Shown here: piece after piece, positions 1 through 64,000 of the stretch
How positions within the stretch are numbered: the first letter of the stretch is position 1
Layout of the letters: each line of letters begins with the position of its first letter
DNA from: Planobispora longispora
Lineage (GTDB): Bacteria; Actinomycetota; Actinomycetes; Streptosporangiales; Streptosporangiaceae
Assembly: GCF_016863135.1 (NCBI RefSeq)
Contig: NZ_BOOH01000023.1
Span: 1-64,000, forward strand
Length of the DNA stretch: 64,000 bases
Direction: 5' to 3'
Made by a program: the position numbers and the translations under genes
The notes under the pieces: generated by a model
The model's database searches: none
Told to the model about the DNA's origin: nothing
Seen by the model: only the letters and a program-made list of their open reading frames with translations

Positions 1-80
1 ATGGCCGCCCGCCGTACCTCCTCCCGCATGAGCCGGCCGGCCGCGGGCGGGCGGACTCCCGCCCCGCCCGCGGCCGGCCG

Positions 81-113
81 GGGTGGGGCGGGGTGGCCTC
101 CCCCGCCCCACCC
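81..113 (-). terminator. Intrinsic-type hairpin after the enoyl-reductase-like gene
   Basis: Two perfectly complementary 13-base arms (81-93 and 101-113) surround a 7-base loop. The hairpin lies 10 bases past the stop codon of the minus-strand gene at 123-1283. It has no T-tract, which is common for actinomycete terminators. Bases 1-80 show no gene I can support. Confidence 0.7.
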
Positions 114-122
114 GCGGATCCG

Positions 123-1283
123 CTACCCGCGGGATTCGCTCAGCACCCGGAAGGCGATCCCCGCCCGCCGCAGGCGCTCGATCAGCGCGTCGCCCATCGC
201 CACGGCGGTGGTCACCTGGCCCGAGACCCGCGGGAGGTCGTCGAAGGCCAGGCAGAGCGCCGACTCGGCGAACATCTTGGCGGTCTCGTCGTATCCGGGG
301 TCGCCGCCCGACACCTCGGTGAGGACGCGCTCACCGCCGCCCCGCCCGTCGAAGGTGACCTTGAACCAGCTCGCGGCCCGCTGCTCGGGGGTGGGCCCGG
401 AGCCGGGCAGGACCCGGCCGAGCAACCAGGAGCGCGCGGGCGGGATCTGCGCGAGGACGGCCAGCGCCCCGGCCCCGGCGGCCAGGCCGAGGGCGCCGCC
501 CAGGTGCTTGACGGCCATGTGGTGCCGGTAGACGAAGTCCGGGCCGTAGCGCTCCAGGGCCCGGGCCGAGCGGCCGACGATCTGCGGGTCGATCGTGGGC
601 AGCGGCAGCGCCCAGCCGCCCACGTAGCGGAGGGTGCCGGGCAGCCCGCGGGCCCGGCGCCCGGCGGGGCGCTCCTCGGCCCGGCGGCGGTCGAGGGCGG
701 CCCGCGCGGCCTGCGGGGCGCGCGCGAGGACCGTGACGGCCGAGTGCAGGGTCCCGCCCGACGGCCTGCCGTTCCCCCGCACGTACCCGTCGATCCGGAT
801 CGGCACGTCCTTGGGCAGGAGGCCGACGGTGAAGTGGACGCCCAGGTCGTACGGGATCGAGTCGAACCCGCACGCGTGCACGATCTTGGCGCCGCTCTCC
901 TGCGCCCGCGCGTGGTGCCGGACGTACATCAGATCGACGAACTCCGGCTCGCCGGTGAGGTCGGCGTAGTGGGTGCCGGCCCGCGCGCAGGCGGCCACGA
1001 GCGGCTCGCCGTAGGCGAGGTAGGGGCCCACGGTGGTGGCGACCACCCGGGCCCGGCGGGCGATGTCGTCCAGGGAGGCGGGCTCGCCTGCGTCGGCGTG
1101 GAGCAGCGGCAGCCCGGGCAGGCCGAGCCGCTCCCTGACCGCCTCCAGTCTGCCCCGGTCGCGGCCGGCCAGCGCCCAGCGGCAGCCGGGGCCGGCGTTG
1201 CGCGCCAGGTACTCGGCGGTGAGGGCGCCGGTGAACCCGGTGGCACCGAACAGCACGATGTCGTAAGGACGGTCGTCGGGCAT
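123..1283 (-). CDS. Saccharopine-dehydrogenase-like / trans-acting enoyl reductase family protein
   Basis: This 386-residue protein opens with an NAD(P)-binding Rossmann fold: the stretch IVLFGATGFTG at about residues 7-17 is the GxxGxxG loop. The rest resembles the saccharopine-dehydrogenase-like family that includes the mycobacterial trans-acting enoyl reductases, and the length fits that family (about 390-420). Members act as reductases on acyl or lipid-linked intermediates; the substrate cannot be read here. I chose the ATG at 1283 because GAGGGGAGAG lies just upstream and the Rossmann strand begins at once; a longer reading frame to 1421 adds low-complexity residues. It is monocistronic, divergent from the secreted protein at 1436, and followed by a strong hairpin. 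The family is fairly sure; the reaction is not. Confidence 0.8.
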   Translation of the reverse strand: MPDDRPYDIVLFGATGFTGALTAEYLARNAGPGCRWALAGRDRGRLEAVRERLGLPGLPLLHADAGEPASLDDIARRARVVATTVGPYLAYGEPLVAACARAGTHYADLTGEPEFVDLMYVRHHARAQESGAKIVHACGFDSIPYDLGVHFTVGLLPKDVPIRIDGYVRGNGRPSGGTLHSAVTVLARAPQAARAALDRRRAEERPAGRRARGLPGTLRYVGGWALPLPTIDPQIVGRSARALERYGPDFVYRHHMAVKHLGGALGLAAGAGALAVLAQIPPARSWLLGRVLPGSGPTPEQRAASWFKVTFDGRGGGERVLTEVSGGDPGYDETAKMFAESALCLAFDDLPRVSGQVTTAVAMGDALIERLRRAGIAFRVLSESRG

Positions 1284-1435
1284 GGGTGGGGCTCTCCCCT
1301 CGGCGTCACGATCTTCCTCCGCCCCACATTGACACGCGCGGGCGGCGGTTGGGAACCGTCCCCGGGCATCCGTGAACCGTCCCGCCCGCCGGCACGTCAT
1401 GGTCGTTGGCGGCTCCGGCACTTCCAGGAGGTCTC

Positions 1436-2050
1436 ATGCGTCGCGTTCTCGGTCTCGCCACAGGTCTCGTCCTCGCCTCCACGGCGCTGGTCCCGGCCGC
1501 CTCCGCCGCCCCCGTCCCTGCGGCGGCCGGCGCGGGCCGGGCGGGGGCCGCCTGCCGTACGGACGCCGGGAAGTGCGGGCGCGACCCGCTCATCGCCATC
1601 GCGGTGAAGGTGCGCGCCACGCCCGCCGCCCGTCCCGGCGGCAAGGTCACCTACGTCATCGACTACTCCCAGACCTGGACGCCGTCCTTCGCCCCCTACT
1701 GGGGCGCCCTCTGGGTCGGGGGCAGGTTCCCCAAGGGGGCGCGCGGCCCGGTCCGCGCCGCGCTCCACGACACGTCGGGCAGACGCCTGGCCGTCCTGCC
1801 CTGCCGCCGGTACGCCGACGGCGTCTGGTGCGACGCCCACGGCCCGATGCCGCATCAGGGACGGATCGTCATGTCCGCCCGCCTGCCCGCCACGGCGAAG
1901 GGCACCGTCACGGCCAGGCTCGGGTTCGACAGCTTCGAATCGCTGAACGAAGCCGAGTACGCCCGGCACCACGGCAGGAAGAAGCTGCGGGAGAAGTTCT
2001 GCGAGTTCCGCTTCACGAAGACCGCCGCCACACGGGTCCGCACCGAATGA
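1436..2050 (+). CDS. Secreted protein of unknown function
   Basis: The 204-residue product starts at the ATG that follows a perfect AGGAGG site (1426-1431). Residues 1-24 form a clear Sec signal peptide ending in ASA-AP. The mature part holds four cysteines (two around residues 40-46, one in LPCRRY and one in KFCEFR), so two disulfides are possible outside the cell. I do not recognise a domain. A Lys/Arg-rich C-terminus ends the protein. The histidine kinase gene starts 45 bases downstream on the same strand, so co-transcription is possible but not shown by overlap. Export is well supported; function is unknown. Confidence 0.75.
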   Translation: MRRVLGLATGLVLASTALVPAASAAPVPAAAGAGRAGAACRTDAGKCGRDPLIAIAVKVRATPAARPGGKVTYVIDYSQTWTPSFAPYWGALWVGGRFPKGARGPVRAALHDTSGRRLAVLPCRRYADGVWCDAHGPMPHQGRIVMSARLPATAKGTVTARLGFDSFESLNEAEYARHHGRKKLREKFCEFRFTKTAATRVRTE

Positions 2051-2095
2051 CGCACGACACATCAACTACGGCCTCCGTCTGCCGATGAGAGACGC

Positions 2096-4780
2096 GTGTG
2101 GAATGTGATCAAAGGCGAGACCGGCCGTGCCGTCCGGTCGGCAGGCGTGCTTGCCGTCCTGGCGGCGCTGCTGGTGGCGATCGTGGGCACGGCCCTGTCG
2201 ATCGGGGCCGGGACCGCGCTGCGCACCGTGCAACAGCGCGCCGCCGACCAGGCCATGGACCGGCGGATGGAGCTGGCGTGCTCGGCGGTGGCCGCGGAGA
2301 CCGGCCGTTACGTCGACACGATGCGCATGATCGCCGCCTCGGCCGGTTCGATGCGGCCGCTGACGAGGACCGCCTTCGCCCAGACCGTACGGCCCCTGGA
2401 GCAGATGGGCCTGACCGGTGCCACCTCGATCGCGTTCATGGTCGCCGCCACCGACGAGCAGATTCCGCGGCTCCGGGCCGTCTGGCGCGACCGCGGGGTG
2501 GCTGACCTGGGGCAGGGCGTCGTGGGTCCCCAGCACGGGCAGGGGCACGAGAACGAGAACGAGCACGAGCACGTCTTCTCCGTCTTCAGTCATCCCCTGG
2601 CCGGGCTGACCGCGGCCGAGGGCACCGGCTCCTCCCTCCCCCAGGCGGCCGCCCAGGCCCTCGTCGAGGCCCGCCACAGCGGCCAGGTCACGGTCTCGGA
2701 CACCTACCTGCCGAGCCGTGACACCCAGCTGCCGCCACACCGGCAGCAGCGGTCGTTCGTGCTGGTCGCCCCGGTCTACGGGCCCCTCGCGGACACCGGC
2801 GCGGCGCAGTCGTTCCTCGGCTGGATGCTGATGGAGGTGCGCGGTCAGGACTTCATCGGCGCCACCCTGCAGCACGTCATCCACGGCAGCGCCGACGTGC
2901 AGCTGCGCGCCCACCACGCCGACGGCACCGACGTGACGGTGACCACGCTGGAGGCCGCCGGCGACGACCCGCGCGACCTGCAGCGCGGCGGCCAGGTACG
3001 CGTCGCCCAGCGCCACTGGCATCTGCGGATCGCCGCCACCAGCGCCTACCTGCCCGAGACGAACAGCGCCCTGCCCGCGGCCGTGACCGCCGCGGGGATC
3101 GCGGCGAGCGTCCTGCTGGCGCTCCTGGCCTTCACTCTGGCCGGCAGCCGGGCGCGGGCGCGCGCCCAGGTCGTCGAGGCCACCACCGAGCTGCGTGCCG
3201 CCGAGCAGGCCGCCCGCCGCCAGGCCGCCCTGCTCACGGCGGTCCTGGACAGCGTCAGCGACGGTGTCAGCGTCGTCGACGAGCACGGCGCGTTCCTGCT
3301 GCACAACCCCGCCGCCAAGAGCATCCTCGGCGTCACCTCCACCAGTGACCGGATCGGTTCCTGGCAGCGCCACTACGGCATCTTCACCCCCGACGGCGAG
3401 GATCCGTTCCCCACCGAGCAGATGCCGCTGGTGCGCGCCCTGGCGGGCGAGTCGGCCGAGCAGGTGCCGATGATGGTCCGCAACCTGGCCCACTCCGACG
3501 GAGTGATCATCTCCGTGTCGGCCCGGCCGCTGGACGCCGCCAGCGGGCAGGCCGGCGCGGTCGCGGTCTTCCACGACATCACCGCGGTGCGCGAGCGCGA
3601 GGCCAAGCTGGCCGCCACCAGCGCGGCGCTCCACGAGGAGCTGGCCCAGCACGAGGCCGACCAGGCCGAGCTGCGCGCCGCACGCGACGAGCTGGTCGCC
3701 CAGAAGGCCTACCTGAACCAGATCATGGACGCCATCAACGTCGCCGTGATGACCGTCGGCACCGACGGACGGCTCGTGCACGGCAACCGCGTCGCCCGCG
3801 TCGTCCTGCCGCCCGGGGAGGCGCCGACCGTCGCCGAGATCGCCATGAAACTGAACATGACCCACCCCGACGGCGCCCCCATGCCCATCGAGGAGACCCC
3901 GCTGGTGCGGGCGCTGCGCGGCGAGAAGGTCAACAACATGGAGGCCCTCGTGACCGTGCACGACGGCACCCGGCGGGCCGTCGCGGTGCACGCCCGGCCG
4001 CTGCACCGCACCGACGGCCAGGTCGTCGGCGCCGTCGCCTCCTCCTTCGACATCACCGCGCTGCGCGAGCGCGAGGCCGAGCTGAGCGCGTTCGCCGGCA
4101 TCGTCGCCCACGACCTCAAACGCCCGCTGGCCGCGGTGCGCGGCTTCGCCGAGCTGGTGCACGAGAGCCTGGCCGACCAGACCGGCCTGGACGAGCAGGT
4201 GCGTCACCTGGAGCGCGCCATGGCCGCCACCGGGCGGATGAGCCGCCTGATCGACGACCTGCTCACCTACGCCACGGCCCGGGACGCCCCCCTGCTCCTG
4301 GCCCCGGTCCGGCTGGACACGCTGATGCGCGAGCTCGTCGACGAGCACCTGACCGCGGTCTCGGCCGACCCCTCGGCCCTCATCCCGCAGGTGTACGTCG
4401 GATCGCTCCCGAACGTCCGCGCCGATGTGGCCCTGATCCGCCAGCTGCTGGACAACCTGATCGGCAACGCCATCAAGTACACCCCGCCCGGCCGCGCGGC
4501 CCGCGTGGACATCACGGCCCATTCGGCCGGTGACGGCTGGGTGCGCCTGGAGGTCGCCGACCGCGGCATCGGCATCCCGCCGGGCGAGCACCAGGCGATC
4601 TTCGCCAGCTTCCACCGGGTCGCCACCGCCTACAGCGGCACGGGGCTGGGCCTGGCCATCTGCCAGCGCATCGTCGAGCGTCACGGCGGCACCATCGCCG
4701 CCGGCGACAACCCCGGCGGCGGCGCCCGCTTCAGCATCACCCTGCCGGCCGCCTCGGTCGGCGTGGAACAGGCGGCGTGA
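2096..4780 (+). CDS. Hybrid-free sensor histidine kinase: CHASE, two PAS, HisKA, HATPase
   Basis: This 894-residue membrane kinase has a transmembrane helix at about 15-38, an extracellular CHASE-type sensor domain (about 45-325, including the conserved AFAQTVRPLEQ and GATSIAFM stretches), and a second helix at about 329-350. It continues with PAS domains at about 375-490 and 540-650, a dimerisation domain with phospho-acceptor His672 in VAHDLKRPL, and a HATPase with the N box DNLIGNAIKY and the G box GTGLGLAICQ. A His/Glu-rich patch (HENENEHEH, about residue 151) sits in the sensor domain and could bind metal; that is inference. The start is a GTG preceded by GATGAGAGA. No response regulator is adjacent, so it is an orphan kinase. 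CHASE domains usually sense small extracellular ligands; the ligand here is unknown. Confidence 0.9.
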   Translation: MWNVIKGETGRAVRSAGVLAVLAALLVAIVGTALSIGAGTALRTVQQRAADQAMDRRMELACSAVAAETGRYVDTMRMIAASAGSMRPLTRTAFAQTVRPLEQMGLTGATSIAFMVAATDEQIPRLRAVWRDRGVADLGQGVVGPQHGQGHENENEHEHVFSVFSHPLAGLTAAEGTGSSLPQAAAQALVEARHSGQVTVSDTYLPSRDTQLPPHRQQRSFVLVAPVYGPLADTGAAQSFLGWMLMEVRGQDFIGATLQHVIHGSADVQLRAHHADGTDVTVTTLEAAGDDPRDLQRGGQVRVAQRHWHLRIAATSAYLPETNSALPAAVTAAGIAASVLLALLAFTLAGSRARARAQVVEATTELRAAEQAARRQAALLTAVLDSVSDGVSVVDEHGAFLLHNPAAKSILGVTSTSDRIGSWQRHYGIFTPDGEDPFPTEQMPLVRALAGESAEQVPMMVRNLAHSDGVIISVSARPLDAASGQAGAVAVFHDITAVREREAKLAATSAALHEELAQHEADQAELRAARDELVAQKAYLNQIMDAINVAVMTVGTDGRLVHGNRVARVVLPPGEAPTVAEIAMKLNMTHPDGAPMPIEETPLVRALRGEKVNNMEALVTVHDGTRRAVAVHARPLHRTDGQVVGAVASSFDITALREREAELSAFAGIVAHDLKRPLAAVRGFAELVHESLADQTGLDEQVRHLERAMAATGRMSRLIDDLLTYATARDAPLLLAPVRLDTLMRELVDEHLTAVSADPSALIPQVYVGSLPNVRADVALIRQLLDNLIGNAIKYTPPGRAARVDITAHSAGDGWVRLEVADRGIGIPPGEHQAIFASFHRVATAYSGTGLGLAICQRIVERHGGTIAAGDNPGGGARFSITLPAASVGVEQAA

Positions 4781-5001
4781 GCCCCGGCCCGGACCCGGCG
4801 CGGCGGCCGCCGTCCGGGTTCCGGCGGCACTGTGGTCGCCGTCCGGGTCCCAGCGGCCCCGAACGTGTCTCGCGGCGGCCCCGGGCGTGTTTCCGGCGGC
4901 CCCGCGCGCCGTCCCGAATCGGCCCGGGGCGCACCTGTTGGTAGGTTCTTGCCGAGGACCGATACGCGGGTGAGCGCGGCGCGCACGAACGGAGGATCAG
5001 C

Positions 5002-5487
5002 GTGGTGGAAGTCGAGCAGACGGTGCTGCCGGGGATCGGGTTGCGGCACGAGTTCACCACGCGCTCCGGCCGGCGGATCGGCATCGTCTCCCACCGCACC
5101 GGCCGCCGCGACCTGGTGATCTATGATGCCGACGATCCCGATCGGGCGTGCGAGACGGTGAAACTGAACGACGAGGAGGCCGACACCCTCGTCGAGCTGC
5201 TGGGCGCCCCGCGCATCGTGCAGCGCCTCAACGCCCTGCACCGCGACGTCGAGGGGCTGGTCAGCCTGCAGCTGCCGATCCCGTCCGGCTCGCCCTACGC
5301 CGGGCGCCCGATGGGCGACGCCCAGGTGCGCACCCGCACCGGCGCCTCCATCGTGGCCGTGGTCCGCTCCGGCCAGGTCGTCGCCAGCCCGGGGCCGGAG
5401 TTCCGGCTCGCCGGGGAAGACATCGTGGTCGTGGTGGGCAGTCCGGAGAGCACCGCCGCCGTCGCCGACATCTTCTCCCACGGATAG
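5002..5487 (+). CDS. Regulatory subunit of a cation:proton antiporter (KhtT-like, TrkA-C domain)
   Basis: The 161-residue soluble protein has an N-terminal KhtT-like half (about 1-75, GIGLRHEFTTRSGRRIGIVSHRTGRRDLVIYD) and a C-terminal TrkA-C/RCK_C fold (about 85-158) with the GxxFRLAGEDIVVVVG pattern of ligand-binding RCK_C domains. In characterised two-component antiporters this subunit gates the membrane protein, often in response to nucleotides such as cyclic di-AMP, or pH. The start is a GTG with CGGAGG six to eight bases upstream. Only 8 bases separate it from the antiporter gene, so the pair is almost certainly one operon. Family and pairing are well supported; the ligand is inference. 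Confidence 0.88.
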   Translation: MVEVEQTVLPGIGLRHEFTTRSGRRIGIVSHRTGRRDLVIYDADDPDRACETVKLNDEEADTLVELLGAPRIVQRLNALHRDVEGLVSLQLPIPSGSPYAGRPMGDAQVRTRTGASIVAVVRSGQVVASPGPEFRLAGEDIVVVVGSPESTAAVADIFSHG

Positions 5488-5495
5488 GCCGGCGA

Positions 5496-6662
5496 GTGGA
5501 GCACTCTCACACGGCGATCCTTTTCCTCGAGTTCGGCGCCGTCCTGCTCGGGCTCGGCATCCTCGGAGCGCTGGCGCTGCGCGTCGGCATCTCCCCCATC
5601 CCCCTCTACCTGATCGCCGGGCTGGCCTTCGGCACCGGCGGCATCGTCCCTCTGGCCACCAGCGAGGAGTTCATCGCCACCGGCGCCGAGATCGGCGTCG
5701 TCCTGCTGCTGCTCACCCTCGGCCTGGAGTACAACGCCGGCGAGCTGGTGACCAGCCTGAAGAGCAACGCCCCGGCCGGTCTGGTGGACCTGGTGCTCAA
5801 CGCCGCGCCCGGCGCGATCTGCGCGCTGCTGCTCGGCTGGGGCCCGGTCGCCGCGGTGGCCATGGCCGGCGTCACCTACGCCACCTCCTCCGGCATCACC
5901 GCCAAGGTCCTGTCCGACCTGGGCTGGATCGGCAACCGCGAGACCCCGGTGGTGCTGTCGCTGCTGGTCTTCGAGGACCTGACCATGGCGGTCTACCTGC
6001 CGGTGCTGACCGCCATGCTGGCCGGTCTCAGCTTCGCCGGCGGCGCGGTCACCGTCGGCATCGCGCTGGCCACCGTCAGCGTGGTGCTGCTGGTGGCGCT
6101 GCGCTTCGGGCGGTTCATCGAGGCGTTCGTCTCCAGCCCCAACTCCGAGGTGCTGCTGCTGAAGGTGGTCGGCCTGGCCCTGCTGGTGGCCGGTGCCGCC
6201 CAGCAGCTGCAGGTGTCGGCCGCGGTGGGGGCGTTCCTGGTCGGCATCGCCCTGTCGGGGGAGCTGGCCCACGAGACCCAGGCGCTGCTGGCCCCGCTGC
6301 GCGACCTGTTCGCCGCGGTCTTCTTCGTCTTCTTCGGCCTGCAGACCGACCCGGCGAAGATCCTGCCGATGGCGGGGCTGGCCGTGCTGCTGGCCCTGGT
6401 CAGCATGGTCACCAAGCTGCTGACCGGCGTGTACGCCGCCCGGCGGGCGGGCATCGGCAAGGCCGGCCGGGCCCGCGCGGGCATCGCGCTCATCCCCCGG
6501 GGCGAGTTCAACATCGTGATCGCCGGCCTGGCGGTGACCGGCGGGGCCCACCCCGACCTGGGTCCGCTGGCCGCCGCCTACGTGCTGATCCTGGCCGCGT
6601 TCGGCCCACTGGCCGCCCGCCTGGTGCAGCCGTTCATCACCGCCATCGCCAAACGCGCCTGA
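5496..6662 (+). CDS. CPA2-family cation:proton antiporter (KhtU/KefB-like)
   Basis: The 388-residue product is almost entirely hydrophobic, with about 12 membrane helices, and matches the sodium/hydrogen exchanger fold of CPA2 transporters. Typical stretches are LLLLTLGLEYNAGELV, the core segment LVFEDLTMAVYLPVL carrying the expected acidic pair ED, and IALIPRGEFNIVIAGL near the end, which resembles the RGEF motif of KefB/KefC. Unlike full-length KefB it has no fused TrkA-N domain; the gating function is supplied by the small protein encoded 8 bases upstream. It probably exports potassium or another monovalent cation in exchange for protons. I chose the GTG at 5496, just after the preceding stop; a longer upstream frame overlaps the partner gene and is not credible. 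Confidence 0.88.
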   Translation: MEHSHTAILFLEFGAVLLGLGILGALALRVGISPIPLYLIAGLAFGTGGIVPLATSEEFIATGAEIGVVLLLLTLGLEYNAGELVTSLKSNAPAGLVDLVLNAAPGAICALLLGWGPVAAVAMAGVTYATSSGITAKVLSDLGWIGNRETPVVLSLLVFEDLTMAVYLPVLTAMLAGLSFAGGAVTVGIALATVSVVLLVALRFGRFIEAFVSSPNSEVLLLKVVGLALLVAGAAQQLQVSAAVGAFLVGIALSGELAHETQALLAPLRDLFAAVFFVFFGLQTDPAKILPMAGLAVLLALVSMVTKLLTGVYAARRAGIGKAGRARAGIALIPRGEFNIVIAGLAVTGGAHPDLGPLAAAYVLILAAFGPLAARLVQPFITAIAKRA

Positions 6663-6737
6663 CCCCGGCCCGCCCGTGCCCGCCGGAGCCCGATCCGGTT
6701 CTCCGGACGACCCGGATCTGGTAGGCATGGGCGGGTG

Positions 6738-7694
6738 ATGCGATCCCTCGCCGTCCCGGCCGCCGTCGTCCTCGCCCTGGGCCTCACCCCCGCGACGGCC
6801 GCGGCCGCTCCCGGCGGGCCCGAGGTCCCGCCGGGGACCGCGGCCGGGTACGTGGTCTACGACCGGCAGGCCGGCAGGATCGTCGCGCACCGCTCGGCGC
6901 ACCGGAAGTTCCGGTCCGCCTCGGTGGTGAAGATCCTGATCGCGATCGACTACCTGGAGTCCCACCGCAGCGTGCCCCGGCGGGACCAGGCGCTGCTGCG
7001 GGACATGTTGCGGGTCAGCGACGACGCCGCCGCCACGGCGTTCTGGAACCGGGGCGGCCGGGGCGGGATCATCAGCCGCACGGCCCGGAAGCTGGGCCTG
7101 ACCGACACCGCTCCCCCGCCCGCCGACAAACCCGGCTTCTGGGGCTACACCTCGCTCAGCGCGCTGGACGTCGTCAGGACCTACCGCTACCTGCTCGACC
7201 GCGCCGACCGGCGGGTCAGCGGCCTCATCCTCGGTCACCTGCGCCGGGCCGGGCGGTGCGGCTCCGACGGCTTCGACCAGTTCTTCGGGATCCCGCGCGG
7301 GGTGCCCGGCCCGTGGGCGGTCAAGCAGGGCTGGTCGGGGTACGGCTCCACGCCCCCGGTCCGCTGCGTCCCCAGGAGCGGGGCGGGCGCGGTCACGGCG
7401 GGCGCCTCCCTCCCGGCCGCCTCCCCCGACGTCCTCCCGGCCGACCGCACCCGGGCGGCGGCCTCCGCCGTCCCCGTCCGCGGCCCGGCCGCGGAGGGCT
7501 CGCCGGTCTCCGCCGGGGCGGGCCCCGTCCCCGACCTGGGCCGTCCGGTGCTGCACACCACCGGCCTCGTCGGGCCGGGGGAGCGATGGGTCATGGTTCT
7601 GCTCACCGCCCATCCCGCGGGGACCGGCTGGCAGCGTTCGACCGCCCGCACGACCAGGCTCGCCAGGGAGCTCTACCGCAGCGTGGCCCCGTGA
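6738..7694 (+). CDS. Secreted serine hydrolase of the beta-lactamase/penicillin-binding fold
   Basis: The 318-residue protein begins with a signal peptide (residues 1-24, cut near AAAA-PGG). It carries the three motifs of the beta-lactamase superfamily: SVVK at 62-65 (nucleophile Ser62, Lys65), SDD at 94-96 in place of SDN, and KQG at 196-198 in place of KTG. A low-complexity Ala/Pro/Val-rich insert follows at about 213-265, before the last strand. The degenerate SDN and KTG boxes are typical of the many uncharacterised actinomycete relatives, so I would not predict antibiotic resistance. It more likely acts on peptidoglycan or another exported substrate. ATG 6738 is preceded directly by an in-frame GTG at 6735 that could serve instead. 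It stands alone and converges on the DUF2203 gene. Confidence 0.8.
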   Translation: MRSLAVPAAVVLALGLTPATAAAAPGGPEVPPGTAAGYVVYDRQAGRIVAHRSAHRKFRSASVVKILIAIDYLESHRSVPRRDQALLRDMLRVSDDAAATAFWNRGGRGGIISRTARKLGLTDTAPPPADKPGFWGYTSLSALDVVRTYRYLLDRADRRVSGLILGHLRRAGRCGSDGFDQFFGIPRGVPGPWAVKQGWSGYGSTPPVRCVPRSGAGAVTAGASLPAASPDVLPADRTRAAASAVPVRGPAAEGSPVSAGAGPVPDLGRPVLHTTGLVGPGERWVMVLLTAHPAGTGWQRSTARTTRLARELYRSVAP

Positions 7695-7710
7695 CCGTGC
7701 GGCCCCGCGG

Positions 7711-8073
7711 TCAGGGGAGGGGACGGCGGCCGGCGAAGCCGAGCTCGTCGCGGTGGTACCACCCCAGCTCGCGGTCCCCTTCGAGCCAGCACAGCCGTAC
7801 GGAGACCCCGTCGAGCGCCGAGGGGAAGTCGACCAGCAGCGGCGCGACGCCCTTGACCTCGAGGCCGTGTGCGACGAACCAGCCGAGGATCTCGCCCAGC
7901 CGCGCCTCCAGCGCCTTGACCTCCGCCAGCCCGCCCCGCTCCGACTCTCCCCGGTCCCTGAGATCCTGGGCGAGCTCCGCCAGGTCACCCCGCATGCGCA
8001 CGAACGCGTCGGCCCGTTCCATCACGGCGGGCATCATCGCCCGCGCCTCCTCGACGGTGAAGGTCCTGTCCAC
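7711..8073 (-). CDS. DUF2203 family protein
   Basis: This 120-residue protein matches the small DUF2203 family over its whole length: FTVEEARAMMPAV at the N-terminus, a helical middle (LKALEARLGEILGWF-like), then the conserved VKGVAPLLVDFPS and the C-terminal WYHRDELGFAGRRPL. The function of the family is unknown. The GTG at 8073 fits the family start. There is no convincing Shine-Dalgarno site; instead TACGGT ends six bases before the GTG, so translation may be leaderless. It converges with the serine hydrolase gene. Confidence 0.85.
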   Translation of the reverse strand: MDRTFTVEEARAMMPAVMERADAFVRMRGDLAELAQDLRDRGESERGGLAEVKALEARLGEILGWFVAHGLEVKGVAPLLVDFPSALDGVSVRLCWLEGDRELGWYHRDELGFAGRRPLP

Positions 8074-8079
8074 ACCTGC

Positions 8080-8085
8080 ACCGTA
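8080..8085 (-). promoter_or_regulatory. Putative -10 element for a leaderless DUF2203 transcript
   Basis: On the minus strand TACGGT is followed by six bases and then the GTG start codon. This spacing would place the transcription start at or within a base of the start codon. I see no good -35 box. Confidence 0.35.
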
Positions 8086-8283
8086 GCGCCTGGCCGTACC
8101 GGATCGCGGGCCTCGGTCGGCGTCCCGGAGCCGCACTGCTCCGCGGACTCCAGGGAATCCCCCCGAAAAGGGACACTTCTATCCGTTTCCCTGAATCTCT
8201 TCGCCTCTGGGGCGTTACCGGGTCCGCAGACCTGGTAGGACAGAGGCAGCCCGCCCTGCCACCCGCGGGCGGAGGAGTATCGG

Positions 8284-8631
8284 ATGCCCTTTTTCACCGT
8301 CTCATCGGACGTGCGCGGCCCCGCGCTCGTCGTCCACGCCGACGGCGAACTCGACTACGGTCACGCCCCCGTGTTCCGGAGCGAGATGACCAGGGTCTGG
8401 GAGGCCGGGACCCCGTCGCTGGTCGTCATCAACGTCACCGGGCTCACCTTCTGCGACTCCGCGGGGGTCGCGGAGCTGATCTGGAGCCTTCAGCGCAGCC
8501 GCGCCCTGGGCACCCGGCTCATCCTGGCGGGAGTGCACGGCACCCTGGAGCGGATCCTCGCCATCACCGGCCTGCGCTCCGCCTTCGAGGTCTCCCCGAC
8601 CGTCGAGGAGGCCGTCCAGGAGATCTCCTAG
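8284..8631 (+). CDS. STAS-domain anti-sigma factor antagonist
   Basis: The 115-residue protein is a single STAS domain. It has the expected DGELDYGHAPVF strand and helix, and the phospho-acceptor loop VTGLTFCDSAGVAEL with its conserved DSAG serine. Such proteins bind an anti-sigma kinase of the RsbW type when unphosphorylated and so release a stress or developmental sigma factor. Neither the kinase nor a sigma factor gene lies nearby, so it is an orphan member. GGAGGAG sits seven bases before the ATG. TGGTAGGAC at about 8233 could be a -10 region, but this is weak. Confidence 0.9.
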   Translation: MPFFTVSSDVRGPALVVHADGELDYGHAPVFRSEMTRVWEAGTPSLVVINVTGLTFCDSAGVAELIWSLQRSRALGTRLILAGVHGTLERILAITGLRSAFEVSPTVEEAVQEIS

Positions 8632-8707
8632 GGACCCGCCCGCCGGACCGCCGGGCCCGCTCAGGTGGCATCCGGGCGCGGCGGCGCGGCGGGCCGGGAA
8701 CGCCGAC

Positions 8708-8944
8708 TCAGCTCTTCCGGTCGATCTTCTCCGCCGTGAGCACACGCGGCGCGTCCACGATCACGTCGGAGAAGATGTCGACGACCAGGGCGATGACCCC
8801 GCCGACCGCGATGAGGCCCACGCCTGCCCAGACCAGCGGCCAGTTCGGACCGAGGCACAGCGCCACGCCGCCGAGCGTGAATCCCGCGATGATGACGATC
8901 ACCGCGAGCCAGGACTTGGGGCTCCCTGCGTGACTTCCGGCCAT
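8708..8944 (-). CDS. Small two-helix membrane protein, HGxxPAAW-like
   Basis: The 78-residue protein has HAGSPKSW near the N-terminus followed by two hydrophobic helices (about 14-31 and 36-56) and a charged tail. It resembles the actinobacterial HGxxPAAW-motif membrane proteins, though the motif is degenerate here (HAGSPKSW). Function is unknown. The ATG at 8944 has AGGGAGA upstream. It converges with the STAS gene, and its promoter lies in the long intergenic stretch to its right. Confidence 0.7.
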   Translation of the reverse strand: MAGSHAGSPKSWLAVIVIIAGFTLGGVALCLGPNWPLVWAGVGLIAVGGVIALVVDIFSDVIVDAPRVLTAEKIDRKS

Positions 8945-9415
8945 GGCGTCTCCCTGCTTCCTCTCAATATGAATCATCTGTTCGCGTTGTTCGCGACGGC
9001 GATCACGCGGGTCAGCGTCCGGCGGAGGTCCTGCGGTTCGGCGGGTCCCACGCGCGGACGCCCCACGATCGTAGGCGGTACCGGCCTCGCCTCGCTCCGC
9101 AGGTCCGTCCTTGCGGGGCGGGGACGCCGGCCGGGAGTCGTCCGCCCTGGCTGCGGCGTCGCCGCTGGATGCGGCCGACCGGCTCCTACCGTGTGAGCAG
9201 TGGGGAGAGCGTACCCGGATCGGGCGGCGGCAATCCGCCGACCCCCAGGCGGAGCGGCCCGGGGCTCCGGGGAGCGCCTGCCGCCCGGGGCGGAGCGCTC
9301 GCTGCATCTCCCATATAAGTCTACTTCCGTCATAGTAGGATTTTCTGGGCGCGTGCCGTTGTCGTCACCGACAGTCCCCGACAACCCCCGAACGATTCTC
9401 CGGCCGAGGAGCCCC
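8945..9415. other. Non-coding stretch between divergent small-protein genes
   Basis: I see no credible gene in these 471 bases; the open frames on both strands have skewed, low-complexity translations. Near the right end TAGGAT (9336-9341) is a good -10 candidate for the gene at 9416. It overlaps a short dyad, CTACT (9321-9325) and AGTAG (9334-9338), which could be an operator. Confidence 0.5.
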
Positions 9416-9598
9416 ATGTTCCACAGCAAGTCCATCGAGGAGCGGATCGCCGAGCGCCAGGCCGGGCGCGGTCCCCTCAAGGAGGGCAAGCACTTCGAGC
9501 ACGGGCCGGCCAAGTTCCTGTTCATCTTCATCATCGGTTTCGTCGTCGTGGGCCATATCGCCGGACTGCTTTTCCTGATGGCCCTGGGTCTCCACTGA
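9416..9598 (+). CDS. Small single-helix membrane protein
   Basis: The 60-residue product has a charged N-terminal half (FHSKSIEERIAERQAGRG) and one C-terminal membrane helix at about 34-57 (FLFIFIIGFVVVGHIAGLLFLM). GAGGAG lies just upstream of the ATG. No family is recognised with confidence. Its likely promoter carries TAGGAT at 9336-9341. It is followed by the DUF5302 gene on the same strand after 112 bases. Confidence 0.65.
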   Translation: MFHSKSIEERIAERQAGRGPLKEGKHFEHGPAKFLFIFIIGFVVVGHIAGLLFLMALGLH

Positions 9599-9710
9599 GA
9601 CTCCCGAAACCCCGGCGGATCCGCCTCGCGTCCGGAACGTGATTTCGGACATGAGAGGATGATGATCCGGTTGGCCGGAGTTGGACTACCCGTCCGGATC
9701 AGGAGGTCAC

Positions 9711-9905
9711 ATGGCCGATGTCACGCCGGAGCCCGAGGGCCCCGAGGACGACGAGCTGAAGCGCAAGTTCCGCGAGGCCCTCGAACGCAAGAAGCTCGCC
9801 CAGACGGAGGCGAACGCGGGCGGGCGGGGGAAGAACTCCTCGAAGATCCACGGCGCTCACGGCCCCGTCGGGGGCAAGCGCTCCTTCCGCCGCAAGAGCG
9901 GCTGA
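9711..9905 (+). CDS. DUF5302 family small protein
   Basis: The 64-residue, highly charged and probably disordered protein shows the DUF5302 layout: an acidic start, [15 protein letters not shown] in the middle, and a basic glycine/serine-rich tail ending [11 protein letters not shown]. The family is widespread in actinomycetes and uncharacterised. A perfect AGGAGG (9701-9706) precedes the ATG by five bases. Confidence 0.85.
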
Positions 9906-10013
9906 GAGCTCCCCGGGGAACCGCCGGGCCGTCCGGGAAACCTCACGTGAACCGCCGGACCGCCCGGGGCGCCCCGGCGGGGACTTCCGGGAAGGCCGGG
10001 GACTCACGCGACG

Positions 10014-10044
10014 ACGGTCCGGCGGGGCGCGCCCGCCGGACCGT
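10014..10044. terminator. Bidirectional hairpin between convergent genes
   Basis: Perfect 13-base arms, ACGGTCCGGCGGG (10014-10026) and its complement (10032-10044), enclose a 5-base loop. It lies between the DUF5302 gene and the convergent flavoprotein gene and could end transcription from both sides. Confidence 0.65.
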
Positions 10045-10129
10045 CCCGCTCTTCCCCCGGCCCTCTCCGCCCTCCCGAGGGCTCGCCCCGCTCTCCCGCC
10101 GGTCCTCTCCGCCCTCCCGACGGACCGTC
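10045..10129. repeat. Two imperfect 42-base tandem repeats
   Basis: Two copies (about 10045-10086 and 10088-10129) share the exact 17-mer CCTCTCCGCCCTCCCGA at 10062-10078 and 10104-10120. The rest of each unit differs by a few substitutions. They fill the space between the hairpin and the stop of the flavoprotein gene, and look like a local duplication. Confidence 0.6.
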
Positions 10130-10137
10130 TCACCCTT

Positions 10138-11061
10138 CTAGCAGACCTCCCCGTCCCCCCACTGGGCCGTCTCGTCGGCGACGATCTGGAACGCGGCGGC
10201 GGACCCCGCCGCGACCGACTCGGCGGCGCTCTGCTCCTCGCTGGTGAGGTCCCCGGCGGCGTAGACGCCGGGGATGCTGGTGCGGCGGCCCTCGTCCACC
10301 TTGACGTAGCAGTCGCCGTTCAGGGCCAGGCCCCGGTTCTCCGCGAGGTGGGCCACCAGGGGGACCGGCCGCTGCCCGGGCTGCCAGAACAGGGTCTGGC
10401 GGGCGACGATCCGGCCGTCGTCCAGTTCGACCGCGTACAGGTCCCCGTCGGTGTGGCGCAGCCTCCTGATCTCCCCCTCGATCACCTCCGCGCCGTCCTC
10501 CCCGCCCGGCACGCCGCTCCCGGCCCCCGGGACACCGGTGAAGATGATCACGTTGTCGCTCCAGGCGGCGAATCCGGTCGCCGCGCTCCGGGCGAACTCC
10601 GGATCCGAGGTGACCACGCCCCAGGCGCGGTCGCGGTTCTCCCAGCCCGCGCAGAGCGGGCAGTGCACGACCGTCCTGCCCCAGCACTCGCCGAACCCCT
10701 CCACCTCCGGGTGGACGTCGACCATGCCGGTGGCGAGCAGCACCCGCCGCGCCCAGACCCGGGCCCCGCTCTCGCCGGTCACGTCGAAGCCGCCCTCCGC
10801 GGCGGGCGCCACGTCGGCGACGTCCTCCTCGCGCCGCTCCGCCATGCCGTACGCGTCCAGGTCGGACCAGGCGCGGCGGCGGTACTCGGCGTGGCTCACC
10901 CCGTCCAGGCCGACGATGCCGTGGACTCCCCGGGAGGCGGCGTTGCGCGGCGGCCCCGGGGAGTCGAACACCACCGTGCGGCGTATGGACCGGCCGAGCG
11001 TCATGGCCGCGGTCAGACCGGCCGGGCCGCCGCCGACGATCGCGACATCGTAGTGCTGCAT
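10138..11061 (-). CDS. Thioredoxin-reductase-like FAD oxidoreductase with a CPLC redox pair
   Basis: The 307-residue protein has the N-terminal FAD motif VAIVGGGPAGLTAAM, a central CPLCAGWE and the C-terminal FAD motif GVYAAGDLT. The CPxCxGWE form is typical of the thioredoxin-reductase relatives that oxidise small dithiols (GliT, HlmI type) rather than of classical thioredoxin reductase with CATC. The second dinucleotide site is odd: where GGGxxA is expected the sequence reads AWGVVTSDPEFARSA, so NADPH binding may be lost or altered. No thioredoxin or natural-product cluster is adjacent. The ATG at 11061 begins the FAD strand directly. The fold is sure; the electron donor and substrate are not. 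Confidence 0.82.
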   Translation of the reverse strand: MQHYDVAIVGGGPAGLTAAMTLGRSIRRTVVFDSPGPPRNAASRGVHGIVGLDGVSHAEYRRRAWSDLDAYGMAERREEDVADVAPAAEGGFDVTGESGARVWARRVLLATGMVDVHPEVEGFGECWGRTVVHCPLCAGWENRDRAWGVVTSDPEFARSAATGFAAWSDNVIIFTGVPGAGSGVPGGEDGAEVIEGEIRRLRHTDGDLYAVELDDGRIVARQTLFWQPGQRPVPLVAHLAENRGLALNGDCYVKVDEGRRTSIPGVYAAGDLTSEEQSAAESVAAGSAAAFQIVADETAQWGDGEVC

Positions 11062-11289
11062 GGTGGCTGTCTGCCCCCTCACGGACGGCCGTCACATCCG
11101 CGGCGCACCCGCGTCCGCCGCCGGGGGCCGGATCCCGCCCGGCCTCGCCGGATCGCCGCGATCGCCGCGTCGCATCCCCGCGCCCGGACTCCCAGGTAAC
11201 ATTTTTGAGCCATGCTCATATTCGCCTTGACCGGCGAGTTGACACGGCAGATCATGAGGCACCCGCTCCTCCGCACGCAGGGGTGTCCC

Positions 11290-12918
11290 ATGGTCAGAAT
11301 CACCAGATCCAAATCCCTCGCAGTCCTGTTATCCCTCATCGGAACCTTGACTCTGGCGGCCACAGCCGCCGTCGCCGCCCCGGCGCCTCCCGAATCGGAG
11401 GTCGGCGCCGTCGGGGAGCCGCCGGGGAGCGCCGCCCCCGTCCGGGGGTTCGTCGACGGGCACTCCCACCTGATGTCGTACGAGGCGTTCGGCGGCATGC
11501 TGCTGTGCGGCAAGCCGTTCGATCCCGACGGCATCGAGCAGGCCCTGGTGGACTGCCCCGACCACTTCCCGAACGGCGAGGCCGCCTGGTTCGAGAACTT
11601 CACCCGGACCGGCTCTCCCACCGGCACCCACGACCCGGTCGGCTGGCCGACCTTCCGCAGCTGGCCCGCCCATGACTCGCTCACCCACCAGCAGGCCTAC
11701 CACCGTTGGGTCGAACGGGCCTGGCGCGGCGGCCTGCGCGTCCTGGTCAACCACCTGGTCGCCAACCGGCAGCTGTGCGCGATCTACCCGCTCAAGCGCA
11801 ACTCGTGCGACGAGATGGCCTCGCTCCGCCTGCAGGCGCAGCGCACCTTCGAACTGCAGGACTTCATCGACGCCCGGTCCGGCGGTCCCGGCCAGGGCTG
11901 GTTCCGCGTCGTCCGCTCCCCCGCCGAGGCGCGGCAGGTGATCGCCGCCGGCAAGCTCGCGGTGGTCCTCGGCGTGGAGACCTCGGAACCGTTCGGCTGC
12001 CGCCAGACGCTGGGCGTCCCACGCTGCACCAGGGCGCAGATCGACCGGGGCCTGGACGAGATGCAGGCGCTCGGCGTGCGCAGCATGTTCGTCTGCCACA
12101 AGTACGACAACGCGCTGTGCGGGGTGCGCTTCGACTCCGGCACCCAGGGCGTCATCGTCAACCTGGGCAACTTCCTGTCCACCGGCAGGTTCTGGACCGC
12201 CCGGACCTGCACCGGGCCCGAGCACGACAACACGATCGAGAAGGCCGGGGCGCTGCCGCCCCCGCTCGACCGGCTGCTCCCCGGCGGCGTCGGCCTGCCG
12301 TTGTACCCCCCCGCCCCGCACTGCAACACCAGGGGGCTGACGAGCCTGGGCGAGCACATGATCAGGGGAATGATGGCACGCGGCATGCTCGTCGAGATCG
12401 ACCACATGAGCGTCAAGGCGGCCGACCGGACCCTCGACCTGCTGGAGGCCGAGGGCTACGCCGGGGTGGTCTCCTCGCACAGCTGGACCGACCCGGGCTA
12501 CCTCCGCCGGATCTACCGGCTCGGCGGCATGGTCACCGCCTACGGCCACCACGCCGAGGAGTTCGCCGCGACCTGGCGCGAGACCCGGCCGCTGCGCGCG
12601 GAGTTCGGGCGTCCGGGGTACGGCTACGGCCTGGACGCCAACGGCCTGGGCACGCTGCCCTCGCCCCGTCCCGGCAACGCGTCCAACCCGGTCACCTACC
12701 CGTTCACCTCCGTCGACGGCGCGGTCACACTGGAGCGGCAGCGCACCGGGGAGCGGGTCTGGGACGTCAACGTCGACGGGGTCGCCCACTACGGCCTGGT
12801 CCCCGACTGGATCGAGGACATGCGGCTGGTCGCGGGGAACGAGCTCGTCCAGGACATGGCCGCCGGAGCCGAGGCGTACCTCCGCACCTGGGAGGCCGCG
12901 GCCTCGCGGGCCCCGTGA
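11290..12918 (+). CDS. Secreted metal-dependent hydrolase, membrane-dipeptidase/amidohydrolase type
   Basis: From the ATG at 11290 the protein is 542 residues long, with a signal peptide at 1-30 (ending AVAA-PAP). Metal ligands of a TIM-barrel amidohydrolase are visible: DGHSHLM after the signal region, EIDHMS in the middle and SSHSWTD later; the EIDHMS/SSHS pair is typical of the membrane dipeptidase (M19) group. Several cysteines (in LLCGKPF, LVDCPDH, RNSCDEM, PFGCRQ, PRCTR, HCNTR) could form disulfides in the exported enzyme. The reaction cannot be fixed from sequence. An earlier in-frame ATG at 11212 would bury the signal peptide, so I prefer 11290. It lies upstream of the threonyl-tRNA synthetase leader. 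Confidence 0.78.
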   Translation: MVRITRSKSLAVLLSLIGTLTLAATAAVAAPAPPESEVGAVGEPPGSAAPVRGFVDGHSHLMSYEAFGGMLLCGKPFDPDGIEQALVDCPDHFPNGEAAWFENFTRTGSPTGTHDPVGWPTFRSWPAHDSLTHQQAYHRWVERAWRGGLRVLVNHLVANRQLCAIYPLKRNSCDEMASLRLQAQRTFELQDFIDARSGGPGQGWFRVVRSPAEARQVIAAGKLAVVLGVETSEPFGCRQTLGVPRCTRAQIDRGLDEMQALGVRSMFVCHKYDNALCGVRFDSGTQGVIVNLGNFLSTGRFWTARTCTGPEHDNTIEKAGALPPPLDRLLPGGVGLPLYPPAPHCNTRGLTSLGEHMIRGMMARGMLVEIDHMSVKAADRTLDLLEAEGYAGVVSSHSWTDPGYLRRIYRLGGMVTAYGHHAEEFAATWRETRPLRAEFGRPGYGYGLDANGLGTLPSPRPGNASNPVTYPFTSVDGAVTLERQRTGERVWDVNVDGVAHYGLVPDWIEDMRLVAGNELVQDMAAGAEAYLRTWEAAASRAP

Positions 12919-12950
12919 GAATACGCTGGCGCCGCCACGGACGGATCGGT

Positions 12951-12956
12951 TACCCT
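12951..12956 (+). promoter_or_regulatory. Putative -10 element of the threonine leader transcript
   Basis: TACCCT is followed by seven bases and then the ATG of the leader peptide, so the mRNA would begin at or near that ATG. No clear -35 box is seen. Confidence 0.4.
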
Positions 12957-12963
12957 CGGCCGC

Positions 12964-13014
12964 ATGCAGCGCGCCCATGTGACGACGACGCCGGACACCG
13001 TCCCGGCGCGCTGA
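12964..13014 (+). CDS. Threonine-rich leader peptide of a threonyl-tRNA synthetase gene
   Basis: The 16-codon frame reads MQRAHVTTTPDTVPAR and stops at TGA (13012-13014). Four of its codons are Thr, three of them consecutive ACG codons (12982-12990). It ends 13 bases before a perfect hairpin (13027-13058) and 88 bases before a threonyl-tRNA synthetase gene. This is the layout of ribosome-mediated attenuation: scarcity of charged threonyl-tRNA would stall the ribosome on the ACG run. It lacks a Shine-Dalgarno site and probably starts leaderless behind TACCCT. The stretch GACGACGACG (12981-12990) is also complementary to CGTCGTCGTC at 13056-13065, just below the hairpin. The coding claim rests on this context, not on homology. 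Confidence 0.6.
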   Translation: MQRAHVTTTPDTVPAR

Positions 13015-13026
13015 CACCTGTCTGAA

Positions 13027-13058
13027 ACGAAGCCCCGGGCGAGCGCCCGGGGCTTCGT
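13027..13058 (+). terminator. Attenuator-type hairpin before the threonyl-tRNA synthetase gene
   Basis: Perfect 14-base arms, ACGAAGCCCCGGGC (13027-13040) and its complement (13045-13058), enclose the loop GAGC. It is the strongest hairpin in the neighbourhood and stands between the leader peptide and the gene. It could instead simply terminate the upstream hydrolase transcript, whose stop codon is 109 bases away. The Thr codons can pair with the bases following the hairpin, extending its stem. Confidence 0.7.
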
Positions 13059-13101
13059 CGTCGTCGGCCGCTCGTCCTCCACCAGGAGCGAGGAGACCGC
13101 C

Positions 13102-14388
13102 ATGAACGACCAGCGCTATGACCACCACCCCGACCAGCACCCCGACCACCACCTCGACCGGCGCCACGACCACCGGCGCCTCGGCCGCGAGCTCGACCTG
13201 TTCGACACCGACCCGCTCATCGGCAAGGGCCTGCCGTTCTGGCTGCCGGCGGGCGCCGCCGTACGGCACGCCGTGGAGGCCTACGTGCACCGGGCCGAAC
13301 GCCTGGCCGGATACCGGCACGTCCACTCCCCCATCATGGGCAAACGCGAACTGTACGAGATATCCGGGCACTGGGCTCACTACCGCGAGGACATGTTCCC
13401 GCCCATGATGGTCGGCGGCGAGGAGTTCGTGCTCCGGCCGAGCCTGTGCCCGCACCACGCGCTGGTCTTCCGCTCCCGGCCGCGCAGCCACCGGGACCTG
13501 CCGCTGCGCCTGGCCGAGCTGGGCGGCATGCACCGGGCCGAGCTGTCGGGGGTGCTCGGCGGCCTGTCCCGGGTCCGGGCCATCCAGCTCAACGACGGCC
13601 ACGTGTTCTGCGCCGGGGAGGACGCCGGCCGGGAGGTGGGGGCGGCGCTGGCGATGATCGCCGAGGCCCACCGGGCGCTGGGCGTCACCGCCTCCGGGTA
13701 CCGGCTCTCGCTCCGGGGCGAGGGGGACAAGTACATCGACGACCCGGCCATGTGGCGGCGGGCCGAGGTGATCCTGCGCGAGGCGCTGGAGGAGCGCGGC
13801 CTGCCGTACGAGGAGGCGGCGGGAGAGGGCGCCTTCTACGGGCCGAAGATCGACGTGCAGATCACCGACCCGGCCGGGCGCGAGTCCACCCTCTCGACCG
13901 TGCAGGTCGACCTGTTCCAGCCGGGCCGCTTCGGCCTGGAGTACACCGGCCCGGACCAGCGCATGCGCCGGCCGGTGATGGTGCACCGCAGCGTGGTCGG
14001 GAGCATGGAACGGCTCATGGCCCACCTGGTCGAGCTGTACGGCGGAGCCTTCCCCGCCTGGCTCGCCCCCGTCCAGGTGGTGGCGCTCCCGGTCTCGGCC
14101 GCCGAGCTGCCCGCGGCCGGGGAGTTCGTCCGGGCGTGCGAGGAGGCCGGTCTCCGGGCCGAGCTGTCCGGGCCGCAGGACGGCACCCTCGGGGCCCGGA
14201 TCCGCGAGGGCAGGCTGGTGCCGTACCAGGCGGTGATCGGGGCGCGGGAGGCCGCGGCGGGGCAGGTCTCGCTCCGCCTGCGCGACGGCTCGCGCCGGGA
14301 ACCGCTCCCCGCCGCCGAGGCGGTCGCCCGGTTGTCGGGGGAGGCCGTCCCCTTCCCCGGTGACGGCCTCCCGGACGACGGGCGTTGA
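13102..14388 (+). CDS. Short threonyl-tRNA synthetase lacking TGS and editing domains
   Basis: The 428-residue protein is a class II aminoacyl-tRNA synthetase core of the threonyl type plus the anticodon-binding domain (about 325-405). RRLGRELDLFD marks the start of the core, motif 2 is LAELGGMHRAELSG (138-150), and motif 3 is HRSVVGSMERLM (from His295). The three zinc ligands are kept: Cys116 in RPSLCPHH, His167 in DGHVFC and His295. A full housekeeping ThrRS has about 650 residues with N-terminal TGS and editing domains; here they are replaced by a short tail with seven His in residues 8-24. Such short second copies can act in amino-acid stress, antibiotic resistance or tRNA-dependent biosynthesis. 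The leader peptide and hairpin upstream suggest induction by threonine shortage. GAGGAG precedes the ATG. Confidence 0.88.
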   Translation: MNDQRYDHHPDQHPDHHLDRRHDHRRLGRELDLFDTDPLIGKGLPFWLPAGAAVRHAVEAYVHRAERLAGYRHVHSPIMGKRELYEISGHWAHYREDMFPPMMVGGEEFVLRPSLCPHHALVFRSRPRSHRDLPLRLAELGGMHRAELSGVLGGLSRVRAIQLNDGHVFCAGEDAGREVGAALAMIAEAHRALGVTASGYRLSLRGEGDKYIDDPAMWRRAEVILREALEERGLPYEEAAGEGAFYGPKIDVQITDPAGRESTLSTVQVDLFQPGRFGLEYTGPDQRMRRPVMVHRSVVGSMERLMAHLVELYGGAFPAWLAPVQVVALPVSAAELPAAGEFVRACEEAGLRAELSGPQDGTLGARIREGRLVPYQAVIGAREAAAGQVSLRLRDGSRREPLPAAEAVARLSGEAVPFPGDGLPDDGR

Positions 14389-14398
14389 TAAAGCCGAT

Positions 14399-16231
14399 CT
14401 AAGGGCGTTCCTCCTCTCCCGCGAGGCCCGCCGCGCGCATCGCGGCGTGCAGCGGTTCCAGCAGCGCCGCCGCCTGGTCCTCCCGGGTCACCAGGGCGGG
14501 CATCGGCCCGTACGGCACCGCCACCGGCGCGTAGGTCCCCTGGGGGGCGATCCCGACGGCGACCGCCGCGTCGGGCAGCCCCGCGCCGACCCGCGACGGG
14601 TCGAGCTGCGGCAGCGGCCGGCAGGACGCTCTGATGACCGCGAAGAGCCGGTCGACCCGGATGCTGTCGCGCGCCGCCTGGGAGCGGCCGGGCTCCGGCC
14701 GGAACAGCGGGTGGTGGGCCAGCACCAGGGCCGCGACCGCGGCCACGTGCGCCGCCGCGGTTCCCGTGCCGCCGCGGGGCCCGTAGCTGGTGGGCGGCAG
14801 CCCGGAGACGATCGCCAGACCGGGGGCGCAGCAGTCCAGCCCGGGGCCCCCGGCGCTGAAGCGCGGCACGAAGACGCCCTCGGGCGTGGGCCGGCCGTCC
14901 AGGTGGACCAGGTCGGCGCCGTCCGGCGGGAACGTGCCCAGCTGCCCGATCGCGCCCACCGCCAGCACCCCGGGCAGGGCGGCCGGATACGACAGCGCCC
15001 CGCCGGAGTCTCCGGCGGCGGCCACGCACGCCACCCCGTTGCGGCGCGCCTCTTCGATCTTGGCGGCGACCAGGGGGGAGTGCTCGGGGAAGCCGTAGGC
15101 GATCAGCGCGACGTCGATCCGCTGCTCGATGCAGTAGTCGAGGGCCTCCACGAGGTCCAGGGTCCAGCCCTCCGGAGCGATCCGGCACGCGTACACCTCC
15201 GCCTCGGGCGTCAGACCCACCACGCCCGAGCCGTCGTCCCGCCCGGCCAGCAGCACCGCGTTGTGCGTGCCGCCGCCGATCAGGTCCTCCTCCCAGCTCT
15301 TGTCGTCCTGGCCGATCACGTCGCGCCCGGCGGGGATGCGATCGGACAGGTCCGGGTGCCCGGCCGCCACGCCCGAGTCGATCACCGCGATCCGCACGCC
15401 GTGCCCGCGGTGGGTCGGCGGCAGCCGGTCGAATCCCATCGCCCGCGTTCCCCAGGAGTCGAGCTGCCGGTCGGGGAAGTCCGGGTGGGTCTCCGTGATC
15501 CGCAGGCAGGTCACCCGGTTGGGCGCGTCCACGCTCAGCAGCGGCCGGTTGACCACGACCGGCCAGCAGGCCCGGGGCGGGTGCACCACCAGCGCCCTGA
15601 CCGAGGCCAGGACGTCGGGGGGCACGGTCAGCTCCGCCCGGCCCTCCGCTCCGGTGTAGGCGGTGAACGCGGTGCCGTACAGGCTCACCTCCGCTCCCTC
15701 GATCGGCCTGCCGGCGTCGTCGCCGACCTCGACGGCGGCCGTGCGCAGCGTCCCCGCGGGGGCGTCCAGCTCGTGGGCGTCCGGGGCGCCGAGCCCGTGG
15801 AACGCCGCGTGCCCGGCCCGGCCGTCGTACCGGACCGCCGCGCGGCCGAGCGGCTGGTCGGGCTCGATGTGCAGGCCGGGCACCCGGGCCAGGGCGGCGG
15901 CGCGGTCGGCAGGCATCTCGACGGCCGCCAGGCGCGGGAAGGCGCCCGCGGGGTGGACCGTGCCGACGGTCCGCACCACCGTGCACGCCGGGTCCTCTTC
16001 CAGTTGCGCGAGGACCGCCCGCACGTCGGTCGGCGGCATGACGGCGACCAGGTATCTGTCGCGGCGCGTGCGGATGCCCGTCCGGGCGGCGGAACGCCGG
16101 GAGGCCTGACCCGGCTTCGCCTCGCCGGTCCTGCTCTCAGCGGTTCTGGCCCCGCCCGCCTCGCCCTGGGCGCCGGAAGCTTGACGGCCCCTGCCCGCGG
16201 CAGGCTTCGGTTCTCGTGATCCGTTGGCCAT
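14399..16231 (-). CDS. Catalytically dead subtilisin-like (S8) protein
   Basis: The 610-residue protein has a basic, disordered N-terminus (1-57), an I9-like prodomain fold (about 58-128), a carboxypeptidase-regulatory-like beta domain (about 163-245, GRPIEGAEVSLYG) and an S8 domain (about 275-510). Only the catalytic Asp survives (Asp285 in VIDSG). The HGTH box reads GGTH (Gly320 in place of the catalytic His), the oxyanion Asn in AAGNSG is Asp408, and GTSMAxPH reads GTGTAAAH with Gly490 in place of the nucleophile Ser. There is no signal peptide, so it is probably cytoplasmic. The start at 16231 is chosen because the longer frame runs through a 20-bp tandem repeat. It is the last of three minus-strand genes, after the 94-residue and glutamine-rich proteins. 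A binding or scaffold role is inference. Confidence 0.85.
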   Translation of the reverse strand: MANGSREPKPAAGRGRQASGAQGEAGGARTAESRTGEAKPGQASRRSAARTGIRTRRDRYLVAVMPPTDVRAVLAQLEEDPACTVVRTVGTVHPAGAFPRLAAVEMPADRAAALARVPGLHIEPDQPLGRAAVRYDGRAGHAAFHGLGAPDAHELDAPAGTLRTAAVEVGDDAGRPIEGAEVSLYGTAFTAYTGAEGRAELTVPPDVLASVRALVVHPPRACWPVVVNRPLLSVDAPNRVTCLRITETHPDFPDRQLDSWGTRAMGFDRLPPTHRGHGVRIAVIDSGVAAGHPDLSDRIPAGRDVIGQDDKSWEEDLIGGGTHNAVLLAGRDDGSGVVGLTPEAEVYACRIAPEGWTLDLVEALDYCIEQRIDVALIAYGFPEHSPLVAAKIEEARRNGVACVAAAGDSGGALSYPAALPGVLAVGAIGQLGTFPPDGADLVHLDGRPTPEGVFVPRFSAGGPGLDCCAPGLAIVSGLPPTSYGPRGGTGTAAAHVAAVAALVLAHHPLFRPEPGRSQAARDSIRVDRLFAVIRASCRPLPQLDPSRVGAGLPDAAVAVGIAPQGTYAPVAVPYGPMPALVTREDQAAALLEPLHAAMRAAGLAGEEERP

Positions 16232-16246
16232 CTTCTCGACTCTTTC

Positions 16247-16286
16247 GTCTCGTGTCTCGCCGGAGAGTCTCGTGTCTCGCCGGAGA
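16247..16286. repeat. Perfect 20-bp tandem duplication upstream of the pseudo-subtilase gene
   Basis: The unit GTCTCGTGTCTCGCCGGAGA occurs twice without a mismatch (16247-16266 and 16267-16286), starting 16 bases upstream of the pseudo-subtilase start codon at 16231. It may be a recent slippage duplication or a tandem binding site. Confidence 0.85.
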
Positions 16287-16314
16287 CGGGTGCGGCGCGC
16301 AGGCACCGCACCCG
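16287..16314 (-). terminator. Intercistronic hairpin between the 94-residue gene and the pseudo-subtilase gene
   Basis: Nine-base arms CGGGTGCGG (16287-16295) and CCGCACCCG (16306-16314) with a 10-base loop. Since it lies inside the three-gene block it could lower expression of the last gene or protect the upstream mRNA. Confidence 0.5.
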
Positions 16315-16336
16315 CCGCCTCACGACGGAGGCCGCC

Positions 16337-16621
16337 TCACAGCGGAGGCAGTGCCGGGTACGCCTGCCGGGCCTGGTGCACCATGGCGATGACGCCGGAC
16401 AGCTGCCGCCGGGCGGCCGGATACTGCCCCGCCGCGTAGAGCTGCGCCGCCACGGTCAGCGCGGGCGCCGTCTGGGCGACCGCGGGAACCACCGCGCTCG
16501 CCGCGCGCAACCAGCGGTAGGTGTGTTCCAGGAGCCCCGCGACCTCCTGCCGCGAGACCGTGTCCGCGGGGTTCCGCGGCGCGGTGGCGGCGAGCAGGAC
16601 CGGGTTCGTGGTCGGGTGCAT
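16337..16621 (-). CDS. 94-residue alpha-helical protein of the pseudo-subtilase cluster
   Basis: I do not recognise this protein. After a short tail (MHPTTNPVLLAATAPRNPADT) it is predicted all-helical: HTYRWLRAASAVVPAVAQTAPALTV-like helices rich in Ala, then YPAARRQLSGVIAMVHQARQAY. There is no signal peptide or long membrane helix. It starts 9 bases after the stop of the glutamine-rich gene, with AGAGG about ten bases before its ATG, so the two are surely co-transcribed. The pseudo-subtilase gene follows after 105 bases that hold a hairpin and a tandem repeat. The context suggests a small partner in one assembly; that is inference. Confidence 0.75.
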   Translation of the reverse strand: MHPTTNPVLLAATAPRNPADTVSRQEVAGLLEHTYRWLRAASAVVPAVAQTAPALTVAAQLYAAGQYPAARRQLSGVIAMVHQARQAYPALPPL

Positions 16622-16630
16622 GACCGGCCT

Positions 16631-17014
16631 CTAGAAGCCGCGGAGTTGGCCCGGCACCTGCTGGAAGGGCTGCTGCCAGAGCTGGCCGTACTGCTGCGGG
16701 CTGTACTGCTGGGGGCCGTACTGCTGCTGGAAGGGCTGCTGCCAGAGCTGGCTCTGCTGCCCCTGCTGCTGGGAGATCTGCTGGGCGACGAGCTGGTGGA
16801 GCTGCTGGTGGATCTGCTGCGCGGCGATGCTGACGACCTGCGGCAGGATGTACTGCTGCGCGATCGGCAGGATCTGGCTCACGAGCTGCTGGACGACCTG
16901 CTGCACCTGGTACGGCCCCTGCATGCCGAGCTGCTGCTCCAGCCCCATGGAGGCGGGGAAGCCCGGGGTGTAGCCCTGCTGCTGAAGGGCGGGAACCTGG
17001 GTGGTCGTGGTCAT
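16631..17014 (-). CDS. Glutamine-rich low-complexity protein
   Basis: The 127-residue product contains 44 Gln (35 percent) and no Lys. An N-terminal part (1-28) is followed by an amphipathic Gln/Val/Leu/Ile region (about 33-80, repeated QQVVQQLVSQILPIAQQ-like heptads), then a Gln/Tyr/Pro tail in which LWQQPFQQ occurs twice around YGPQQYSPQQYGQ. Gln/Tyr-rich tails like this are prone to self-association, so a fibre, coat or condensate-forming protein is possible; that is inference. GGGAGGA precedes the ATG at 17014, which is the first gene of the three-gene block. It diverges from the XRE regulator across a 163-base promoter region. No homologue is recognised. Confidence 0.8.
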   Translation of the reverse strand: MTTTTQVPALQQQGYTPGFPASMGLEQQLGMQGPYQVQQVVQQLVSQILPIAQQYILPQVVSIAAQQIHQQLHQLVAQQISQQQGQQSQLWQQPFQQQYGPQQYSPQQYGQLWQQPFQQVPGQLRGF

Positions 17015-17070
17015 GGAGTCCTCCCTAACGCCGGTTCGGGCACCGCTCCGTCCGGTAACCCCAGATGAAT

Positions 17071-17087
17071 GTCCAACCACATTGGAC
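17071..17087. promoter_or_regulatory. Inverted repeat in the divergent promoter of the glutamine-rich and XRE genes
   Basis: GTCCAA (17071-17076) and TTGGAC (17082-17087) are perfect inverted half-sites separated by CCACA. It is 57 bases upstream of the glutamine-rich gene and 91 bases upstream of the regulator, a reasonable place for an operator of the adjacent HTH protein. Confidence 0.5.
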
Positions 17088-17153
17088 GCTACGTCGGCAT
17101 TCGCGATCACACAAGGGCGGAAATCCCGGCTCCGGACCGGGACGCCGCGTTAG

Positions 17154-17172
17154 CCTTCTCCTTAGGAGAGGC
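17154..17172 (+). promoter_or_regulatory. Dyad overlapping the ribosome binding site of the XRE gene
   Basis: CCTTCTCC and GGAGAGGC form an imperfect dyad around TTA, with CTCCTTAGGAG as a perfect core. The right arm contains the Shine-Dalgarno bases of the gene at 17178, so it could be an autoregulatory operator or a translational hairpin. Confidence 0.4.
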
Positions 17173-17177
17173 ATCGA

Positions 17178-17615
17178 ATGAACGCGCTACAACGGCTCAT
17201 CCACACCCGAATGGCCGAGCTCAACCGCTCATACGGCGAGGTGGCCCGTCAGGGCGGACTGCCCCGCTCGACCGTGCACCATCTCGCCTCCAACTCCCGC
17301 CTCAGCCGGCTGCCCAACCCCGTCACCCTCGAACGCCTCGCCCGCGGGCTCGACGTCCCCCTCGACGTCGTCCGCTCCGCGGCCGCCGCCGTGGCGGGCT
17401 TCAGCCTCAGCAACGGCCCCGCCGACGACCCGGAGATCGAGGTCCTGATCGCCTCGCTGGCCAAGCTCAGCCCCCAGGACCGCAGGCACGTGGCCGCGCT
17501 CGTGCGCTCCCTGCTCACCGCGGACGGCGCCGGCGACTCCGACGGCTCGGGCGGCTCGAATAGCTCCGGCGACGCCGCCGATGTCCCTCAGAAATCGGAC
17601 AGAAAAGACGGATGA
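17178..17615 (+). CDS. XRE-family helix-turn-helix regulator
   Basis: The 145-residue protein has an HTH_3-type DNA-binding domain at about 1-70: IHTRMAELNRSYGEVARQGGLPRSTVHHLAS contains the helix-turn-helix, and LERLARGLDVPLDVV completes the domain. A helical segment (about 85-115) follows, then a disordered Gly/Ser/Asp tail. It is divergent from the glutamine-rich/pseudo-subtilase block and upstream of a small protein gene, so it may regulate either. GGAGAGG precedes the ATG. Two dyads upstream are candidate operators. The fold is sure; the target is inference. Confidence 0.85.
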   Translation: MNALQRLIHTRMAELNRSYGEVARQGGLPRSTVHHLASNSRLSRLPNPVTLERLARGLDVPLDVVRSAAAAVAGFSLSNGPADDPEIEVLIASLAKLSPQDRRHVAALVRSLLTADGAGDSDGSGGSNSSGDAADVPQKSDRKDG

Positions 17616-17703
17616 GACCTAGCCGAGGCTCCCGATCGCGCCTAGGTTCGTCAAGGGGAACCACACAACACAGTCAACCAGCTACGTGTCTGGGAAGTGT
17701 GTC

Positions 17704-17898
17704 ATGCGCGTTGTGCGATGGCCCGGCCCACCGGCGGTTGTCAAGGTCAAAACTCGGGGCGTCCTCACGGTGGCCGTGTCCCCGGCCCTGACGCACCGGG
17801 AGGTCCTCGAACTGGCCAGCCTTGTCCTGTCCGGCAGTGAATATCAGGAATTCCGCAGAGAGATCGACCCCGCCCCGCCCGCTTCCGGGGCCACCTGA
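17704..17898 (+). CDS. Small protein downstream of the XRE regulator
   Basis: The 64-residue frame starts at the ATG behind GGGAAG; an in-frame GTG at 17686 is an alternative. The translation (VKVKTRGVLTVAVSPALTHREVLELASLVLSGSEYQEFRREI) alternates a beta-like and a helical part and looks like real coding sequence. I do not recognise it. The gap to the XRE gene (88 bases) contains an ACCTAG...CTAGGT dyad (17617-17622 and 17642-17647). XRE regulators are often paired with small partner proteins, but nothing here proves interaction. Confidence 0.55.
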   Translation: MRVVRWPGPPAVVKVKTRGVLTVAVSPALTHREVLELASLVLSGSEYQEFRREIDPAPPASGAT

Positions 17899-17902
17899 CA
17901 GG

Positions 17903-17925
17903 CGCCGGCGTCCACGGCGCCGGCG
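17903..17925. terminator. Possible terminator between convergent genes
   Basis: CGCCGGCG occurs at 17903-17910 and 17918-17925; as the word is self-complementary, the two copies can form an 8-bp stem with a 7-base loop. It lies just past the small gene and before the stop of the importer operon on the other strand. Confidence 0.4.
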
Positions 17926-18000
17926 GGCGGACCCGGGACCGCGGCCCGGCCGGCCGGACCGCCTTCCCAGCGTGCCGCCGCGCGGGCCGGGACCCGGGCG

Positions 18001-19374
18001 TCAGCCGGCGGAGGCCGTGCGCACCGGGCCGAACACGGCGCGGGTGTCGACGACCTTCCCGAAGGGAGACCAGAGACCCTCCTCGAACCTGGCCAGCATC
18101 ATCGACTCGATCGGGAAACCGTCGCCGGGACCGGTGGACAGCGTGATCCCGGGGAGCAAGGTGTCGACGGGCACGTCGTCGAGGCTGCGGACCGCGTCGC
18201 GCAGCCCCTCCCGGGTGGGGCACTCCATCTGCTGGAGCGCCTTGACGAAGGCCTGGGCGGCGGTCCAGCCGAACACGGTCTGCGGGGCGGCGGGGTCGGC
18301 CTCGGGGGCGTACCGCAGCAGGCTCCTGCGGTAGACCTCGACCGCGGGATCGTCCGCCCACTGCGGGTCCGCGGGGTCCTTCTGGTACACGGCGGACACG
18401 ATCTCCCGCACCTTCCCCGTGTCCACGGTCTTCATCACGGCCGGGGAGACGGCCACGCTGTTGAGGATGTGCAGGGGGTTCCAGGAGGTGATCGCCGCGT
18501 CGACGGCGAGGGCCTGGGCCCCGAACTTGGGCGTGGTGACGCTCAGCAGCACGTCGGCGCCCGAGGAGGCGAGGTTCGCCAGCTGTCCCTGGACTCCGGG
18601 GTCGGTGACCTCGTAGCTCTGCTCCGCGACGATCCGGACGCCGCTGTCGCGGACCGCGTCGGCGAAGCCGTCGAGCAGGTCCCTGCCGAAGTCGTCGTTC
18701 TGGTACAGCACCGCCACCGTCGCCCGCGGCATCGTCTCCTTCAGATGCTGGGCGTAGACCCTGGCCTCGGCCACGTAGCTGGGCTGGTAGCCGATGGTCC
18801 ACGGACGGCCCCGGTCGGTCCCCCACCGGGAGGCGCCGGTCGCCACGAATACCTGGGGCACCCGGCGGCGGTCGGCGTAGTCGCGCACCGCGGCGGTCGA
18901 GGGCGTGCCGACCGTCTGGAAGATCGTGAACACCTTCTCCAGCTCCACGAGCCTGCGGGCCTCCTCCACGGCCCTGGCGGGCTGGTAGCCGTCGTCGCGG
19001 ACGAGAAACTCGATCTTCCGGCCGTCCACCCCTCCCCCGTCGTTGACATGGCCGAAGTAGGCCCGCACGCCCGAGGCGATCAGCCCGTAGGCGGAGGCGG
19101 GCCCGGACAGGGGATAGATCCCGCCCACCCTGACGGCATCCTCGGTGATGCCCGTGACGTGCTGGCCCCGGCAGGCGCCGGCGGCCAGGACCTCGGGGCC
19201 GCCCGTGAGACGGCACCCGCCCAGCGGGAGCGTCAGGGCGAGCACGGCGGCCATCGCCGTACCCCGGACCGCCGTACCCCGGACCGCGCCGCGTGGCGTG
19301 CCCCGCGCCACCACACGGGTCACGCCGTACGACATGCCCCGGGCCGCCCCACGGGTCCTGGTCCTTCCCTGCAC
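18001..19374 (-). CDS. Substrate-binding lipoprotein of a branched-chain-amino-acid-type ABC importer
   Basis: The 457-residue protein is a periplasmic-binding-protein type 1 fold of the LivJ family: VRVGGIYPLSGPASAYG near the start, GYQPARAVEEARRLVE and VAVLYQNDDFGRDLLDGF are characteristic. A lipobox (LPLGGC, Cys54) anchors it outside the membrane; the N-terminal stretch before the hydrophobic part is long and Arg-rich with a VRGTA repeat. The start is a GTG two bases after the stop of the permease gene, with GGGAGGGG eight bases upstream. It is the last gene of the operon. Ligands of this family include branched-chain amino acids, amides and aromatic acids; which one is unknown. Confidence 0.88.
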   Translation of the reverse strand: MQGRTRTRGAARGMSYGVTRVVARGTPRGAVRGTAVRGTAMAAVLALTLPLGGCRLTGGPEVLAAGACRGQHVTGITEDAVRVGGIYPLSGPASAYGLIASGVRAYFGHVNDGGGVDGRKIEFLVRDDGYQPARAVEEARRLVELEKVFTIFQTVGTPSTAAVRDYADRRRVPQVFVATGASRWGTDRGRPWTIGYQPSYVAEARVYAQHLKETMPRATVAVLYQNDDFGRDLLDGFADAVRDSGVRIVAEQSYEVTDPGVQGQLANLASSGADVLLSVTTPKFGAQALAVDAAITSWNPLHILNSVAVSPAVMKTVDTGKVREIVSAVYQKDPADPQWADDPAVEVYRRSLLRYAPEADPAAPQTVFGWTAAQAFVKALQQMECPTREGLRDAVRSLDDVPVDTLLPGITLSTGPGDGFPIESMMLARFEEGLWSPFGKVVDTRAVFGPVRTASAG

Positions 19375-19376
19375 GG

Positions 19377-20399
19377 TCAGCCCCTCCCGAGCCGGCGCGC
19401 CACCCCGCCGGCCGCCATGCGCAGCAGCCCGGCCAGCCCGGTGGGCGCGAAACAGACGACTACGATGATCAGCAGTCCCGAGACGATGCCCGGGAGCGCG
19501 TCCCCGGCCCGCTGCGCGGCGGCGGGGACGAACGTCACGAAGACCGCGCCCAGGAGCGGGCCGGCCAGCGAGCCCGGTCCGCCGATCACGACGGCGGCGA
19601 GCAGGACGATCGAGAGCGTCACGGTGAAGGAGTCGGGGGAGACGAACCCGACCACCCACGCGTAGAGCGTTCCCGCCACCCCCGCGTACATCGCGCTCCA
19701 CCCGAACGCCAGTGCCCGGTGGGAGCCGGGCCGCACCCCCAGGATCTCGGCCGCGTGCGGATTCTCCCGGACCGCCGTCAGCGCCCGCCCGGCACGCGAC
19801 TCGAGCAGGTTGCGGGCCGCGGCGAAGGCCGCCGCCGCCACGGCGAGGACCAGCAGGTAGAGCCACTGGTCCTCGGCGAGCCCGGTCCAGGACGGCGCGG
19901 ACGGCACGGGAACCGGCAGCCCCATCGACCCCCCGGTCACCGTCCCGAAGCGTTTGATCACCGGTGGGACGACCGCGGCGATCACGAAGGTCACCACCGC
20001 CAGATAGGGCCCGCTCAGCCGCAGGGCCGGCCGGCCGAGGGCGAGGCCGAGGCCGAAGGTGACCAGCGCGGCCACCGGCAGGGCCAGCGGGTACGGCACG
20101 CCGAGCCGGCCCGTCATGACCGCCGCGATGTACGCGCCGATCGCGAGGAACGCCCCGTGCCCGAGGGACACCCGGCCACCGTGCCCGACGACGAGGTTCA
20201 GCCCGAGCAGCGCGATCCCGTAGACGAGGACCATGGTCAGCTGGAAGACCCGGTACGGCTCCAGGACGAAGGGGGCGGCGCAGGCGGCCACGGCCAGCGC
20301 CGCCAGCGTCGTCCGCCGCCAGGGCCACACCCGCCTCCGGTCCCCGGCCATCCGGCCGACCGCGAGCCTGCGGTGCCCGGTCTGCGCGACGGCGTTCAC
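19377..20399 (-). CDS. Branched-chain-amino-acid-type ABC permease, LivM subunit
   Basis: This 340-residue permease has about nine or ten membrane helices and the LivM hallmarks: YGIALLGLNLVVGHGGRVSLGHGAFLAIGAY near the N-terminus, and AVRENPHAAEILGVRP followed by KxxAFxxSAxxAGxAGxLYA-like sequence in the cytoplasmic coupling region. It forms the transmembrane pore with the LivH-like protein encoded upstream. The GTG at 20399 has GAGAGGGGA in front; an ATG at 20435 is less likely because its context lacks a binding site. The stop is two bases before the start of the binding-protein gene. Confidence 0.88.
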   Translation of the reverse strand: MNAVAQTGHRRLAVGRMAGDRRRVWPWRRTTLAALAVAACAAPFVLEPYRVFQLTMVLVYGIALLGLNLVVGHGGRVSLGHGAFLAIGAYIAAVMTGRLGVPYPLALPVAALVTFGLGLALGRPALRLSGPYLAVVTFVIAAVVPPVIKRFGTVTGGSMGLPVPVPSAPSWTGLAEDQWLYLLVLAVAAAAFAAARNLLESRAGRALTAVRENPHAAEILGVRPGSHRALAFGWSAMYAGVAGTLYAWVVGFVSPDSFTVTLSIVLLAAVVIGGPGSLAGPLLGAVFVTFVPAAAQRAGDALPGIVSGLLIIVVVCFAPTGLAGLLRMAAGGVARRLGRG

Positions 20400-20445
20400 G
20401 CCGGTCCCCTCTCGCCCGTCGTTCCCGTGCCGCACCGCGCCGCGC

Positions 20446-21315
20446 TCACCGCTGTCCCGCCGTTCCCGCCGGGCCGCGGCGGAGCATCAGGACCACGACG
20501 ATGACCAGCAGCGGCACGATCACCTTGAGGTCGGCGCCGACGAACGCCACATACGTCCCGGCCAGCGTCTCGGCCACACCGAGCCCCAGTCCCGCCACGA
20601 CGGCCGCCACGGGGTCGCGGAAGCCGCCCACGACGGCGGCGGCGAAGGCGTACACCAGGACGCCTCCCATCATGTTCGGCTCCAGGAACAGGAGCGGGGC
20701 CACGAGGATCCCGGCGATCGCCCCGACGGCGGAGGCCATCCCCCAGCCGAGGCCGAGCACCCTGCCGACCCGGACGCCGGACAGGCGGGCCGCCACCGGG
20801 TCGGCCGCGACCGCCCGCATGAGCAGCCCGGCGCCGGTGTGCCGGAAGAACACGTGGAGCAGCAGCATCATGACGGCGACGACCCCGAGCACGCCCAGCG
20901 CGGAGAAGCCGCTCTGCGCGCTGCCGAAGCTGAGCGCGGCGGGGAAGGGGTTGGGGAAAGAACGGACGGCGAAGGACCACACCAGGCCCGCCGCAGCGTT
21001 CACGAAGACCATCAGCCCCACCGTCACGGCCACCGGCGCCAGCTCCCGGTCACCCTCGACCCGCCGGATGATCGAACGTTCCACCAGCATGCCGCCCACG
21101 ACCGAGACGGCGAGGGTGATCGGCAGCGCGGCCCAGAACGGCAGGCCCGCGTCGAGGAGCTGCCAGGCGACGTACGCCGAGAGCATGGCCAGCTCACCCT
21201 GGGCGAAGTTGACGATCCCGTTGAAGCGGTGGACGAGCACCAGGGCCAGGGCGAGCCCGGCGTAGACGGCTCCCAGGCTCAGTCCCTGCACGATCTGGAG
21301 CAGCAGTCCGGCCAC
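20446..21315 (-). CDS. Branched-chain-amino-acid-type ABC permease, LivH subunit
   Basis: The 289-residue membrane protein has about eight helices. Family hallmarks are GLSLGAVYAGLALALVLVHRFNGIVNFAQGELAM at the start and MRAVAADPVAARLSGVRVGRV in the coupling loop. It partners the LivM-like protein. A perfect GGAGGTGA lies eight bases before its GTG start. Only six bases separate it from the upstream ATPase gene, so the order in the operon is G-F-H-M-J. Confidence 0.88.
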   Translation of the reverse strand: MAGLLLQIVQGLSLGAVYAGLALALVLVHRFNGIVNFAQGELAMLSAYVAWQLLDAGLPFWAALPITLAVSVVGGMLVERSIIRRVEGDRELAPVAVTVGLMVFVNAAAGLVWSFAVRSFPNPFPAALSFGSAQSGFSALGVLGVVAVMMLLLHVFFRHTGAGLLMRAVAADPVAARLSGVRVGRVLGLGWGMASAVGAIAGILVAPLLFLEPNMMGGVLVYAFAAAVVGGFRDPVAAVVAGLGLGVAETLAGTYVAFVGADLKVIVPLLVIVVVLMLRRGPAGTAGQR

Positions 21316-21321
21316 CGCCGG

Positions 21322-22101
21322 TCACCTCCCCGGCCGGAAGAGGGAGGGACGGCGGCCGGCCTGCGGCCATCCCGCCGGGCCGCCCACGGTCAGGCGCCCC
21401 GACTCCATGACCAGGGCGCGGCTGGTGAACTCCAGCGCCAGCCGCGCGTCCTGCTCGACCAGGAGCATCGCGACCCGGTCGTGGGAGCCGACCGCGCGGA
21501 GCACGTCGAACATCCTCCGGGTGGCGACGGGCGCCAGTCCCCGGGAGGGCTCGTCGAGCAGGAGCAGACGGGGCCGCGTCATCAGGGCGCGGCCGACCGC
21601 GAGCATCTGCTGCTCGCCCCCGCTCAGGGTCCCGGCGGGCTGGCTCAGGTGCGCCCGCAGGACCGGGAACCAGGCCAGGACGCGGCGCATGTCCTCGGCC
21701 CGTTCATTGGCGGGCCGCAGGTGCGCGCCGATCCGCAGGTTCTCCTCCACGGTGAGGGGGGCGAACAGGCCCCGGCCCTCCGGGACGTGCGCCACCCCCA
21801 GCCGGACGATCTCCTCCGGGGCCCTGCCGAGCAGCTCGGTCCCGTCCAGAAGGACCGATCCCCGGCCGCGTACCAGGCCGGACAGCGCCCGCAGCATGGT
21901 CGTCTTGCCCGCGCCGTTCGGGCCGAGGACGGCGACCATCTCCCCCGCCGCCAGTTCCAGATCGACACCGTGCAGGACCCGCGCCGGGCCGTAGCCCGCG
22001 CGCAGGCCGTGCACCCGCAGCAGGGCCGCTGGACCGTTCCCCGTCCCGGGCGGGGGATCGAAGAGGGATCGGGGGTGGTCCCCCGGGCCGTTCACGGTCA
22101 C
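21322..22101 (-). CDS. ABC importer ATPase, LivF type
   Basis: The 259-residue ATPase has a Walker A GPNGAGKTT, signature LSGGEQQ and Walker B LLLLDEPSRGLAP. The SRGLAP form, the short length and VPEGRGLFAPLTVEENL are typical of the LivF subunit. It hydrolyses ATP on the inner face to drive uptake. A GTG overlaps the stop of the LivG gene (GTGA), with GGGAG upstream; this coupling argues against a longer frame. An extra stretch of about 25 residues rich in Gly and Pro precedes the usual start of the domain. Confidence 0.88.
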   Translation of the reverse strand: MTVNGPGDHPRSLFDPPPGTGNGPAALLRVHGLRAGYGPARVLHGVDLELAAGEMVAVLGPNGAGKTTMLRALSGLVRGRGSVLLDGTELLGRAPEEIVRLGVAHVPEGRGLFAPLTVEENLRIGAHLRPANERAEDMRRVLAWFPVLRAHLSQPAGTLSGGEQQMLAVGRALMTRPRLLLLDEPSRGLAPVATRRMFDVLRAVGSHDRVAMLLVEQDARLALEFTSRALVMESGRLTVGGPAGWPQAGRRPSLFRPGR

Positions 22102-22859
22102 GGGGCGACTCCCAGGCACGCGTCGATGACGGCCGGATCGCGGCTGACCCGGTCCGGCGGCCCGTCCGCGATCTTCCTGCCGGAGTCGAGGCAGACGATC
22201 CGGCCGCACAGGCCCATCACGAACTCCATGTGGTGCTCGACGACGATGATCGCGGCGCCGGAGACGAAGTGCGCGTCCCGGATGAGGCGGGCGATCTCCG
22301 CCACCTCGTCCTGGCCCAGGCCGCTGATCGGCTCGTCGAGCAGGAGCAGGCGGGGCCGTACGGCCAGCGCGCGGGCGATCTCGATCCGCTTCAGCGTCCC
22401 GTGCGGGAGGTGGGCGGCCGGGTGGTCGGCCAGCGGGAGCAGGCCCATGCGCTCCAGCACCTCGTCGGCGATCCGGTGGATCTCCCGCTCCTCCCGGCGG
22501 CTCCGGGCCAGCCGGAGCGCGGCCGCGCCGAATCCGGACCGCCCGTGGCGGTGGGCGCCGACCATGACGTTCTCCCGCACCGACAGGCCGGGGAAGAGGC
22601 CCAGGTGCTGGAAGGTCCGGGCGATCCCGCGACCGGCGACCTCGTACGGGGGCAGCCCGCCCAGTTCCCCGGTCTCGAAGAGCATCCGGCCCGCGACGGG
22701 GTCGCGCCGCCGGGTCAGGCAGTCGAACAGGGTGGTCTTGCCCGCTCCGTTCGGCCCGATCAGGCCGACCAGCTCGCCGGGACGGACCGTGAGATCGACC
22801 TCCGACAGGGCGGTGACGCCGCCGAACCGCACGGTCAGGCCGCCGATCTCAAGGGTCAC
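22098..22859 (-). CDS. ABC importer ATPase, LivG type
   Basis: The 253-residue ATPase shows Walker A GPNGAGKTT, Walker B LLLLDEPISGL and the LivG-type signature, here LPHGTLKRIEIARAL instead of the usual LPYGDQRRLEIARAL. The stretch GIARTFQHLGLFPGLSVRENV is also characteristic. It pairs with the LivF subunit. The GTG at 22859 is chosen because GAGGAG stands six bases upstream. It is the first gene of the operon, reading away from the large LuxR-type regulator, with a 190-base shared promoter region between them. Confidence 0.88.
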   Translation of the reverse strand: MTLEIGGLTVRFGGVTALSEVDLTVRPGELVGLIGPNGAGKTTLFDCLTRRRDPVAGRMLFETGELGGLPPYEVAGRGIARTFQHLGLFPGLSVRENVMVGAHRHGRSGFGAAALRLARSRREEREIHRIADEVLERMGLLPLADHPAAHLPHGTLKRIEIARALAVRPRLLLLDEPISGLGQDEVAEIARLIRDAHFVSGAAIIVVEHHMEFVMGLCGRIVCLDSGRKIADGPPDRVSRDPAVIDACLGVAP

Positions 22860-23049
22860 CGTTTCTCCTCGGGAGAACATGGCCGGTCAGGGGGTTCTGG
22901 GAGGGCCGGCTGGGAGAAGGGAAGTCTCCGTGCTCCATGCCGGGGTGCGCATCGGTGAAATCACCGGTCTTGGGACCGTCCGCGCAGGTGTCGAGGACGA
23001 TCCGACACCCCCTCTTCTCAGTCAGGACACCCGCGCGTAACACTGGGTC

Positions 23050-25998
23050 ATGTCCTGCGCCTCTCCCGCCACCCTGGCATCGATGCCGCACCCCCGCGTA
23101 CCGGTGCCGCACGCCCGGACCCCGGTGCTGCACGGCCGTGCCACCGAACTGGAGGCGCTGTGCCGCCTCGCCGGCGGCGCCCTCCTCGGTTCGGGCGGCG
23201 CGCTGCTCCTGCTGGGCGACCCGGGAACCGGCAAGTCCGCGCTGCTCGAGGCCTTCGCCTCGGTCGCCGCCTCGCCCATCGCCTCGACCGCCGCCGATAC
23301 CGGTGCCGGTGCCGGTGCCGAGGGGGCCGGCGGCTTCGTGGTGCTGCGGGTGCGCGGCACCCAGACGGAGGAGCACCTGCCGTACGCCGGGTTGCACGCC
23401 CTGCTCCGGCCGATCGCGGCCGGGCTGGCGGCGCTGCCCCCGGCCCAGGCCGCGGTTCTGGCGCGGGTGCTGGAGCTGGGCACGGCCGACGGCGGGCTGG
23501 CGCTGCCCGCCGCGGTCCTGGCCCTGCTGCGCGCCGTGGACCGCCCGCTCCTGATCTGCGCCGACGACGTCCACCGCCTCGACGCGCCCAGCCGCGAGGT
23601 CCTGTTCTTCGCCGCCCGGCGCCTGGCCGGCGAGCGGATCGCGATGCTGCTCACGGCCGGCGCGGAGGCCGCGGAGGAGGCCACGGAGAGGGCGGGCGGG
23701 GGCGGCGGCGTCCCGGGTGACGTCCCCCGGCTCGTGCTCGGCGGGCTCGACGAGGAGGCGGCCCGGCGGGTCCTCACCGATCTGGCGCCGGAGATGCCCG
23801 AGGACCTGCGCGCGTCGCTGGCGCAGGCCGCCCACGGCAACCCGCTGGCCCTTCGCGAGCTCGTGGGCTCGCTGACCGCGGCGCAGCTGAGCGGCACCGC
23901 CGCGCCGCCGGAGACGCCCCCGCCCGGCGGCCGGCTGTGGCGCGCGCACGCCGACCGGCTCGCCCGGCTGCCCCGTGACACCGGAGACCTGCTCCTGCTG
24001 ATCGCGGCCGACCCGGACCTGGACACGGTCACGCTCCTGCGCGCCGCCGAGCCGGGGTGCGCGCTCACCGCGCTGGAGGCGGCCGAGCGAGCCGGCGTCG
24101 TCGTCCGGCTGGCCGAGGACCGCTACGGCTTCCGCGAGCCGGTGACCCGGGCGGTGGTGTACGGCGACGCCCCGGCCGCCCGGCGGCGCGCGGCGCACCT
24201 GACGCTCGCGCGGATCCTGGACCAGGAGCACCAGGGCCTGCGGCGGGCCTGGCACCGGGCGGCCGCCCTGGACGGGCCCGCCGAGCGGCTGGCGGACGGG
24301 CTGGTGGAGGAGCTGGCGGCCGCGCCGCCCGGGGCGACCGGCGGGCGGGGTTCGTTCCCCGAGCCGTTCCGCGTCCTGGAACGGGCCGCCGAGCTGACCG
24401 TCCGCGGCGACGCCAGGGCGGCCCGGCTGGCCGCCGCCGCCCGCCACGCCTGGCACGCGGGCCTGCCGCAGCGCGCCCGGTCGCTGCTCAACCGGCTCAA
24501 CCGGCTCAACTCCCTGACGATCTCCGAGGAGGTGCGCGGGCGCGCCGAGCTGGTCCGCGGCAGCCTGGAGCTGCGCAGCGGCAAGACCGGCAGCGCCTGC
24601 GACGAGCTGCTGGCGGCGTCGGAATGGCTGCTCGACCGGGACCGGGAACAGGCCGTGCGCACGCTGGTGCGGGCGAGCGAGGCCAGTTACATGGCCGGTG
24701 ACACCCATCGGTTCCTGTCCATCGCGCGGCGGGCCGCGACGCTGCGCCGCGCGGACGACCCTCCGGTCATCCAGCTGATGTTCGAGTACCTGGAGGGCAT
24801 GGCGGCGACCTTCCGCGGGCGCCACGGGGAGGCCGCGCCGCCGCTGCGCCGCGTGCTGGACCTGGCCCCCTCGGTGGACAACCCGTCCGTGCTGGTCTGG
24901 GCCTGCGTGTCCAGCCTCCTGCTGGGCGACGACGCCCAGGCGCTGAAGCTGTCCACCAGGGCCATCGAGACCGCGCGCGCCCAGGGGGCCGTCTCCACCG
25001 TGCCGCAGGTGCTGGAGTTCCTGATCCAGGCCGAGCTCTGGCTGGGGCGCTACGCCTCCGTCGCGGCCAACGCGATGGAGGGCCTGCGCCTGGCTCAGGA
25101 GACCGGCCGGCTCAACAGCGCGGCCCAGCATCTGGCCTGGCTCGCCCTGGCCGCCGCCGTGGAGGGCGACGAGGAGACGTGCCGGATCAGGGCCGGCAGC
25201 GCGATCGAGCTGGCCGACGCCCACGGCCTGGGCGTCGTCGGCGCGCTCGGCGGCTGGGCGCTGGCCCACCTCGACGTCGCCGCGGGCCGCCACGCGAACG
25301 CGGCCGGGAGGCTGCGGGCGGTGGCCCGGGCCGACGGGACGGGCGGCCACCTCGTCATCCGGGTGATGGCGACGCCGCACTTCGTCGAGGCGGCGGCGCG
25401 GACCGGTGACGTCGAGCACGCGCGGGCGGCCCTGGCCGTGCTGGACCGCTGGGTGGCCAGCACCGGCAGCCCCGACCGGCTGGCGCTGGCGGCGCGCTGC
25501 CACGCCCTGCTGGCGGGGCCGGGAGAGAGCGAGGAGCGCTTCCGCGAGGCGCTGGACCTGCACCACCGGGGCTCCTGCGCGTTCGAGACGGCCCGCACGC
25601 AGCTGCTGTTCGGCGGGGCGCTGCGCCGCAACCGGCGGCCCGGCGCGGCCAGGGAGCACCTGCACGGCGCGCTGGAGACCTTCGAGCGGTACGGCGCGCG
25701 GCTCTGGGCCGAGCAGGCGCGCAGCGAGCTGCGGGCCGCGGGGGAGGCGACGCCGCGGCCGGAGGGCCGTACCCGCGCGACCGGCGCGCCGGCGGCGGAG
25801 GCGGCCGAATCACCGGCGGTCCAGGCGCTCACGGCGCAGCAGCTGCAGATCGCCCGGCTGGTCGCGGACGGGGCCACCAACCGGGAGGTGGCCGCCCGGC
25901 TCTTCCTGAGCCCGCGCACCGTCGAGCACCACCTGCGCAACATCTTCTCCCGCCTCGGCATCCGCTCCCGCGTCGAACTGGTCCGGCTGCTGTCCTGA
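23050..25998 (+). CDS. Large ATP-binding LuxR-family (LAL) regulator
   Basis: The 982-residue protein has an N-terminal STAND/AAA ATPase with Walker A GDPGTGKS (56-63) and Walker B-like RPLLICADDVHRLD, a long helical middle part of TPR type, and a C-terminal LuxR HTH (about 925-982, LTAQQLQIARLVADGATNREVAARLFLSPRTVEHHLRNIF). LAL proteins are activators that switch conformation with nucleotide and ligand binding. Being divergent from the ABC importer operon it may control it; this is inference. The first ATG lacks a clear Shine-Dalgarno site, and Met12 is an alternative start. Confidence 0.88.
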   Translation: MSCASPATLASMPHPRVPVPHARTPVLHGRATELEALCRLAGGALLGSGGALLLLGDPGTGKSALLEAFASVAASPIASTAADTGAGAGAEGAGGFVVLRVRGTQTEEHLPYAGLHALLRPIAAGLAALPPAQAAVLARVLELGTADGGLALPAAVLALLRAVDRPLLICADDVHRLDAPSREVLFFAARRLAGERIAMLLTAGAEAAEEATERAGGGGGVPGDVPRLVLGGLDEEAARRVLTDLAPEMPEDLRASLAQAAHGNPLALRELVGSLTAAQLSGTAAPPETPPPGGRLWRAHADRLARLPRDTGDLLLLIAADPDLDTVTLLRAAEPGCALTALEAAERAGVVVRLAEDRYGFREPVTRAVVYGDAPAARRRAAHLTLARILDQEHQGLRRAWHRAAALDGPAERLADGLVEELAAAPPGATGGRGSFPEPFRVLERAAELTVRGDARAARLAAAARHAWHAGLPQRARSLLNRLNRLNSLTISEEVRGRAELVRGSLELRSGKTGSACDELLAASEWLLDRDREQAVRTLVRASEASYMAGDTHRFLSIARRAATLRRADDPPVIQLMFEYLEGMAATFRGRHGEAAPPLRRVLDLAPSVDNPSVLVWACVSSLLLGDDAQALKLSTRAIETARAQGAVSTVPQVLEFLIQAELWLGRYASVAANAMEGLRLAQETGRLNSAAQHLAWLALAAAVEGDEETCRIRAGSAIELADAHGLGVVGALGGWALAHLDVAAGRHANAAGRLRAVARADGTGGHLVIRVMATPHFVEAAARTGDVEHARAALAVLDRWVASTGSPDRLALAARCHALLAGPGESEERFREALDLHHRGSCAFETARTQLLFGGALRRNRRPGAAREHLHGALETFERYGARLWAEQARSELRAAGEATPRPEGRTRATGAPAAEAAESPAVQALTAQQLQIARLVADGATNREVAARLFLSPRTVEHHLRNIFSRLGIRSRVELVRLLS

Positions 25999-26113
25999 GC
26001 GGTGCCCGCTCCGGATTCTTACCAGTTCGAGCGTTCATGTGGCGCGTGCGCCGACGTCGCTGTTCACTGTGAGGCAGAACTCGTCAAAGTGCGGGCGCAT
26101 CGACCACCGGCCC

Positions 26114-26815
26114 ATGAAGGGCTTCGATTCCGGAAATACGTATCGTCATCATTGTGAGCCGTCAGTGGGAAGATTCAGGCGATGGTTCAGCGGGCTCGAC
26201 CTCGCGACGCGCGGTGCGATCCTGGCGGCTGCGATCACAGGATCATTCGCGATCGCCGCCGCGGTTGTTCAAGGGCTTTTCGGACTATGGGGTAGCCAGG
26301 CGTCCAAGTCCGACCTTTTACCTGGCGCTTCCAGCCCGACCATCGCAGCGGCCGATCCGCTCCGGTCCTCCCCCTCTTCCCCACCCAGTCCGCCTGCGAC
26401 GGTGTCGCCCAGTCCCACACCCGGCAGCCAGATGACGGCGCCTCCCGCCGCGACACCATCCGGCAGTTCTTCGGCCGTCACCGGCGGCCCGGATCAACTC
26501 CTGGTCAACATAAAGGTGTATGCGAACGGATCACGAAAAATAGGGATAAATCCAGACACGTTCCGAAGCCCCATGGAATGGGGATACACGACGGAGGTGT
26601 ACGGGCAGGACGGGTTGCTCGAAGACGGTTGCTACGTGAAGACAACCCTGTTCCAGGGAAATACCCCCGTCTATCGCGGCCGGACGGCATGCAGCAGCAG
26701 CGTCAGCAATATAACGGTCATCAAATCAGGACGCTACCGGCTCGTCATCGACATCACGACCGATCAAGGACTTACCGGCACCGGCGAGAAGATATTCCAG
26801 GTCGAACAGGTGTGA
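26114..26815 (+). CDS. Membrane-anchored protein with extracellular beta domain, A/T-richer than neighbours
   Basis: From the ATG at 26114 the protein has 233 residues: a short basic cytoplasmic part, a membrane helix (TRGAILAAAITGSFAIAAAVVQGLF), a Ser/Pro/Thr-rich linker, and a C-terminal domain of about 100 residues with two cysteines (DGCYVK and TACSSS) that is probably beta-rich and extracellular. No family is recognised. Its second half uses codons rare in the neighbours (ATA, AAA, AAT, GGA), which suggests transfer from elsewhere. The start is uncertain: an in-frame GTG at 26039 and another at 26165 are possible and none has a good binding site. Confidence 0.6.
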   Translation: MKGFDSGNTYRHHCEPSVGRFRRWFSGLDLATRGAILAAAITGSFAIAAAVVQGLFGLWGSQASKSDLLPGASSPTIAAADPLRSSPSSPPSPPATVSPSPTPGSQMTAPPAATPSGSSSAVTGGPDQLLVNIKVYANGSRKIGINPDTFRSPMEWGYTTEVYGQDGLLEDGCYVKTTLFQGNTPVYRGRTACSSSVSNITVIKSGRYRLVIDITTDQGLTGTGEKIFQVEQV

Positions 26816-27207
26816 TCACGAAACACCCGCCGCACCGCACCCGGACCGCACGCCTGCATCTATCTCAGCCACACAGACAAGGAAATGCGCCACGATCGCA
26901 TCGTGGCATCGGCGACCAGGCCGCCCGTGCTGAACGGCAGGCTCTTGATGTTCATTCAGACACTGTTCTCATGTGATCCGAAGATCACGTCAGCGGTCAA
27001 GGACTACATATCGCCGACGGCCGGCCTCCGGGAGAGATCACAGAGAGGCTTCTCCGGCAGGCGGTCGGCAACCCTCGGCGAGTATCGCCGCGGCCTCCCC
27101 GGTCCGGCCGCCGTGTCCGGCGCCGGCGCCCTCCGGGGTTCCGCGTCCCTGTCCCGGCGCTCGGAAAACCCATTGCCGTTGCGCCCGCAACCTGGTGGAG
27201 TGCCTCG
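26816..27207. other. Non-coding stretch with two palindromes
   Basis: No credible gene lies here; a plus-strand frame from 26885 has an unnatural Pro/Ser/Arg-rich translation. The stretch holds a perfect palindrome, GCCACGATCGCATCGTGGC (26889-26907), and a shorter one, GTGATC-CGAA-GATCAC (26972-26987). Either could be an operator or a small transcript hairpin. Confidence 0.5.
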
Positions 27208-27984
27208 GTGGCCGACATCTCAGCACACCGGGAGTTCTCCGCCCTGCTCACCCGCATCGGCGCCGACCCGGCCGTCGTCGGGGGGATCCTGAGCGGATCC
27301 CGGGCACGGCAGGGGATGGCGACGCGCCGTTCCGACTACGACGTCTACCTGATCACCGCCGATGACGGACCGGTCGGCGAAGAACGCCGCGACGCGCTGC
27401 TGGACGTCACGGCCATGTCACTGGAGGAGTTCCGCGCCCACGCGATGCCGGGATCGGGGACGGAGTGGAACAGATACTCCTTCGCGCATGCCCGCATCCT
27501 GAAAGACCGGCCGGACGGCCTCATCGGTGAACTCGTCTCCGCCAAAGCGACGCTGTCGGCCCCGGAGGCCCGCCAGACGGCCGCCGCCGCCCTGGACTCC
27601 TTCGTCAACGCCGTCTACCGCTGGCTGAAGAACCATCGCGACGGGCACGCCGCCGAAGCCCGCCTGGACGCCGCGGAAAGCATCCCTCCCCTCCTGACCT
27701 TCCTCTTCGCCCTCGATCACCGGGTCCGCCCCTACAACAGGTATCTCGCCTGGGAACTGCGGAACCACCCCCTCGGACCGCCTCCGTGGCGGCATGAGCG
27801 GCTGCTGCCGCTTTTGGAGAGCGTCTTGTCGCACGCCGCTCCGCACATCGCTCGGCGGCTCTTCCAGGAGGTGGAGCCGTTCGCACGTGCCGCCGGTCAC
27901 GGCCCGACACTGGAGGCGTGGGGCGACGACCTCCGTCTCCTGCGGCGAGATCCCGCCGACGACGGCGCCTGCCATCCTGAGTAG
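27208..27984 (+). CDS. Nucleotidyltransferase-domain protein
   Basis: The 258-residue protein opens with a minimal nucleotidyltransferase domain: GGILSGSRARQGMATRRSDYDVYL has the GS motif and the DxD of SDYDV that bind metal and nucleotide. The rest (about 110-250) is helical, like the C-terminal domain of aminoglycoside-type or tRNA-type nucleotidyltransferases, but I do not recognise a closer family. It would transfer a nucleotide to a small molecule or protein; the substrate is unknown. The GTG start follows GGTGGAG. It stands alone on the plus strand. Confidence 0.75.
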   Translation: MADISAHREFSALLTRIGADPAVVGGILSGSRARQGMATRRSDYDVYLITADDGPVGEERRDALLDVTAMSLEEFRAHAMPGSGTEWNRYSFAHARILKDRPDGLIGELVSAKATLSAPEARQTAAAALDSFVNAVYRWLKNHRDGHAAEARLDAAESIPPLLTFLFALDHRVRPYNRYLAWELRNHPLGPPPWRHERLLPLLESVLSHAAPHIARRLFQEVEPFARAAGHGPTLEAWGDDLRLLRRDPADDGACHPE

Positions 27985-28256
27985 CGACGCCCGTCGACGA
28001 GCCGCAGGCCGAGGGCTACCGCGCCTCCACCGGTCGTCGCCGCGAGACCGTCCGAGCACGACCCGCAAACAGGCAAGACCCGTGATTTCACCGATGCACT
28101 CGCGGCCCTGACAGAGCGAAAGTACTCCCGTCAACGTTCCGAGGGAACCGAGGGTCCCGGAACCGGGCCGTCGCATCCGGCGGCCGGGGATCCGGGGCGG
28201 CCTTCCTCCGCGGAGGCCGTCACCCGGTTTCCCTCCTACGGACAGGAGTACGTCAC

Positions 28257-29162
28257 GTGCAGTCACACCCCCCGATCTCAGCAAGCCGCACGGCCCGGAC
28301 GCTCGCCAAGCTGACCCTCGCGCTGGCTCTCGCCGCCGGGACCGGCGCGGTCGCCCCGGTCGCCGCCCACGCCGCCGTCGGATACGAGCGCGGTCCCAAC
28401 CCGACCGAGTCCATCCTGGCCGCCACCCGCGGCCCGTTCTCCGTCTCCGACACCAATGTCTCCTCGCTGCTCGTCAGCGGCTTCGGCGGGGGCACGATCT
28501 ACTACCCGACCGACACCAGCCAGGGGACGTTCGGCGGCGTCGTCATCGCCCCCGGCTACACCGCGAGCAAGTCCAGCATGGCCTGGCTCGCCGAGCGGCT
28601 CGCCTCGCACGGGTTCGTGGTGTTCAACATCGACACCATCACGCGCTCCGACCAGCCCGACAGCCGCGGCCGGCAGATCCTGGCCGCCGCCGACTACCTG
28701 ACCGAGGACAGCAGCGCCACCGTCCGCAGCCGGCTCGACTCCAGCCGCATCGGCGTGATGGGCCACTCCATGGGCGGCGGCGGCACCCTCGCGGCGGCCA
28801 ACAGCCGCCCGTCGCTGCAGGCGGCCGTGCCGCTGACCCCCTGGCACCTCGACAAGACCTGGGGAGGCGTCCAGGTCCCGACGATGATCATCGGTGCCGA
28901 GAACGACTCGATCGCCCCGGTGGGCTCGCATTCCGAGCCGTTCTACAACAGCCTCTCCAGCGCCCAGGAGAAGGCGTACCTGGAGCTCAACGGCGCCAGC
29001 CACTTCGCGCCCAACAGCGACAACGACACCATCGCCAAGTACGCCATCTCGTGGATGAAGCGTTTCGTCGACGACGACCTGCGCTACGACCAGTTCCTGT
29101 GCCCGGCTCCCGGCCGGAGCACGACCATCGAGGAGTACCGCTCCTCCTGCCCCCACTCCTAG
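28257..29162 (+). CDS. Secreted cutinase-type polyester hydrolase (PET-hydrolase family)
   Basis: The 301-residue protein closely follows Thermobifida cutinases (TfCut2) along its whole length: [50 protein letters not shown] and LTPWHLDK. The catalytic triad is Ser171 (GHSMGGGG), Asp217 (GAENDSIAP) and His249 (GASHFAPN); the oxyanion residues are Tyr101 and Met172, and Trp196 lines the substrate cleft. Cys282 and Cys298 form the C-terminal disulfide of the family. Residues 1-40 are a signal peptide ending AHA-A. Related enzymes split cutin, aliphatic polyesters and, in part, PET. The start is a GTG behind CAGGAG. It is monocistronic. Family assignment is firm; PET activity is inference. Confidence 0.93.
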
Positions 29163-29249
29163 CGGACCGTCCCCGGACGGGGACCGGATGATCGCGGCGG
29201 CGGCCGTCCCCCGGGCGGTCGCCGCTCCGCGTTCCCCCGGCGGGACTTC

Positions 29250-29813
29250 TCACCTGGCCGCGGCCGAACGCCGCTCCAGCACGGTCAGCGCCCACTCGCC
29301 CCAGACCTGGTTCTCACGCTCGAACGCCAGACCGCGCATCAGCGTCAGATAGGGCCCGACGCGTTCGGCGCACGCGAGATACTCCTCCTCGCTGCGGCCG
29401 TCCAGCAACCGGGCGCGCAGCCGCTCGTATCTGGCGATCTTGGCCTGGGCCCAGCCCATGCGCTCCTCGATGGCCGCCCGTACGGCCTCGGCCTCACCGA
29501 CGTCCACGGCCTGCACCTTGACCATCAGCTCGTCACGGATCGCGCCCGGCCGCGGCGGCGCGGCGGTGAACTCGCGCAGGACGCGGCGCCCGGCCTCGGT
29601 CAGGGAGAACAGCCGCTTGTTGGGGCGTCGTTCCTGCTGGACGACCCGCGCCTGGACCAGGCCCTCGGCCTCCATCCTGTCCAGCTCCCGGTACAGCTGC
29701 TGGGGCGTGGCCATCCAGAAGTTGGCCACCGACGCGTCGAACCCCTTGGCCAGGTCGTATCCGGACGCCTCACCCTCCAGGAGCGCGGCCATCACCGCGT
29801 GGCGCAACGACAC
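29250..29813 (-). CDS. PadR-family transcriptional regulator
   Basis: The 187-residue protein has an N-terminal winged helix of the PadR type (about 1-80: LRHAVMAALLEGEASGYDLAKGF, TPQQLYRELDRMEAEGLV, and the wing with RRPNKRLFSLTEAGRRVL) and a helical C-terminal dimerisation domain of the Vir/PadR-C kind (about 95-180). These proteins are usually repressors released by small aromatic or drug-like ligands. It is divergent from a SnoaL-like gene, and two matching TAGTM-N8-GACTA sites lie between them, so it probably represses itself and that gene. The GTG at 29813 is the natural family start. Confidence 0.9.
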   Translation of the reverse strand: MSLRHAVMAALLEGEASGYDLAKGFDASVANFWMATPQQLYRELDRMEAEGLVQARVVQQERRPNKRLFSLTEAGRRVLREFTAAPPRPGAIRDELMVKVQAVDVGEAEAVRAAIEERMGWAQAKIARYERLRARLLDGRSEEEYLACAERVGPYLTLMRGLAFERENQVWGEWALTVLERRSAAAR

Positions 29814-29854
29814 CCGCCCAAGGTATCACCGCGTTGACTAAGCACTTCGTTCTC

Positions 29855-29872
29855 TAGTCAACGAGACGACTA
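29855..29872. promoter_or_regulatory. Putative PadR operator 1
   Basis: TAGTC (29855-29859) and GACTA (29868-29872) are inverted with 8 bases between them. It is 42 bases upstream of the PadR gene. A further GACTA half-site, within TTGACTA, lies at 29834-29840. Confidence 0.6.
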
Positions 29873-29919
29873 CCAGGACCTGGACAGCCCCTCCGCGCAT
29901 GGTTACTGTCTACCGCAAA

Positions 29920-29937
29920 TAGTAAACAAATTGACTA
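29920..29937. promoter_or_regulatory. Putative PadR operator 2
   Basis: TAGTA (29920-29924) and GACTA (29933-29937) repeat the pattern of operator 1 with the same 8-base spacing. It ends nine bases before the ATG of the SnoaL-like gene and abuts its ribosome binding site, a position suited to repression. Confidence 0.6.
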
Positions 29938-29946
29938 GGAGTGGGC

Positions 29947-30357
29947 ATGCATCCGTTCCGTCAGGCCGTCGAGGCCCGAGACAGCGCGGCGATCGAAGCG
30001 CTCCTCGCCGACGACGTCGTGTTCACCAGCCCGGTCGCCTACAAGCCGTACCCCGGCAAAGCCATCACGGCGGCGATCCTGCGCGGCGTCATGAGGGTGT
30101 TCGAGGACTTCCACTACACCCGTGAGATCTCCGGGGCCGACGGCCGCGACCATGTGCTCATGTTCCGGGCGACGGTGAACGGCAAGCAGGTCCACGGCTG
30201 CGACTTCCTGCACATCGACGACGACGGCCTCATCGACGACCTCACGGTCATGGTCCGCCCGCTGTCGGGAGCCAACGCGCTGGCCGAGGCGATGGGCGCC
30301 CAGTTCGAGCGGATCCAGAACGAGGCGACGGGCGCGGCCTCGCCGTCGACGGCGTGA
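29947..30357 (+). CDS. SnoaL-like / NTF2-fold protein
   Basis: The 136-residue protein has the cone-shaped SnoaL/NTF2-like pattern: HPFRQAVEARDSAAIEALLADDVVFTSPVAYKPYPGK, followed by beta strands with DHVLMFRATVNGKQVHGCDFLHID and GLIDDLTVMVRPL. Proteins of this fold are small isomerases, cyclases or ligand binders. Control by the adjacent PadR regulator suggests a role in handling a small toxic or aromatic compound; that is inference. AGGAG precedes the ATG by five bases and the upstream operator abuts it. Confidence 0.82.
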   Translation: MHPFRQAVEARDSAAIEALLADDVVFTSPVAYKPYPGKAITAAILRGVMRVFEDFHYTREISGADGRDHVLMFRATVNGKQVHGCDFLHIDDDGLIDDLTVMVRPLSGANALAEAMGAQFERIQNEATGAASPSTA

Positions 30358-30448
30358 TCCTCGGCGGCGCCGCGTCCCGCCGGACCCCGGTGGCGGCCGA
30401 CCGGGTCGGCACAAGTTGCTCACAAGTCGGCTCTGTCATCGTGGAGTC

Positions 30449-31081
30449 ATGAGGAAAAGCCGTCGTGGAGGCACGAACAGACGCCGTCGTCACGTCACCG
30501 GCCGCGGTCACGCCGCGGGCGCCGGCGGAGGCCGCGCCGGAGACGCCGGCCACGACCCGGCTGTGATCACCGCCTCCGCGAGACGGGCGCCCGGGCCGAT
30601 CGGCATGGTGGTGCTCATGCTGCTGTGGGGAGGCGCGTTCCTGGTGCCGATCCCGCTGTCCGTGCCGGGGATCCGGCTGGCGGCGGGCGCCGTCGGCACG
30701 CCCGGCACGCTCACCGTGGACGTGTGCGAGCCCCTCGGCCGGAACAGGTACGACTGCGAGGGGACGTTCGTGCCCGACGGCGGCGGCCGGGCCGTCCCGG
30801 TCTCCGCCCCGCCCCACCTGGAGGTGGGCGACGAGATACCGGCCCAGCTCACTCCCGAGGGCGATCGCGCGGCGCAGGCGGGTCCGCGCGGCGTGCTCGG
30901 CTCGCTGATCCTGCCCTTCCTGTGCGTCGGCGGACTCGGCTTCCTGCCGTACGTCATCCTGTACTCGACCTCCCGCGCCACCCGCCGCCACCTGCGCACG
31001 GCGGCGATCGCGGGCTGGGCGCTGACCGCAGTCTCGGCCGCGGGCATCACCACCGGGCTCGTCGCGGTCTACTCCACCTGA
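30449..31081 (+). CDS. Membrane protein with an extracellular loop domain
   Basis: The 210-residue product begins with a very basic cytoplasmic tail (RKSRRGG, RRRRHVTG). It has a membrane helix at about 51-70, an extracellular domain with two cysteines (TVDVCEPLGRNRYDCEG) that probably form a disulfide, and two C-terminal helices at about 148-170 and 185-207. I do not recognise the family. GGAG lies five bases before the ATG. It is monocistronic, with the oxidoreductase gene 151 bases downstream. Confidence 0.65.
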   Translation: MRKSRRGGTNRRRRHVTGRGHAAGAGGGRAGDAGHDPAVITASARRAPGPIGMVVLMLLWGGAFLVPIPLSVPGIRLAAGAVGTPGTLTVDVCEPLGRNRYDCEGTFVPDGGGRAVPVSAPPHLEVGDEIPAQLTPEGDRAAQAGPRGVLGSLILPFLCVGGLGFLPYVILYSTSRATRRHLRTAAIAGWALTAVSAAGITTGLVAVYST

Positions 31082-31232
31082 TCGGCCCACGGCCCCGAAT
31101 CGCGGCCCTGACGCCGGAGGCTCGCCCCCGGACGGGCGGGACGGGGAACGGTCTCTCAGCTTCCTCACAGTCCGCGTCATGGATCCTTGGGCTGTCGGTC
31201 CTCTCCGCATCGCCACGACAGGAAGCAGGCGT

Positions 31233-32195
31233 ATGAAGGCAGCCGTCTACACCCGGTTCGGCCCTCCCGAAGTCCTCACGCTGTGTCAGCTGCCCAAACC
31301 GGTGCCCCGGGACGACGAGGTGCTCGTCCGGGTGCGGGCGACGACGGTCACCTCGGCGGAGTGCACCATGCGCCGCGGCGAGCCGCTGTGGGGCAGGGTC
31401 ATTCTCGGGTTCCTCCGTCCGAGGGTGAGGATGCGCACGCTGGGCACCGAGCTGGCCGGGGAGGTCGAGCAGGTCGGGGCCGGGGTCACCCGCTTCCGGC
31501 CCGGCGACGAGGTCTTCGGGTTCACCGGGTTCCGGCTCGGCGCCAACGCCGAGTACGTGTGCCTGCCGCAGCGGGCCTCGCTCGCGCCCAAACCGGTGAA
31601 CATCGGCTTCGAGACGGCCGCCGCCGCGGTGGACGGCGGTTCGACGGCGTTGTACTTCCTCCGCAAGGCCGGGATCCGCGACGGCCACAAGGTCCTGGTC
31701 TACGGCGCGTCCGGCAGCATCGGCACCTATGCCGTGCAACTCGCCAAGCACTTCGGGGCGCACGTCACGGCGGTGTGCGGCCCCCGGAACGCCGGCCTCG
31801 TCGCCGAGCTGGGAGCCGACGAGGTGATCGACTACACCAAGGAGGACTACAGCAGGAGCGGGGAGGTCTACGACATCGTCTTCGACACGCTGGGCAAGAC
31901 CTCGTTCTCCCGGGCCAGGGCCGTGCTGGCGCGCCGGGGCCGCTACGCGCCCACCGTCGGGTTGCACAACACCTTCCTGTCGCTGGGGACGTCGCTGTCG
32001 CGCGGCCGGAGAGTGGTGACCGGTATGTCGGTGGAGAAGAACGACGCGCTGCTCTTCCTCAAGGAGCTCATCGAGGCGGAGAAGCTGCGGATCGTCATCG
32101 ACCGGCGCTATCCCCTGGAAGAGCTGGCCGAGGCCCACCGCTACGTCGAGACCGGCCACAAGAGCGGGAACGTGGTGGTCACCGTCGGATCCTGA
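31233..32195 (+). CDS. NAD(P)-dependent quinone-reductase-type oxidoreductase (MDR family)
   Basis: The 320-residue protein is a zinc-free medium-chain dehydrogenase/reductase: MKAAVYTRFGPPEVL at the start, GTELAGEVEQVGAGV in the catalytic domain, and VLVYGASGSIGTYAVQLAKHFGAHVTAVCG as the cofactor-binding Rossmann motif. The catalytic zinc ligands of alcohol dehydrogenases are absent. Relatives reduce quinones or enones with NADPH. The ATG at 31233 has GGAAGCAGG in front. It is followed by two hairpins and the convergent methyltransferase gene. Confidence 0.88.
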   Translation: MKAAVYTRFGPPEVLTLCQLPKPVPRDDEVLVRVRATTVTSAECTMRRGEPLWGRVILGFLRPRVRMRTLGTELAGEVEQVGAGVTRFRPGDEVFGFTGFRLGANAEYVCLPQRASLAPKPVNIGFETAAAAVDGGSTALYFLRKAGIRDGHKVLVYGASGSIGTYAVQLAKHFGAHVTAVCGPRNAGLVAELGADEVIDYTKEDYSRSGEVYDIVFDTLGKTSFSRARAVLARRGRYAPTVGLHNTFLSLGTSLSRGRRVVTGMSVEKNDALLFLKELIEAEKLRIVIDRRYPLEELAEAHRYVETGHKSGNVVVTVGS

Positions 32196-32214
32196 CCCGC
32201 CCCGGGAGCGGCCG

Positions 32215-32246
32215 GGCGGGGCGGAGACGGCCGGCGGCGCCCCGCC
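32215..32246 (+). terminator. Hairpin downstream of the oxidoreductase gene
   Basis: GGCGGGGCG (32215-32223) pairs with CGCCCCGCC (32238-32246) across a 14-base loop, 20 bases past the stop codon. Confidence 0.5.
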
Positions 32247-32264
32247 GGAGGCAGTGCCCCGCCT

Positions 32265-32297
32265 CGCGGAGCGGAGACGGCCGGGCGCCGCTCCGCG
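32265..32297 (-). terminator. Hairpin downstream of the methyltransferase gene
   Basis: CGCGGAGCGG (32265-32274) pairs perfectly with CCGCTCCGCG (32288-32297) across a 13-base loop. It begins one base after the stop of the minus-strand methyltransferase. The word CGGAGACGGCCGG in its loop also occurs in the neighbouring hairpin. Confidence 0.6.
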
Positions 32298-32298
32298 T

Positions 32299-33339
32299 TC
32301 AGGTCAGCAGCCGGTAGAACCGCCAGAAGCCGAAGTCCTCGATCGGGAGGACCTCGATGCCGCGGAAACCCGCCTCGACCGCGTAGCGGCGCAGTGTGTC
32401 CGGGCGCATCACGGTGCCGGTGCCCGCCGAGGGCTGGTGGGCCATCCCGTCCGGCAGGCAGATGAGCAGGCTGAAGCCGTACAGCAGCCGCTCGGTGTCG
32501 TCGGCGGGGGCGGTGAAGGAGTCCGCGGCGGCCTCGTCCATGACGACGACCGCGCCGCCGGGTCTGATCGCCCGCCGTATCGCGGTCAGGGTCTCCACCG
32601 GCCGGGACATGTCGTGCAGGCACTCGAAGGCGAAGATCGCGTCGTAGCCGTCCTCGCCGAGCAGGGTCGCGTCGCCGTGGTGGAAGGCGACCTCGGCCCC
32701 CGCCTCCTTCGCGTTGCGTGCGGCCAGCTCGATCGAGGGCGCGTCGACGTCCACGCCCTCCACGACCGCCTCCGGGTAGGCGCGGGCCAGGGCGATGGAG
32801 GACCAGCCCCCGCCGCAGCCGACGTCGGCGACGCGCGCGCCGGGGCGGCGCAGCGCGGCGTCCAGGTCGGTCACCCCGGCCAGGGCCCCCGGGAGGGCGT
32901 GCTCGAACCAGGGACGGTTCATCTCGGCCTGGGACTCGCGCACGTCCGGGCCGAACACCTCCCAGGCGACGCCGCCGCCGTCGCGGTAGGCCTCCAGCAG
33001 GGCGGGCGTCTGGACCGCCGCGCCGGCGAGCATGCGGGCCAGCGGGGCGAGGTAGGCCAGGCTGGATTCGTCCGTCAGCACCTCGGCCGCGCCCGCCGGA
33101 AGGGCGAAGCGGCCGTCGCCGCCGACGGTGAGGATCCCGCAGGCGGCCTGCTGCTCCAGCCACTCGCGGGCGTAACGTTCGTGGCCTCCGGCGCGCGCGG
33201 TCAGCTCCGCGGGGGTGGCGGGGCCCCGTGCGGCCAGCGCGCGGTACCAGCCCAGGCGGTCCCCCAGGTGGATCGAGAGGATCTCGATCGCGCCGAGCGC
33301 GGACCGGAACACCCGGTCGGCGAACTCTTCGGTGTTCAT
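32299..33339 (-). CDS. SAM-dependent methyltransferase with N-terminal winged helix
   Basis: The 346-residue protein has a helical/winged N-terminal region (about 1-95, YRALAARGPATPAELTARAGGHERYAREWLEQQ) as in small-molecule O-methyltransferases and their Rv2258c-like relatives, then a Rossmann methyltransferase core with motif I VADVGCGGGWSSIAL. The core continues with the acidic strand-2 residue in GVDVDAPS and the motif HHGDATLLG. The substrate is unknown. GGAGGGAG precedes the ATG. The GNAT gene lies 47 bases upstream on the same strand, so the two may be co-transcribed. Confidence 0.85.
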   Translation of the reverse strand: MNTEEFADRVFRSALGAIEILSIHLGDRLGWYRALAARGPATPAELTARAGGHERYAREWLEQQAACGILTVGGDGRFALPAGAAEVLTDESSLAYLAPLARMLAGAAVQTPALLEAYRDGGGVAWEVFGPDVRESQAEMNRPWFEHALPGALAGVTDLDAALRRPGARVADVGCGGGWSSIALARAYPEAVVEGVDVDAPSIELAARNAKEAGAEVAFHHGDATLLGEDGYDAIFAFECLHDMSRPVETLTAIRRAIRPGGAVVVMDEAAADSFTAPADDTERLLYGFSLLICLPDGMAHQPSAGTGTVMRPDTLRRYAVEAGFRGIEVLPIEDFGFWRFYRLLT

Positions 33340-33386
33340 GTCTCAGTCTCCCTCCGTCATCCCGCCGATGGTCCGGAGGGGGCCTG

Positions 33387-33899
33387 TCAAACCGCTGTCG
33401 CCAGGCTGTCGCGGCAGGTCGGGAGCCGTCCCTCGATCACCCCGTCGACGTACTCGGTGACGGCTCCCGCGGAGCGGATCAGGGCGAGCGCGCGCCGGTT
33501 CCGCGGGTGCACGGTGAAGGCGAGCGTGCAGATCCCGCGCTCGGCGGCGTGGGCGGACAGCGCGTCCAGGAGCATCCGGCCGACGCCGCGCCCCTGGTAG
33601 TCGTCCACCACGGAGAACGACGCCTCGGCCGTGCGCTCCTGATCGGCGATGACCACGTAGCGCCCGATGCCGACGGCCCGCCGTCCCGCGGCCGCGACCA
33701 GGGCGACGTGCCTGTCCTGGTCGGGATCGGCCAGGACGCGCAGCATGAACCCCGGCAGGCGTGGCATCGGCGCCAGGAAGCGCATGAACCGCGAGTTCTC
33801 CGACATCCCCTCGAACACCTCGAGCACGGGGGCGGTCTCGCCGCGGGTCAGGGGGCGCAGCCGTACCGGGACGGGCAGCGGCATGGTGACAGTGGTCAT
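33387..33899 (-). CDS. GNAT-family N-acetyltransferase
   Basis: The 170-residue protein has the GNAT fold: RLRPLTRGETAPVLEVFEGM at the N-terminus and the acetyl-CoA loop VVDDYQGRGVGRMLLDAL (R/Q-x-x-G-x-G/A pattern), followed by FTVHPRNRRALALIRSAGA. The GMSENSRFMRFLAPMPRL stretch is often seen in GNAT proteins related to protein-lysine acetyltransferase Pat, but no cyclic-nucleotide domain is fused here. The ATG at 33899 follows GGAGG. It may share a transcript with the methyltransferase downstream. Confidence 0.85.
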   Translation of the reverse strand: MTTVTMPLPVPVRLRPLTRGETAPVLEVFEGMSENSRFMRFLAPMPRLPGFMLRVLADPDQDRHVALVAAAGRRAVGIGRYVVIADQERTAEASFSVVDDYQGRGVGRMLLDALSAHAAERGICTLAFTVHPRNRRALALIRSAGAVTEYVDGVIEGRLPTCRDSLATAV

Positions 33900-34041
33900 G
33901 GGGACCTCCGTAGGTCGGCGGATTCGGTGGATACCGCCACTGTCCACGCCCCCGCTGTCGAGGGTCTTGCACGCCGCTGTCATCCGGCGGACCCCTCCGG
34001 AGTTCCTCCTGTTAAGGATGGGGCAATAGGGTTAATCCGCT

Positions 34042-34995
34042 ATGACCGGGAACATTGATAATCGTCTGCGTAAGCCCTATTTGTGGCTGCTCGGCTTCGG
34101 CGGTACGGCCACGCTCCTGGTCGGCGGCAGCGCCGTCACGCCACCGGCCACCCCGGTCTCCACCTCTCCCTCCCCCACCGTGCTGGCCCAGGTCACGGCC
34201 CCGCCCGTACCCGTCCCGACGGTGACGACGGCGACGGCGACGGCCCAGCCGACGGCCGCACCCCGCACGACGAGCACGCCCCAGACGGCGGTCACCCCTC
34301 AGGCGACGATCACCTCCCAGCCCGCGGTCGCCCCCCGGGTGACCGCCACCGCGCAGGCGACGGTCGCGCCGACCCCGCCGCCGGACCCGCAGGAGGCCGG
34401 CGCGCCGAAGACGCAGCTGTTCGCCAACGGGCGGCTGCAGCCGGAGAAGGTCCGGGTGTCCCGCTCCGCCAGCGGCCGCTACCGGGTCGTCCCCGGCGAG
34501 TCCCTTCCGCCCCGGGGCAAGAAGAAGGTCGTCCGCTACAAGGTCGAGGTCGAGCGCGGGCTCCCGTTCGACGCGGAGGAGTTCGCGCGGGAGGTGCACC
34601 GGATCCTCAACGACCCCCGTGGCTGGGGGTTCCGCTTCCACCGCGTCTCGCGCGGCCCGGTGGACATCCGCGTGTCGCTGTCCAGCCCGGCGATGACGGA
34701 CCGCCGGTGCCTGCCGCTGCGCACCTTCGGCCTGCTGTCCTGCTGGAACGGCGGACGGGCGGTCATCAACGCGATGCGCTGGAACGAGGGCGTGCCGGGT
34801 TACCGCGGCGACGTCGCCTCCTACCGGGAGTACGTCGTCAGCCACGAGGTCGGCCACGGCCTGGGCCACGGCCACGTCCCCTGTCCCGGCCCGGGCCGGC
34901 GCGCCCCGGTCATGCTCCAGCAGACCAAGTCCCTGTACGGCTGCCGCCCCAACCCCTGGCCCTTCCCCAAGCGCGGGCCGCGCGCCCTGGGCTGA
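34042..34995 (+). CDS. DUF3152 domain protein, membrane-anchored zincin-like
   Basis: The 317-residue protein has a short cytoplasmic tail, one membrane helix (about 12-30), a long Thr/Pro/Ala/Gln-rich extracellular linker (about 34-125) and a C-terminal DUF3152 domain (about 140-305). The domain carries HEVGHGLGHGH, a metzincin-like HExxHxxGHxH motif with a catalytic Glu, and a later VMLQQTK that resembles a Met turn. Four cysteines (RRCLPL, LLSCWN, VPCPGP, YGCRPN) are likely to be disulfide-bonded. A surface metalloprotease role is plausible but undemonstrated for the family. No strong ribosome site is seen; TAGGGT lies nine bases before the ATG. Confidence 0.85.
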   Translation: MTGNIDNRLRKPYLWLLGFGGTATLLVGGSAVTPPATPVSTSPSPTVLAQVTAPPVPVPTVTTATATAQPTAAPRTTSTPQTAVTPQATITSQPAVAPRVTATAQATVAPTPPPDPQEAGAPKTQLFANGRLQPEKVRVSRSASGRYRVVPGESLPPRGKKKVVRYKVEVERGLPFDAEEFAREVHRILNDPRGWGFRFHRVSRGPVDIRVSLSSPAMTDRRCLPLRTFGLLSCWNGGRAVINAMRWNEGVPGYRGDVASYREYVVSHEVGHGLGHGHVPCPGPGRRAPVMLQQTKSLYGCRPNPWPFPKRGPRALG

Positions 34996-35014
34996 GGACG
35001 CGCGGCCGGGCCGG

Positions 35015-35270
35015 TCAGGTCTCGCCGCGCACCCTGCCGAGGATCCGGTGCGCGACCACGACGGCGGCGAGGAAGGCCCCGCTCACCACCTGCTGGAAGG
35101 AGGAGGTGAGCCCGGGGATCTGATTGATCAGGTTCTGGATCACCCCGAGGAGCAGCGCCCCGGCCAGGCCCGCGGGCAGCCCGGACACCAGACAAACGAT
35201 GATCTTCGTACGGGCCACCGGCACGCCCATCAGCGCGGAGGTGGCCCGCGCGCTCGCGGGAGGTCTGCGT
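35015..35270 (-). pseudogene. Remnant of a sugar-type (RbsC-like) ABC permease
   Basis: On the minus strand an open frame encodes ALMGVPVARTKIIVCLVSGL joined directly to LLLGVIQNLINQIPGLTSSF and a final hydrophobic helix ending AHRILGRVRGET. Intact RbsC-type permeases have this first segment near residue 200 and about fifty residues, including the GGTSLxGG region, before the second. So the N-terminal two thirds and an internal block are both missing. Reading frame is kept but no functional transporter can result. Upstream it runs into an ankyrin gene fragment. The left boundary is the stop at 35015; the right boundary is approximate. Confidence 0.7.
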
Positions 35271-35282
35271 GGTCCGGACCGG

Positions 35283-35577
35283 CGAGGGCCAGCCGTCCGG
35301 GAGACCATCCGGCCATCATGGGCCGCCAGGGGTCCGCTCCGGCGACGGCCAGGGCGCGGGCGTTGTCCAGGCGACGGGCGAAGACGGCCACCCACAGGGC
35401 GGTCCGGTCGTCGTACTCGGCGTCCACGTCGTCGACGCGACGGGCCAGCTCGGTCACCGATTCAGGGGTTCCCCATTCGGCTGCGAGGTGCAACGGCTTT
35501 CCATCGTGGCTGCCGAAGGCGTAGACACCCGGGTTCGGATCGGCGCCCGCTTCCAGCCTGACACGGATCGCCTCGAG
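35283..35577 (-). pseudogene. Fragment of an ankyrin-repeat protein gene
   Basis: The minus strand encodes DLEAIRVRLEAGADPNPGVY, LHLAAEWGTPESVTELARRV and VDAEYDDRTALWVAVFARRL, followed by AVAGADPWRPMMAGWSPGRL, which are ankyrin-type repeats. An in-frame TGA stands two codons before the first residue and no start codon precedes it. The C-terminal end breaks off after LALAGPDHAD into a frame without ankyrin character. Both ends are therefore lost. It adjoins the permease remnant and looks like part of the same rearrangement. Confidence 0.7.
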
Positions 35578-35706
35578 ATCAGCTCAGCCGTACCCGCTGA
35601 TGCCAGACCATCCCGCTGGTCCGGACCCTGTCATGGCGCTCCTCGGACGGCGTTTCACGGACATGGCGAGTATGCCGTATTCGAACTGACCGTTGATCAC
35701 CCTGAC

Positions 35707-36423
35707 TCAGCGCCGGGGAGCGGGTGATCGGAGCACGGCGCGCACCACCGCGTCGGTGTCGGCCAGATCGGGCAGCACGACCTCCGCGCCGGCGGCCCGC
35801 AGCGCGGCGGCGTCGACGAATCCGGTGGCCACCGCCACCACCCGCGCCCCGCCCCGGTGCCCGGCCAGCACGTCGTTGGGGGTGTCGCCGATCAGCACCG
35901 TGCTGTCCGCGGTGAAGACCTCGCCGTACTTGCGCCCGGCCCGCCGCTGGGCCAGCCGTACCAGCTCCGGGCGCTCGGCGTGGTCCATGCCGTAGGCGCC
36001 GACCTCGAAGTCCACGAAGCGTTCCAGGCCGAAGGCGGCCAGCTTGCCGATCGCGATGGGCTCCATGTTGCCGGTCAGCACCGACTGCACCACATCCTCG
36101 CGGACGGCCAGCGCCTGCAGCGCCTCGCGTGCTCCGGTGAGCGGGCGGCCGTGCTCGCCGATAGCGGCCTCGTAAGCGCGGAACGCCTCGACCAGCGCCG
36201 TTCCGAAGGTCTCCAGCAGCGCCTCGGAGACCTCGATGCCATGCAGTCGCAGGGTGTCGATGGTGATCGCCCGCTCGGTGCGGCCCAGCATGTCCGCCGG
36301 CTGCTTCATCGGGTGGCCGGTGGCGGCGCGGAAGGCCTCGGCGTACAGCAGCTTGCCGATCCCGGTGATGCTGACCAGCGTGTGGTCGATGTCCCACAGC
36401 ACGAGCGTCCTCGGGTCGGCCAC
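35707..36423 (-). CDS. HAD-superfamily phosphatase, phosphoglycolate-phosphatase-like
   Basis: The 238-residue protein has the HAD motifs in order: motif I LWDIDHTLV with the nucleophile and acid-base Asp, motif II VLTGN, a Lys/Arg motif III in AQRRAGRKYGEVF, and motif IV VLIGDTPNDVLAG. A helical cap follows motif I (C1 type). It probably removes phosphate from a small sugar or organic phosphate. The start is a GTG without a clear binding site. It is the gene immediately right of the rearranged region and appears intact. Confidence 0.88.
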   Translation of the reverse strand: MADPRTLVLWDIDHTLVSITGIGKLLYAEAFRAATGHPMKQPADMLGRTERAITIDTLRLHGIEVSEALLETFGTALVEAFRAYEAAIGEHGRPLTGAREALQALAVREDVVQSVLTGNMEPIAIGKLAAFGLERFVDFEVGAYGMDHAERPELVRLAQRRAGRKYGEVFTADSTVLIGDTPNDVLAGHRGGARVVAVATGFVDAAALRAAGAEVVLPDLADTDAVVRAVLRSPAPRR

Positions 36424-36541
36424 CGCCTGAGCATAACCCCGCGGACTCCCATGGAGGGGAGCCCGCGCACCGGCTTACGCGCCTCGACTTCTCGAAGGGG
36501 GCAGCTCTTGAAGGGGGCGGCTTCGGGCGGGAAGCAGTTCC

Positions 36542-37021
36542 TCAGACGCGCCAGGGCATGTGCTGGAGGGTCCAGGTGTTGCCGTCCGGGTCGGCGAAAC
36601 GGGCGTAGTGGACACCGCCCAGGTCTTCGACCGGCTCCACGTCCGCGCCGCGCTCGATGAGCTCCGCGCGGGCCTTGTCGATGTCGCTCACCACCAGGTG
36701 CAGGCCGCGCAGCGTGCCGCCCGGCATGTCGAGGGACTCGATGCCCTCGGTCAAAGTGATCGAGCAGGCCGAGCCCGGCGGGGTGAGCTGGACGATGCGG
36801 ACCCCGTCCGCGGGCTGCACGTCGACGTCCACCTGGAAGCCGAGGCGGTCGGCGTAGAAGGCCTTGGCCCGGTCGATGTCCGTGACGGGCACCGGGACGA
36901 GTTCGAGCAGGAACGCGCCGGGGCGGACGGGCGGCGCGGTGTGGTCCGCCGGGACGTCGGCGATGTCGGCCGGGATCTCGGTCTGCGTGGGCCGGGCCGG
37001 GGTGTGCTGGATGTCGGTCAT
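36542..37021 (-). CDS. Glyoxalase/VOC-family protein
   Basis: The 159-residue protein has a disordered, Thr/Pro-rich N-terminus (1-33) followed by one complete VOC domain with two beta-alpha-beta-beta-beta units. The first is VPVTDIDRAKAFYADRLGFQVDVD and the last strand is HYARFADPDGNTWTLQHM, with the typical C-terminal Glu replaced by Gln. VOC proteins bind metal or small hydrophobic compounds. Its ATG overlaps the stop of the SRPBCC gene (ATGA), so it is translationally coupled and the third gene of the ArsR operon. Confidence 0.85.
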   Translation of the reverse strand: MTDIQHTPARPTQTEIPADIADVPADHTAPPVRPGAFLLELVPVPVTDIDRAKAFYADRLGFQVDVDVQPADGVRIVQLTPPGSACSITLTEGIESLDMPGGTLRGLHLVVSDIDKARAELIERGADVEPVEDLGGVHYARFADPDGNTWTLQHMPWRV

Positions 37022-37527
37022 TGCAGCTCGCCTTTCAGAGTCATCTCGTTCAACGTCTCGGCGAGACGGTCGTACGCCTCGCCCGCGCCGCGTTCCATGG
37101 GAGTACGGAGCACGCTGTCGCGGATCTCCCGCGAGGGGTAGCGCACCGTGGTGGTCATCGCCGTCCGGCCGTCCCGCTCGTCGAAGACGGTCGTGACGAG
37201 AGCCTCTCCTTCCTCCCAGCCGTCGTGAAGCTCGCTGTGAACCAGCCGGCCGGGCGCGTCGACCTCGTGGAAGACCCCGCCGAGGCCCATCTCGGCGCCG
37301 TCGGGCCCGCGCGACACGAAGCGCCAGACTCCGCCCGGGCGCAGGTCGACCTCGCAGACGACGAGGTGCCAGCCGCGCGCGCCGTGCCACCGCCGGAGGA
37401 GCTCGGGCCGGGTGAAGGCGTCGAAGACGAGCCGGCGGGGGGCGGTGAAGGTCCTGGTGAGCAGGAGATCGGTGTCGGACAGCGCCCGTACCGTCAGCCC
37501 TTCGCCCTGTTCCTGCCGCGACGTCAC
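37018..37527 (-). CDS. SRPBCC/AHSA1-family protein
   Basis: The 169-residue protein has the helix-grip fold pattern of AHSA1-like SRPBCC proteins: LLLTRTFTAPRRLVFDAFTRPELLRRWHG, then EVDLRPGGVWRFV and GVFHEVDAPGRLVHSE, with a C-terminal helix. Such proteins bind hydrophobic ligands, and in this ArsR-SRPBCC-VOC arrangement they are common in actinomycetes, without a settled role. Its GTG overlaps the stop of the ArsR gene (GTGA) and its stop overlaps the VOC start, so all three are one operon. Confidence 0.87.
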   Translation of the reverse strand: MTSRQEQGEGLTVRALSDTDLLLTRTFTAPRRLVFDAFTRPELLRRWHGARGWHLVVCEVDLRPGGVWRFVSRGPDGAEMGLGGVFHEVDAPGRLVHSELHDGWEEGEALVTTVFDERDGRTAMTTTVRYPSREIRDSVLRTPMERGAGEAYDRLAETLNEMTLKGELQ

Positions 37528-37880
37528 CGGATCTCCCGTTCGGCGGCGTCCGGCCCCTCGTGGTCGAGTTCGCCGAGCAGGGCGTCCAGCCTCTGGTAGC
37601 TCTCCTCCCAGTAGGAGCGGTAGTTCGCCAGCCAGTCCACGGCGTCCTTGAGCGGAGCGGCCTCCAGCCGGCAGGGCCTGCGCTGCGCGTCGCGCCCACG
37701 GGAGATCAGTCCGGCCCGCTCCAGCACCCGCAGGTGCTTGGAGATGCCCGGCTGGGTCATCGCGAACGGCGCGGCCAGTTCGGTCACCGTGGCCTCGCCC
37801 TCCCTCAGGCGGGCCAGAATCGCCCGCCGGGTCGGGTCGGCCAGCGCGGCGAACGTCGCGTCGAGAACGTCAGGAGCCAT
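37524..37880 (-). CDS. ArsR-family transcriptional regulator
   Basis: The 118-residue winged-helix protein shows FAALADPTRRAILARLREGEATVTELAAPFAMTQPGISKHLRVLERAGLISRGRDAQRRPCRL, the classic ArsR DNA-binding domain with recognition helix QPGISKHL. The metal-binding ELCVCDL motif is absent, so it probably senses something other than metal or acts through another site. It heads the operon and presumably represses it. AAAGGTAA precedes the ATG, and a CGGTT...AACCG dyad lies 13 bases further upstream. Confidence 0.9.
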   Translation of the reverse strand: MAPDVLDATFAALADPTRRAILARLREGEATVTELAAPFAMTQPGISKHLRVLERAGLISRGRDAQRRPCRLEAAPLKDAVDWLANYRSYWEESYQRLDALLGELDHEGPDAAEREIR

Positions 37881-37893
37881 GAAGATTACCTTT

Positions 37894-37907
37894 CGGTTTT
37901 ATAACCG
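37894..37907. promoter_or_regulatory. Putative ArsR operator
   Basis: CGGTTTTATAACCG has 5-base inverted arms and overlaps a second dyad (AACC-GACT-GGTT, 37903-37914). It is 14 bases upstream of the ArsR start codon, in an A/T-rich stretch between two regulator genes. Confidence 0.5.
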
Positions 37908-37939
37908 ACTGGTTTTCTATCGCGCCGGACCCGGTCCCG

Positions 37940-38950
37940 TCAAGGACTCGGCCGGACGGTGCTCTCCCGGACCATGAGCCGGTAGCCGGCCCGCAGTTCC
38001 TGCGGGGCGTGGGCGCGGCCGTCGAGCCGTCGTTTGAGCAGGTCCACCGCGATGTGCGCGAGCTGGCTCTTGTCCGGGGCCACGGTGGTGAGGGTCGGCG
38101 TGCTGTAGCGGCCGTCCTCGATGTCGTCGAGCCCGGCCAGCGCGATGTCCTCGGGCACCCGGAGCCCGGAGGAGAGGATGGCCCGCATCGCGCCGAGGGC
38201 GAGCAGGTCGTTGAAGCAGAACACCGCGTCGGGCCGCTCCCCCGCGCCGCCCGCGAGCAGGGCGGCCATCGCCGCGAACCCGTCGGCCCGGTGGTAGCGC
38301 TCCACCGTGGCCACCGTCTCCGGCAGCCCGTGCGCGGTCATCGCCTCCCGGTAGCCGGCCAGCCGGAGCGGGGCCGTACCGCTGACGGAGCTGTCCTGCG
38401 CGCCGAGCGCGGCGACGCGGGTGCGGCCCAGGCCGATCAGGTGCTCGGTGACGTCCCGGGCCGCCCGCACGTTGTCGATGGCCACGTGGTCGGCGGGGCC
38501 GTCGTGGATGCGCTCGCCCAGCAGCACCAGGGCCGTGTCGTCGGTGCGGGCGGCGAGCTCGTCGGCGCCGATCGCGATGGGGCTGAAGATGAGCCCGTCC
38601 ACCCGGTGGTCGCGCACCCCGTCGAGGATCTGCCGCTCGCGCTCCAGGCTCCCGTCGGTCTGCTCGATGACCACCAGCCACCGCTGCTCGGCCGCGGCGT
38701 CGATGACGAACCGGGACAGCTCGGCGAAGTAGGGCGCGTCGAGCTCGGGCAGGGCCAGGGCGATCACGCCGGTGCGCCCCTGGCGCAGGTTGCGGGCCGA
38801 CAGGTTGGGCCGGTAGTCGAGCCGGGCCAGCGCCTCCTCGACCTTGGCCCGGGTGGCGGGCGCGACATGGGCGTAGCCGTTGACGACGTTGGAGACCGTC
38901 TTCACCGACACCCCCGCCAGGACCGCGACGTCACGCAGGCTCGTTCCCAC
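37940..38950 (-). CDS. LacI-family repressor of the arabinoside locus
   Basis: The 336-residue protein starts with the LacI HTH (SLRDVAVLAGVSVKTVSNVVNGYAHVAPATRAKVEEAL) and hinge helix (PNLSARNLRQGRTGVIAL), followed by a periplasmic-binding-type sugar sensor domain. It is divergent from the arabinofuranosidase and its transporter, and a strong double CAACGTTG operator lies between them, so it very likely represses that operon until an arabinose-containing sugar binds. The start is a GTG with GGAGGTGA upstream. Identity of the family is firm; the inducer is inference. Confidence 0.92.
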   Translation of the reverse strand: MGTSLRDVAVLAGVSVKTVSNVVNGYAHVAPATRAKVEEALARLDYRPNLSARNLRQGRTGVIALALPELDAPYFAELSRFVIDAAAEQRWLVVIEQTDGSLERERQILDGVRDHRVDGLIFSPIAIGADELAARTDDTALVLLGERIHDGPADHVAIDNVRAARDVTEHLIGLGRTRVAALGAQDSSVSGTAPLRLAGYREAMTAHGLPETVATVERYHRADGFAAMAALLAGGAGERPDAVFCFNDLLALGAMRAILSSGLRVPEDIALAGLDDIEDGRYSTPTLTTVAPDKSQLAHIAVDLLKRRLDGRAHAPQELRAGYRLMVRESTVRPSP

Positions 38951-39047
38951 CTGCCCTCACCTCCCCGGCCGTACGGCTGCCGGGAGCCGCACACGATTCG
39001 ACGGGGTCGATCGTAACGCCCCGGTATCGACCTGCGCGCACCCCGTT

Positions 39048-39070
39048 TACAACGTTGGAACAACGTTGTA
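39048..39070. promoter_or_regulatory. Double LacI operator
   Basis: TACAACGTTG (39048-39057) and its exact inverse CAACGTTGTA (39061-39070) flank GAA. Each arm itself contains the 8-bp palindrome CAACGTTG, so two repressor dimers or one extended site could be bound. It is 45 bases before the arabinofuranosidase start and 98 bases before the repressor start. Confidence 0.75.
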
Positions 39071-39114
39071 GAAACTGCCTACCCGTAATGCCGCGTTAAC
39101 AGAGAGGTCGTGTC

Positions 39115-40620
39115 TTGACGACCAGTGCCCGCCTCACCCTCGATCCCGCCTTCCGGATCGCCCCGGTGGAGCCCCGGCTGTTCGGCTCGTTCGTCGAGCA
39201 CATGGGCCGCTGCGTGTACACCGGGATCTTCGAACCCGGGCATCCGCTGGCCGACGCCGACGGCTTCCGCACCGACGTGCTGGAGCTGACCCGGGAGCTC
39301 GGCGTGACCCTGGTCCGCTACCCCGGAGGCAACTTCGTCTCCAACTACCGCTGGGAGGACGGCGTCGGCCCGGTCGGGGACCGTCCCGTCCGGCTGGATC
39401 TGGCCTGGCGGAGCCTGGAGGGCAACGCCTTCGGGCTCAACGAGTTCATGGCCTGGACGGCGAAGGCTGGCGCGGAGCCGATGATGGCCCTCAACCTGGG
39501 CACCCGGGGTGTGGCCGAGGCTCTGGAGCTGGTGGAGTACGCCAACTACCCCGGCGGCACCCGCCTGTCGGACCTGCGCCGCTCGCACGGCGTGGACAAG
39601 CCGCACGACGTGCGGCTGTGGTGCCTGGGCAACGAGCTGGACGGCCCCTGGCAGATGGGGCACAAGACCGCCCGGGAGTACGGCCGGCTCGCCGCCGAGA
39701 CCGCCCGCGCGCTCAAGCGCTTCGACCAGGGGCTTTCCCTGGTGGCCTGCGGAAGCTCCAACAGCGGCATGCCGACCTTCGGGTCGTGGGAGGCGGAGGT
39801 CCTGGAGGCCGTCTACGAGATGGTCGACTACATCTCGCTGCACGCCTACTACGACCCGTCCGACGGCGACGCCGACTCCTTCCTGGCCAGCGGGGCCGAG
39901 ATGGACCACATGATCCGCTCGATCGCCGCCACCGCCGACCACGTGGGCGCGAAGCTGCGCAGCCGCAGGCAGATCAAGCTCTCCTTCGACGAGTGGAACG
40001 TCTGGTACCAGAGCCGCTTCCACGGCGAGTCGTCGCTGGAGTGGGCCGAGCACCCCCGGCTGATCGAGGACGACTACGACGTCACCGACGCGGTCGTGGT
40101 CGGCAGCCTGCTCATCACGCTGCTGCGCAACGCCGACCGGGTGGGCGTCGCCTGCCAGGCCCAGCTGGCCAACGTGATCGCGCCGATCAGGACCGAGCCG
40201 GGCGGCCCGGCCTGGCGACAGACGATCTTCCACCCCTTCGCGCTGACCGCCCGGCACGCCCGCGGCGAGGTGCTGCGGGTGGAGCCGGAGTGCGCGACGA
40301 TCCCCACCGCCAGGTACGGCGAGACCCCCGCCATCTGGGCCACCGCCACCCACGAGGAGGCCACCGGGGAGATCACACTGTTCGTGGTCAACCGCGACCG
40401 GCACGACCCCTGCGAGCTCGACGTCACCCTCCCGGCGGGCCTGGTCCCCGCGGAGCACCTGGAACTCGCCGACGAGGACCCGTCGGCGACCAACACCGCC
40501 GCCGACCCCGACCGGGTCGTCCCCCGCCCCGGCGCCGGCCTCCGCCTGGACGGCCGCCGGGCCGCTCTTACCCTCCCTCCAGTTTCGTGGAGTATTGTCC
40601 GCTTCGCCCCCCAGGAGTAA
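39115..40620 (+). CDS. Alpha-L-arabinofuranosidase, GH51
   Basis: The 501-residue enzyme is a full-length intracellular GH51 arabinofuranosidase: PVEPRLFGSFVEHMGRCVYTGIFEPGHP at the start, RYPGGNFVSNYRWEDGVGP, acid/base Glu174 in LGNELDGPWQ, and nucleophile Glu293 in FDEWNVWY. The C-terminal beta-jelly roll ends with PPVSWSIVRF. It releases arabinose from arabino-oligosaccharides imported by the transporter encoded just downstream. It has no signal peptide. The start is TTG behind AGAGAGG; no in-frame ATG or GTG lies nearby. It is the first gene of the LacI-controlled operon, three bases before the binding-protein gene. Confidence 0.93.
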   Translation: MTTSARLTLDPAFRIAPVEPRLFGSFVEHMGRCVYTGIFEPGHPLADADGFRTDVLELTRELGVTLVRYPGGNFVSNYRWEDGVGPVGDRPVRLDLAWRSLEGNAFGLNEFMAWTAKAGAEPMMALNLGTRGVAEALELVEYANYPGGTRLSDLRRSHGVDKPHDVRLWCLGNELDGPWQMGHKTAREYGRLAAETARALKRFDQGLSLVACGSSNSGMPTFGSWEAEVLEAVYEMVDYISLHAYYDPSDGDADSFLASGAEMDHMIRSIAATADHVGAKLRSRRQIKLSFDEWNVWYQSRFHGESSLEWAEHPRLIEDDYDVTDAVVVGSLLITLLRNADRVGVACQAQLANVIAPIRTEPGGPAWRQTIFHPFALTARHARGEVLRVEPECATIPTARYGETPAIWATATHEEATGEITLFVVNRDRHDPCELDVTLPAGLVPAEHLELADEDPSATNTAADPDRVVPRPGAGLRLDGRRAALTLPPVSWSIVRFAPQE

Positions 40621-40623
40621 GAC

Positions 40624-41964
40624 ATGACCAGCCCTCTCTCCCGCCGCTCCTTCCTCACGCTGTCCGGCGCCACCGGCCTCACCGCGGCGCTGGCCGCCTG
40701 CGGCGGCGGCACGAAGATCGGATCGGGCTCCACGGCCCCCGCCTCGGCCGCGCCGACGTTCTCCGGCGGCGAGTACTCCGGCCCCAAGGTGACCCTCGAC
40801 TACTGGAACGGCTTCACCGGCGGCGACGGCCCGCACATGCGGACCATGCTGGACTCCTTCAACAAGGAGTTCTCCGGCCGGATCGAGGTCCGCAACGTCA
40901 CCCGGCGCTGGGAGGACCTCTACCCCGCGATGCCCACCGCCATCTCCGCCGGCAAGGGCCCCGACGTGGCGATCATCCACAACGACTGGATCGGCACCTT
41001 CGCCGCCCGCCAGACGCTCGTCCCGCTGGACGACGTGGTCGGCGCGCTGGAGCTGACCGAGGCGGACTTCATCCCCGCCGTGTGGAACGCCGGCGTCTAC
41101 AGCGGCAAGCGCTACAGCGTCCCGCTGGACGTGCACAGCCTGGCCGACTACTGGAACAAGAAGCACCTGGAGAAGATCGACCTGACCGAGGCCCCCGCCG
41201 ACAAGGAGTCCTACGAGAAGGCCCTCGCCGGGCTCAAGGACGCCGGGATCGCCACCCCCTTCTGGATGCCGAACAAGTGGCCGGCGCACCTGATGTTCAT
41301 GAGCCTGCTCTGGCAGTACGGCGGGCAGCTCTACAGCGAGGACGGCGCGAAGGCCCTGTGGGGCTCCGACCAGGGCGCCGAGGCGCTGGGCTGGATGGTG
41401 GAGCAGATCGACAAGGGCTACAGCCCGGCCAAGGTCGCCATCGACACCCAGTACGCCGCCTTCAAGAACGACAAGGTCAGCTTCACCTGGGACGGCATCT
41501 GGCAGATCAACGACCTGAAGACCAACGCGAAGTCCCTGGAGTGGGGCATGTCCCCGGTGCCGAACATCGGCGGCACCCCGGCGGTGTGGAGCGCCTCGCA
41601 CAACTTCGTGCTCACCTCCCAGGCGGGCAAGGACCCGAACAAGGTGCAGGCCGCGAAGTTCTTCATCGACTACATGAGCCGCCAGTCCGTCGAGTGGGCC
41701 AAGGCCGGCATGATCCCGGCCCGCAACTCCGCCCGCCAGGACCCGACCGTCGCCGACCTCCCCCAGGTGCGCATGGCCGAGGACGTGAGCATCTTCCACT
41801 TCCTGCCCGCCCTGCCGGGCGTCGGCGACGTGCAGTCCAAGGCGCTGGAGCTGGCGGTGGCCAAGGCCGTGCTCAAGGAGGCGAGCCCCGCCGACGCCTT
41901 GAAGGAGGGCGTGGCCACCGCCGACAAGCTCCTGGCCGACAACAAGCGGAAGTACGGCCAGTGA
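40624..41964 (+). CDS. Sugar-binding lipoprotein of an ABC importer (arabinoside locus)
   Basis: The 446-residue solute-binding protein has a twin-arginine-like start (SRRSFLTLSG) and a lipobox LAAC with Cys26, then the family-1 (MalE-like) fold: VTLDYWNGFTGGDGPHMRTM, GPDVAIIHNDW, WDGIWQINDL. It presumably binds arabino-oligosaccharides outside the membrane, given the GH51 gene three bases upstream and the permeases downstream. The ATG lies immediately after the GH51 stop, with CAGGAG overlapping that stop. Confidence 0.88.
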   Translation: MTSPLSRRSFLTLSGATGLTAALAACGGGTKIGSGSTAPASAAPTFSGGEYSGPKVTLDYWNGFTGGDGPHMRTMLDSFNKEFSGRIEVRNVTRRWEDLYPAMPTAISAGKGPDVAIIHNDWIGTFAARQTLVPLDDVVGALELTEADFIPAVWNAGVYSGKRYSVPLDVHSLADYWNKKHLEKIDLTEAPADKESYEKALAGLKDAGIATPFWMPNKWPAHLMFMSLLWQYGGQLYSEDGAKALWGSDQGAEALGWMVEQIDKGYSPAKVAIDTQYAAFKNDKVSFTWDGIWQINDLKTNAKSLEWGMSPVPNIGGTPAVWSASHNFVLTSQAGKDPNKVQAAKFFIDYMSRQSVEWAKAGMIPARNSARQDPTVADLPQVRMAEDVSIFHFLPALPGVGDVQSKALELAVAKAVLKEASPADALKEGVATADKLLADNKRKYGQ

Positions 41965-41995
41965 CCGCCGTGCGACCGAGCCCCGGGAGGCCCCG

Positions 41996-42934
41996 ATGAG
42001 CCTTCTGACCCGGCAGAAGAGCCCGTCCGGGGCGGCGGAGCCCGCCGCCCCGGCGGGGGCCGCGCGGAGGATGCGGCGGTGGACGCCGTACGCCTTCCTC
42101 GCGCCCTACCTCACGTTGTTCGCCGTCTTCATGGTCCTGCCGATCGGCTTCGGCTTCTGGACCAGCCTGCACGAGTGGGACATCAACCTCCCGGCCAAGC
42201 CGTTCGTCGGGCCGGAGAACTACACCGACCTGTTCGACCCGGCCAGCGTGGACGGCGGGCGGTTCTGGACGGCGATGCGGGCCACGGCGATCTTCACCCT
42301 GTTCTCGGTGCCGCTGCTGATCGTGCTGCCCCTGCTGGTGGCGCTGCTGATGAACGGCCGCTTCCGGGGGCGCAACCTCTACCGGGCCGTCTACTTCGCG
42401 CCCTACGTGCTGGGCGTGGCGGTGGTCGGCTTCCTCTGGCGCTTCCTGCTCGACGGCAACATCGGCCTGGTCAACCACTACCTCGGCCTCGACGTCCAGT
42501 GGACCACCGACGAGCCGCCCGTCTGGATCGCGCTGGTCGGGGTGACCGTCTGGTGGACGCTGGGACTGAACGCGGTGATCTTCCTGGCCGGGCTCCAGGA
42601 CATCCCGCGCGAGCTGCACGAGGCGGCGATGGTCGACGGGGCGTCGGCCTGGCGCCGGTTCCTCGCGGTGACCCTGCCGGGCCTGCGGCCGGTCACCGTG
42701 TTCGTGGTCAACGCCACGATCCTGGCCTCGGCCAACATGTTCGGCCAGTCCTACCTGATCACGGCGGGCGCCCCGGCGGACCGGACCAAGACCGCGATCT
42801 ACCTCATCGCCGAGACCGGCCTGCGCCACTTCGACATGGGCACCGCCTCGGCCATGAGCTTCATCCTGGCCGCTTTCCTGATGGCCGCCAGCGCCCTGGT
42901 CTTCGGGGCCTTCAGAGACAGGAGCCGGCGATGA
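41996..42934 (+). CDS. Sugar ABC permease, MalF type (arabinoside locus)
   Basis: The 312-residue permease has about six membrane helices and the binding-protein-dependent transport motif ELHEAAMVDGASAWRRFLAVTLPGLRP (EAA loop) that contacts the ATPase. GGGAGG precedes the ATG. It overlaps the MalG-type gene by four bases. No ATPase gene is in this operon, so a shared multi-sugar ATPase of the MsiK type is probably used. Confidence 0.9.
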   Translation: MSLLTRQKSPSGAAEPAAPAGAARRMRRWTPYAFLAPYLTLFAVFMVLPIGFGFWTSLHEWDINLPAKPFVGPENYTDLFDPASVDGGRFWTAMRATAIFTLFSVPLLIVLPLLVALLMNGRFRGRNLYRAVYFAPYVLGVAVVGFLWRFLLDGNIGLVNHYLGLDVQWTTDEPPVWIALVGVTVWWTLGLNAVIFLAGLQDIPRELHEAAMVDGASAWRRFLAVTLPGLRPVTVFVVNATILASANMFGQSYLITAGAPADRTKTAIYLIAETGLRHFDMGTASAMSFILAAFLMAASALVFGAFRDRSRR

Positions 42935-43767
42935 CCCGTGACACCCGCGGCCTGCGGCGGGCCCTGCTCCACCTGGTTCTCGCGGTGGTCGCGGCGCTGT
43001 ACCTGAGCCCGCTGGTCTACATGGTCTCCACCTCGTTCAAGACCCGCGAGGGCGCCGGGTCCACCGACCCCCAGTGGATCCCGGACCCGTTCACCACCGA
43101 CGCCTACCGGGAGATCCTCGGCAGTGCGGACAGCCCGATCCTGACCTGGTTCGTCAACAGCCTGATCGCGGCCACCGGCCACGCCGCGCTGGTGCTCGTC
43201 ACCGCGGCCCCGGCCGCCTACGCGCTGGCCCGGCTCCGCTTCCGGGGCCGTAACACGATCTTCACGGTGGTCGTGGCGACGCTGTTCGTGCCGCCCGTGG
43301 TGCTGCTGATCCCCACCTTCCTCATCGTCAACGAGCTCGCCTGGGTCGACAGCCTCCCGGCGGTGATCGTCCCGGCCGCGGCGGGCGCGTTCGGCGTGTT
43401 CTTCCTGCGGCAGTTCTTCCTCACCCTGCCCGGCGAACTGGAGGAGGCCGCCGAGCTGGACGGGTGCAACCGCTGGCAGATCTTCACCTCCGTGGCGCTG
43501 CCGCTGGCCCGCCCCGCGCTGGTGACGCTGTTCCTGCTGTCGTTCCTCACCAACTGGAACGACTTCCTGTGGCCGATCTACGTCCTGCTCAGCCCCGAGT
43601 CCCTGACCCTGCCCGCGGGCCTGGGCAACTTCCAGGGCGCCAACAACATCCGCTACGACCTGCTGATGGCCGGGGCGGTGATCGCCAGCCTGCCGGTGAT
43701 CGCGCTCTATCTCGTCGCCCAGCGATGGGTGATCGAGGGCATCTCCCGCTCGGGCCTGAAGGGCTGA
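42931..43767 (+). CDS. Sugar ABC permease, MalG type (arabinoside locus)
   Basis: The 278-residue permease has six helices and the EAA loop ELEEAAELDGCNRWQIFTSVALPLARP. It forms the heterodimeric channel with the preceding MalF-type protein; the ATGA overlap couples their translation and RBS-like AGGAGC lies upstream. It is the last gene of the LacI-controlled operon and converges with a GNAT gene 13 bases away. Confidence 0.9.
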   Translation: MTRDTRGLRRALLHLVLAVVAALYLSPLVYMVSTSFKTREGAGSTDPQWIPDPFTTDAYREILGSADSPILTWFVNSLIAATGHAALVLVTAAPAAYALARLRFRGRNTIFTVVVATLFVPPVVLLIPTFLIVNELAWVDSLPAVIVPAAAGAFGVFFLRQFFLTLPGELEEAAELDGCNRWQIFTSVALPLARPALVTLFLLSFLTNWNDFLWPIYVLLSPESLTLPAGLGNFQGANNIRYDLLMAGAVIASLPVIALYLVAQRWVIEGISRSGLKG

Positions 43768-43780
43768 GAGACCGGGGCCG

Positions 43781-44221
43781 TCACAGGGGCTTGGCGAAGC
43801 AGAAGGTCGTGGGCACGTCCACGTACTTGCCGTAGGGCGGGATCGGCTCGTAGCCGGAGCCGCGGTACAGGCTGATCGCCTCCGGCTGGAGGTGGCCCGT
43901 GGCCAGGCGGAGGACCGTGTTCCCCTGCGCCCGCGCCAGGTCCTCCAGCGCCGCGAGCAGGGAACGCGCGACGCCCCGGCCTCGGTGGTCCGGGGCGACG
44001 TACATCCGCTTGACCTCGCCGGTCGCGGGGTCCACCGGCTGTACGGCCCCGCATCCCACGGCCCTGCCGTCGACCACCGCGACGAGGAAGCGCGCCTCGG
44101 GGTGCACCCCGGAGCGCCCCTCGGCGCCGTACTTGGCGACCAGCTCCGCGAAGGCGGCGGTCACGAGAGCGGAGAGGCCCTCGTCGTTCAGGGGCCGTTC
44201 CTCGATCAGCATGGTGATCAT
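43781..44221 (-). CDS. GNAT-family N-acetyltransferase
   Basis: The 146-residue protein is a compact GNAT enzyme: ARFLVAVVDGRAVGCGAVQPVDPATGEVKRMYVAPDHRGRGVARSLLAALEDLARAQG contains the beta4 strand and the acetyl-CoA loop RGRGVA. YRGSGYEPIPPYGKY near the end is typical of small-molecule or peptide acetyltransferases. Substrate unknown. The ATG at 44221 and a second at 44212 are both possible; neither has a clear binding site. Confidence 0.85.
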   Translation of the reverse strand: MITMLIEERPLNDEGLSALVTAAFAELVAKYGAEGRSGVHPEARFLVAVVDGRAVGCGAVQPVDPATGEVKRMYVAPDHRGRGVARSLLAALEDLARAQGNTVLRLATGHLQPEAISLYRGSGYEPIPPYGKYVDVPTTFCFAKPL

Positions 44222-44293
44222 TTTAGGGGCGCCCGCACGGCCTCGCGATGCGCCCCCTCCGCGGGGCCGTACGGGCGCGCCGGAGAGCGGAAC

Positions 44294-45112
44294 TCAGGGC
44301 TTGCGGCCGACCCCGGCCAGGATGTCGAGGCGGGGGCCCTGCCGATTCCCGGGCTGCCGGTCCTCGGGCCGGTGGTCCGGCCGCCATGACGCGACGGGCA
44401 CCAGACCGGGTTCCACCAGGTCGAACCCGTCGAACAGGCGGCGGATCTCCTCGGGAGAGCGGTTCGCCGCCTGGGAGGTGGCCCGGTTGTAGACCGCCTG
44501 CGCCTTCTCCTCGTCCTCGGGCCTGACGCCGCCGCTGCCGTGCGAGATCACCAGGTAGCTGCCCGGGGCCATCCGGTCGCGGAGGCTCGCGACGATGCCG
44601 TGCGGGTTCTCGGCGTCGGTGACGAAGTGCAGGACCGACACGAACAGGACGGCGACCGGCTCGTCGAAGTCGATGAGCTCCAGCAGCCTCGGGTCCTCCA
44701 GGATGGCCCGCGGCTCGCGCATGTCGCCCTGGATGATCGCCGTGGCGTCGTCCGTCGCCAGCAGCGCGCGGCCGTGGATGAGGACGATCGGGTCGTGGTC
44801 CACGTAGACGACCCGGACCCCGGGGTCGACGCGCCGGGCCACCTGGTGGACGTTCTCCTGGGTGGGCAGGCCGGCGCCCAGGTCGAGGAACTGGCGGATC
44901 CCGGACTCCGCCAGGAAGCGGACGGCGCGGCCGAGGAAGGCGCGGTTCTCCCGTGCCATCACCGGCGCCTCGGGGAGCGCGGCGAGCACCATCTCGGCGG
45001 CCTCGCGGTCGGCGGCGAAGTTGTCCTTGCCGCCGAGCATGTAGTCGTAGATCCGGGCGGTGCTGGGGATCGAGACGTCGATCCCGGCCGGGGGGCGTGG
45101 CTGATCGGTCAC
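44294..45112 (-). CDS. DUF574-type SAM-dependent methyltransferase
   Basis: The 272-residue protein matches the actinomycete DUF574 (PF04672) methyltransferase family: IDVSIPSTARIYDYMLGGKDNFAADREAAE at the N-terminus, motif I FLDLGAGLPTQENVHQVA, the acidic VYVDHDPIV, then VLHFVTDAENP. The family is expanded in streptomycetes and relatives, with unknown substrates. The GTG at 45112 stands seven bases after a perfect TATGAT, which indicates a leaderless transcript and excludes the ATG at 45124, since that lies inside the -10 element. Confidence 0.88.
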   Translation of the reverse strand: MTDQPRPPAGIDVSIPSTARIYDYMLGGKDNFAADREAAEMVLAALPEAPVMARENRAFLGRAVRFLAESGIRQFLDLGAGLPTQENVHQVARRVDPGVRVVYVDHDPIVLIHGRALLATDDATAIIQGDMREPRAILEDPRLLELIDFDEPVAVLFVSVLHFVTDAENPHGIVASLRDRMAPGSYLVISHGSGGVRPEDEEKAQAVYNRATSQAANRSPEEIRRLFDGFDLVEPGLVPVASWRPDHRPEDRQPGNRQGPRLDILAGVGRKP

Positions 45113-45118
45113 GGAAAT

Positions 45119-45124
45119 GATCAT
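45119..45124 (-). promoter_or_regulatory. -10 element of a leaderless methyltransferase gene
   Basis: TATGAT reads on the minus strand and is followed by seven bases and the GTG start codon. It is one of the clearest -10 sequences in the window; the -35 region is not recognisable. Confidence 0.6.
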
Positions 45125-45269
45125 AGTGAGCGCCGGGCCGTACGGGGATGATTCGCCGTCCCCGTTCTTCTTCTCATCGCCGGAAGACCGGCCGGATTCC
45201 CTTTGACTCAGGACATTTCCCGACCTCTGTTCCGTCTAGGGTGAGAGATCAACCGGACCGGGAGGGCCC

Positions 45270-45722
45270 ATGGAACAGCGGCACGAGGAAGAGATCTCGG
45301 ACAGCCCGACGGGCTGGGTGGCCAAGCACGTCCGCGACTACCTCGCCTCGGACGGCGACAAGGGGCACCTCTACCACGGCATTCCGACCCTGCTGCTGAC
45401 CACCCGGGGACGCAAGAGCGGGAAGCTTCGCCGTACCGCGCTGATCTACGGCACGGACGGCGGCCGCCACCTGCTCGTGGCCTCCAACGGGGGCTCCGCC
45501 GAGCACCCGGCCTGGTACCTCAACCTGACCGCGGAGCCGGACGTCCACGTCCAGGTCGGCGCGGAGAAGTTCGCGGCGCGGGCCCGTACGGCCAGCGCCG
45601 AGGAGAAGACGTCACTGTGGCCGATCATGGTGAAGGTCTTCCCGACGTACGACCGCTACCAGGCCAAGACGCCCCGGGACATCCCCCTCGTCATCATCGA
45701 ACCGACCGAGCGGCCGGAGTGA
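45270..45722 (+). CDS. Deazaflavin (F420)-dependent nitroreductase-family protein
   Basis: The 150-residue protein belongs to the Ddn/FDOR-B group: LLLTTRGRKSGKLRRTALIYGTDGGRHLLVASNGGSAEHPAWYLNL carries the conserved TxGRKSG...RxTPL-like phosphate-binding region and WYxNL. Family members use reduced coenzyme F420 to reduce quinones or nitro compounds. GGGAGGG lies seven bases before the ATG. It is monocistronic and converges with the MFS gene. Confidence 0.9.
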   Translation: MEQRHEEEISDSPTGWVAKHVRDYLASDGDKGHLYHGIPTLLLTTRGRKSGKLRRTALIYGTDGGRHLLVASNGGSAEHPAWYLNLTAEPDVHVQVGAEKFAARARTASAEEKTSLWPIMVKVFPTYDRYQAKTPRDIPLVIIEPTERPE

Positions 45723-45805
45723 GGCCCGCCGCGCGCTCCAACCGTGGGGCGCGCACGCGGTCGCCCCGGTCGTGGTGATCACTGCCGTGGGACACCCGGT
45801 GCGGA

Positions 45806-45823
45806 GGGGGCGTCGCCGCCCCC
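45806..45823 (-). terminator. Hairpin downstream of the MFS gene
   Basis: GGGGGCG (45806-45812) and CGCCCCC (45817-45823) form a 7-bp stem with loop TCGC, 12 bases past the stop of the minus-strand transporter gene. It could also serve the convergent nitroreductase gene. Confidence 0.55.
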
Positions 45824-45835
45824 GCAGCCGAACGG

Positions 45836-47272
45836 TCACTGCCGCCCCTCGGCCTCCTCGGCCTCCGCGCGGGCGGCGTCCAGCACCCGCGCGGCGTCCC
45901 GCTCGAAGAAGCCGCGGGCGGCGAGGCTGAGCAGGCCGCCGACGACCATGGGCGCGATCAGCACGTACATGGCGGTGACCAGGGAGCCGCTCCGGTCGGA
46001 GGCGATGCCGACGGCCAGCGGCCCGAACGCCGCACCGGCCGCGAGGAGCAGCTGCAGGACGGCGAAGCCGAGCCCGCGCGAGGCGGCCGCCACCACGTCG
46101 GCGAGGGAGGCGGTCATGTTGGGGATGGCCATCGCGGACAGGAACGCCGCCAGCAGCAGCAGGACGACGAACGCGGTCAGGGAGTCCATGGCGATGGCCA
46201 CGCCCTGGACCAGCGAGCCCAGGGTGATGCCGACGCCGCCGACGAGCAGCCGGCCGCCCTTGCGCGTGCCGTGCGAGCGCCGGCCCAGCCACGCGCCGAC
46301 CAGGGTGCCGCCCACCACTCCGGCCACGGTGATCAGGCCGGCCAGGGACCCGGCGGCGGCGGTGTCGACGCCGAACTTCCGGACCATCAGGGTGGGCAGC
46401 CAGAAGTGGATTCCGGCGAGGCCGAGGGTGAGGAGCATCAGGCCGATGCCGACCACGGTGAGGGTGGGGATCCTCAGGACCTCGCGGAACTGACTGCCGA
46501 ACCTGAGGCGGTCGGACAGCCGCTCGGCCACGCCGGTGACCTCGGCGGAGCGCGGCGCGGACGGCCCGGGGACGGGCACCGGCTCGGCGGAGTCGCGGGC
46601 GACCACCCGGTCCAGGAACCCGCGGGACGGCTCCCGCAGCCACCAGACGAGCAGGGCGGTCAGCACGCCGGGAATCGCCATGATCATGAAGGCGGTGCGC
46701 CAGTCTCCGAAGGCCTTGCCCAGCACGCCGCCGAGCGCGGTCCCGAATCCGCCGAGGTAGGTGGTGATGCGGACCAGCCCGTACGCCTTGGCCCGCGTGA
46801 CGGGGGGATAGTAGTCGGCGATGAGGCTGCCGGAGGCGGGGTTGTCGATGCTCTCGGCCGCCGCCAGGAAGACCCGCATGGCGTAGAAGACGGCGAACCC
46901 GGTGGCCAGCCCCGAGCCCAGCGTCGCCAGTCCCCAGCAGAACACGACGACGGCGATGATCCGGGTGCGGCTGTACCGGTCGGCCAGGTAACCGGCGGGC
47001 AGGGTGACGATCGCCGCGGCCAGCGCGGAGGCGGTGGGGATGGAGCCGGCGACCGTGTCGCTGATCTTCCACTCCGCCTGGATCATCGGCAGCAGCCCGG
47101 ACAGCAGGTTGGCCTCGATCCGGTCGACCAGCCCGACCAGGAACAGCACCGCCAGGGGGGCCCACCCGTAGGGGGCGTGGTCCTTCGCGCTGATCGCCGG
47201 GCGCCGTGGACCTCCCATCCCCCGGCGCGGCGTCTCCCGTTCTCCGCTCTCCTCGGTGACGACCTCGGCCAA
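45836..47272 (-). CDS. MFS transporter, spinster-like
   Basis: The 478-residue protein has 12 predicted membrane helices. LVDRIEANLLSGLLPMIQAEWKISDTVAGSIPTA in helix 1-2 and LPAGYLADRYSRTRIIAVVVFCWGLATLGSGLA (motif A, GYLADRYSR) are typical of the MFS and closest to the spinster-like branch. A cytoplasmic loop of about 55 residues joins the two halves. Substrate unknown. The TTG at 47272 is chosen because GGAGGAGAG is correctly placed upstream; the frame extends further but without a binding site. An 18-bp inverted repeat lies 57 bases upstream. Confidence 0.88.
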   Translation of the reverse strand: MAEVVTEESGERETPRRGMGGPRRPAISAKDHAPYGWAPLAVLFLVGLVDRIEANLLSGLLPMIQAEWKISDTVAGSIPTASALAAAIVTLPAGYLADRYSRTRIIAVVVFCWGLATLGSGLATGFAVFYAMRVFLAAAESIDNPASGSLIADYYPPVTRAKAYGLVRITTYLGGFGTALGGVLGKAFGDWRTAFMIMAIPGVLTALLVWWLREPSRGFLDRVVARDSAEPVPVPGPSAPRSAEVTGVAERLSDRLRFGSQFREVLRIPTLTVVGIGLMLLTLGLAGIHFWLPTLMVRKFGVDTAAAGSLAGLITVAGVVGGTLVGAWLGRRSHGTRKGGRLLVGGVGITLGSLVQGVAIAMDSLTAFVVLLLLAAFLSAMAIPNMTASLADVVAAASRGLGFAVLQLLLAAGAAFGPLAVGIASDRSGSLVTAMYVLIAPMVVGGLLSLAARGFFERDAARVLDAARAEAEEAEGRQ

Positions 47273-47329
47273 CGCACTCTCCTCCGCTGTGGTGCCGGAA
47301 GGCACGGGACATGCAGGCCCAGACCGGAG

Positions 47330-47347
47330 GGAAGTTCTAAAACTTCC
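47330..47347. promoter_or_regulatory. Inverted repeat upstream of the MFS gene
   Basis: GGAAGTT (47330-47336) and AACTTCC (47341-47347) are perfect arms around CTAA; the symmetry extends imperfectly by four more bases on each side. It sits in an A/T-rich patch unusual for this window, 58 bases before the MFS start, and looks like a repressor operator. The remaining bases to 47568 show no gene. Confidence 0.55.
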
Positions 47348-47598
47348 TTCTAGTGGGTGTCCCATAAAGTGCCATAAATCACACCCGATTTACAGAAGCA
47401 GTCGGTAATCAGTGAAAAATCCTCCGCGACGAGAAGGGCCCGCCGGGCTCGCCCGGGGGACGGACCCGGCCCTCCCGATCGGGACGGGTCAGGGACGGGT
47501 CAAGGGTGGAGGCACGGGCCGTCATTGCGGGAAAACCCGTATTTACCGCAGCTCGGCCCCGTGTCATCATGCGCTCACCGTCTGCCGATGGGGGCGTA

Positions 47599-48543
47599 GT
47601 GATCCGCGACCTGCTGACCGTCCTGCGTTGCGCCCGGCCGGCGACCGCCCTTCCCGCCGCGCTCAAGGACGCCGTCGCCTGCGCCCCCGCCGCCGTGCGC
47701 GACTTCGAGCGGGCGGTGGAGCCGATCGTCCGCGACGTGTTCCCCGGACCCGGGCGCGAGGCGATGATCGCCTCCCTGCGCGGCACCGCGCTGACCTTCA
47801 CCATCGGCATCCGCGCCTACGCCAGGATGGCGGGCCGGCCCTGCGACGGCGAGCTGGTCATGCTCGCCGGGTCGGTCGCCCGGCTCTACGACGACATGAT
47901 CGACAACAGCGACGACCCGGACGTCGACTCGTGGGCGGCGTCCCTGTTCGGAGCCGGCGGGCACGCCGTACCCCGCGACGATCACCGGCGCCTGCTGGCC
48001 GCGCTCTACGCGGAGATCCGCCGCCGCGCCCCCGGCGACCTCTGGCACACCGCGCTGCTCGAACTGCACGACTACCAGGTGCTCTCCCGTGAGCAGCGCG
48101 ACCCCGCCACCCCGGCGGCGCAGCTCGGCAAGATCACCCGTGGGAAGGGCGGGCTGGCGTGCGTCGTGCTGTTCGGCCTGGTCCATCCGGACATGAGCGT
48201 GGTGCAGCGCGACGCGGTGATGGAGGCGGGCGAGGCGCTGCAGCTCCTGGACGACTACCTCGACCAGGACGCCGACCTGCGCGACGGCATCGGCACCCCG
48301 GTCAACCGGGGCGAGGTGAGCCTGGCCGAGGTGGGCGCCCGGCTGCGGGCCCTGCGGCCCCGGCTGGCCGCCTGCTACGGGAGGGCCGCCGCCCGGCCCT
48401 TCTCCGCGACGCTCCTTCTCGTCCTGGCGGCCGACGTGCTCAAACGCCACCGGCTCGGACGCGCCGGGAGGAAGAGAGACACCCCGCTGGGACTGCTGCT
48501 CGCCGGCGGCACTCACGCCATCCCTCCGAAGAGGGTCGCGTAG
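47599..48543 (+). CDS. Isoprenoid-synthase-fold protein coupled to a NACHT ATPase
   Basis: The 314-residue protein resembles class I isoprenoid diphosphate synthases. It has LYDDMIDNSDD (a DDxxD motif, about residues 99-109) and a second aspartate-rich segment, LQLLDDYLDQDADLRDGIGT, at about 215-235, both in the helical context expected for binding magnesium and a prenyl diphosphate. It is shorter and more divergent than housekeeping prenyl synthases, and the substrate is unknown. The stop codon is directly followed by the ATG of the NACHT gene, so the two are co-translated. The GTG at 47599 follows GGGGGC; an ATG at 47569 is an alternative start. The family is fairly clear; a role in signalling or defence is inference from the partner. 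Confidence 0.75.
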   Translation: MIRDLLTVLRCARPATALPAALKDAVACAPAAVRDFERAVEPIVRDVFPGPGREAMIASLRGTALTFTIGIRAYARMAGRPCDGELVMLAGSVARLYDDMIDNSDDPDVDSWAASLFGAGGHAVPRDDHRRLLAALYAEIRRRAPGDLWHTALLELHDYQVLSREQRDPATPAAQLGKITRGKGGLACVVLFGLVHPDMSVVQRDAVMEAGEALQLLDDYLDQDADLRDGIGTPVNRGEVSLAEVGARLRALRPRLAACYGRAAARPFSATLLLVLAADVLKRHRLGRAGRKRDTPLGLLLAGGTHAIPPKRVA

Positions 48544-50523
48544 ATGCGCAAGCTGCAGACGGCGGTCTTCGTCATCGTCCCGCTGGCGTTCGTCCTCCTG
48601 GCGGTCGTACGGCTGGCGGTGGGCGGCTGGTCCAACGTCGAGGCGGTCATCGCCGCGGCCGCCCTCGTCGTGGCCTACGCCGGCACCCTGCGCGGCGCGC
48701 GGCCCCCGGACGACGCCTCCGACCTGGCCGACAAGCTGGCCGACGAGGTCATGAAGGCGGCCAGACGAGAGGCGGGCAACCGCGACATCCCGCACGATCG
48801 CGGCATCCCGATCCGCTGCGAGTCCGGCGGCGGCCTGCCCGGGACGATCGAGGAACTGGCCGACCACCTCCTCAGCGTGAAAGGCCGCGTGGTGGTGACG
48901 GGAGAGCGGGGATCGGGCAAGACCACGCTCGGCCTGCTCCTCGCGCTGCGGATGTCCTCGGTGCAGCACCGGCCGATCCCGGTCACGTTGCCGCTGTCGT
49001 CGTGGGAGCCGCGGCTGACCCTGCGCCAGTGGGTGGCGCTGCGGCTGGCGGCCGAGTACCCGTTCCTGCGAGCCGCTCCCCTCGCGCTGGAACGGCTGAT
49101 CAGGAGCGGCAGCCTGCTGGCCGTGTTCGACGGCTTCGACGAGGTGCCGCCGGCCCGCCGCGCCGAGGTGGTCAGGGCCGTCGACGAGGACTGGTCCGGC
49201 TCGCCGTACGTGCTCACCAGCCGGGTCGAGGCCTTCACCGGCCCCGTCACCCGCAGGCTCGCCGGGACGCCGACGGTGCGGCTGCTGCCGGTGGACGCCG
49301 CCGGGGCCGCCGGATACCTGGAGGCGCGCTGGGGCGACGTGCCCGAGACCGCGGCCCTGATCGCCCGGCTGCGCGCGGAGCCGCGGGGTCCGCTGGCCGA
49401 AGCGCTCGACACCCCACTGATGATCTTCCTTGCGGCGCGGACCTGCGAGAGCGGCCACGCCCCGCGCGTCGACGGCACCACCGCGCAGATCAGGCAGGGC
49501 CTGGTCACCGGGTTCGTGCCGGCGGTCTACGGGCGGGATCCGGGGGACGGCTACGAGCCTGACCCGGAGGCCGATCAACCGTGGAGCCCCGACGAGGCGG
49601 CCCGCCACCTGCGGTTCCTGGCCGACTTCCTGCGCCGGAGCGGGACCCGCGACCTGGCCTGGTGGGAACTGCACCGGGCGCTGCCCCGCACGGTGCTCCC
49701 CGCTTTCCAGGTCGTGCTCGGGACGGCCCTGTTCGGGCCGCTCTGCGGCGCCGTGTCCGCGGTGTTCGGGCTGGGGGCGGCCGGCTGGTGGTTCGGCCTG
49801 GCGATCGGGCTCGCCGGCGGTTTCGCGGTGTCGCTGGCCAGGCAGCACCACCCGCGCGAGGTGGGGCCGAAGCTGCGCAAGACGCTGACCCGGCGCTACC
49901 TGCTGCGCCGCCTCCTCCAGGGCCTGGTGTGCGTGGCGCCCGGCATGGCGATCATCCTGGTGCTGTACGACGGGGTGACCTACGCGCTCACCGAGGGCGC
50001 GGTGTTCCTGCTCGGCTTCCTGGCCGCCTCCCTCGCCCTGGCCCCCGCCAACGCGGACAGGGCTGGCTCACCCGACGGCTTCCTGCGCAACGACCGGGCG
50101 GCCGTGCTGCTGGCCTTCGCCGCGGGCGGCCTGATCGGGCTCGCCGTGGGCGCCTATCTCGGCTGGTGGATGGAGGCCGGGCTGCGGGTCAGGGACCACG
50201 TCTGGATGCTCACCCTCGATCGGTGGCAGCAGACGCTCATCAGCGCCGCCTTCGGCGCGGTGCTCGGCGCGGCCGGATTCGGCGTCACGATGATGGCGCC
50301 GAGCGCGTGGGGGCGGTTCGTCGACGCCCGGGTGTGGTTCGCGTGGCGGCGGAAGCTGCCGCTGCGGCTGATGGCCTTCCTGCACGACGCCTACGAGCGC
50401 GGCGTGCTCCGCCGCGCCGGCCCCTATTACCAGTTCAGGCATGAGCTCCTGCAGGATCAGGCCGCAGCCGGGCCGGAACCGCCGGGGTCAGGAGCACCGG
50501 CCCCGCCAGCGACCACGCCGTGA
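48544..50523 (+). CDS. Membrane-bound NACHT-type STAND NTPase
   Basis: The 659-residue protein has two N-terminal membrane helices (about 6-26 and 33-50), a NACHT NTPase with Walker A TGERGSGKT (119-127) and Walker B LLAVFDGFDE (191-200), and a winged-helix-like region. Four to six membrane helices follow (about 385-570), and the protein ends RRAGPYYQFRHELLQDQ. The HELLQD end is typical of NACHT proteins of actinomycetes. STAND NTPases act as switches in signalling and in anti-phage defence. The gene starts at the base after the stop of the isoprenoid-synthase-like gene. Its last 89 bases overlap the convergent gene on the other strand. The NACHT assignment is firm; the function is not. Confidence 0.88.
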   Translation: MRKLQTAVFVIVPLAFVLLAVVRLAVGGWSNVEAVIAAAALVVAYAGTLRGARPPDDASDLADKLADEVMKAARREAGNRDIPHDRGIPIRCESGGGLPGTIEELADHLLSVKGRVVVTGERGSGKTTLGLLLALRMSSVQHRPIPVTLPLSSWEPRLTLRQWVALRLAAEYPFLRAAPLALERLIRSGSLLAVFDGFDEVPPARRAEVVRAVDEDWSGSPYVLTSRVEAFTGPVTRRLAGTPTVRLLPVDAAGAAGYLEARWGDVPETAALIARLRAEPRGPLAEALDTPLMIFLAARTCESGHAPRVDGTTAQIRQGLVTGFVPAVYGRDPGDGYEPDPEADQPWSPDEAARHLRFLADFLRRSGTRDLAWWELHRALPRTVLPAFQVVLGTALFGPLCGAVSAVFGLGAAGWWFGLAIGLAGGFAVSLARQHHPREVGPKLRKTLTRRYLLRRLLQGLVCVAPGMAIILVLYDGVTYALTEGAVFLLGFLAASLALAPANADRAGSPDGFLRNDRAAVLLAFAAGGLIGLAVGAYLGWWMEAGLRVRDHVWMLTLDRWQQTLISAAFGAVLGAAGFGVTMMAPSAWGRFVDARVWFAWRRKLPLRLMAFLHDAYERGVLRRAGPYYQFRHELLQDQAAAGPEPPGSGAPAPPATTP

Positions 50524-51115
50524 CCCGGCCGCTCGCGCCGATGACGTATCTCGCCTCGGGGAAGCGCGCCCGGCCGCTGTCCGGCGCGAAGCGCACGTAC
50601 CGTATCTCCAGCTCCGCACGCCCGCGGCGGACCCGCTCGACCGCGACGCGCCCGCCCGGCGCGGGCCGGTAGCCGAACTCCAGCACCACCTCGGCGCCGG
50701 GCGCGGCCCGCGCCAGCGCCGCCACGTCGCCCGGCCTGGTCAGGTCGCAGACCCGGCCCTCGACCGTGCAGCGCAGGACGTCGAAGCCGTGCCCGCGCAG
50801 CACCCGCGTCTGCGCGGCCAGCCAGGCGGGCTCGAACCGGCTCTGGGCCCGCGCCAGCAGCCGCAGGGCCACGGCCCGCGCCAGCACGTACCCCGCGGTC
50901 AGCCAGGTGGCGGCGGAGAAGACGGGATGCGGCGCGAAGGTCGCCGCCAGCGCGAACGCGGCGGTGAGCAGCGCCCAGCCGAACGTCGCCGCGGGGGCGC
51001 GCTCCGGCGACGGCCCGGTGAGGGCCCGGCGGACCGGCGCCGGCACCCCGGGCAGCGGCACGAGCGGGACCGGCAGGTCGGGGCGGGAGTATTCGGACCC
51101 GTAGGTGACCGGCAT
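50435..51115 (-). CDS. Membrane protein overlapping the NACHT gene
   Basis: The 226-residue protein has two adjacent membrane helices (about 44-82) and a C-terminal cytoplasmic domain (about 90-215), including FEPAWLAAQTRVLRGHGFDVLRCTVEGRVCDLTRPGDVAAL, that I do not recognise. The last 89 bases overlap the end of the NACHT gene in antisense. The ATG at 51115 is not preceded by a Shine-Dalgarno site; GATACT lies six bases upstream and could be a -10 element of a leaderless transcript. It lies downstream of the DNA methylase gene with a hairpin between them. Confidence 0.65.
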   Translation of the reverse strand: MPVTYGSEYSRPDLPVPLVPLPGVPAPVRRALTGPSPERAPAATFGWALLTAAFALAATFAPHPVFSAATWLTAGYVLARAVALRLLARAQSRFEPAWLAAQTRVLRGHGFDVLRCTVEGRVCDLTRPGDVAALARAAPGAEVVLEFGYRPAPGGRVAVERVRRGRAELEIRYVRFAPDSGRARFPEARYVIGASGRVTAWSLAGPVLLTPAVPARLRPDPAGAHA

Positions 51116-51210
51116 CTTGCCAGTATCACCCGAGATGCCGTGCGATGTTACTGACCTGCCGGTCCGTCCTCCGGTGCGGGCCGGAGCCCGGAAGCGCGCG
51201 GTCCACGGCT

Positions 51211-51227
51211 GCCGCGGCCACCGCGGC
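51211..51227 (-). terminator. Hairpin downstream of the DNA methylase gene
   Basis: GCCGCGG (51211-51217) and CCGCGGC (51221-51227) form a 7-bp stem with a 3-base loop, 22 bases past the methylase stop codon. Confidence 0.45.
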
Positions 51228-51249
51228 CGGAAGCGCACGCGAGGCGCGG

Positions 51250-53157
51250 CTACCCGCCGGGCCGCAGCTTCCCGCTGGTGAGGCCGTCGAGCACGAGCCG
51301 GCTCAGCAGCTCGCCCGCCGCGCCGGCCCGGTGGAGCGCCTCGTCGAAACGTTCCAACTGGCGGAACGCCTGGCCGTACCGCCGCTGCTCGGCGAGGGGG
51401 AGCCGGGGCAGCTGCGCTCGGCGCGCGTCCACGCGGGAGACGCCGGACGACGTGCCGGCGGGCTGGCGGACCGAGGCCCGCAGGAAACCGGCGACGAAGT
51501 GGGGGTCGAAGAGCTCCGGATCGGGCCGGACGAGGATCAGGTGGGGACCGAGCACGATCTTCTCCTCGATCACCCTCGCGGCCGGCGTCCGGGCCGACAG
51601 GGGGATGACGACGTCCCCCGGCCGGGCGGTGACCAGGCCGGGACCGGCGGAGCCCCGGCCCGTCGCGGCCCGCCCGAGCGCCACGTCCTGGGCGGTCAGC
51701 ACCCTCAGCTCCCCGGAGCCGGTCTCCATCCGCAGCGGCGTCGGGATGATCTGCACGCTCCCCGCCCGCGCCAGCTCGCTCAGGGAGGTCATGGTGAAGG
51801 GATCCCCCGGCGACTCGGTCGCCGCGGGCAGCAGCCCGGTCAGCTCGGCGGTCGCGCTCAGCAGCTCCTCCCGGGCCCCGGCCGCTCCGCCGGGGCTGAG
51901 CACCGGCCTGACCAGGTAGCGCCCCGGGGTGAGGTCCACCTCGTCGTCGAGCAGGTCGACGACCGGGACGGCGTGGCCGCCCGGCACCGTCTCGCGCCGC
52001 GGGTCCGCCGTGAAGGCGCGCCAGGCCGCGATCACGGCGTCCTGCGACTCGGTGGCGTCGATCATCAGCACGTGCGAGGGGATCTGGTCGCCGGCGTCCG
52101 GCCGCCGCAGCAGCCACAGGTGGGGCGGCATGGCCGACTGGGGGGCCGCGCCGGAGGGCAGGGCCACCACGGCGCGCAGCGCGCCCGCCCGGATGAGCTG
52201 CGAGCGGATGCGCCGGCCGGATCTGCGGCCGGCGGCGGCGGGCGGCATGAGGACCACCACCTGCCCGCCCGGGCGGGCGTGGGCCAGGCAGTGCTGCACC
52301 CACGCCAGCTCGGACTCCCCGCGCGGCGGCAGGCCGTACTGCCAGCGCGGATCGCTCGCCAGCTCCTCGTATCCCCAGCCGCGCTCGCTGAACGGCGGGC
52401 TGCACAGCACGGCGTCGGCCTGGAGGCTGGGGAAGGCGTCCCCGGTCAGGGCGTCCCCCCGGCGCACGTCGGAGTCGATGCCGCGCACCGCCAGCCGCGC
52501 ACCGGCCAGCCGGGCCGTGGCCGGATCGCGCTCCTGGCCCATCGCCCGGACCCTGCCCGGCTCGCTCCCCGCCGCGATCAGGAGCCCGCCGTGGCCGCAC
52601 GACGGGTCGAACACCTCCCCGGCTCTCGGCTCGACGAACGCCGCCATGAGCTGGGCGACCTCGGGGGAGATCTCCTGGATCCGGCGCGAGTGCGCCTCGG
52701 CGTAGCGGGTGTAGAGGAACTCCACCGTCTCCTCGGGCCCCCGGGCCTCGGCCAGCGCCGCGGTGGCGCGGATCAGCGGCACGTCGCCCTCGCCCACCAC
52801 CAGCTCGGGAAGGGCCTGGGCGATCCCGGAGTCCTCCTCGTCCAGGAGCGCTCCCAGCCTCCGGTGCGCGATGGCCGCCGCCAGCCGGCTGACGAGGGAG
52901 AGCAGCCGCAGGTCGTCGGCCGAGTTGCGGACCCGCTGCCACAGGAGCTCGTCCTCGGGGAGCTCCCGGAGCTTGCCCTGGGCGCGCAGCCAGGTCTCGA
53001 CCTCGGCGAGGGAGAACAGCGGGCTGGAGGCGGTGCCGCCGACGGGTTCAGGGAAGTCTCCGAACCGGCGGCGCCAGTTGCTCACCGCCGCCCGGCCGAC
53101 CCCCGCAAGCCTGGCGATGTCCCCCGCGGTCACCGTCGCGCCGCCCTCCGTGATCAC
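51250..53157 (-). CDS. Solitary N6-adenine DNA methylase with HTH and specificity-like domain
   Basis: The 635-residue protein begins with a helix-turn-helix (VTAGDIARLAGVGRAAVSNWRRRFGDFPEPVGG), followed by a helical region and an HsdM-like N6-methylase core (about 165-380). Motif I is VFDPSCGHGGLLIAAG and motif IV is LCSPPFSE, an SPPF variant of NPPF that is tolerated in the class. The C-terminal 200 residues (LSELARAGSVQIIPTP, RPGDVVIPLSARTPAARVIEEK) resemble a type I specificity/target-recognition domain. No restriction subunit is adjacent, so it may be a regulatory or defence methylase acting alone. The GTG at 53157 has GGAGG seven bases upstream, better placed than the GTG at 53163. Confidence 0.85.
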   Translation of the reverse strand: MITEGGATVTAGDIARLAGVGRAAVSNWRRRFGDFPEPVGGTASSPLFSLAEVETWLRAQGKLRELPEDELLWQRVRNSADDLRLLSLVSRLAAAIAHRRLGALLDEEDSGIAQALPELVVGEGDVPLIRATAALAEARGPEETVEFLYTRYAEAHSRRIQEISPEVAQLMAAFVEPRAGEVFDPSCGHGGLLIAAGSEPGRVRAMGQERDPATARLAGARLAVRGIDSDVRRGDALTGDAFPSLQADAVLCSPPFSERGWGYEELASDPRWQYGLPPRGESELAWVQHCLAHARPGGQVVVLMPPAAAGRRSGRRIRSQLIRAGALRAVVALPSGAAPQSAMPPHLWLLRRPDAGDQIPSHVLMIDATESQDAVIAAWRAFTADPRRETVPGGHAVPVVDLLDDEVDLTPGRYLVRPVLSPGGAAGAREELLSATAELTGLLPAATESPGDPFTMTSLSELARAGSVQIIPTPLRMETGSGELRVLTAQDVALGRAATGRGSAGPGLVTARPGDVVIPLSARTPAARVIEEKIVLGPHLILVRPDPELFDPHFVAGFLRASVRQPAGTSSGVSRVDARRAQLPRLPLAEQRRYGQAFRQLERFDEALHRAGAAGELLSRLVLDGLTSGKLRPGG

Positions 53158-53340
53158 TCTCACCCCTCCACTTGAACCGACAGCTCCGGCCGAGGTCCTC
53201 GCCGCGATCGCCGCGCCTCCCCGGCCGCGGCCGGCGAAAGCGGCTCAGACGTGCATCTTCGCACCCTCCCCGGTCTCTTTCCCACCCAACCTGTACCGGT
53301 TCCGAAACAACAGGCGCGGGAACGCGGGAGCGGGAACCGC

Positions 53341-54288
53341 CTACTTGATCGAACCCGCGGTCAGGCCTCCGACGACCTTTCTCTCGATGAGGGCGAACAG
53401 GATGATGACCGGGATGGTGGCGATGACCGAGCCCGCGAACAGGTTCTGCCAGTCGACCTGGTACTGGCCGATGAAGGAGTTCAGCGCCACCGGCAGGGGC
53501 TGGGAGGCCGGGGTCGTGATGAGCGTCAGGGCGACGACGAACTCGTTCCAGGCGGCGATGAAGGTGAAGATCAGCGCGGTCACCACGCCGGGCATCGCCA
53601 GCGGGAGCGTGACCCGGAACAGCGCGCCGAGGCGGCCGTTGCCGTCGATGAACGCCGCCTCCTCCAGCTCGCGGGGGATCGAGGAGAAGTAGGCGTGCAG
53701 GATCCACACCGCGAAGGCCAGGTTGAAGCCTCCGTTGACCAGGATCAGCGCCCAGACCGAGTCGACCAGCCCGAACTGGTGGAATTCGCGGTAGATGCCG
53801 ACCAGCATGGCGGTGGGCTGGAACATCTGGGTGATCAGCACCAGGATCATGAACGCCGTACGGCCCCGGAAGGCGTGCCGCGCCGTGTAGTAGGCGGCCG
53901 GCAGCGCCACCAGCAGCACCAGCACGGTCGATCCGGCCGCGACCTGCAGGGTGACGCCCAGGTTCCGGGCCAGCCCGCCGCTCCAGAAGTTCGTGAAGTT
54001 GGACCAGGCGAAGGTCTCCGGCAGGAAGGTCGCCCGGCGCAGCTCCTCCTGCGGGCGGAGCGCGGTGAGGATCATCACCAGGTAGGGGAAGAGGAAGACG
54101 AACGCGATCAGGTAGGCGCTCGCGGCCACGACCGTGGTCTTGAGCGACGGCGGCCGTCGCGCCGGGGCCGGGCGCCGTACGGCCGCCGGGCGGGGCGCCG
54201 GGGCGCCGCCCGCGACGGCCGCGACCTCCTGCGGCGGTCTCGCGATCGGGGCGTCGTGCTCGTCGACGGCCTTGCTGCGCTCGGTCAT
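53341..54288 (-). CDS. Sugar ABC permease, MalG type
   Basis: The 315-residue permease has a Pro/Ala/Arg-rich cytoplasmic N-terminus (1-48), six membrane helices and the EAA loop ELEEAAFIDGNGRLGALFRVTLPLAMPG. Its ATG overlaps the stop of the MalF-type gene by four bases, with GGAGG upstream. It is the third and last gene of the operon. There is no ATPase gene, as usual for actinomycete sugar importers that share one. Confidence 0.9.
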   Translation of the reverse strand: MTERSKAVDEHDAPIARPPQEVAAVAGGAPAPRPAAVRRPAPARRPPSLKTTVVAASAYLIAFVFLFPYLVMILTALRPQEELRRATFLPETFAWSNFTNFWSGGLARNLGVTLQVAAGSTVLVLLVALPAAYYTARHAFRGRTAFMILVLITQMFQPTAMLVGIYREFHQFGLVDSVWALILVNGGFNLAFAVWILHAYFSSIPRELEEAAFIDGNGRLGALFRVTLPLAMPGVVTALIFTFIAAWNEFVVALTLITTPASQPLPVALNSFIGQYQVDWQNLFAGSVIATIPVIILFALIERKVVGGLTAGSIK

Positions 54289-55190
54289 CGGACCTCCGTC
54301 CTCCACTTGGTGACCCTCAGGAAGATGACGGTCAGGACGATGACCATGCCGAAGTTGACGACGGACATGGCCGCGGACTCGCCGATGTCGGACCCCTTGA
54401 GGATGTACATGAAGATGGTCGAGGTGGCGGTGGAGTAGCCGGGCTGGCCGTGGGTCATGGCCCAGATGATCGGGAAGCTGTTGAAGACGTTCATCACGTT
54501 GATGAGCGCCGCCACGATCAGGGCGGGCCGGAGCAGCGGCAGCGTGATCGACCAGTAGATGCGCGGTTTCGAGGCCCCGTCGATCCTGGCGGCCTCGTAG
54601 ACGTCGGGCGGGATCGCCGACAGCCCCGCCAGCAGCGCGTAGGTGGTGAACGGCAGTGAGACGAACACCGCGACGAAGACCAGCCACGGCATCGCGGTGG
54701 CCGCGTTGCCGAGCGGGTCGGCGTCGGCGCCGCCGAGCGCGTCCAGCACCCCGATCTCGCGCAGGATCATGTTGATCAGGCCGACCTCGGGGTCGAGCAT
54801 CCACTTGAAGATGATCGCCGTCATCAGCACCGAGGCCGCCCACGGCGCGATCAGCGCCCAGCGGGCCAGGCGGCGGCCGGGGAAGCGCTGGTTGAACAGC
54901 TGGGCCAGGCCCAGCGAGAGCACCACCGTGATGGTCACCACCGCGACCACCCACAGCAGGCTCCTGACCATGATCCCGTCGAAGTCGGGCTCGGCGAAGA
55001 GCTTGGTGTAGTTGTCGACCCCGTTCGCCCCCTGGACCACGCCGAACCTGCTGATCCTCAGGAAGGACGACTGGATCATCACCACGACCGGCCAGACGAC
55101 GACCACGCCGATCAGGACGACGGCGGGGCCGATCCAGACCAGCGGGGCCAGCGCTCGCATCACCCGGGCGGGGGTGAGTGTCTGCTGCAT
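54285..55190 (-). CDS. Sugar ABC permease, MalF type
   Basis: The 301-residue permease has six helices and the EAA loop VYEAARIDGASKPRIYWSITLPLLRP. It pairs with the MalG-type protein. The gene follows the binding-protein gene after 83 bases that contain a perfect 46-bp palindrome, which probably lowers its expression relative to the binding protein. The ATG at 55190 follows the A/G-rich AAAGCAGGACAC. Confidence 0.9.
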   Translation of the reverse strand: MQQTLTPARVMRALAPLVWIGPAVVLIGVVVVWPVVVMIQSSFLRISRFGVVQGANGVDNYTKLFAEPDFDGIMVRSLLWVVAVVTITVVLSLGLAQLFNQRFPGRRLARWALIAPWAASVLMTAIIFKWMLDPEVGLINMILREIGVLDALGGADADPLGNAATAMPWLVFVAVFVSLPFTTYALLAGLSAIPPDVYEAARIDGASKPRIYWSITLPLLRPALIVAALINVMNVFNSFPIIWAMTHGQPGYSTATSTIFMYILKGSDIGESAAMSVVNFGMVIVLTVIFLRVTKWRTEVR

Positions 55191-55207
55191 GTGTCCTGCT
55201 TTCGGTT

Positions 55208-55253
55208 GGCGGTGGTACGGCGTGCGCCCCGGGGCGCACGCCGTACCACCGCC
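55208..55253 (-). repeat. Perfect 46-bp palindrome between binding-protein and permease genes
   Basis: Bases 55208-55230 are the exact reverse complement of 55231-55253, so the RNA can form a 20-plus-bp hairpin closed by a tiny loop within GCCCCGGGGC. It lies 20 bases past the binding-protein stop codon, inside the operon. Such structures protect the upstream mRNA and partly stop transcription, so much more binding protein than permease is made. Confidence 0.9.
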
Positions 55254-55273
55254 GTGATCGGACCGGGAGGGCG

Positions 55274-56533
55274 CTAGTCGGAGGTGGCGACCTTCTGGAT
55301 CGCGCCGAGGATCTCCTTGGGGTCACCGTCGACGGCGCCGCCGATGGTCTGCTTGATCTGGGTGTTCACCTCCGACCACTTCGGGTCCTGGAAGGGGTAG
55401 AACGTCGCGTTGGGCAGCGCGTCCAGGAACGGCTTGAGCTTCTCGTCCGACCCCAGCTTCTCGATGCCGGACTTGGTCACCGGGAGCAGCTTGTAGGTGT
55501 CGCTGATCTTCTGGGCCGCGGTGCCGCCGTAGAAGAAGTCGAAGAACTTCTTGATCTCTTCCTTGTGGCCGTTCTTGTTGAACGCCATGATCCAGTCCTC
55601 GACGCCCAGGGTGGTCTCCAGAGGACCGGCCTTGCCCGGGATGGGGGCCACGCCGAAGTTGCTCAGCCCGCCCTTCTCGAAGATCGGGATCGACATGGGG
55701 CCGCCGTTGACCATGCCGACCTTGCCCGCGGCGAAGTCCGCCCAGACGTCCTTGCGGTTCTTGGTGCCGGGGTTGGGGGTCGTCAGACCGGCCGAGACCA
55801 GGCCCTTGAGGTAGGTGAAGGTCTCGACGTTGGCCGGGGAGTCGATCGCCCAGTTGCCGGAGGCGTCCTTGTAGCCGCCGCCGTTGCCCATGAACCACAG
55901 GAACGACTCGGCCTGGGCCTCCTCGTTGCCCAGCGGCAGGCCGAACGGCTGGCTGACCCCGGCGGCCTTGAGCTTGCCGGCCGCGGCCTTGAGCTCGTCC
56001 CAGGTCTTGGGCGGTTCGGCGACGCCGGCCTTGTCGAACAGGTCCTTGTTGTAGAACAGGGCGCGGGCCGAGGAGACGAACGGGATGCCGTAGCCGACGC
56101 CGTCGACCTTGCCGAACTCGGCGAACTTCTCCAGCATGTCGGAGGCGGTCGTGGACGAGAGGACCTCCTCGCTCTTGTAGAGCAGGCCGTCCTTGACGAA
56201 GCCGGAGTAGTCGCCGGTCTGCAGGATGTCGGGCACCTGCCCGTTCTGCACCATGGTGGCGACCTGCTTGTCGATGTCGTTCCAGTTGATGACCTGATAT
56301 TCGATCTTGATGCCGGGGTTGGCCGCCTGGAACTCGTCCACGACGCCCTTCCAGAACTTCTCCCCGCTGTTCTCGGCGGTGGGGCCGTCGCCGTAGTCCG
56401 CGGCGACGAGCTTCAGCGTCACCCGGCCGCCCTCCGCCGTGCTCTCCCCCGCAGGAGTCTCGGAGCCGCAGGCGGTCATGACCAGTGCGGCGGTCAGCCC
56501 GAGTGTGACCGCGCCGGCGAGTCTCTTGTTCAC
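55274..56533 (-). CDS. Sugar-binding lipoprotein of an ABC importer, possibly DasA-like
   Basis: The 419-residue solute-binding protein has a lipobox VMTAC (Cys22) and the family-1 fold: VTLKLVAADYGDGPTAENSGEKFWKGVVDEF, QVPDILQTGDYSGFVKDG, and FALP-like QPFGLPLGNEEAQAESFLWFMGNGGGY. The last stretch reminds me of actinomycete DasA (chitobiose) binding proteins. Two sequences similar to the DasR operator lie upstream of this gene, which fits amino-sugar uptake. That specificity is inference. The GTG start has GAGGTGATGG upstream. It is the first gene of the importer operon. Confidence 0.85.
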   Translation of the reverse strand: MNKRLAGAVTLGLTAALVMTACGSETPAGESTAEGGRVTLKLVAADYGDGPTAENSGEKFWKGVVDEFQAANPGIKIEYQVINWNDIDKQVATMVQNGQVPDILQTGDYSGFVKDGLLYKSEEVLSSTTASDMLEKFAEFGKVDGVGYGIPFVSSARALFYNKDLFDKAGVAEPPKTWDELKAAAGKLKAAGVSQPFGLPLGNEEAQAESFLWFMGNGGGYKDASGNWAIDSPANVETFTYLKGLVSAGLTTPNPGTKNRKDVWADFAAGKVGMVNGGPMSIPIFEKGGLSNFGVAPIPGKAGPLETTLGVEDWIMAFNKNGHKEEIKKFFDFFYGGTAAQKISDTYKLLPVTKSGIEKLGSDEKLKPFLDALPNATFYPFQDPKWSEVNTQIKQTIGGAVDGDPKEILGAIQKVATSD

Positions 56534-56563
56534 GTGACCATCACCTCGATCGTCTACGGACCA

Positions 56564-56579
56564 ACTGGTCCGTACCGGT
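56564..56579 (-). promoter_or_regulatory. DasR-like operator 1
   Basis: ACTGGTCCGTACCGGT matches the established DasR consensus ACTGGTCTAGACCACT at 11 of 16 positions, keeping TGGTC and ACC. It lies 31 bases upstream of the binding-protein start, a usual operator position. An overlapping dyad GGACCA-AC-TGGTCC lies at 56559-56572. Confidence 0.45.
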
Positions 56580-56751
56580 TGGGATGCCGAGGAGCACCCG
56601 AGCGGACGCGGTGTTCCCGGAAACGTAGCCGGTCACGGCCTGGCGGCCGGACCGAGTCGAGCTGCGTTGTGCGGAACACGTTAGGTGGGGGTGGCCTTTT
56701 GGTCCATACCGGGGAATATCAGTTTCGCAACGGCAGCCCTCGCGCACGCCA

Positions 56752-56767
56752 ACCGGTCTAGACCAGA
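56752..56767. promoter_or_regulatory. DasR-like operator 2
   Basis: ACCGGTCTAGACCAGA matches the DasR consensus ACTGGTCTAGACCACT at 13 of 16 positions and contains the perfect core GGTCTAGACC. It lies between the divergent importer operon and the FAD-Rieske gene, 138 bases before the latter. The rest of 56534-56904 holds no gene; an A/T-rich patch around 56790-56830 may carry the promoter of the gene at 56905. Confidence 0.55.
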
Positions 56768-56904
56768 AGAAGGACGCACTTACCTCCATACGCTCAATAT
56801 CGCCCTATTTGGCGATAAATCAATCAGCTATGAGCGGCTTTCCGTCCGCAGGATCGCCCCACCCGTTGAGGTGATATGTCCCAACCCATGGGCAGGAGCA
56901 GCCC

Positions 56905-58443
56905 ATGACGACGCGATCCTTCTGGATGGAATCAGCGGAAGGTGGGGCATACCCGGCGCTCACCCACGACATCGAGGTCGATGTGGCCGTGGTGGGGGCG
57001 GGGATCGCCGGGCTGAGCGCGGCCTGGGAGCTCACCAAGGCGGGGCGGTCGGTGGCGGTGCTGGAGGCCGGGCGCGTGGCGGCGGGGGTCACCGGGCACA
57101 CCACGGCCAAGCTGTCCGCCCAGCACACCCTGATCTACGCGAAGCTGAGGAAGTCCGCCGGGAAGGAGGCCGCCCACCTCTACGCCCGGTCTCAGCAGGA
57201 GGCCGTCGAGCACCTGGCGCGGACCGCGGCCGAGCTCGGGATCGACTGCGATCTGGAGCGGGTGCCCGCGTTCACCTACGCCGAGTCCGCGGACGCCGCC
57301 GGGGAGATGCGCGCCGAGGCCGAGGCCGCCGCGGAGGCGGGGCTGCCGGCCTCGTTCACGACCGAGTCCACGCTGCCGTTCCCGATCGCCGGAGCGGTCC
57401 GAGTGGAGGACCAGGCGCAGTTCCATCCCCGCAAATACCTCCTCGGGCTCGCCGGAGCCGTGATCTCCCGCGGCGCGGCCGTCTTCGAGGACACCCGGAT
57501 CGTGGCGCTCAACGAGGGCACGCCGTGCCGCCTGCGGACCTCCGCCGGGGTGACGGTCACGGCCCGCGACGTCGTCGTCGCGACCCACTACCCGGTGTTC
57601 GATCGGGCCCTGCTGTTCGCCAGGATGGAGCCCCGGCGCGAGCTGGTCGTCGCCGCCGCCATCCCCGCCGGGCGCGATCCCGGCGGCATGTTCATCACCA
57701 CCGAGCAGAACACCCGCTCGGTCCGGACCGCCCCCTACCAGGACGGACGGCGCCTGCTGATCGTCACCGGCGAGCACTTCAAGCCGGGTGCCGGAGGGGT
57801 GAGCGAACGGTTCGACCGGCTGGCCGCGTGGACGGCCGAGCGGTTCGGCGCGACCGAGGTCGCCTACCGCTGGGCCGCCCAGGACAACTCCACCACCGAC
57901 GGGCTGCCGTTCGCCGGGCCCCTGCACGTGGGCGCCCGCCACACCTACGTGGCCACCGGCTTCGGCGGCTGGGGCATGAGCAACGGCGTCATGGCGGGCC
58001 TGCTGCTCGCCGACCTGATCACCGACCGGAAGAGCCCGTGGGCGCGGCTGTACGACCCGCGGCGGCTGCATCCGCTCCGGGAGGCCGGCCCGGCGCTGCG
58101 CATGCAGGCATCGGTCGCGGCCCACTTCGTCGGGGACCGGCTGGGCTCGAAGCCGGCGGACGCGGTGGACCGGCTCGCCGCCGGGCAGGGCGCGGTCCTG
58201 AAGGTGGGCGGCAAGCAGTGCGCGGTCTACCGCGACGACGACGGCCACATCCACGCCGTCTCGGCCGTCTGCACCCACCTGGGATGCGTCGTGGGCTTCA
58301 ACGACGCCGAGCGCACCTGGGAGTGCCCCTGCCACGGCTCGCGGTTCGACGTGGACGGACAGGTCCTGCAGGGACCGGCCACCGAGCCCCTCGACCGGTT
58401 CGAGCTGCCGGACGCCGGAGCGCGGCGCGAAGCGATCGAGTGA
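56905..58443 (+). CDS. FAD-dependent oxidoreductase fused to a Rieske iron-sulfur domain
   Basis: The 512-residue protein has a DAO-type FAD domain ([23 protein letters not shown] at about 26-48) followed by a C-terminal Rieske domain (about 425-505). The Rieske ligands are Cys456 and His458 (CTHLGC) and Cys474 and His477 (CPCHGS); Cys461 and Cys476 add the disulfide seen in cytochrome b6f-type Rieske proteins. Electrons could pass from the flavin to the cluster within one chain. The fusion is known in actinomycetes and bacilli but the substrate is not established. CAGGAG precedes the ATG. There is no signal peptide. It diverges from the sugar importer. Confidence 0.9.
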
Positions 58444-58466
58444 GCACGGCGGGCCGGGCGGTCGGA

Positions 58467-58510
58467 CCGTCCCGCGGGCTTTGAGCGCTCCGGACGGCTC
58501 CGCGGGACGG
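58467..58510 (+). terminator. Hairpin downstream of the FAD-Rieske gene
   Basis: CCGTCCCGCGG (58467-58477) and CCGCGGGACGG (58500-58510) are perfect 11-base arms with a 22-base loop, 24 bases past the stop codon. I see no gene between it and 58676. Confidence 0.55.
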
Positions 58511-58637
58511 GACATCCCCGTACCCGGGAACGTCCGGCCCACACGGTGACGCCCCCGAGCCCGCCGTGGCGCGCTCCGGACCGGGGCACGCCGGACGAGA
58601 GCGATGTCCCCTTGACCGGGGCGGCGCATGGCCAGAT

Positions 58638-58656
58638 TATTGACACGTTGTCCAAT
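58638..58656. promoter_or_regulatory. TetR-type dyad upstream of the epoxide-hydrolase-like gene
   Basis: TATTGACA and TGTCCAATA are inverted around CGT, with one extra base in the right arm. TTGACA in it could also be a -35 box, but no matching -10 follows. It is 20 bases before the ATG. No TetR gene is adjacent. Confidence 0.4.
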
Positions 58657-58676
58657 AGAGGCGGAAGGACGCGGCC

Positions 58677-59540
58677 ATGCGGATGATCACGGGTGACGGC
58701 GTCGGGCTGGCCGTCTACGAGCGGGGCGGCCCGGCCGGGCCGGACCCGGATCCGAATCCGGTGGTCGTCCTGGTGCACGGCTACCCCGACGACCACCGGA
58801 TCTGGGACCGGGTCGCCGAGCGCCTGGCCGGCCGGTTCCACGTGGTGACCTACGACGTCCGGGGGGCCGGGGCGTCGGACCGGCCGCGCGGGCGGGAGCC
58901 GTACTCCTTCACCCACCTGACCGCCGACCTGCGCGCCGTGATCGACGCGGTGAGCCCCGGGCGGCCGGTGCACCTGGTCGGGCACGACTGGGGATCCATC
59001 CAGGGGTGGGAGGCGGTGTGCACGACGCCCGAGAGGTTCGCGTCGTTCACCTCGATCGGCGGGCCCTGTCTCGACCACGCGGGCCACTGGTTCCGGGGGG
59101 CGGGCCGGGCGCGGGCCGTACGGCAGATGCTGGCCTCGTGGTACATCGGGTTCTTCCGGCTGCCGATCCTGCCGGAGCTGTGCTGGCGCTCCGGGCTCGG
59201 CGGGCGGCTGCTCGCCCTGAGCGCCGGGCACCGCCCCTCCTCCCGGCACGACGCGGTGGCGGGCCTGGGACTCTACCGCGCGAACGTCCGCGCCCGGCTG
59301 CGCCGCCCGCTGGAGCGGCGCACCGCGGTTCCGGCGCAGGTCGTGGTGGCGCTCCGGGACGCCTACGTGACGCCGGACCTCGCCGAGACCGCCCGCCGCT
59401 GGGCCCCGGAGATCCGGATCCACCGGTTCGACGCCCCGCACTGGATGCCGGCGACCCATCCCGGACCGCTCGCCCGCCTCATCACCGAGCACGTCGAGGC
59501 CGTCGAGCGGGCCGCCGCGAACGGGCACGTGCCCGGATGA
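58677..59540 (+). CDS. Alpha/beta hydrolase with an Asp nucleophile, epoxide-hydrolase-like
   Basis: The 287-residue protein has the alpha/beta-hydrolase oxyanion motif VLVHGYPDDHRIWD and a nucleophile elbow GHDWGS with Asp104, as in epoxide hydrolases and haloalkane dehalogenases; the HGYP motif favours the former. His255 in APHWMPATHP is the catalytic base. The cap domain (about 130-205) is Arg-rich. It would hydrolyse an epoxide or related electrophile. GGAAGGA precedes the ATG. The upstream dyad suggests repression by a TetR protein encoded elsewhere. Confidence 0.85.
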   Translation: MRMITGDGVGLAVYERGGPAGPDPDPNPVVVLVHGYPDDHRIWDRVAERLAGRFHVVTYDVRGAGASDRPRGREPYSFTHLTADLRAVIDAVSPGRPVHLVGHDWGSIQGWEAVCTTPERFASFTSIGGPCLDHAGHWFRGAGRARAVRQMLASWYIGFFRLPILPELCWRSGLGGRLLALSAGHRPSSRHDAVAGLGLYRANVRARLRRPLERRTAVPAQVVVALRDAYVTPDLAETARRWAPEIRIHRFDAPHWMPATHPGPLARLITEHVEAVERAAANGHVPG

Positions 59541-59559
59541 GGCCGCATCCCGAAGACGA

Positions 59560-60009
59560 TCAACGCGGCCGGGGACGGCTGTTCCAGCGGGAGGAGCGGA
59601 ACAGGTCGCGGCGCTGGAGGAGGTAGGCGAGCTTGGCGGCGGCGACCCGGACGGTCTCCTCGTGGCGGTGGCGCCTGGCGGGGGCGACGGCGCTCCACTG
59701 GTCGAGCGCGTGGGCCATCTCGTCGGCGACCTCGCCGATCACCCGGTAGCGGGTGCCGAAGGCGTGGAGGTCACCGTGGACCTCGCCGACCAGGTCCTCG
59801 TCCACCCGGCGGGTCAGCGGCTTGATCTTGCGGAGGATGCCCGCCTCCATCGCCGGGGTCACCGGGGCCCGGCGGGCGTCGCCCTCCGGGACCATGACGA
59901 GGGCGCGGACGCGGGCCAGGGCCAGGGCCCGCTCGGCCTCGGGGGTCGAGGGGTGTTCGGCGAGGTCCAGAAGGCGGCGCAGGGTCTCCTGCGTCTTGTC
60001 GTCGAACAT
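59560..60009 (-). CDS. Hypothetical helical protein with a DUF2786-like start
   Basis: The 149-residue protein begins MFDDKTQETLRRLLDLAEHP followed by an ALAxAR stretch, which resembles the DUF2786 helix pair found in many phage and actinomycete proteins; the match is weak. The remainder is helical and charged (VGEVHGDLHAFGTRYRVIGEVADEMAHALDQW) with a basic C-terminus. The ATG at 60009 has only a weak GGACGGG upstream. It is followed by a convergent hydrolase and preceded by the OYE gene 52 bases away on the same strand, so the two may be co-transcribed. Confidence 0.65.
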   Translation of the reverse strand: MFDDKTQETLRRLLDLAEHPSTPEAERALALARVRALVMVPEGDARRAPVTPAMEAGILRKIKPLTRRVDEDLVGEVHGDLHAFGTRYRVIGEVADEMAHALDQWSAVAPARRHRHEETVRVAAAKLAYLLQRRDLFRSSRWNSRPRPR

Positions 60010-60061
60010 CCGAAAGCCCGTCCCCGTCGCGTGGTGTCCGGCACATGCTATTCGACCCGGA

Positions 60062-61234
60062 CTATTCGACCAGGACACAGCGGGTTCTGCGGTAGGTGGT
60101 CGGCATGCACCGGTTGCAGTGGATGCAGGCGGAGACGACGGTCCTGTCCTTGCGGACCCGGTCGGGCAGGTCGGGCTCCATGAGCAGGGCCCGGCCCATC
60201 GCGGCGAACGCGAAGCCCTCGCGCATGGCCAGGTCCATGGTGGCGGCGCCGGTGATCCCGCCGAGCAGGACCAGCGGCGTCCGCAGGGCGGCGCGGAAGG
60301 CGCGGGCGTCGTCCAGGAGGTAGGCGTCCCGATAGGGATAGGCGCGTAGGAACCGGCCGCCCACCAGGCGCACGCCCAGCCGCTGCGGCTGCGGGAAGAC
60401 CGCGGCGAAGTCCTTCAGCGGCGCGTCGCCGCGGAAGAGGTACATCGGGTTGAGCAGCGAGCTGCCGGCGGTCAGCTCGATGGCGTCGAGACTCCCGTCC
60501 TCCTCCAGCCAGGCCGCGACCTGCAGGCTCTCCTCGGGGACGAGCCCGCCGCGGACCCCGTCGTCCATGTTGAGCTTGGCGAGGATCGCGATCCGGTCGC
60601 CGACGGCGTCGCGCACGGCGCGCGTCACCTCCCGCGCCAGCCGGGCCCGGCCCGCGAGGCCGCCGCCGTAATCGTCGTCGCGCTTGTTGAGGCGGGGGCT
60701 GAGGAAGGCGCTGACCAGGTAGTTGTGGCCGAGGTGGATCTCCACCGCGTCGAAGCCCGACTCCGCGGCCAGCAGCGCCGCCTCGGCGTGGGCCCGCACG
60801 ATGCGGCCGAGGTCGTCCCGGGTGGCCGCGCGGGTCGCGCTCACGCCCAGCGGGTTGAGGCGCCGGGACGGGCCCAGCGCGGGCAGCCGGGTGGAGGCCG
60901 GGTTCGCCACCGGCCCGGCGTGCCCGATCTGCGCGGAGACGGCCGCCCCCTCGGCGTGCACGGCCTCCGCCAGGCGGCGCAGCCCCGGGACGGCCTCGGG
61001 ACGCATCCAGATCTGCTTCCGCGTGGTGCGGCCCTCCGGGGCGACCGCGCAGTAGGCCACCGTGGTCATCCCCACTCCCCCGGCGGCCGTCCGCCGGTGG
61101 AACTCGACCAGCTCGTCGGAGACCAGCGCCTGCGGGGTCCTGCCCTCGAAGGTCGCGGCTTTGATCAGGCGGTTGCGCAAGGTGATCGGCCCGAGCTTCG
61201 CCGGGGCGAAGACGTCGGCCACGTTCCCGGTCAT
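60062..61234 (-). CDS. Old-yellow-enzyme family NADH:flavin oxidoreductase
   Basis: The 390-residue TIM-barrel flavoprotein follows the OYE pattern: FAPAKLGPITLRNRLIKAATFEG, AQIGHAG, and the HLGHNYLVSAFLSPRLNKRDDDYGG segment with the substrate-binding histidines, then the phosphate-binding GGITGAA and AMGRALLMEPDL. It ends with CIHCNRCM and a further Cys, a cluster reminiscent of the 4Fe-4S ligands of dienoyl-CoA reductases, though the rest of that longer enzyme is absent. It reduces activated C=C bonds with NAD(P)H. The ATG at 61234 is natural for the family; a CAAGCGCTTG palindrome lies 18 bases upstream. Confidence 0.88.
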   Translation of the reverse strand: MTGNVADVFAPAKLGPITLRNRLIKAATFEGRTPQALVSDELVEFHRRTAAGGVGMTTVAYCAVAPEGRTTRKQIWMRPEAVPGLRRLAEAVHAEGAAVSAQIGHAGPVANPASTRLPALGPSRRLNPLGVSATRAATRDDLGRIVRAHAEAALLAAESGFDAVEIHLGHNYLVSAFLSPRLNKRDDDYGGGLAGRARLAREVTRAVRDAVGDRIAILAKLNMDDGVRGGLVPEESLQVAAWLEEDGSLDAIELTAGSSLLNPMYLFRGDAPLKDFAAVFPQPQRLGVRLVGGRFLRAYPYRDAYLLDDARAFRAALRTPLVLLGGITGAATMDLAMREGFAFAAMGRALLMEPDLPDRVRKDRTVVSACIHCNRCMPTTYRRTRCVLVE

Positions 61235-61252
61235 GCCTAACTGTTTACCAAA

Positions 61253-61262
61253 CAAGCGCTTG
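61253..61262. promoter_or_regulatory. Palindrome upstream of the OYE gene
   Basis: CAAGCGCTTG is a perfect 10-bp palindrome; with flanks it reads AAnnAAGCGCTTnnTT (61250-61265). Sites of this kind are typical TetR operators. It is between two divergent genes, 19 bases before the OYE start. Confidence 0.5.
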
Positions 61263-61321
61263 GGTTCAATAGCCCTCCGCCATCCGTTCGCGTACTCCGC
61301 CCTTCTGTAGGGTTCTCTCCC

Positions 61322-62143
61322 ATGCGCCCCCTCCGCCTCGTCCTGCCGGCCGGAGTCGTGGCCAGCCTGCTGCTCGCCGGCGCCACCGACGCCGGAGCCG
61401 AGACCGCCGGGACCGGAGCCGGCTCCGTCCGCGCCGGCGGGCCGGTCCCCACCGGCACCGCGGCGCTGACCCGCAACCCGATCTACCTCGGCGGCAGGCT
61501 CGCGGTTCCCTGCGCGCACCGGCCGGACGGCTCCGGCGTCGCCGCGGCGAAGAAGCACCTGACGGCGGTCCTGTCCTGCCTGAACGCCTCGTGGTCCAGG
61601 CAGCTGGAGCGGGCGGGCCTGCCCTTCGCCGAGCCGAAGGTCCGGTTCATGACCAGGCCCGCCCGGGCGTGCGGATCGGCGTGGGGCAAGAACGTCACCG
61701 GCCGCTACTGCACCGGCGAGCGGCGGCTGGTCCTGCTGATCGGCGACCACGCCCTGTCCGACCCCGCCGACCCGGTCACCCTGCACCTGATCGCGCACGA
61801 GTACGCCCACCACGTGCAGAACCTGGCCGGCATATGGGACGCCTACCGGGGCATGCCGGCGCACGGCAGGGCCCAGATGCTCGCGCAGAGCCGCCGCCTG
61901 GAGCTGCAGGCCGACTGCCTGGCCGGGGCGTTCATGGGCAGCGTCTGGAACTCCCAGAAGTACCGGGACGCGGACTGGAAGGAGGTCGTGGACCTCATCC
62001 GGCGCAGCGGCGACGGGAGCGCCACCACGGAACGCAGCCACGGCACGGGCCGGAACCGCGTCGCCTGGCTGCGCCGGGGCTTCGGCAGCGCGTCCCCGGC
62101 CGTCTGCAACACCTGGACCGCGACGGCGTCCGCGGTCGCCTAG
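61322..62143 (+). CDS. Secreted neutral zinc metallopeptidase (YpfJ-like)
   Basis: The 273-residue protein has a signal peptide (1-27, ending AGA-E) and a zinc peptidase domain with HEYAHH (HExxH, about residues 160-164) and the downstream glutamate-containing LELQADCLAGAFMGS, the pattern of the putative neutral zinc metallopeptidase family (PF04228). Cysteines in VPCAHR, LSCLNA, ACGSAW, YCTGER, DCLAG and VCNTW probably form disulfides. Substrate unknown. TAGGGT ends eight bases before the ATG and no Shine-Dalgarno site is seen, so the transcript may be leaderless. Confidence 0.87.
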   Translation: MRPLRLVLPAGVVASLLLAGATDAGAETAGTGAGSVRAGGPVPTGTAALTRNPIYLGGRLAVPCAHRPDGSGVAAAKKHLTAVLSCLNASWSRQLERAGLPFAEPKVRFMTRPARACGSAWGKNVTGRYCTGERRLVLLIGDHALSDPADPVTLHLIAHEYAHHVQNLAGIWDAYRGMPAHGRAQMLAQSRRLELQADCLAGAFMGSVWNSQKYRDADWKEVVDLIRRSGDGSATTERSHGTGRNRVAWLRRGFGSASPAVCNTWTATASAVA

Positions 62144-62219
62144 AGTGCGTCTTCGAGATCATGCGGGGCGCCCGCGGCCTCCGCGGACGTCACGGGAGCG
62201 AGGACCCCGGCGGGGCGTT

Positions 62220-62249
62220 CCCGGCTTCCTCTCCACGGCTGAAGCCGGG
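62220..62249. other. Hairpin resembling an orphan IS200/IS605-type end
   Basis: CCCGGCTTC (62220-62228) and GAAGCCGGG (62241-62249) form a 9-bp stem around a 12-base loop. Read on the minus strand the order ATCCCCGGCTTCAGCCG then TGGAGAGGAAG resembles the right end of tnpB-carrying IS605-family elements. No tnpB or tnpA is present. It could equally be a terminator of the metallopeptidase gene on the plus strand. Confidence 0.35.
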
Positions 62250-62325
62250 GATGCCGGCCGGCGGACCGTTCCGACCGGCTGGGGGATCGCGCGTTCCCAG
62301 GTCATCCCCGACGGCGCGGCTCTCG

Positions 62326-62331
62326 TAGCAT
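62326..62331 (+). promoter_or_regulatory. -10 element of a leaderless histidine kinase gene
   Basis: TAGCAT is followed by six bases (GATGGC) and the GTG start of the kinase gene. No Shine-Dalgarno site is present, consistent with a transcript starting at the start codon. Confidence 0.5.
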
Positions 62332-62337
62332 GATGGC

Positions 62338-63474
62338 GTGCACGGCTTTCTGCGCTCCGTATGGAACGAGCCCCCTCCCCCCAGCCCGTCGATCCGGGTG
62401 TGGCGCGACTGGGCTCTCGTGGGGGTGCTCGTGCCGGTCGCGGTGCTCGAAGGGCTGCTGCGGCCGGACCTTCCGTGGCGGGTCGTCTCGGTGATCGTCA
62501 CCGTCGGGCTGGTGCCCACGCTGCTGTGGCGCCGGACCAGGCCGCTGCTGATGGTCGTGATCGCCTTCGGCGTCACGAGCGTGGTCCCGCTGCTGACGGA
62601 CGGCGACGCCGTGGAGACGAACACGACGGTGTACCTCCTGCTCCTGGTCTACGCGCTGTTCCGGTGGGGCTCAGGGCGCCAGGTCGTGATCGGGCTGTCG
62701 ATCATGCTCGGCACGGTCGCCCTCTCGGCGTTCCTCGACCGCCTCGCCCCCGCCGACGCGATCGCCGCGTTCACCGTCACGTTCTCGGCCGTCGCCCTGG
62801 GCGGGGCGTTCCGCTACCGGGCCGGGGCCAGGATGCGCGAGCTCGACCAGGTCAAGCTGCTCGAACGCGAGCAGCTGGCCCGCGACCTGCACGACACCGT
62901 CGCCCATCACGTCTCGGCGATGGCGATACGGGCCCAGGCGGGGCTGGCCACCTCGGCGTCGCAGCCGGCCGCCGCGGCCGACGCGCTCCGCGTGATCGAG
63001 GCCGAGGCGTCGCGCGCCCTCGCCGAGATGCGCGCCATGGTCCGCGTCCTGCGCCGGAACGAGCCCGTGGAGATGACGCCCGGCCGGAGCATCGCCGACC
63101 TCCGGCGACTCGCCGGCCGGACCCCCGACGGGCTGTCGGTCAACGTGGAGATCTCGGGCGACCTCGACGACCTGCATCCCCCGGTGGGGGCCGCGATCTA
63201 CCGCATCGCGCAGGAGTCGATCACCAACGCCAGGCGGCACGCGCGGCACGCCACCCGTGTCGAGGTCCGCGTCGCCGCCGACGACACGTCGGTGAGCCTG
63301 CGGGTGAGCGACGACGGCGACGGCTCCGCACGCCCGGCCGCGTCGCAGGGGTACGGGCTCATCGGCATGATCGAACGCGCCGACCTGCTCGGCGGCACCT
63401 GCCACGCCGGTCCGAACCCCGGCCGCGGCTGGACCGTCACCGCCGTGCTGCCCCGGGCCGGGGCGGCCGCGTGA
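62338..63474 (+). CDS. NarL-type sensor histidine kinase
   Basis: The 378-residue kinase has four to six N-terminal membrane helices (about 22-160) without a large extracellular domain. A HisKA_3 dimerisation domain follows with phospho-acceptor His in LARDLHDTVAHHVSAM (about 190), then a HATPase with AIYRIAQESITNARRHA (N box), VSDDGDG and GYGLIGMIERADLLGG. Such kinases often respond to cell-envelope stress. The GTG overlaps no other gene; its stop overlaps the response regulator start (GTGA), so the pair is translationally coupled. The start is supported by a -10 element six bases upstream. Confidence 0.92.
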   Translation: MHGFLRSVWNEPPPPSPSIRVWRDWALVGVLVPVAVLEGLLRPDLPWRVVSVIVTVGLVPTLLWRRTRPLLMVVIAFGVTSVVPLLTDGDAVETNTTVYLLLLVYALFRWGSGRQVVIGLSIMLGTVALSAFLDRLAPADAIAAFTVTFSAVALGGAFRYRAGARMRELDQVKLLEREQLARDLHDTVAHHVSAMAIRAQAGLATSASQPAAAADALRVIEAEASRALAEMRAMVRVLRRNEPVEMTPGRSIADLRRLAGRTPDGLSVNVEISGDLDDLHPPVGAAIYRIAQESITNARRHARHATRVEVRVAADDTSVSLRVSDDGDGSARPAASQGYGLIGMIERADLLGGTCHAGPNPGRGWTVTAVLPRAGAAA

Positions 63475-64000
63475 GCATCCGGGTGATCGTCGCCGACGAC
63501 CAGGAGATCGCCCGCACCGGGCTCAGGATGATCCTCGACGCCCAGCCGGGCATCGAGGTCGTCGCCGAGGCCGCCGACGGGCGGCGCGCCGTCGAGCTCG
63601 CGCGCCGCCTCCGCCCCGACGTGTGCCTGTTCGACATCCGCATGCCCGGCCTCGACGGCATCGAGGCCACCCGCTCCCTGGCCGGACCGGCCGTCGAGGA
63701 CCCCATCGCCGTCGTCGTCATCACCACTTTCGACCTCGACGAATACGTCTACGCCGCGCTCAGGGCGGGCGCCCGGGGCTTCCTGCTCAAGGACGCCGGT
63801 CCGGTCCTGCTCTCCCAGGCCATCCGCGCCGCCGCCGACGGCGACGCGCTCATCGCCCCGAGCGTCACCGCGCGGCTGCTCGACGCCTTCGCCGACGCCG
63901 GGCGCTCCTCACCGCCGGCGCAGCCCATCGAGACGCTCACGGACCGGGAGGAGCAGATCCTCCTCACCGTGGCGCGCGGGCGGACCAACAACGAGATCGC
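63471..64000 (+). CDS. NarL/LuxR-type response regulator, cut by the window end
   Basis: The visible 176 residues contain a receiver domain: IRVIVADDQEIARTGLRMIL with the acidic pair, the phospho-acceptor Asp in CLFDIRMPGLDG (about residue 54), and LLKDAG with the conserved Lys. The LuxR HTH then begins, LTDREEQILLTVARGRTNNEI, and breaks off at base 64000. It is the cognate regulator of the kinase encoded just upstream; its GTG lies in the GTGA overlap with the kinase stop. The missing part should be about 40 residues. Confidence 0.92.
   Translation, partial: MSIRVIVADDQEIARTGLRMILDAQPGIEVVAEAADGRRAVELARRLRPDVCLFDIRMPGLDGIEATRSLAGPAVEDPIAVVVITTFDLDEYVYAALRAGARGFLLKDAGPVLLSQAIRAAADGDALIAPSVTARLLDAFADAGRSSPPAQPIETLTDREEQILLTVARGRTNNEI

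Follow-up and report, generated by a model that had tools for sequence, protein, structure and literature searches.

The window, a stretch of 64,000 nucleotides from Planobispora longispora, carries three genes on the minus strand next to a divergent regulator gene. The features of the locus are as follows:

17178..17615, plus strand: gene for an XRE-type helix-turn-helix (HTH) regulator of 145 aa, 78 percent conserved at the Nonomuraea locus
17071..17087, no strand: palindrome GTCCAA-N5-TTGGAC, between the regulator gene and the Gln-rich gene
16631..17014, minus strand: gene for a Gln-rich protein of 127 aa
16337..16621, minus strand: gene for a small helical protein of 94 aa with a weak TPR-like resemblance
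14399..16231, minus strand: gene for a pseudo-subtilase of 610 aa, read from the ATG at 16231
15842..16066, minus strand: N-terminal domain (aa 56-130) placed by alignment, which we take to resemble an I9-type subtilisin prodomain
15497..15754, minus strand: beta-sandwich-like domain (aa 160-245), matching CarboxypepD_reg / Big_1 under the curated cut-offs
14693..15406, minus strand: S8 domain (aa 276-513), with D285 retained and the His, oxyanion Asn, and Ser replaced by Gly320, Asp408, and Gly490
14423..14461, minus strand: C-terminal motif LEPLHAAMRAAGL (aa 591-603), an instance of the family motif LxxLxxxMxxAGL

The Gln-rich and small genes sit just upstream of the S8 gene, with spacings of 9 bp and 105 bp. 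Their products have the lengths given in the preliminary description, and the Gln-rich protein indeed contains 44 Gln (34.6 percent) and no Lys. An alternative in-frame GTG at 16306 would extend the S8 protein to 635 aa; we favored the ATG because the protein of the related locus L094 has the same MANG[SA]REPKPAA. The assignment of the 610-aa protein to the S8 family is firm at the level of sequence, with a PF00082 match at E 2.2e-28 (score 99.8 bits, curated cut-off 21.8) and an alignment to subtilisin BPN' across the catalytic domain. The codons of D285 (15377-15379), G320 (15272-15274), D408 (15008-15010), and G490 (14762-14764) bear out the substitutions first described, and D285 is thus the only member of the active-subtilase set (Asp, His, Ser, and oxyanion Asn) that is retained. 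In a seven-row family alignment, the Asp, His, and Ser columns show D/H and S for all six relatives, of which four have N and two have S at the oxyanion position. For the N-terminal region, the I9 family was absent from the Pfam matches at E up to 1, and a profile search of the PDB found no prodomain match. No signal peptide is apparent in the S8 protein by eye, and the protein is probably cytoplasmic.

The small protein gave weak TPR-like matches only in a PDB profile search (SRP72, E 0.012). It lacks the PQxPQ loop and the Arg of LYR, both common in the family, which could signify that its old function is gone. The palindrome occurs as a single copy in genome G000 and, at the corresponding position, as a single copy in G208, and was not found in any of G001-G003. 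It is probably an operator, at which the XRE regulator may act as a repressor.

The wider operon family

The window operon belongs to a wider family of Gln-rich / small / S8 operons of actinomycetes. The small protein is present in 42 of 341 genomes of the taxonomic family, and at each of the 42 fetched small-gene loci (window included) it is followed downstream by a same-strand S8 gene of the operon family, a linkage beyond chance. The gaps between the two genes range from -72 to 365 bp, and an additional small gene intervenes at some loci. A search of the genome contigs with the window protein as query found no relative, and one with a two-row alignment found one, the Nonomuraea contig. Listings from literature searches turned up no paper on the S8 / Gln-rich pairing or the wider operon family.

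Intact relatives (for example L023, L025, and L065) have the same gene order and strand as the window and share a Gln-rich or Gln-containing repeat protein, a small LYR-type helical protein, and the N-terminal domains and C-terminal motif of the S8 protein. Their Gln-rich proteins, however, are mostly longer than that of the window and carry other helical repeats, and the XRE regulator and palindrome, present in the window lineage, were not found at their loci. The triad, lost in the window, is whole in these relatives; Asp-His-Ser is intact in 44 of 58 tabulated S8 genes, a table that leaves out L021 (the remnant in genome G002) and L174 (a partial match in G831). The preliminary description had named homologues with intact His and Ser as a refuting result, and such homologues prove to be the majority across the wider family; the substitutions therefore characterize a subclade.

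The small gene and the C-terminal motif go together throughout the 58 genes, 47 having both and 11 neither. LxxLxxxMxxAGL is found in 47/47 S8 genes with the small gene and 0/11 without it; shuffling predicts it in about 0.31 of 46. Both features are present in all 44 intact-triad genes, while the 14 genes without a full triad comprise 3 (window included) with both and 11 with neither. The 3' ends of the S8 genes at L074 and L095 are cut, and the Gln-rich gene of L020, truncated by the contig end, was not judged. A stand-alone gene resembling the S8 N-terminal domain was suggested by tblastn at 16 of 47 loci, where matches may fall within the S8 gene; six family genomes and G448 show a clear second match apart from it.

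The spread of the module is patchy, with 42 of the 341 family genomes and 9 of 150 g77 genomes carrying it and two linear plasmids among its carriers, and the twelve Streptomyces-type loci have no neighbor gene common to three or more of them besides the pair. Together with the XRE-type control in the window lineage, this could point to a conflict or immunity module of the abortive type, in which the Gln-rich protein with its amphipathic helices would be the effector and the S8 protein would sense or restrain it. We consider this unlikely, however, as PADLOC returned a generic subtilase model (6.1e-20) with other matches very weak, defence-island neighbors were not noticed in an unsystematic look, and stress genes adjoin many intact loci. 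The latter encode Rv2632c-like (PF08962, 21/47), Usp (22/47), Hsp20 (16/47), and CBS-BON proteins (5/47, including L143 from another family), counts that are not independent because the 47 loci come mostly from related species. They would fit a protein-handling complex for stress or dormancy, in which the intact operon would trim a Gln-rich protein prone to aggregation, or clear it, under stress and the dead form would do no more than hold it, but none of these neighbors lies near the window or L094, and we regard this explanation as rather improbable.

The branch of dead S8 genes

The window S8 gene shares a branch with 12 further dead S8 genes (window, L094, L143, L151, L152, and L165-L172; support 99/96); without the catalytic columns/blocks the support falls to 87/86. 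Long-branch warnings arose in three tree analyses. A Gln-rich gene lies directly upstream of all 13 dead genes, and the small gene is missing beside 11 of them. The co-occurrence of the three genes, put forward for testing in the preliminary description, is supported by the small gene with S8 at 42 of 42 loci and does not extend to the small gene on most of this branch. The Gly/Asp/Gly set is not conserved as such, since dead members have G, T, S, or H in the His column and G, A, or T in the Ser column.

Omega values, estimated roughly by the Nei-Gojobori method, indicate purifying selection. Between the window and L094 (which lies on a contig of 4650 bases in an assembly recorded as having 9 percent contamination), omega was 0.33 for S8 at a dS of about 0.76, 0.17 for the small gene, 0.46 for the Gln-rich gene, and 0.18 for the HTH gene. 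The dead genes of g77 resemble the intact ones, with 0.24-0.40 in 15 dead pairs as compared to 0.26-0.32 in 3 intact pairs. Furthermore, among positions with a conservation of at least 95 percent across 42 other rows, 26 are altered in both the window and L094, and 18 of these carry the identical new residue in the two proteins. Both S8 genes are full-length open frames.

These data bear on the possibility that catalysis was lost because the operon had become superfluous, with the window copy on its way out. The congener genome G002 holds only a broken remnant, with a frame shift and an internal deletion removing the Asp and His region, and neither small gene nor the HTH gene remains there. 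The locus is therefore dispensable, and in comparisons with the remnant omega was 0.45, above the 0.24-0.30 of three neighboring genes. The open frames, the omega values, and the identical replacements have already weakened decay as an explanation, and we consider it improbable. The loss of catalytic residues is likewise not peculiar to a single decaying gene, being found across the branch of 13. By these signatures, the window S8 gene is not simply decaying, and the dead S8 protein is retained without catalysis; its relatives suggest that it is kept for a non-cutting job.

Two further candidates were rejected. A family profile search found one member each in G000 and G208 (other S8 genes exist, with four further weak matches in G000), so the dead protein there serves no active copy of the same family that it might regulate. 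Descent of the window and L094 from the type represented by L084 and L091 was dropped after AU tests (p 0.058, 0.205, and then 0.014 against). L084 and L091 share the oxyanion Asp with the window and L094, and L091 has Arg for His; the Gln-rich proteins gave no support for such descent, as the best shuffled z after L094 belonged to neither.

A possible non-catalytic role

We favor, at a probability of about one half, the reading that the dead S8 protein is a former protease that now serves a self-associating Gln-rich protein as its binding or scaffold subunit. In most members of the operon family, the triad-bearing S8 protein is probably an intracellular protease with its own N-terminal inhibitor-like domain, and the small TPR-like protein likely docks on the LxxLxxxMxxAGL helix at the C terminus of that S8 protein. 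The window lineage has lost proteolysis and kept the S8 protein, adaptor, and Gln-rich partner. The S8 domain, still folded, may bind the co-encoded Gln-rich protein, which, to judge from its composition, probably self-associates by way of a helical segment rich in Gln. The dead S8 protein would then act within the Gln-rich assembly as its scaffold, its cap, or a chaperone subunit, with the divergent XRE regulator as the switch at the palindromic site. The binding or self-assembly role put forward in the preliminary description is one that we also infer.

A more specific version is tentative. The conserved, partly plasmid-borne actinomycete module may include a subtilase that was converted, a single time, into a non-catalytic assembly factor, with the Gln-rich chain in the former substrate groove, building or capping a cytoplasmic polymer; the window lineage would have retained the small adaptor and the docking helix, both of which would have disappeared jointly from Streptomyces-type lineages.

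To our knowledge, few bacterial pseudoproteases are kept by selection. Among dead subtilases, CspC and CspA are the best known, and both belong to a single pathway of spore germination. The operon described here coexists in intact and dead versions in related genomes, which makes the change from enzyme to binding protein traceable and testable, and the Gln-rich pairing allows one to ask directly, in bacteria, whether a low-complexity protein can be managed by a dead protease. Should the scaffold reading be wrong, a conserved, uncharacterised actinomycete module would still need explanation.

Comparison with known subtilases

The window S8 protein has the S8 fold in common, by sequence, with subtilisin BPN' and other secreted subtilisins; in contrast to these, it lacks the His and Ser and has two added N-terminal domains and the C-terminal motif. 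The best NCBIfam match of its S8 domain is the T7SS mycosin TIGR03921 (101.8 bits, under the cut-off of 278.75), as compared to which it has extra N-terminal domains; T7SS genes were not noticed in the parts that were read.

According to PMC6636752 and PMC5241399, C. difficile CspC has the pseudotriad D105/T170/G485, the same letters as L094 (D/T/G), and GerG is an Asn-rich gel-forming protein required for Csp loading into spores. An analogous germination or spore-loading complex is nevertheless very improbable here, as homology with Csp is limited to S8 (11.3 bits of 675 for the NCBIfam CspC model NF040808 and 11.9 of 1250 for CspBA, far under the cut-offs), the GerG repeats are dispensable for its germination role, and evidence of sporulation is absent for the window operon. 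Unlike the window genes, the Csp genes share no operon with a GerG-like gene as far as both sources say. Csp S8 also carries a jelly-roll insertion of about 130 residues (PMC6636752), which is not seen in the window S8, where the Pfam match spans 238 residues and a single gap-rich stretch, some 20 residues long, appears in the BPN' alignment. What the two systems have in common, with PMC6636752 and PMC5241399 as the sources for Csp, is a dead subtilase with a D/T/G or D/G/G type pseudotriad and, for CspC and CspA, a functional tie to an amide-rich low-complexity protein, GerG, that resembles the pairing in the window operon.

The operon and its surroundings

The three genes of the pseudo-subtilase operon were confirmed with the residues and sizes first described, and the window around them holds the following features:

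11212-12918, plus strand: 568-aa protein of peptidase family M19 (membrane dipeptidase) whose start resembles a secretion signal
13102-14388, plus strand: threonyl-tRNA synthetase of a second type, 428 aa, matching only positions 170-562 of TIGR00418
14399-16231, minus strand: S8 protein, 610 aa, from ATG 16231
16337-16621, minus strand: small protein, 94 aa, upstream of the S8 gene
16631-17014, minus strand: Gln-rich protein, 127 aa, with 44 Gln and no Lys, upstream of the S8 gene
17071-17087: palindrome GTCCAA-N5-TTGGAC, between the HTH and Gln-rich genes
17704-17898, plus strand: open reading frame, 64 aa, following the HTH gene

An alternative in-frame GTG start would give an S8 protein of 635 aa; we preferred ATG 16231, from which the preliminary description also numbered its residues, because the Nonomuraea relative opens with identical residues. 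The protein matched PF00082 at 99.8 bits (cut-off, 21.8), and subtilisin BPN' could be aligned with its S8 domain, which carries D285, G320, D408, and G490 at the catalytic and oxyanion columns. PADLOC assigned it a generic subtilase model only. We rejected its identification as a mycosin (101.8 bits against a cut-off of 278.75) or as a Csp germination pseudoprotease (11 to 12 bits, where the cut-offs are 675 and 1250). The small and Gln-rich proteins matched no Pfam family at E up to 1. The threonyl-tRNA synthetase, which lacks the N-terminal TGS and editing parts, is convergent with the S8 gene and also occurs in G002, a genome of the same genus.

The arrangement is also kept in Nonomuraea basaltis (locus L094, a 4650-base contig, NZ_VCJS01000437.1), at 78 percent for the divergent HTH gene, 63 percent for the Gln-rich, 70 percent for the small, and 63 to 66 percent for the S8 gene. 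We infer that L094 belongs to assembly G208, which is listed with 9 percent contamination. The palindrome lies at the same place in L094, and among five genomes it was counted once each in the window's own and in G208 and not at all in G001, G002, and G003. The HTH gene was close to the operon at only 2 of 47 loci, the window and L094. The natural reading of these sequences is that HTH gene and palindrome would form a dedicated repressor-operator pair. A frame like the 64-aa one was noted by eye behind the HTH gene of L094 (392-604); in G002 it lies unbroken past the deletion.

Distribution of the operon family

Among 100 relatives, the S8 N-terminal region was matched in nine and the small protein in five. 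Of 341 genomes searched within the taxonomic family, a profile of seven small proteins matched 42, and at all 42 small-gene loci (fetched loci and the window) a family S8 gene lies downstream on the same strand, which bears out the suspected co-occurrence of these genes. The S8 N-terminal-region profile matched 47 of the 341 genomes, 43 of them strongly, namely the same 42 and G002. Outside the taxonomic family, a 394-genome sample of the class gave strong matches in four genomes; G448, G467, and G637 have the small gene, and G512 has none anywhere in its genome at E 0.1.

The S8 proteins carry a C-terminal motif, LxxLxxxMxxAGL, once or twice; it was present in 44 of 46 tails against 0.31 expected by shuffling, a figure that is only a guide because the sequences are related. 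Small gene and motif occurred together in 47 of 58 S8 genes and were both missing in 11 (judged for the small gene on the whole genome of G512 and on the fetched stretch for the other ten). This co-occurrence suggests that the motif is a docking site of the small protein. The expectation that both small genes accompany the S8 gene held for the Gln-rich gene, present at all 13 loci with a catalytically dead S8 gene, but not for the small gene, missing at those 11. Both the PQxPQ loop and the Arg of LYR, common in the family, are gone from the window's small protein, whose role has therefore probably shifted too. At some loci (L022, 8506-8787; L020, 9736-10017; others), a fourth gene, also small, separates the small gene from the S8 gene; it resembles the S8 protein's N-terminal domain and perhaps encodes an inhibitor acting in trans. 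Elsewhere (L026, 6343-7092; L092, 4614-5531), Gln-containing proteins carry up to five near-identical amphipathic repeats, which differ per lineage.

Near intact loci, mostly of related species, we repeatedly found Rv2632c-like (21/47), Usp (22/47), Hsp20 (16/47), and CBS-BON (5/47) genes; one CBS-BON gene also lies at the dead locus L143. The twelve Streptomyces-type loci had no other gene common to three or more. Thus, stress linkage and mobility point in different directions.

Loss of the catalytic residues

Six relatives kept Asp, His, and Ser in the first S8 alignment, as did 39 of 42 rows later, the exceptions being the window, L094, and L091. In the table of 58 genes, which leaves out the G002 remnant and the partial L174, the triad was intact in 44 (DHNS 38, DHSS 5, DHDS 1, in the order Asp, His, oxyanion Asn, Ser), so that the pseudoprotease character first proposed does not extend to the family at large. 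The other 14 read GSDG (5), GTDG (3), DHDA (2), and DRDS, DGDG (window), DTDG (L094), and DHDT (1 each). The Gly, Asp, and Gly set as such is therefore not conserved, being found in the window only; the oxyanion Asp was found in all 14 and in one intact gene.

Two Streptomyces plasmids, NZ_CP020041.1 (D/H/D/T) and NZ_CP108854.1 (D/H/D/A), carry a Gln-rich gene followed by the S8 gene. Nine of 150 genomes of a further genus, inferred from these plasmid relatives to be Streptomyces, matched. Eight have dead S8 genes with the Gln-rich gene upstream: G512 (D/H/D/A) and seven others, whose eight full S8 genes have lost even the Asp (GSDG or GTDG). In the ninth, G741, the operon occurs twice in tandem (L173, 3911-12619); each copy has a small gene and an S8 gene, and both triads are intact.

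A branch with support of 99/96 separated all 13 dead genes (without L091) from 21 others. Because this support dropped to 87/86, short of full, once blocks around the catalytic residues were removed, and earlier trees with fewer dead rows had given long-branch warnings, a single origin is likely rather than established.

Signs of selection argue against simple decay of the dead genes. By Nei-Gojobori omega, which is rough at this G+C, the window and L094 gave 0.33 (S8), 0.17 (small), 0.46 (Gln-rich), and 0.18 (HTH), and fifteen pairs among six dead genes of the presumed Streptomyces gave 0.24 to 0.40, near the 0.26 to 0.32 of three intact pairs. The window and L094 both depart from the consensus at 26 positions on which at least 95 percent of 42 other rows agree, and at 18 of these they share the identical new residue; the His column (G in the window, T in L094) is outside these. 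G002, however, holds only a remnant (L021), with a frame shift and a deletion across the Asp and His region, and it gives an omega of 0.45 with the window, compared with 0.24 to 0.30 for three neighboring genes. Its locus has no small, Gln-rich, or HTH gene, and a search of its genome found no small gene. Thus, the module is dispensable in the window's genus. An intact version, in another gene neighborhood, is present in G001 and G003. Because the remnant has Ala at the Ser column and Asp at the oxyanion position, catalysis was lost either ahead of the split between the two species or shortly after it.

A proposed binding role and its nearest parallel

The dead S8 proteins have lost catalysis but keep the S8 fold and the N-terminal domains, and the Gln-rich partner is retained at 13/13 loci. 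A binding role fits best, in which the dead S8 protein would bind the Gln-rich protein. Literature searches found nothing on a subtilase/Gln-rich pairing, a weak sign of novelty as most subscription papers lie outside their coverage. In its working, the nearest known parallel is CspC and GerG of Clostridioides difficile. CspC has the pseudotriad D105/T170/G485 (PMC6636752). GerG is Asn-rich and gel-forming, and the loading of Csp proteins into spores depends on it, its repeats being dispensable for that loading (PMC5241399).
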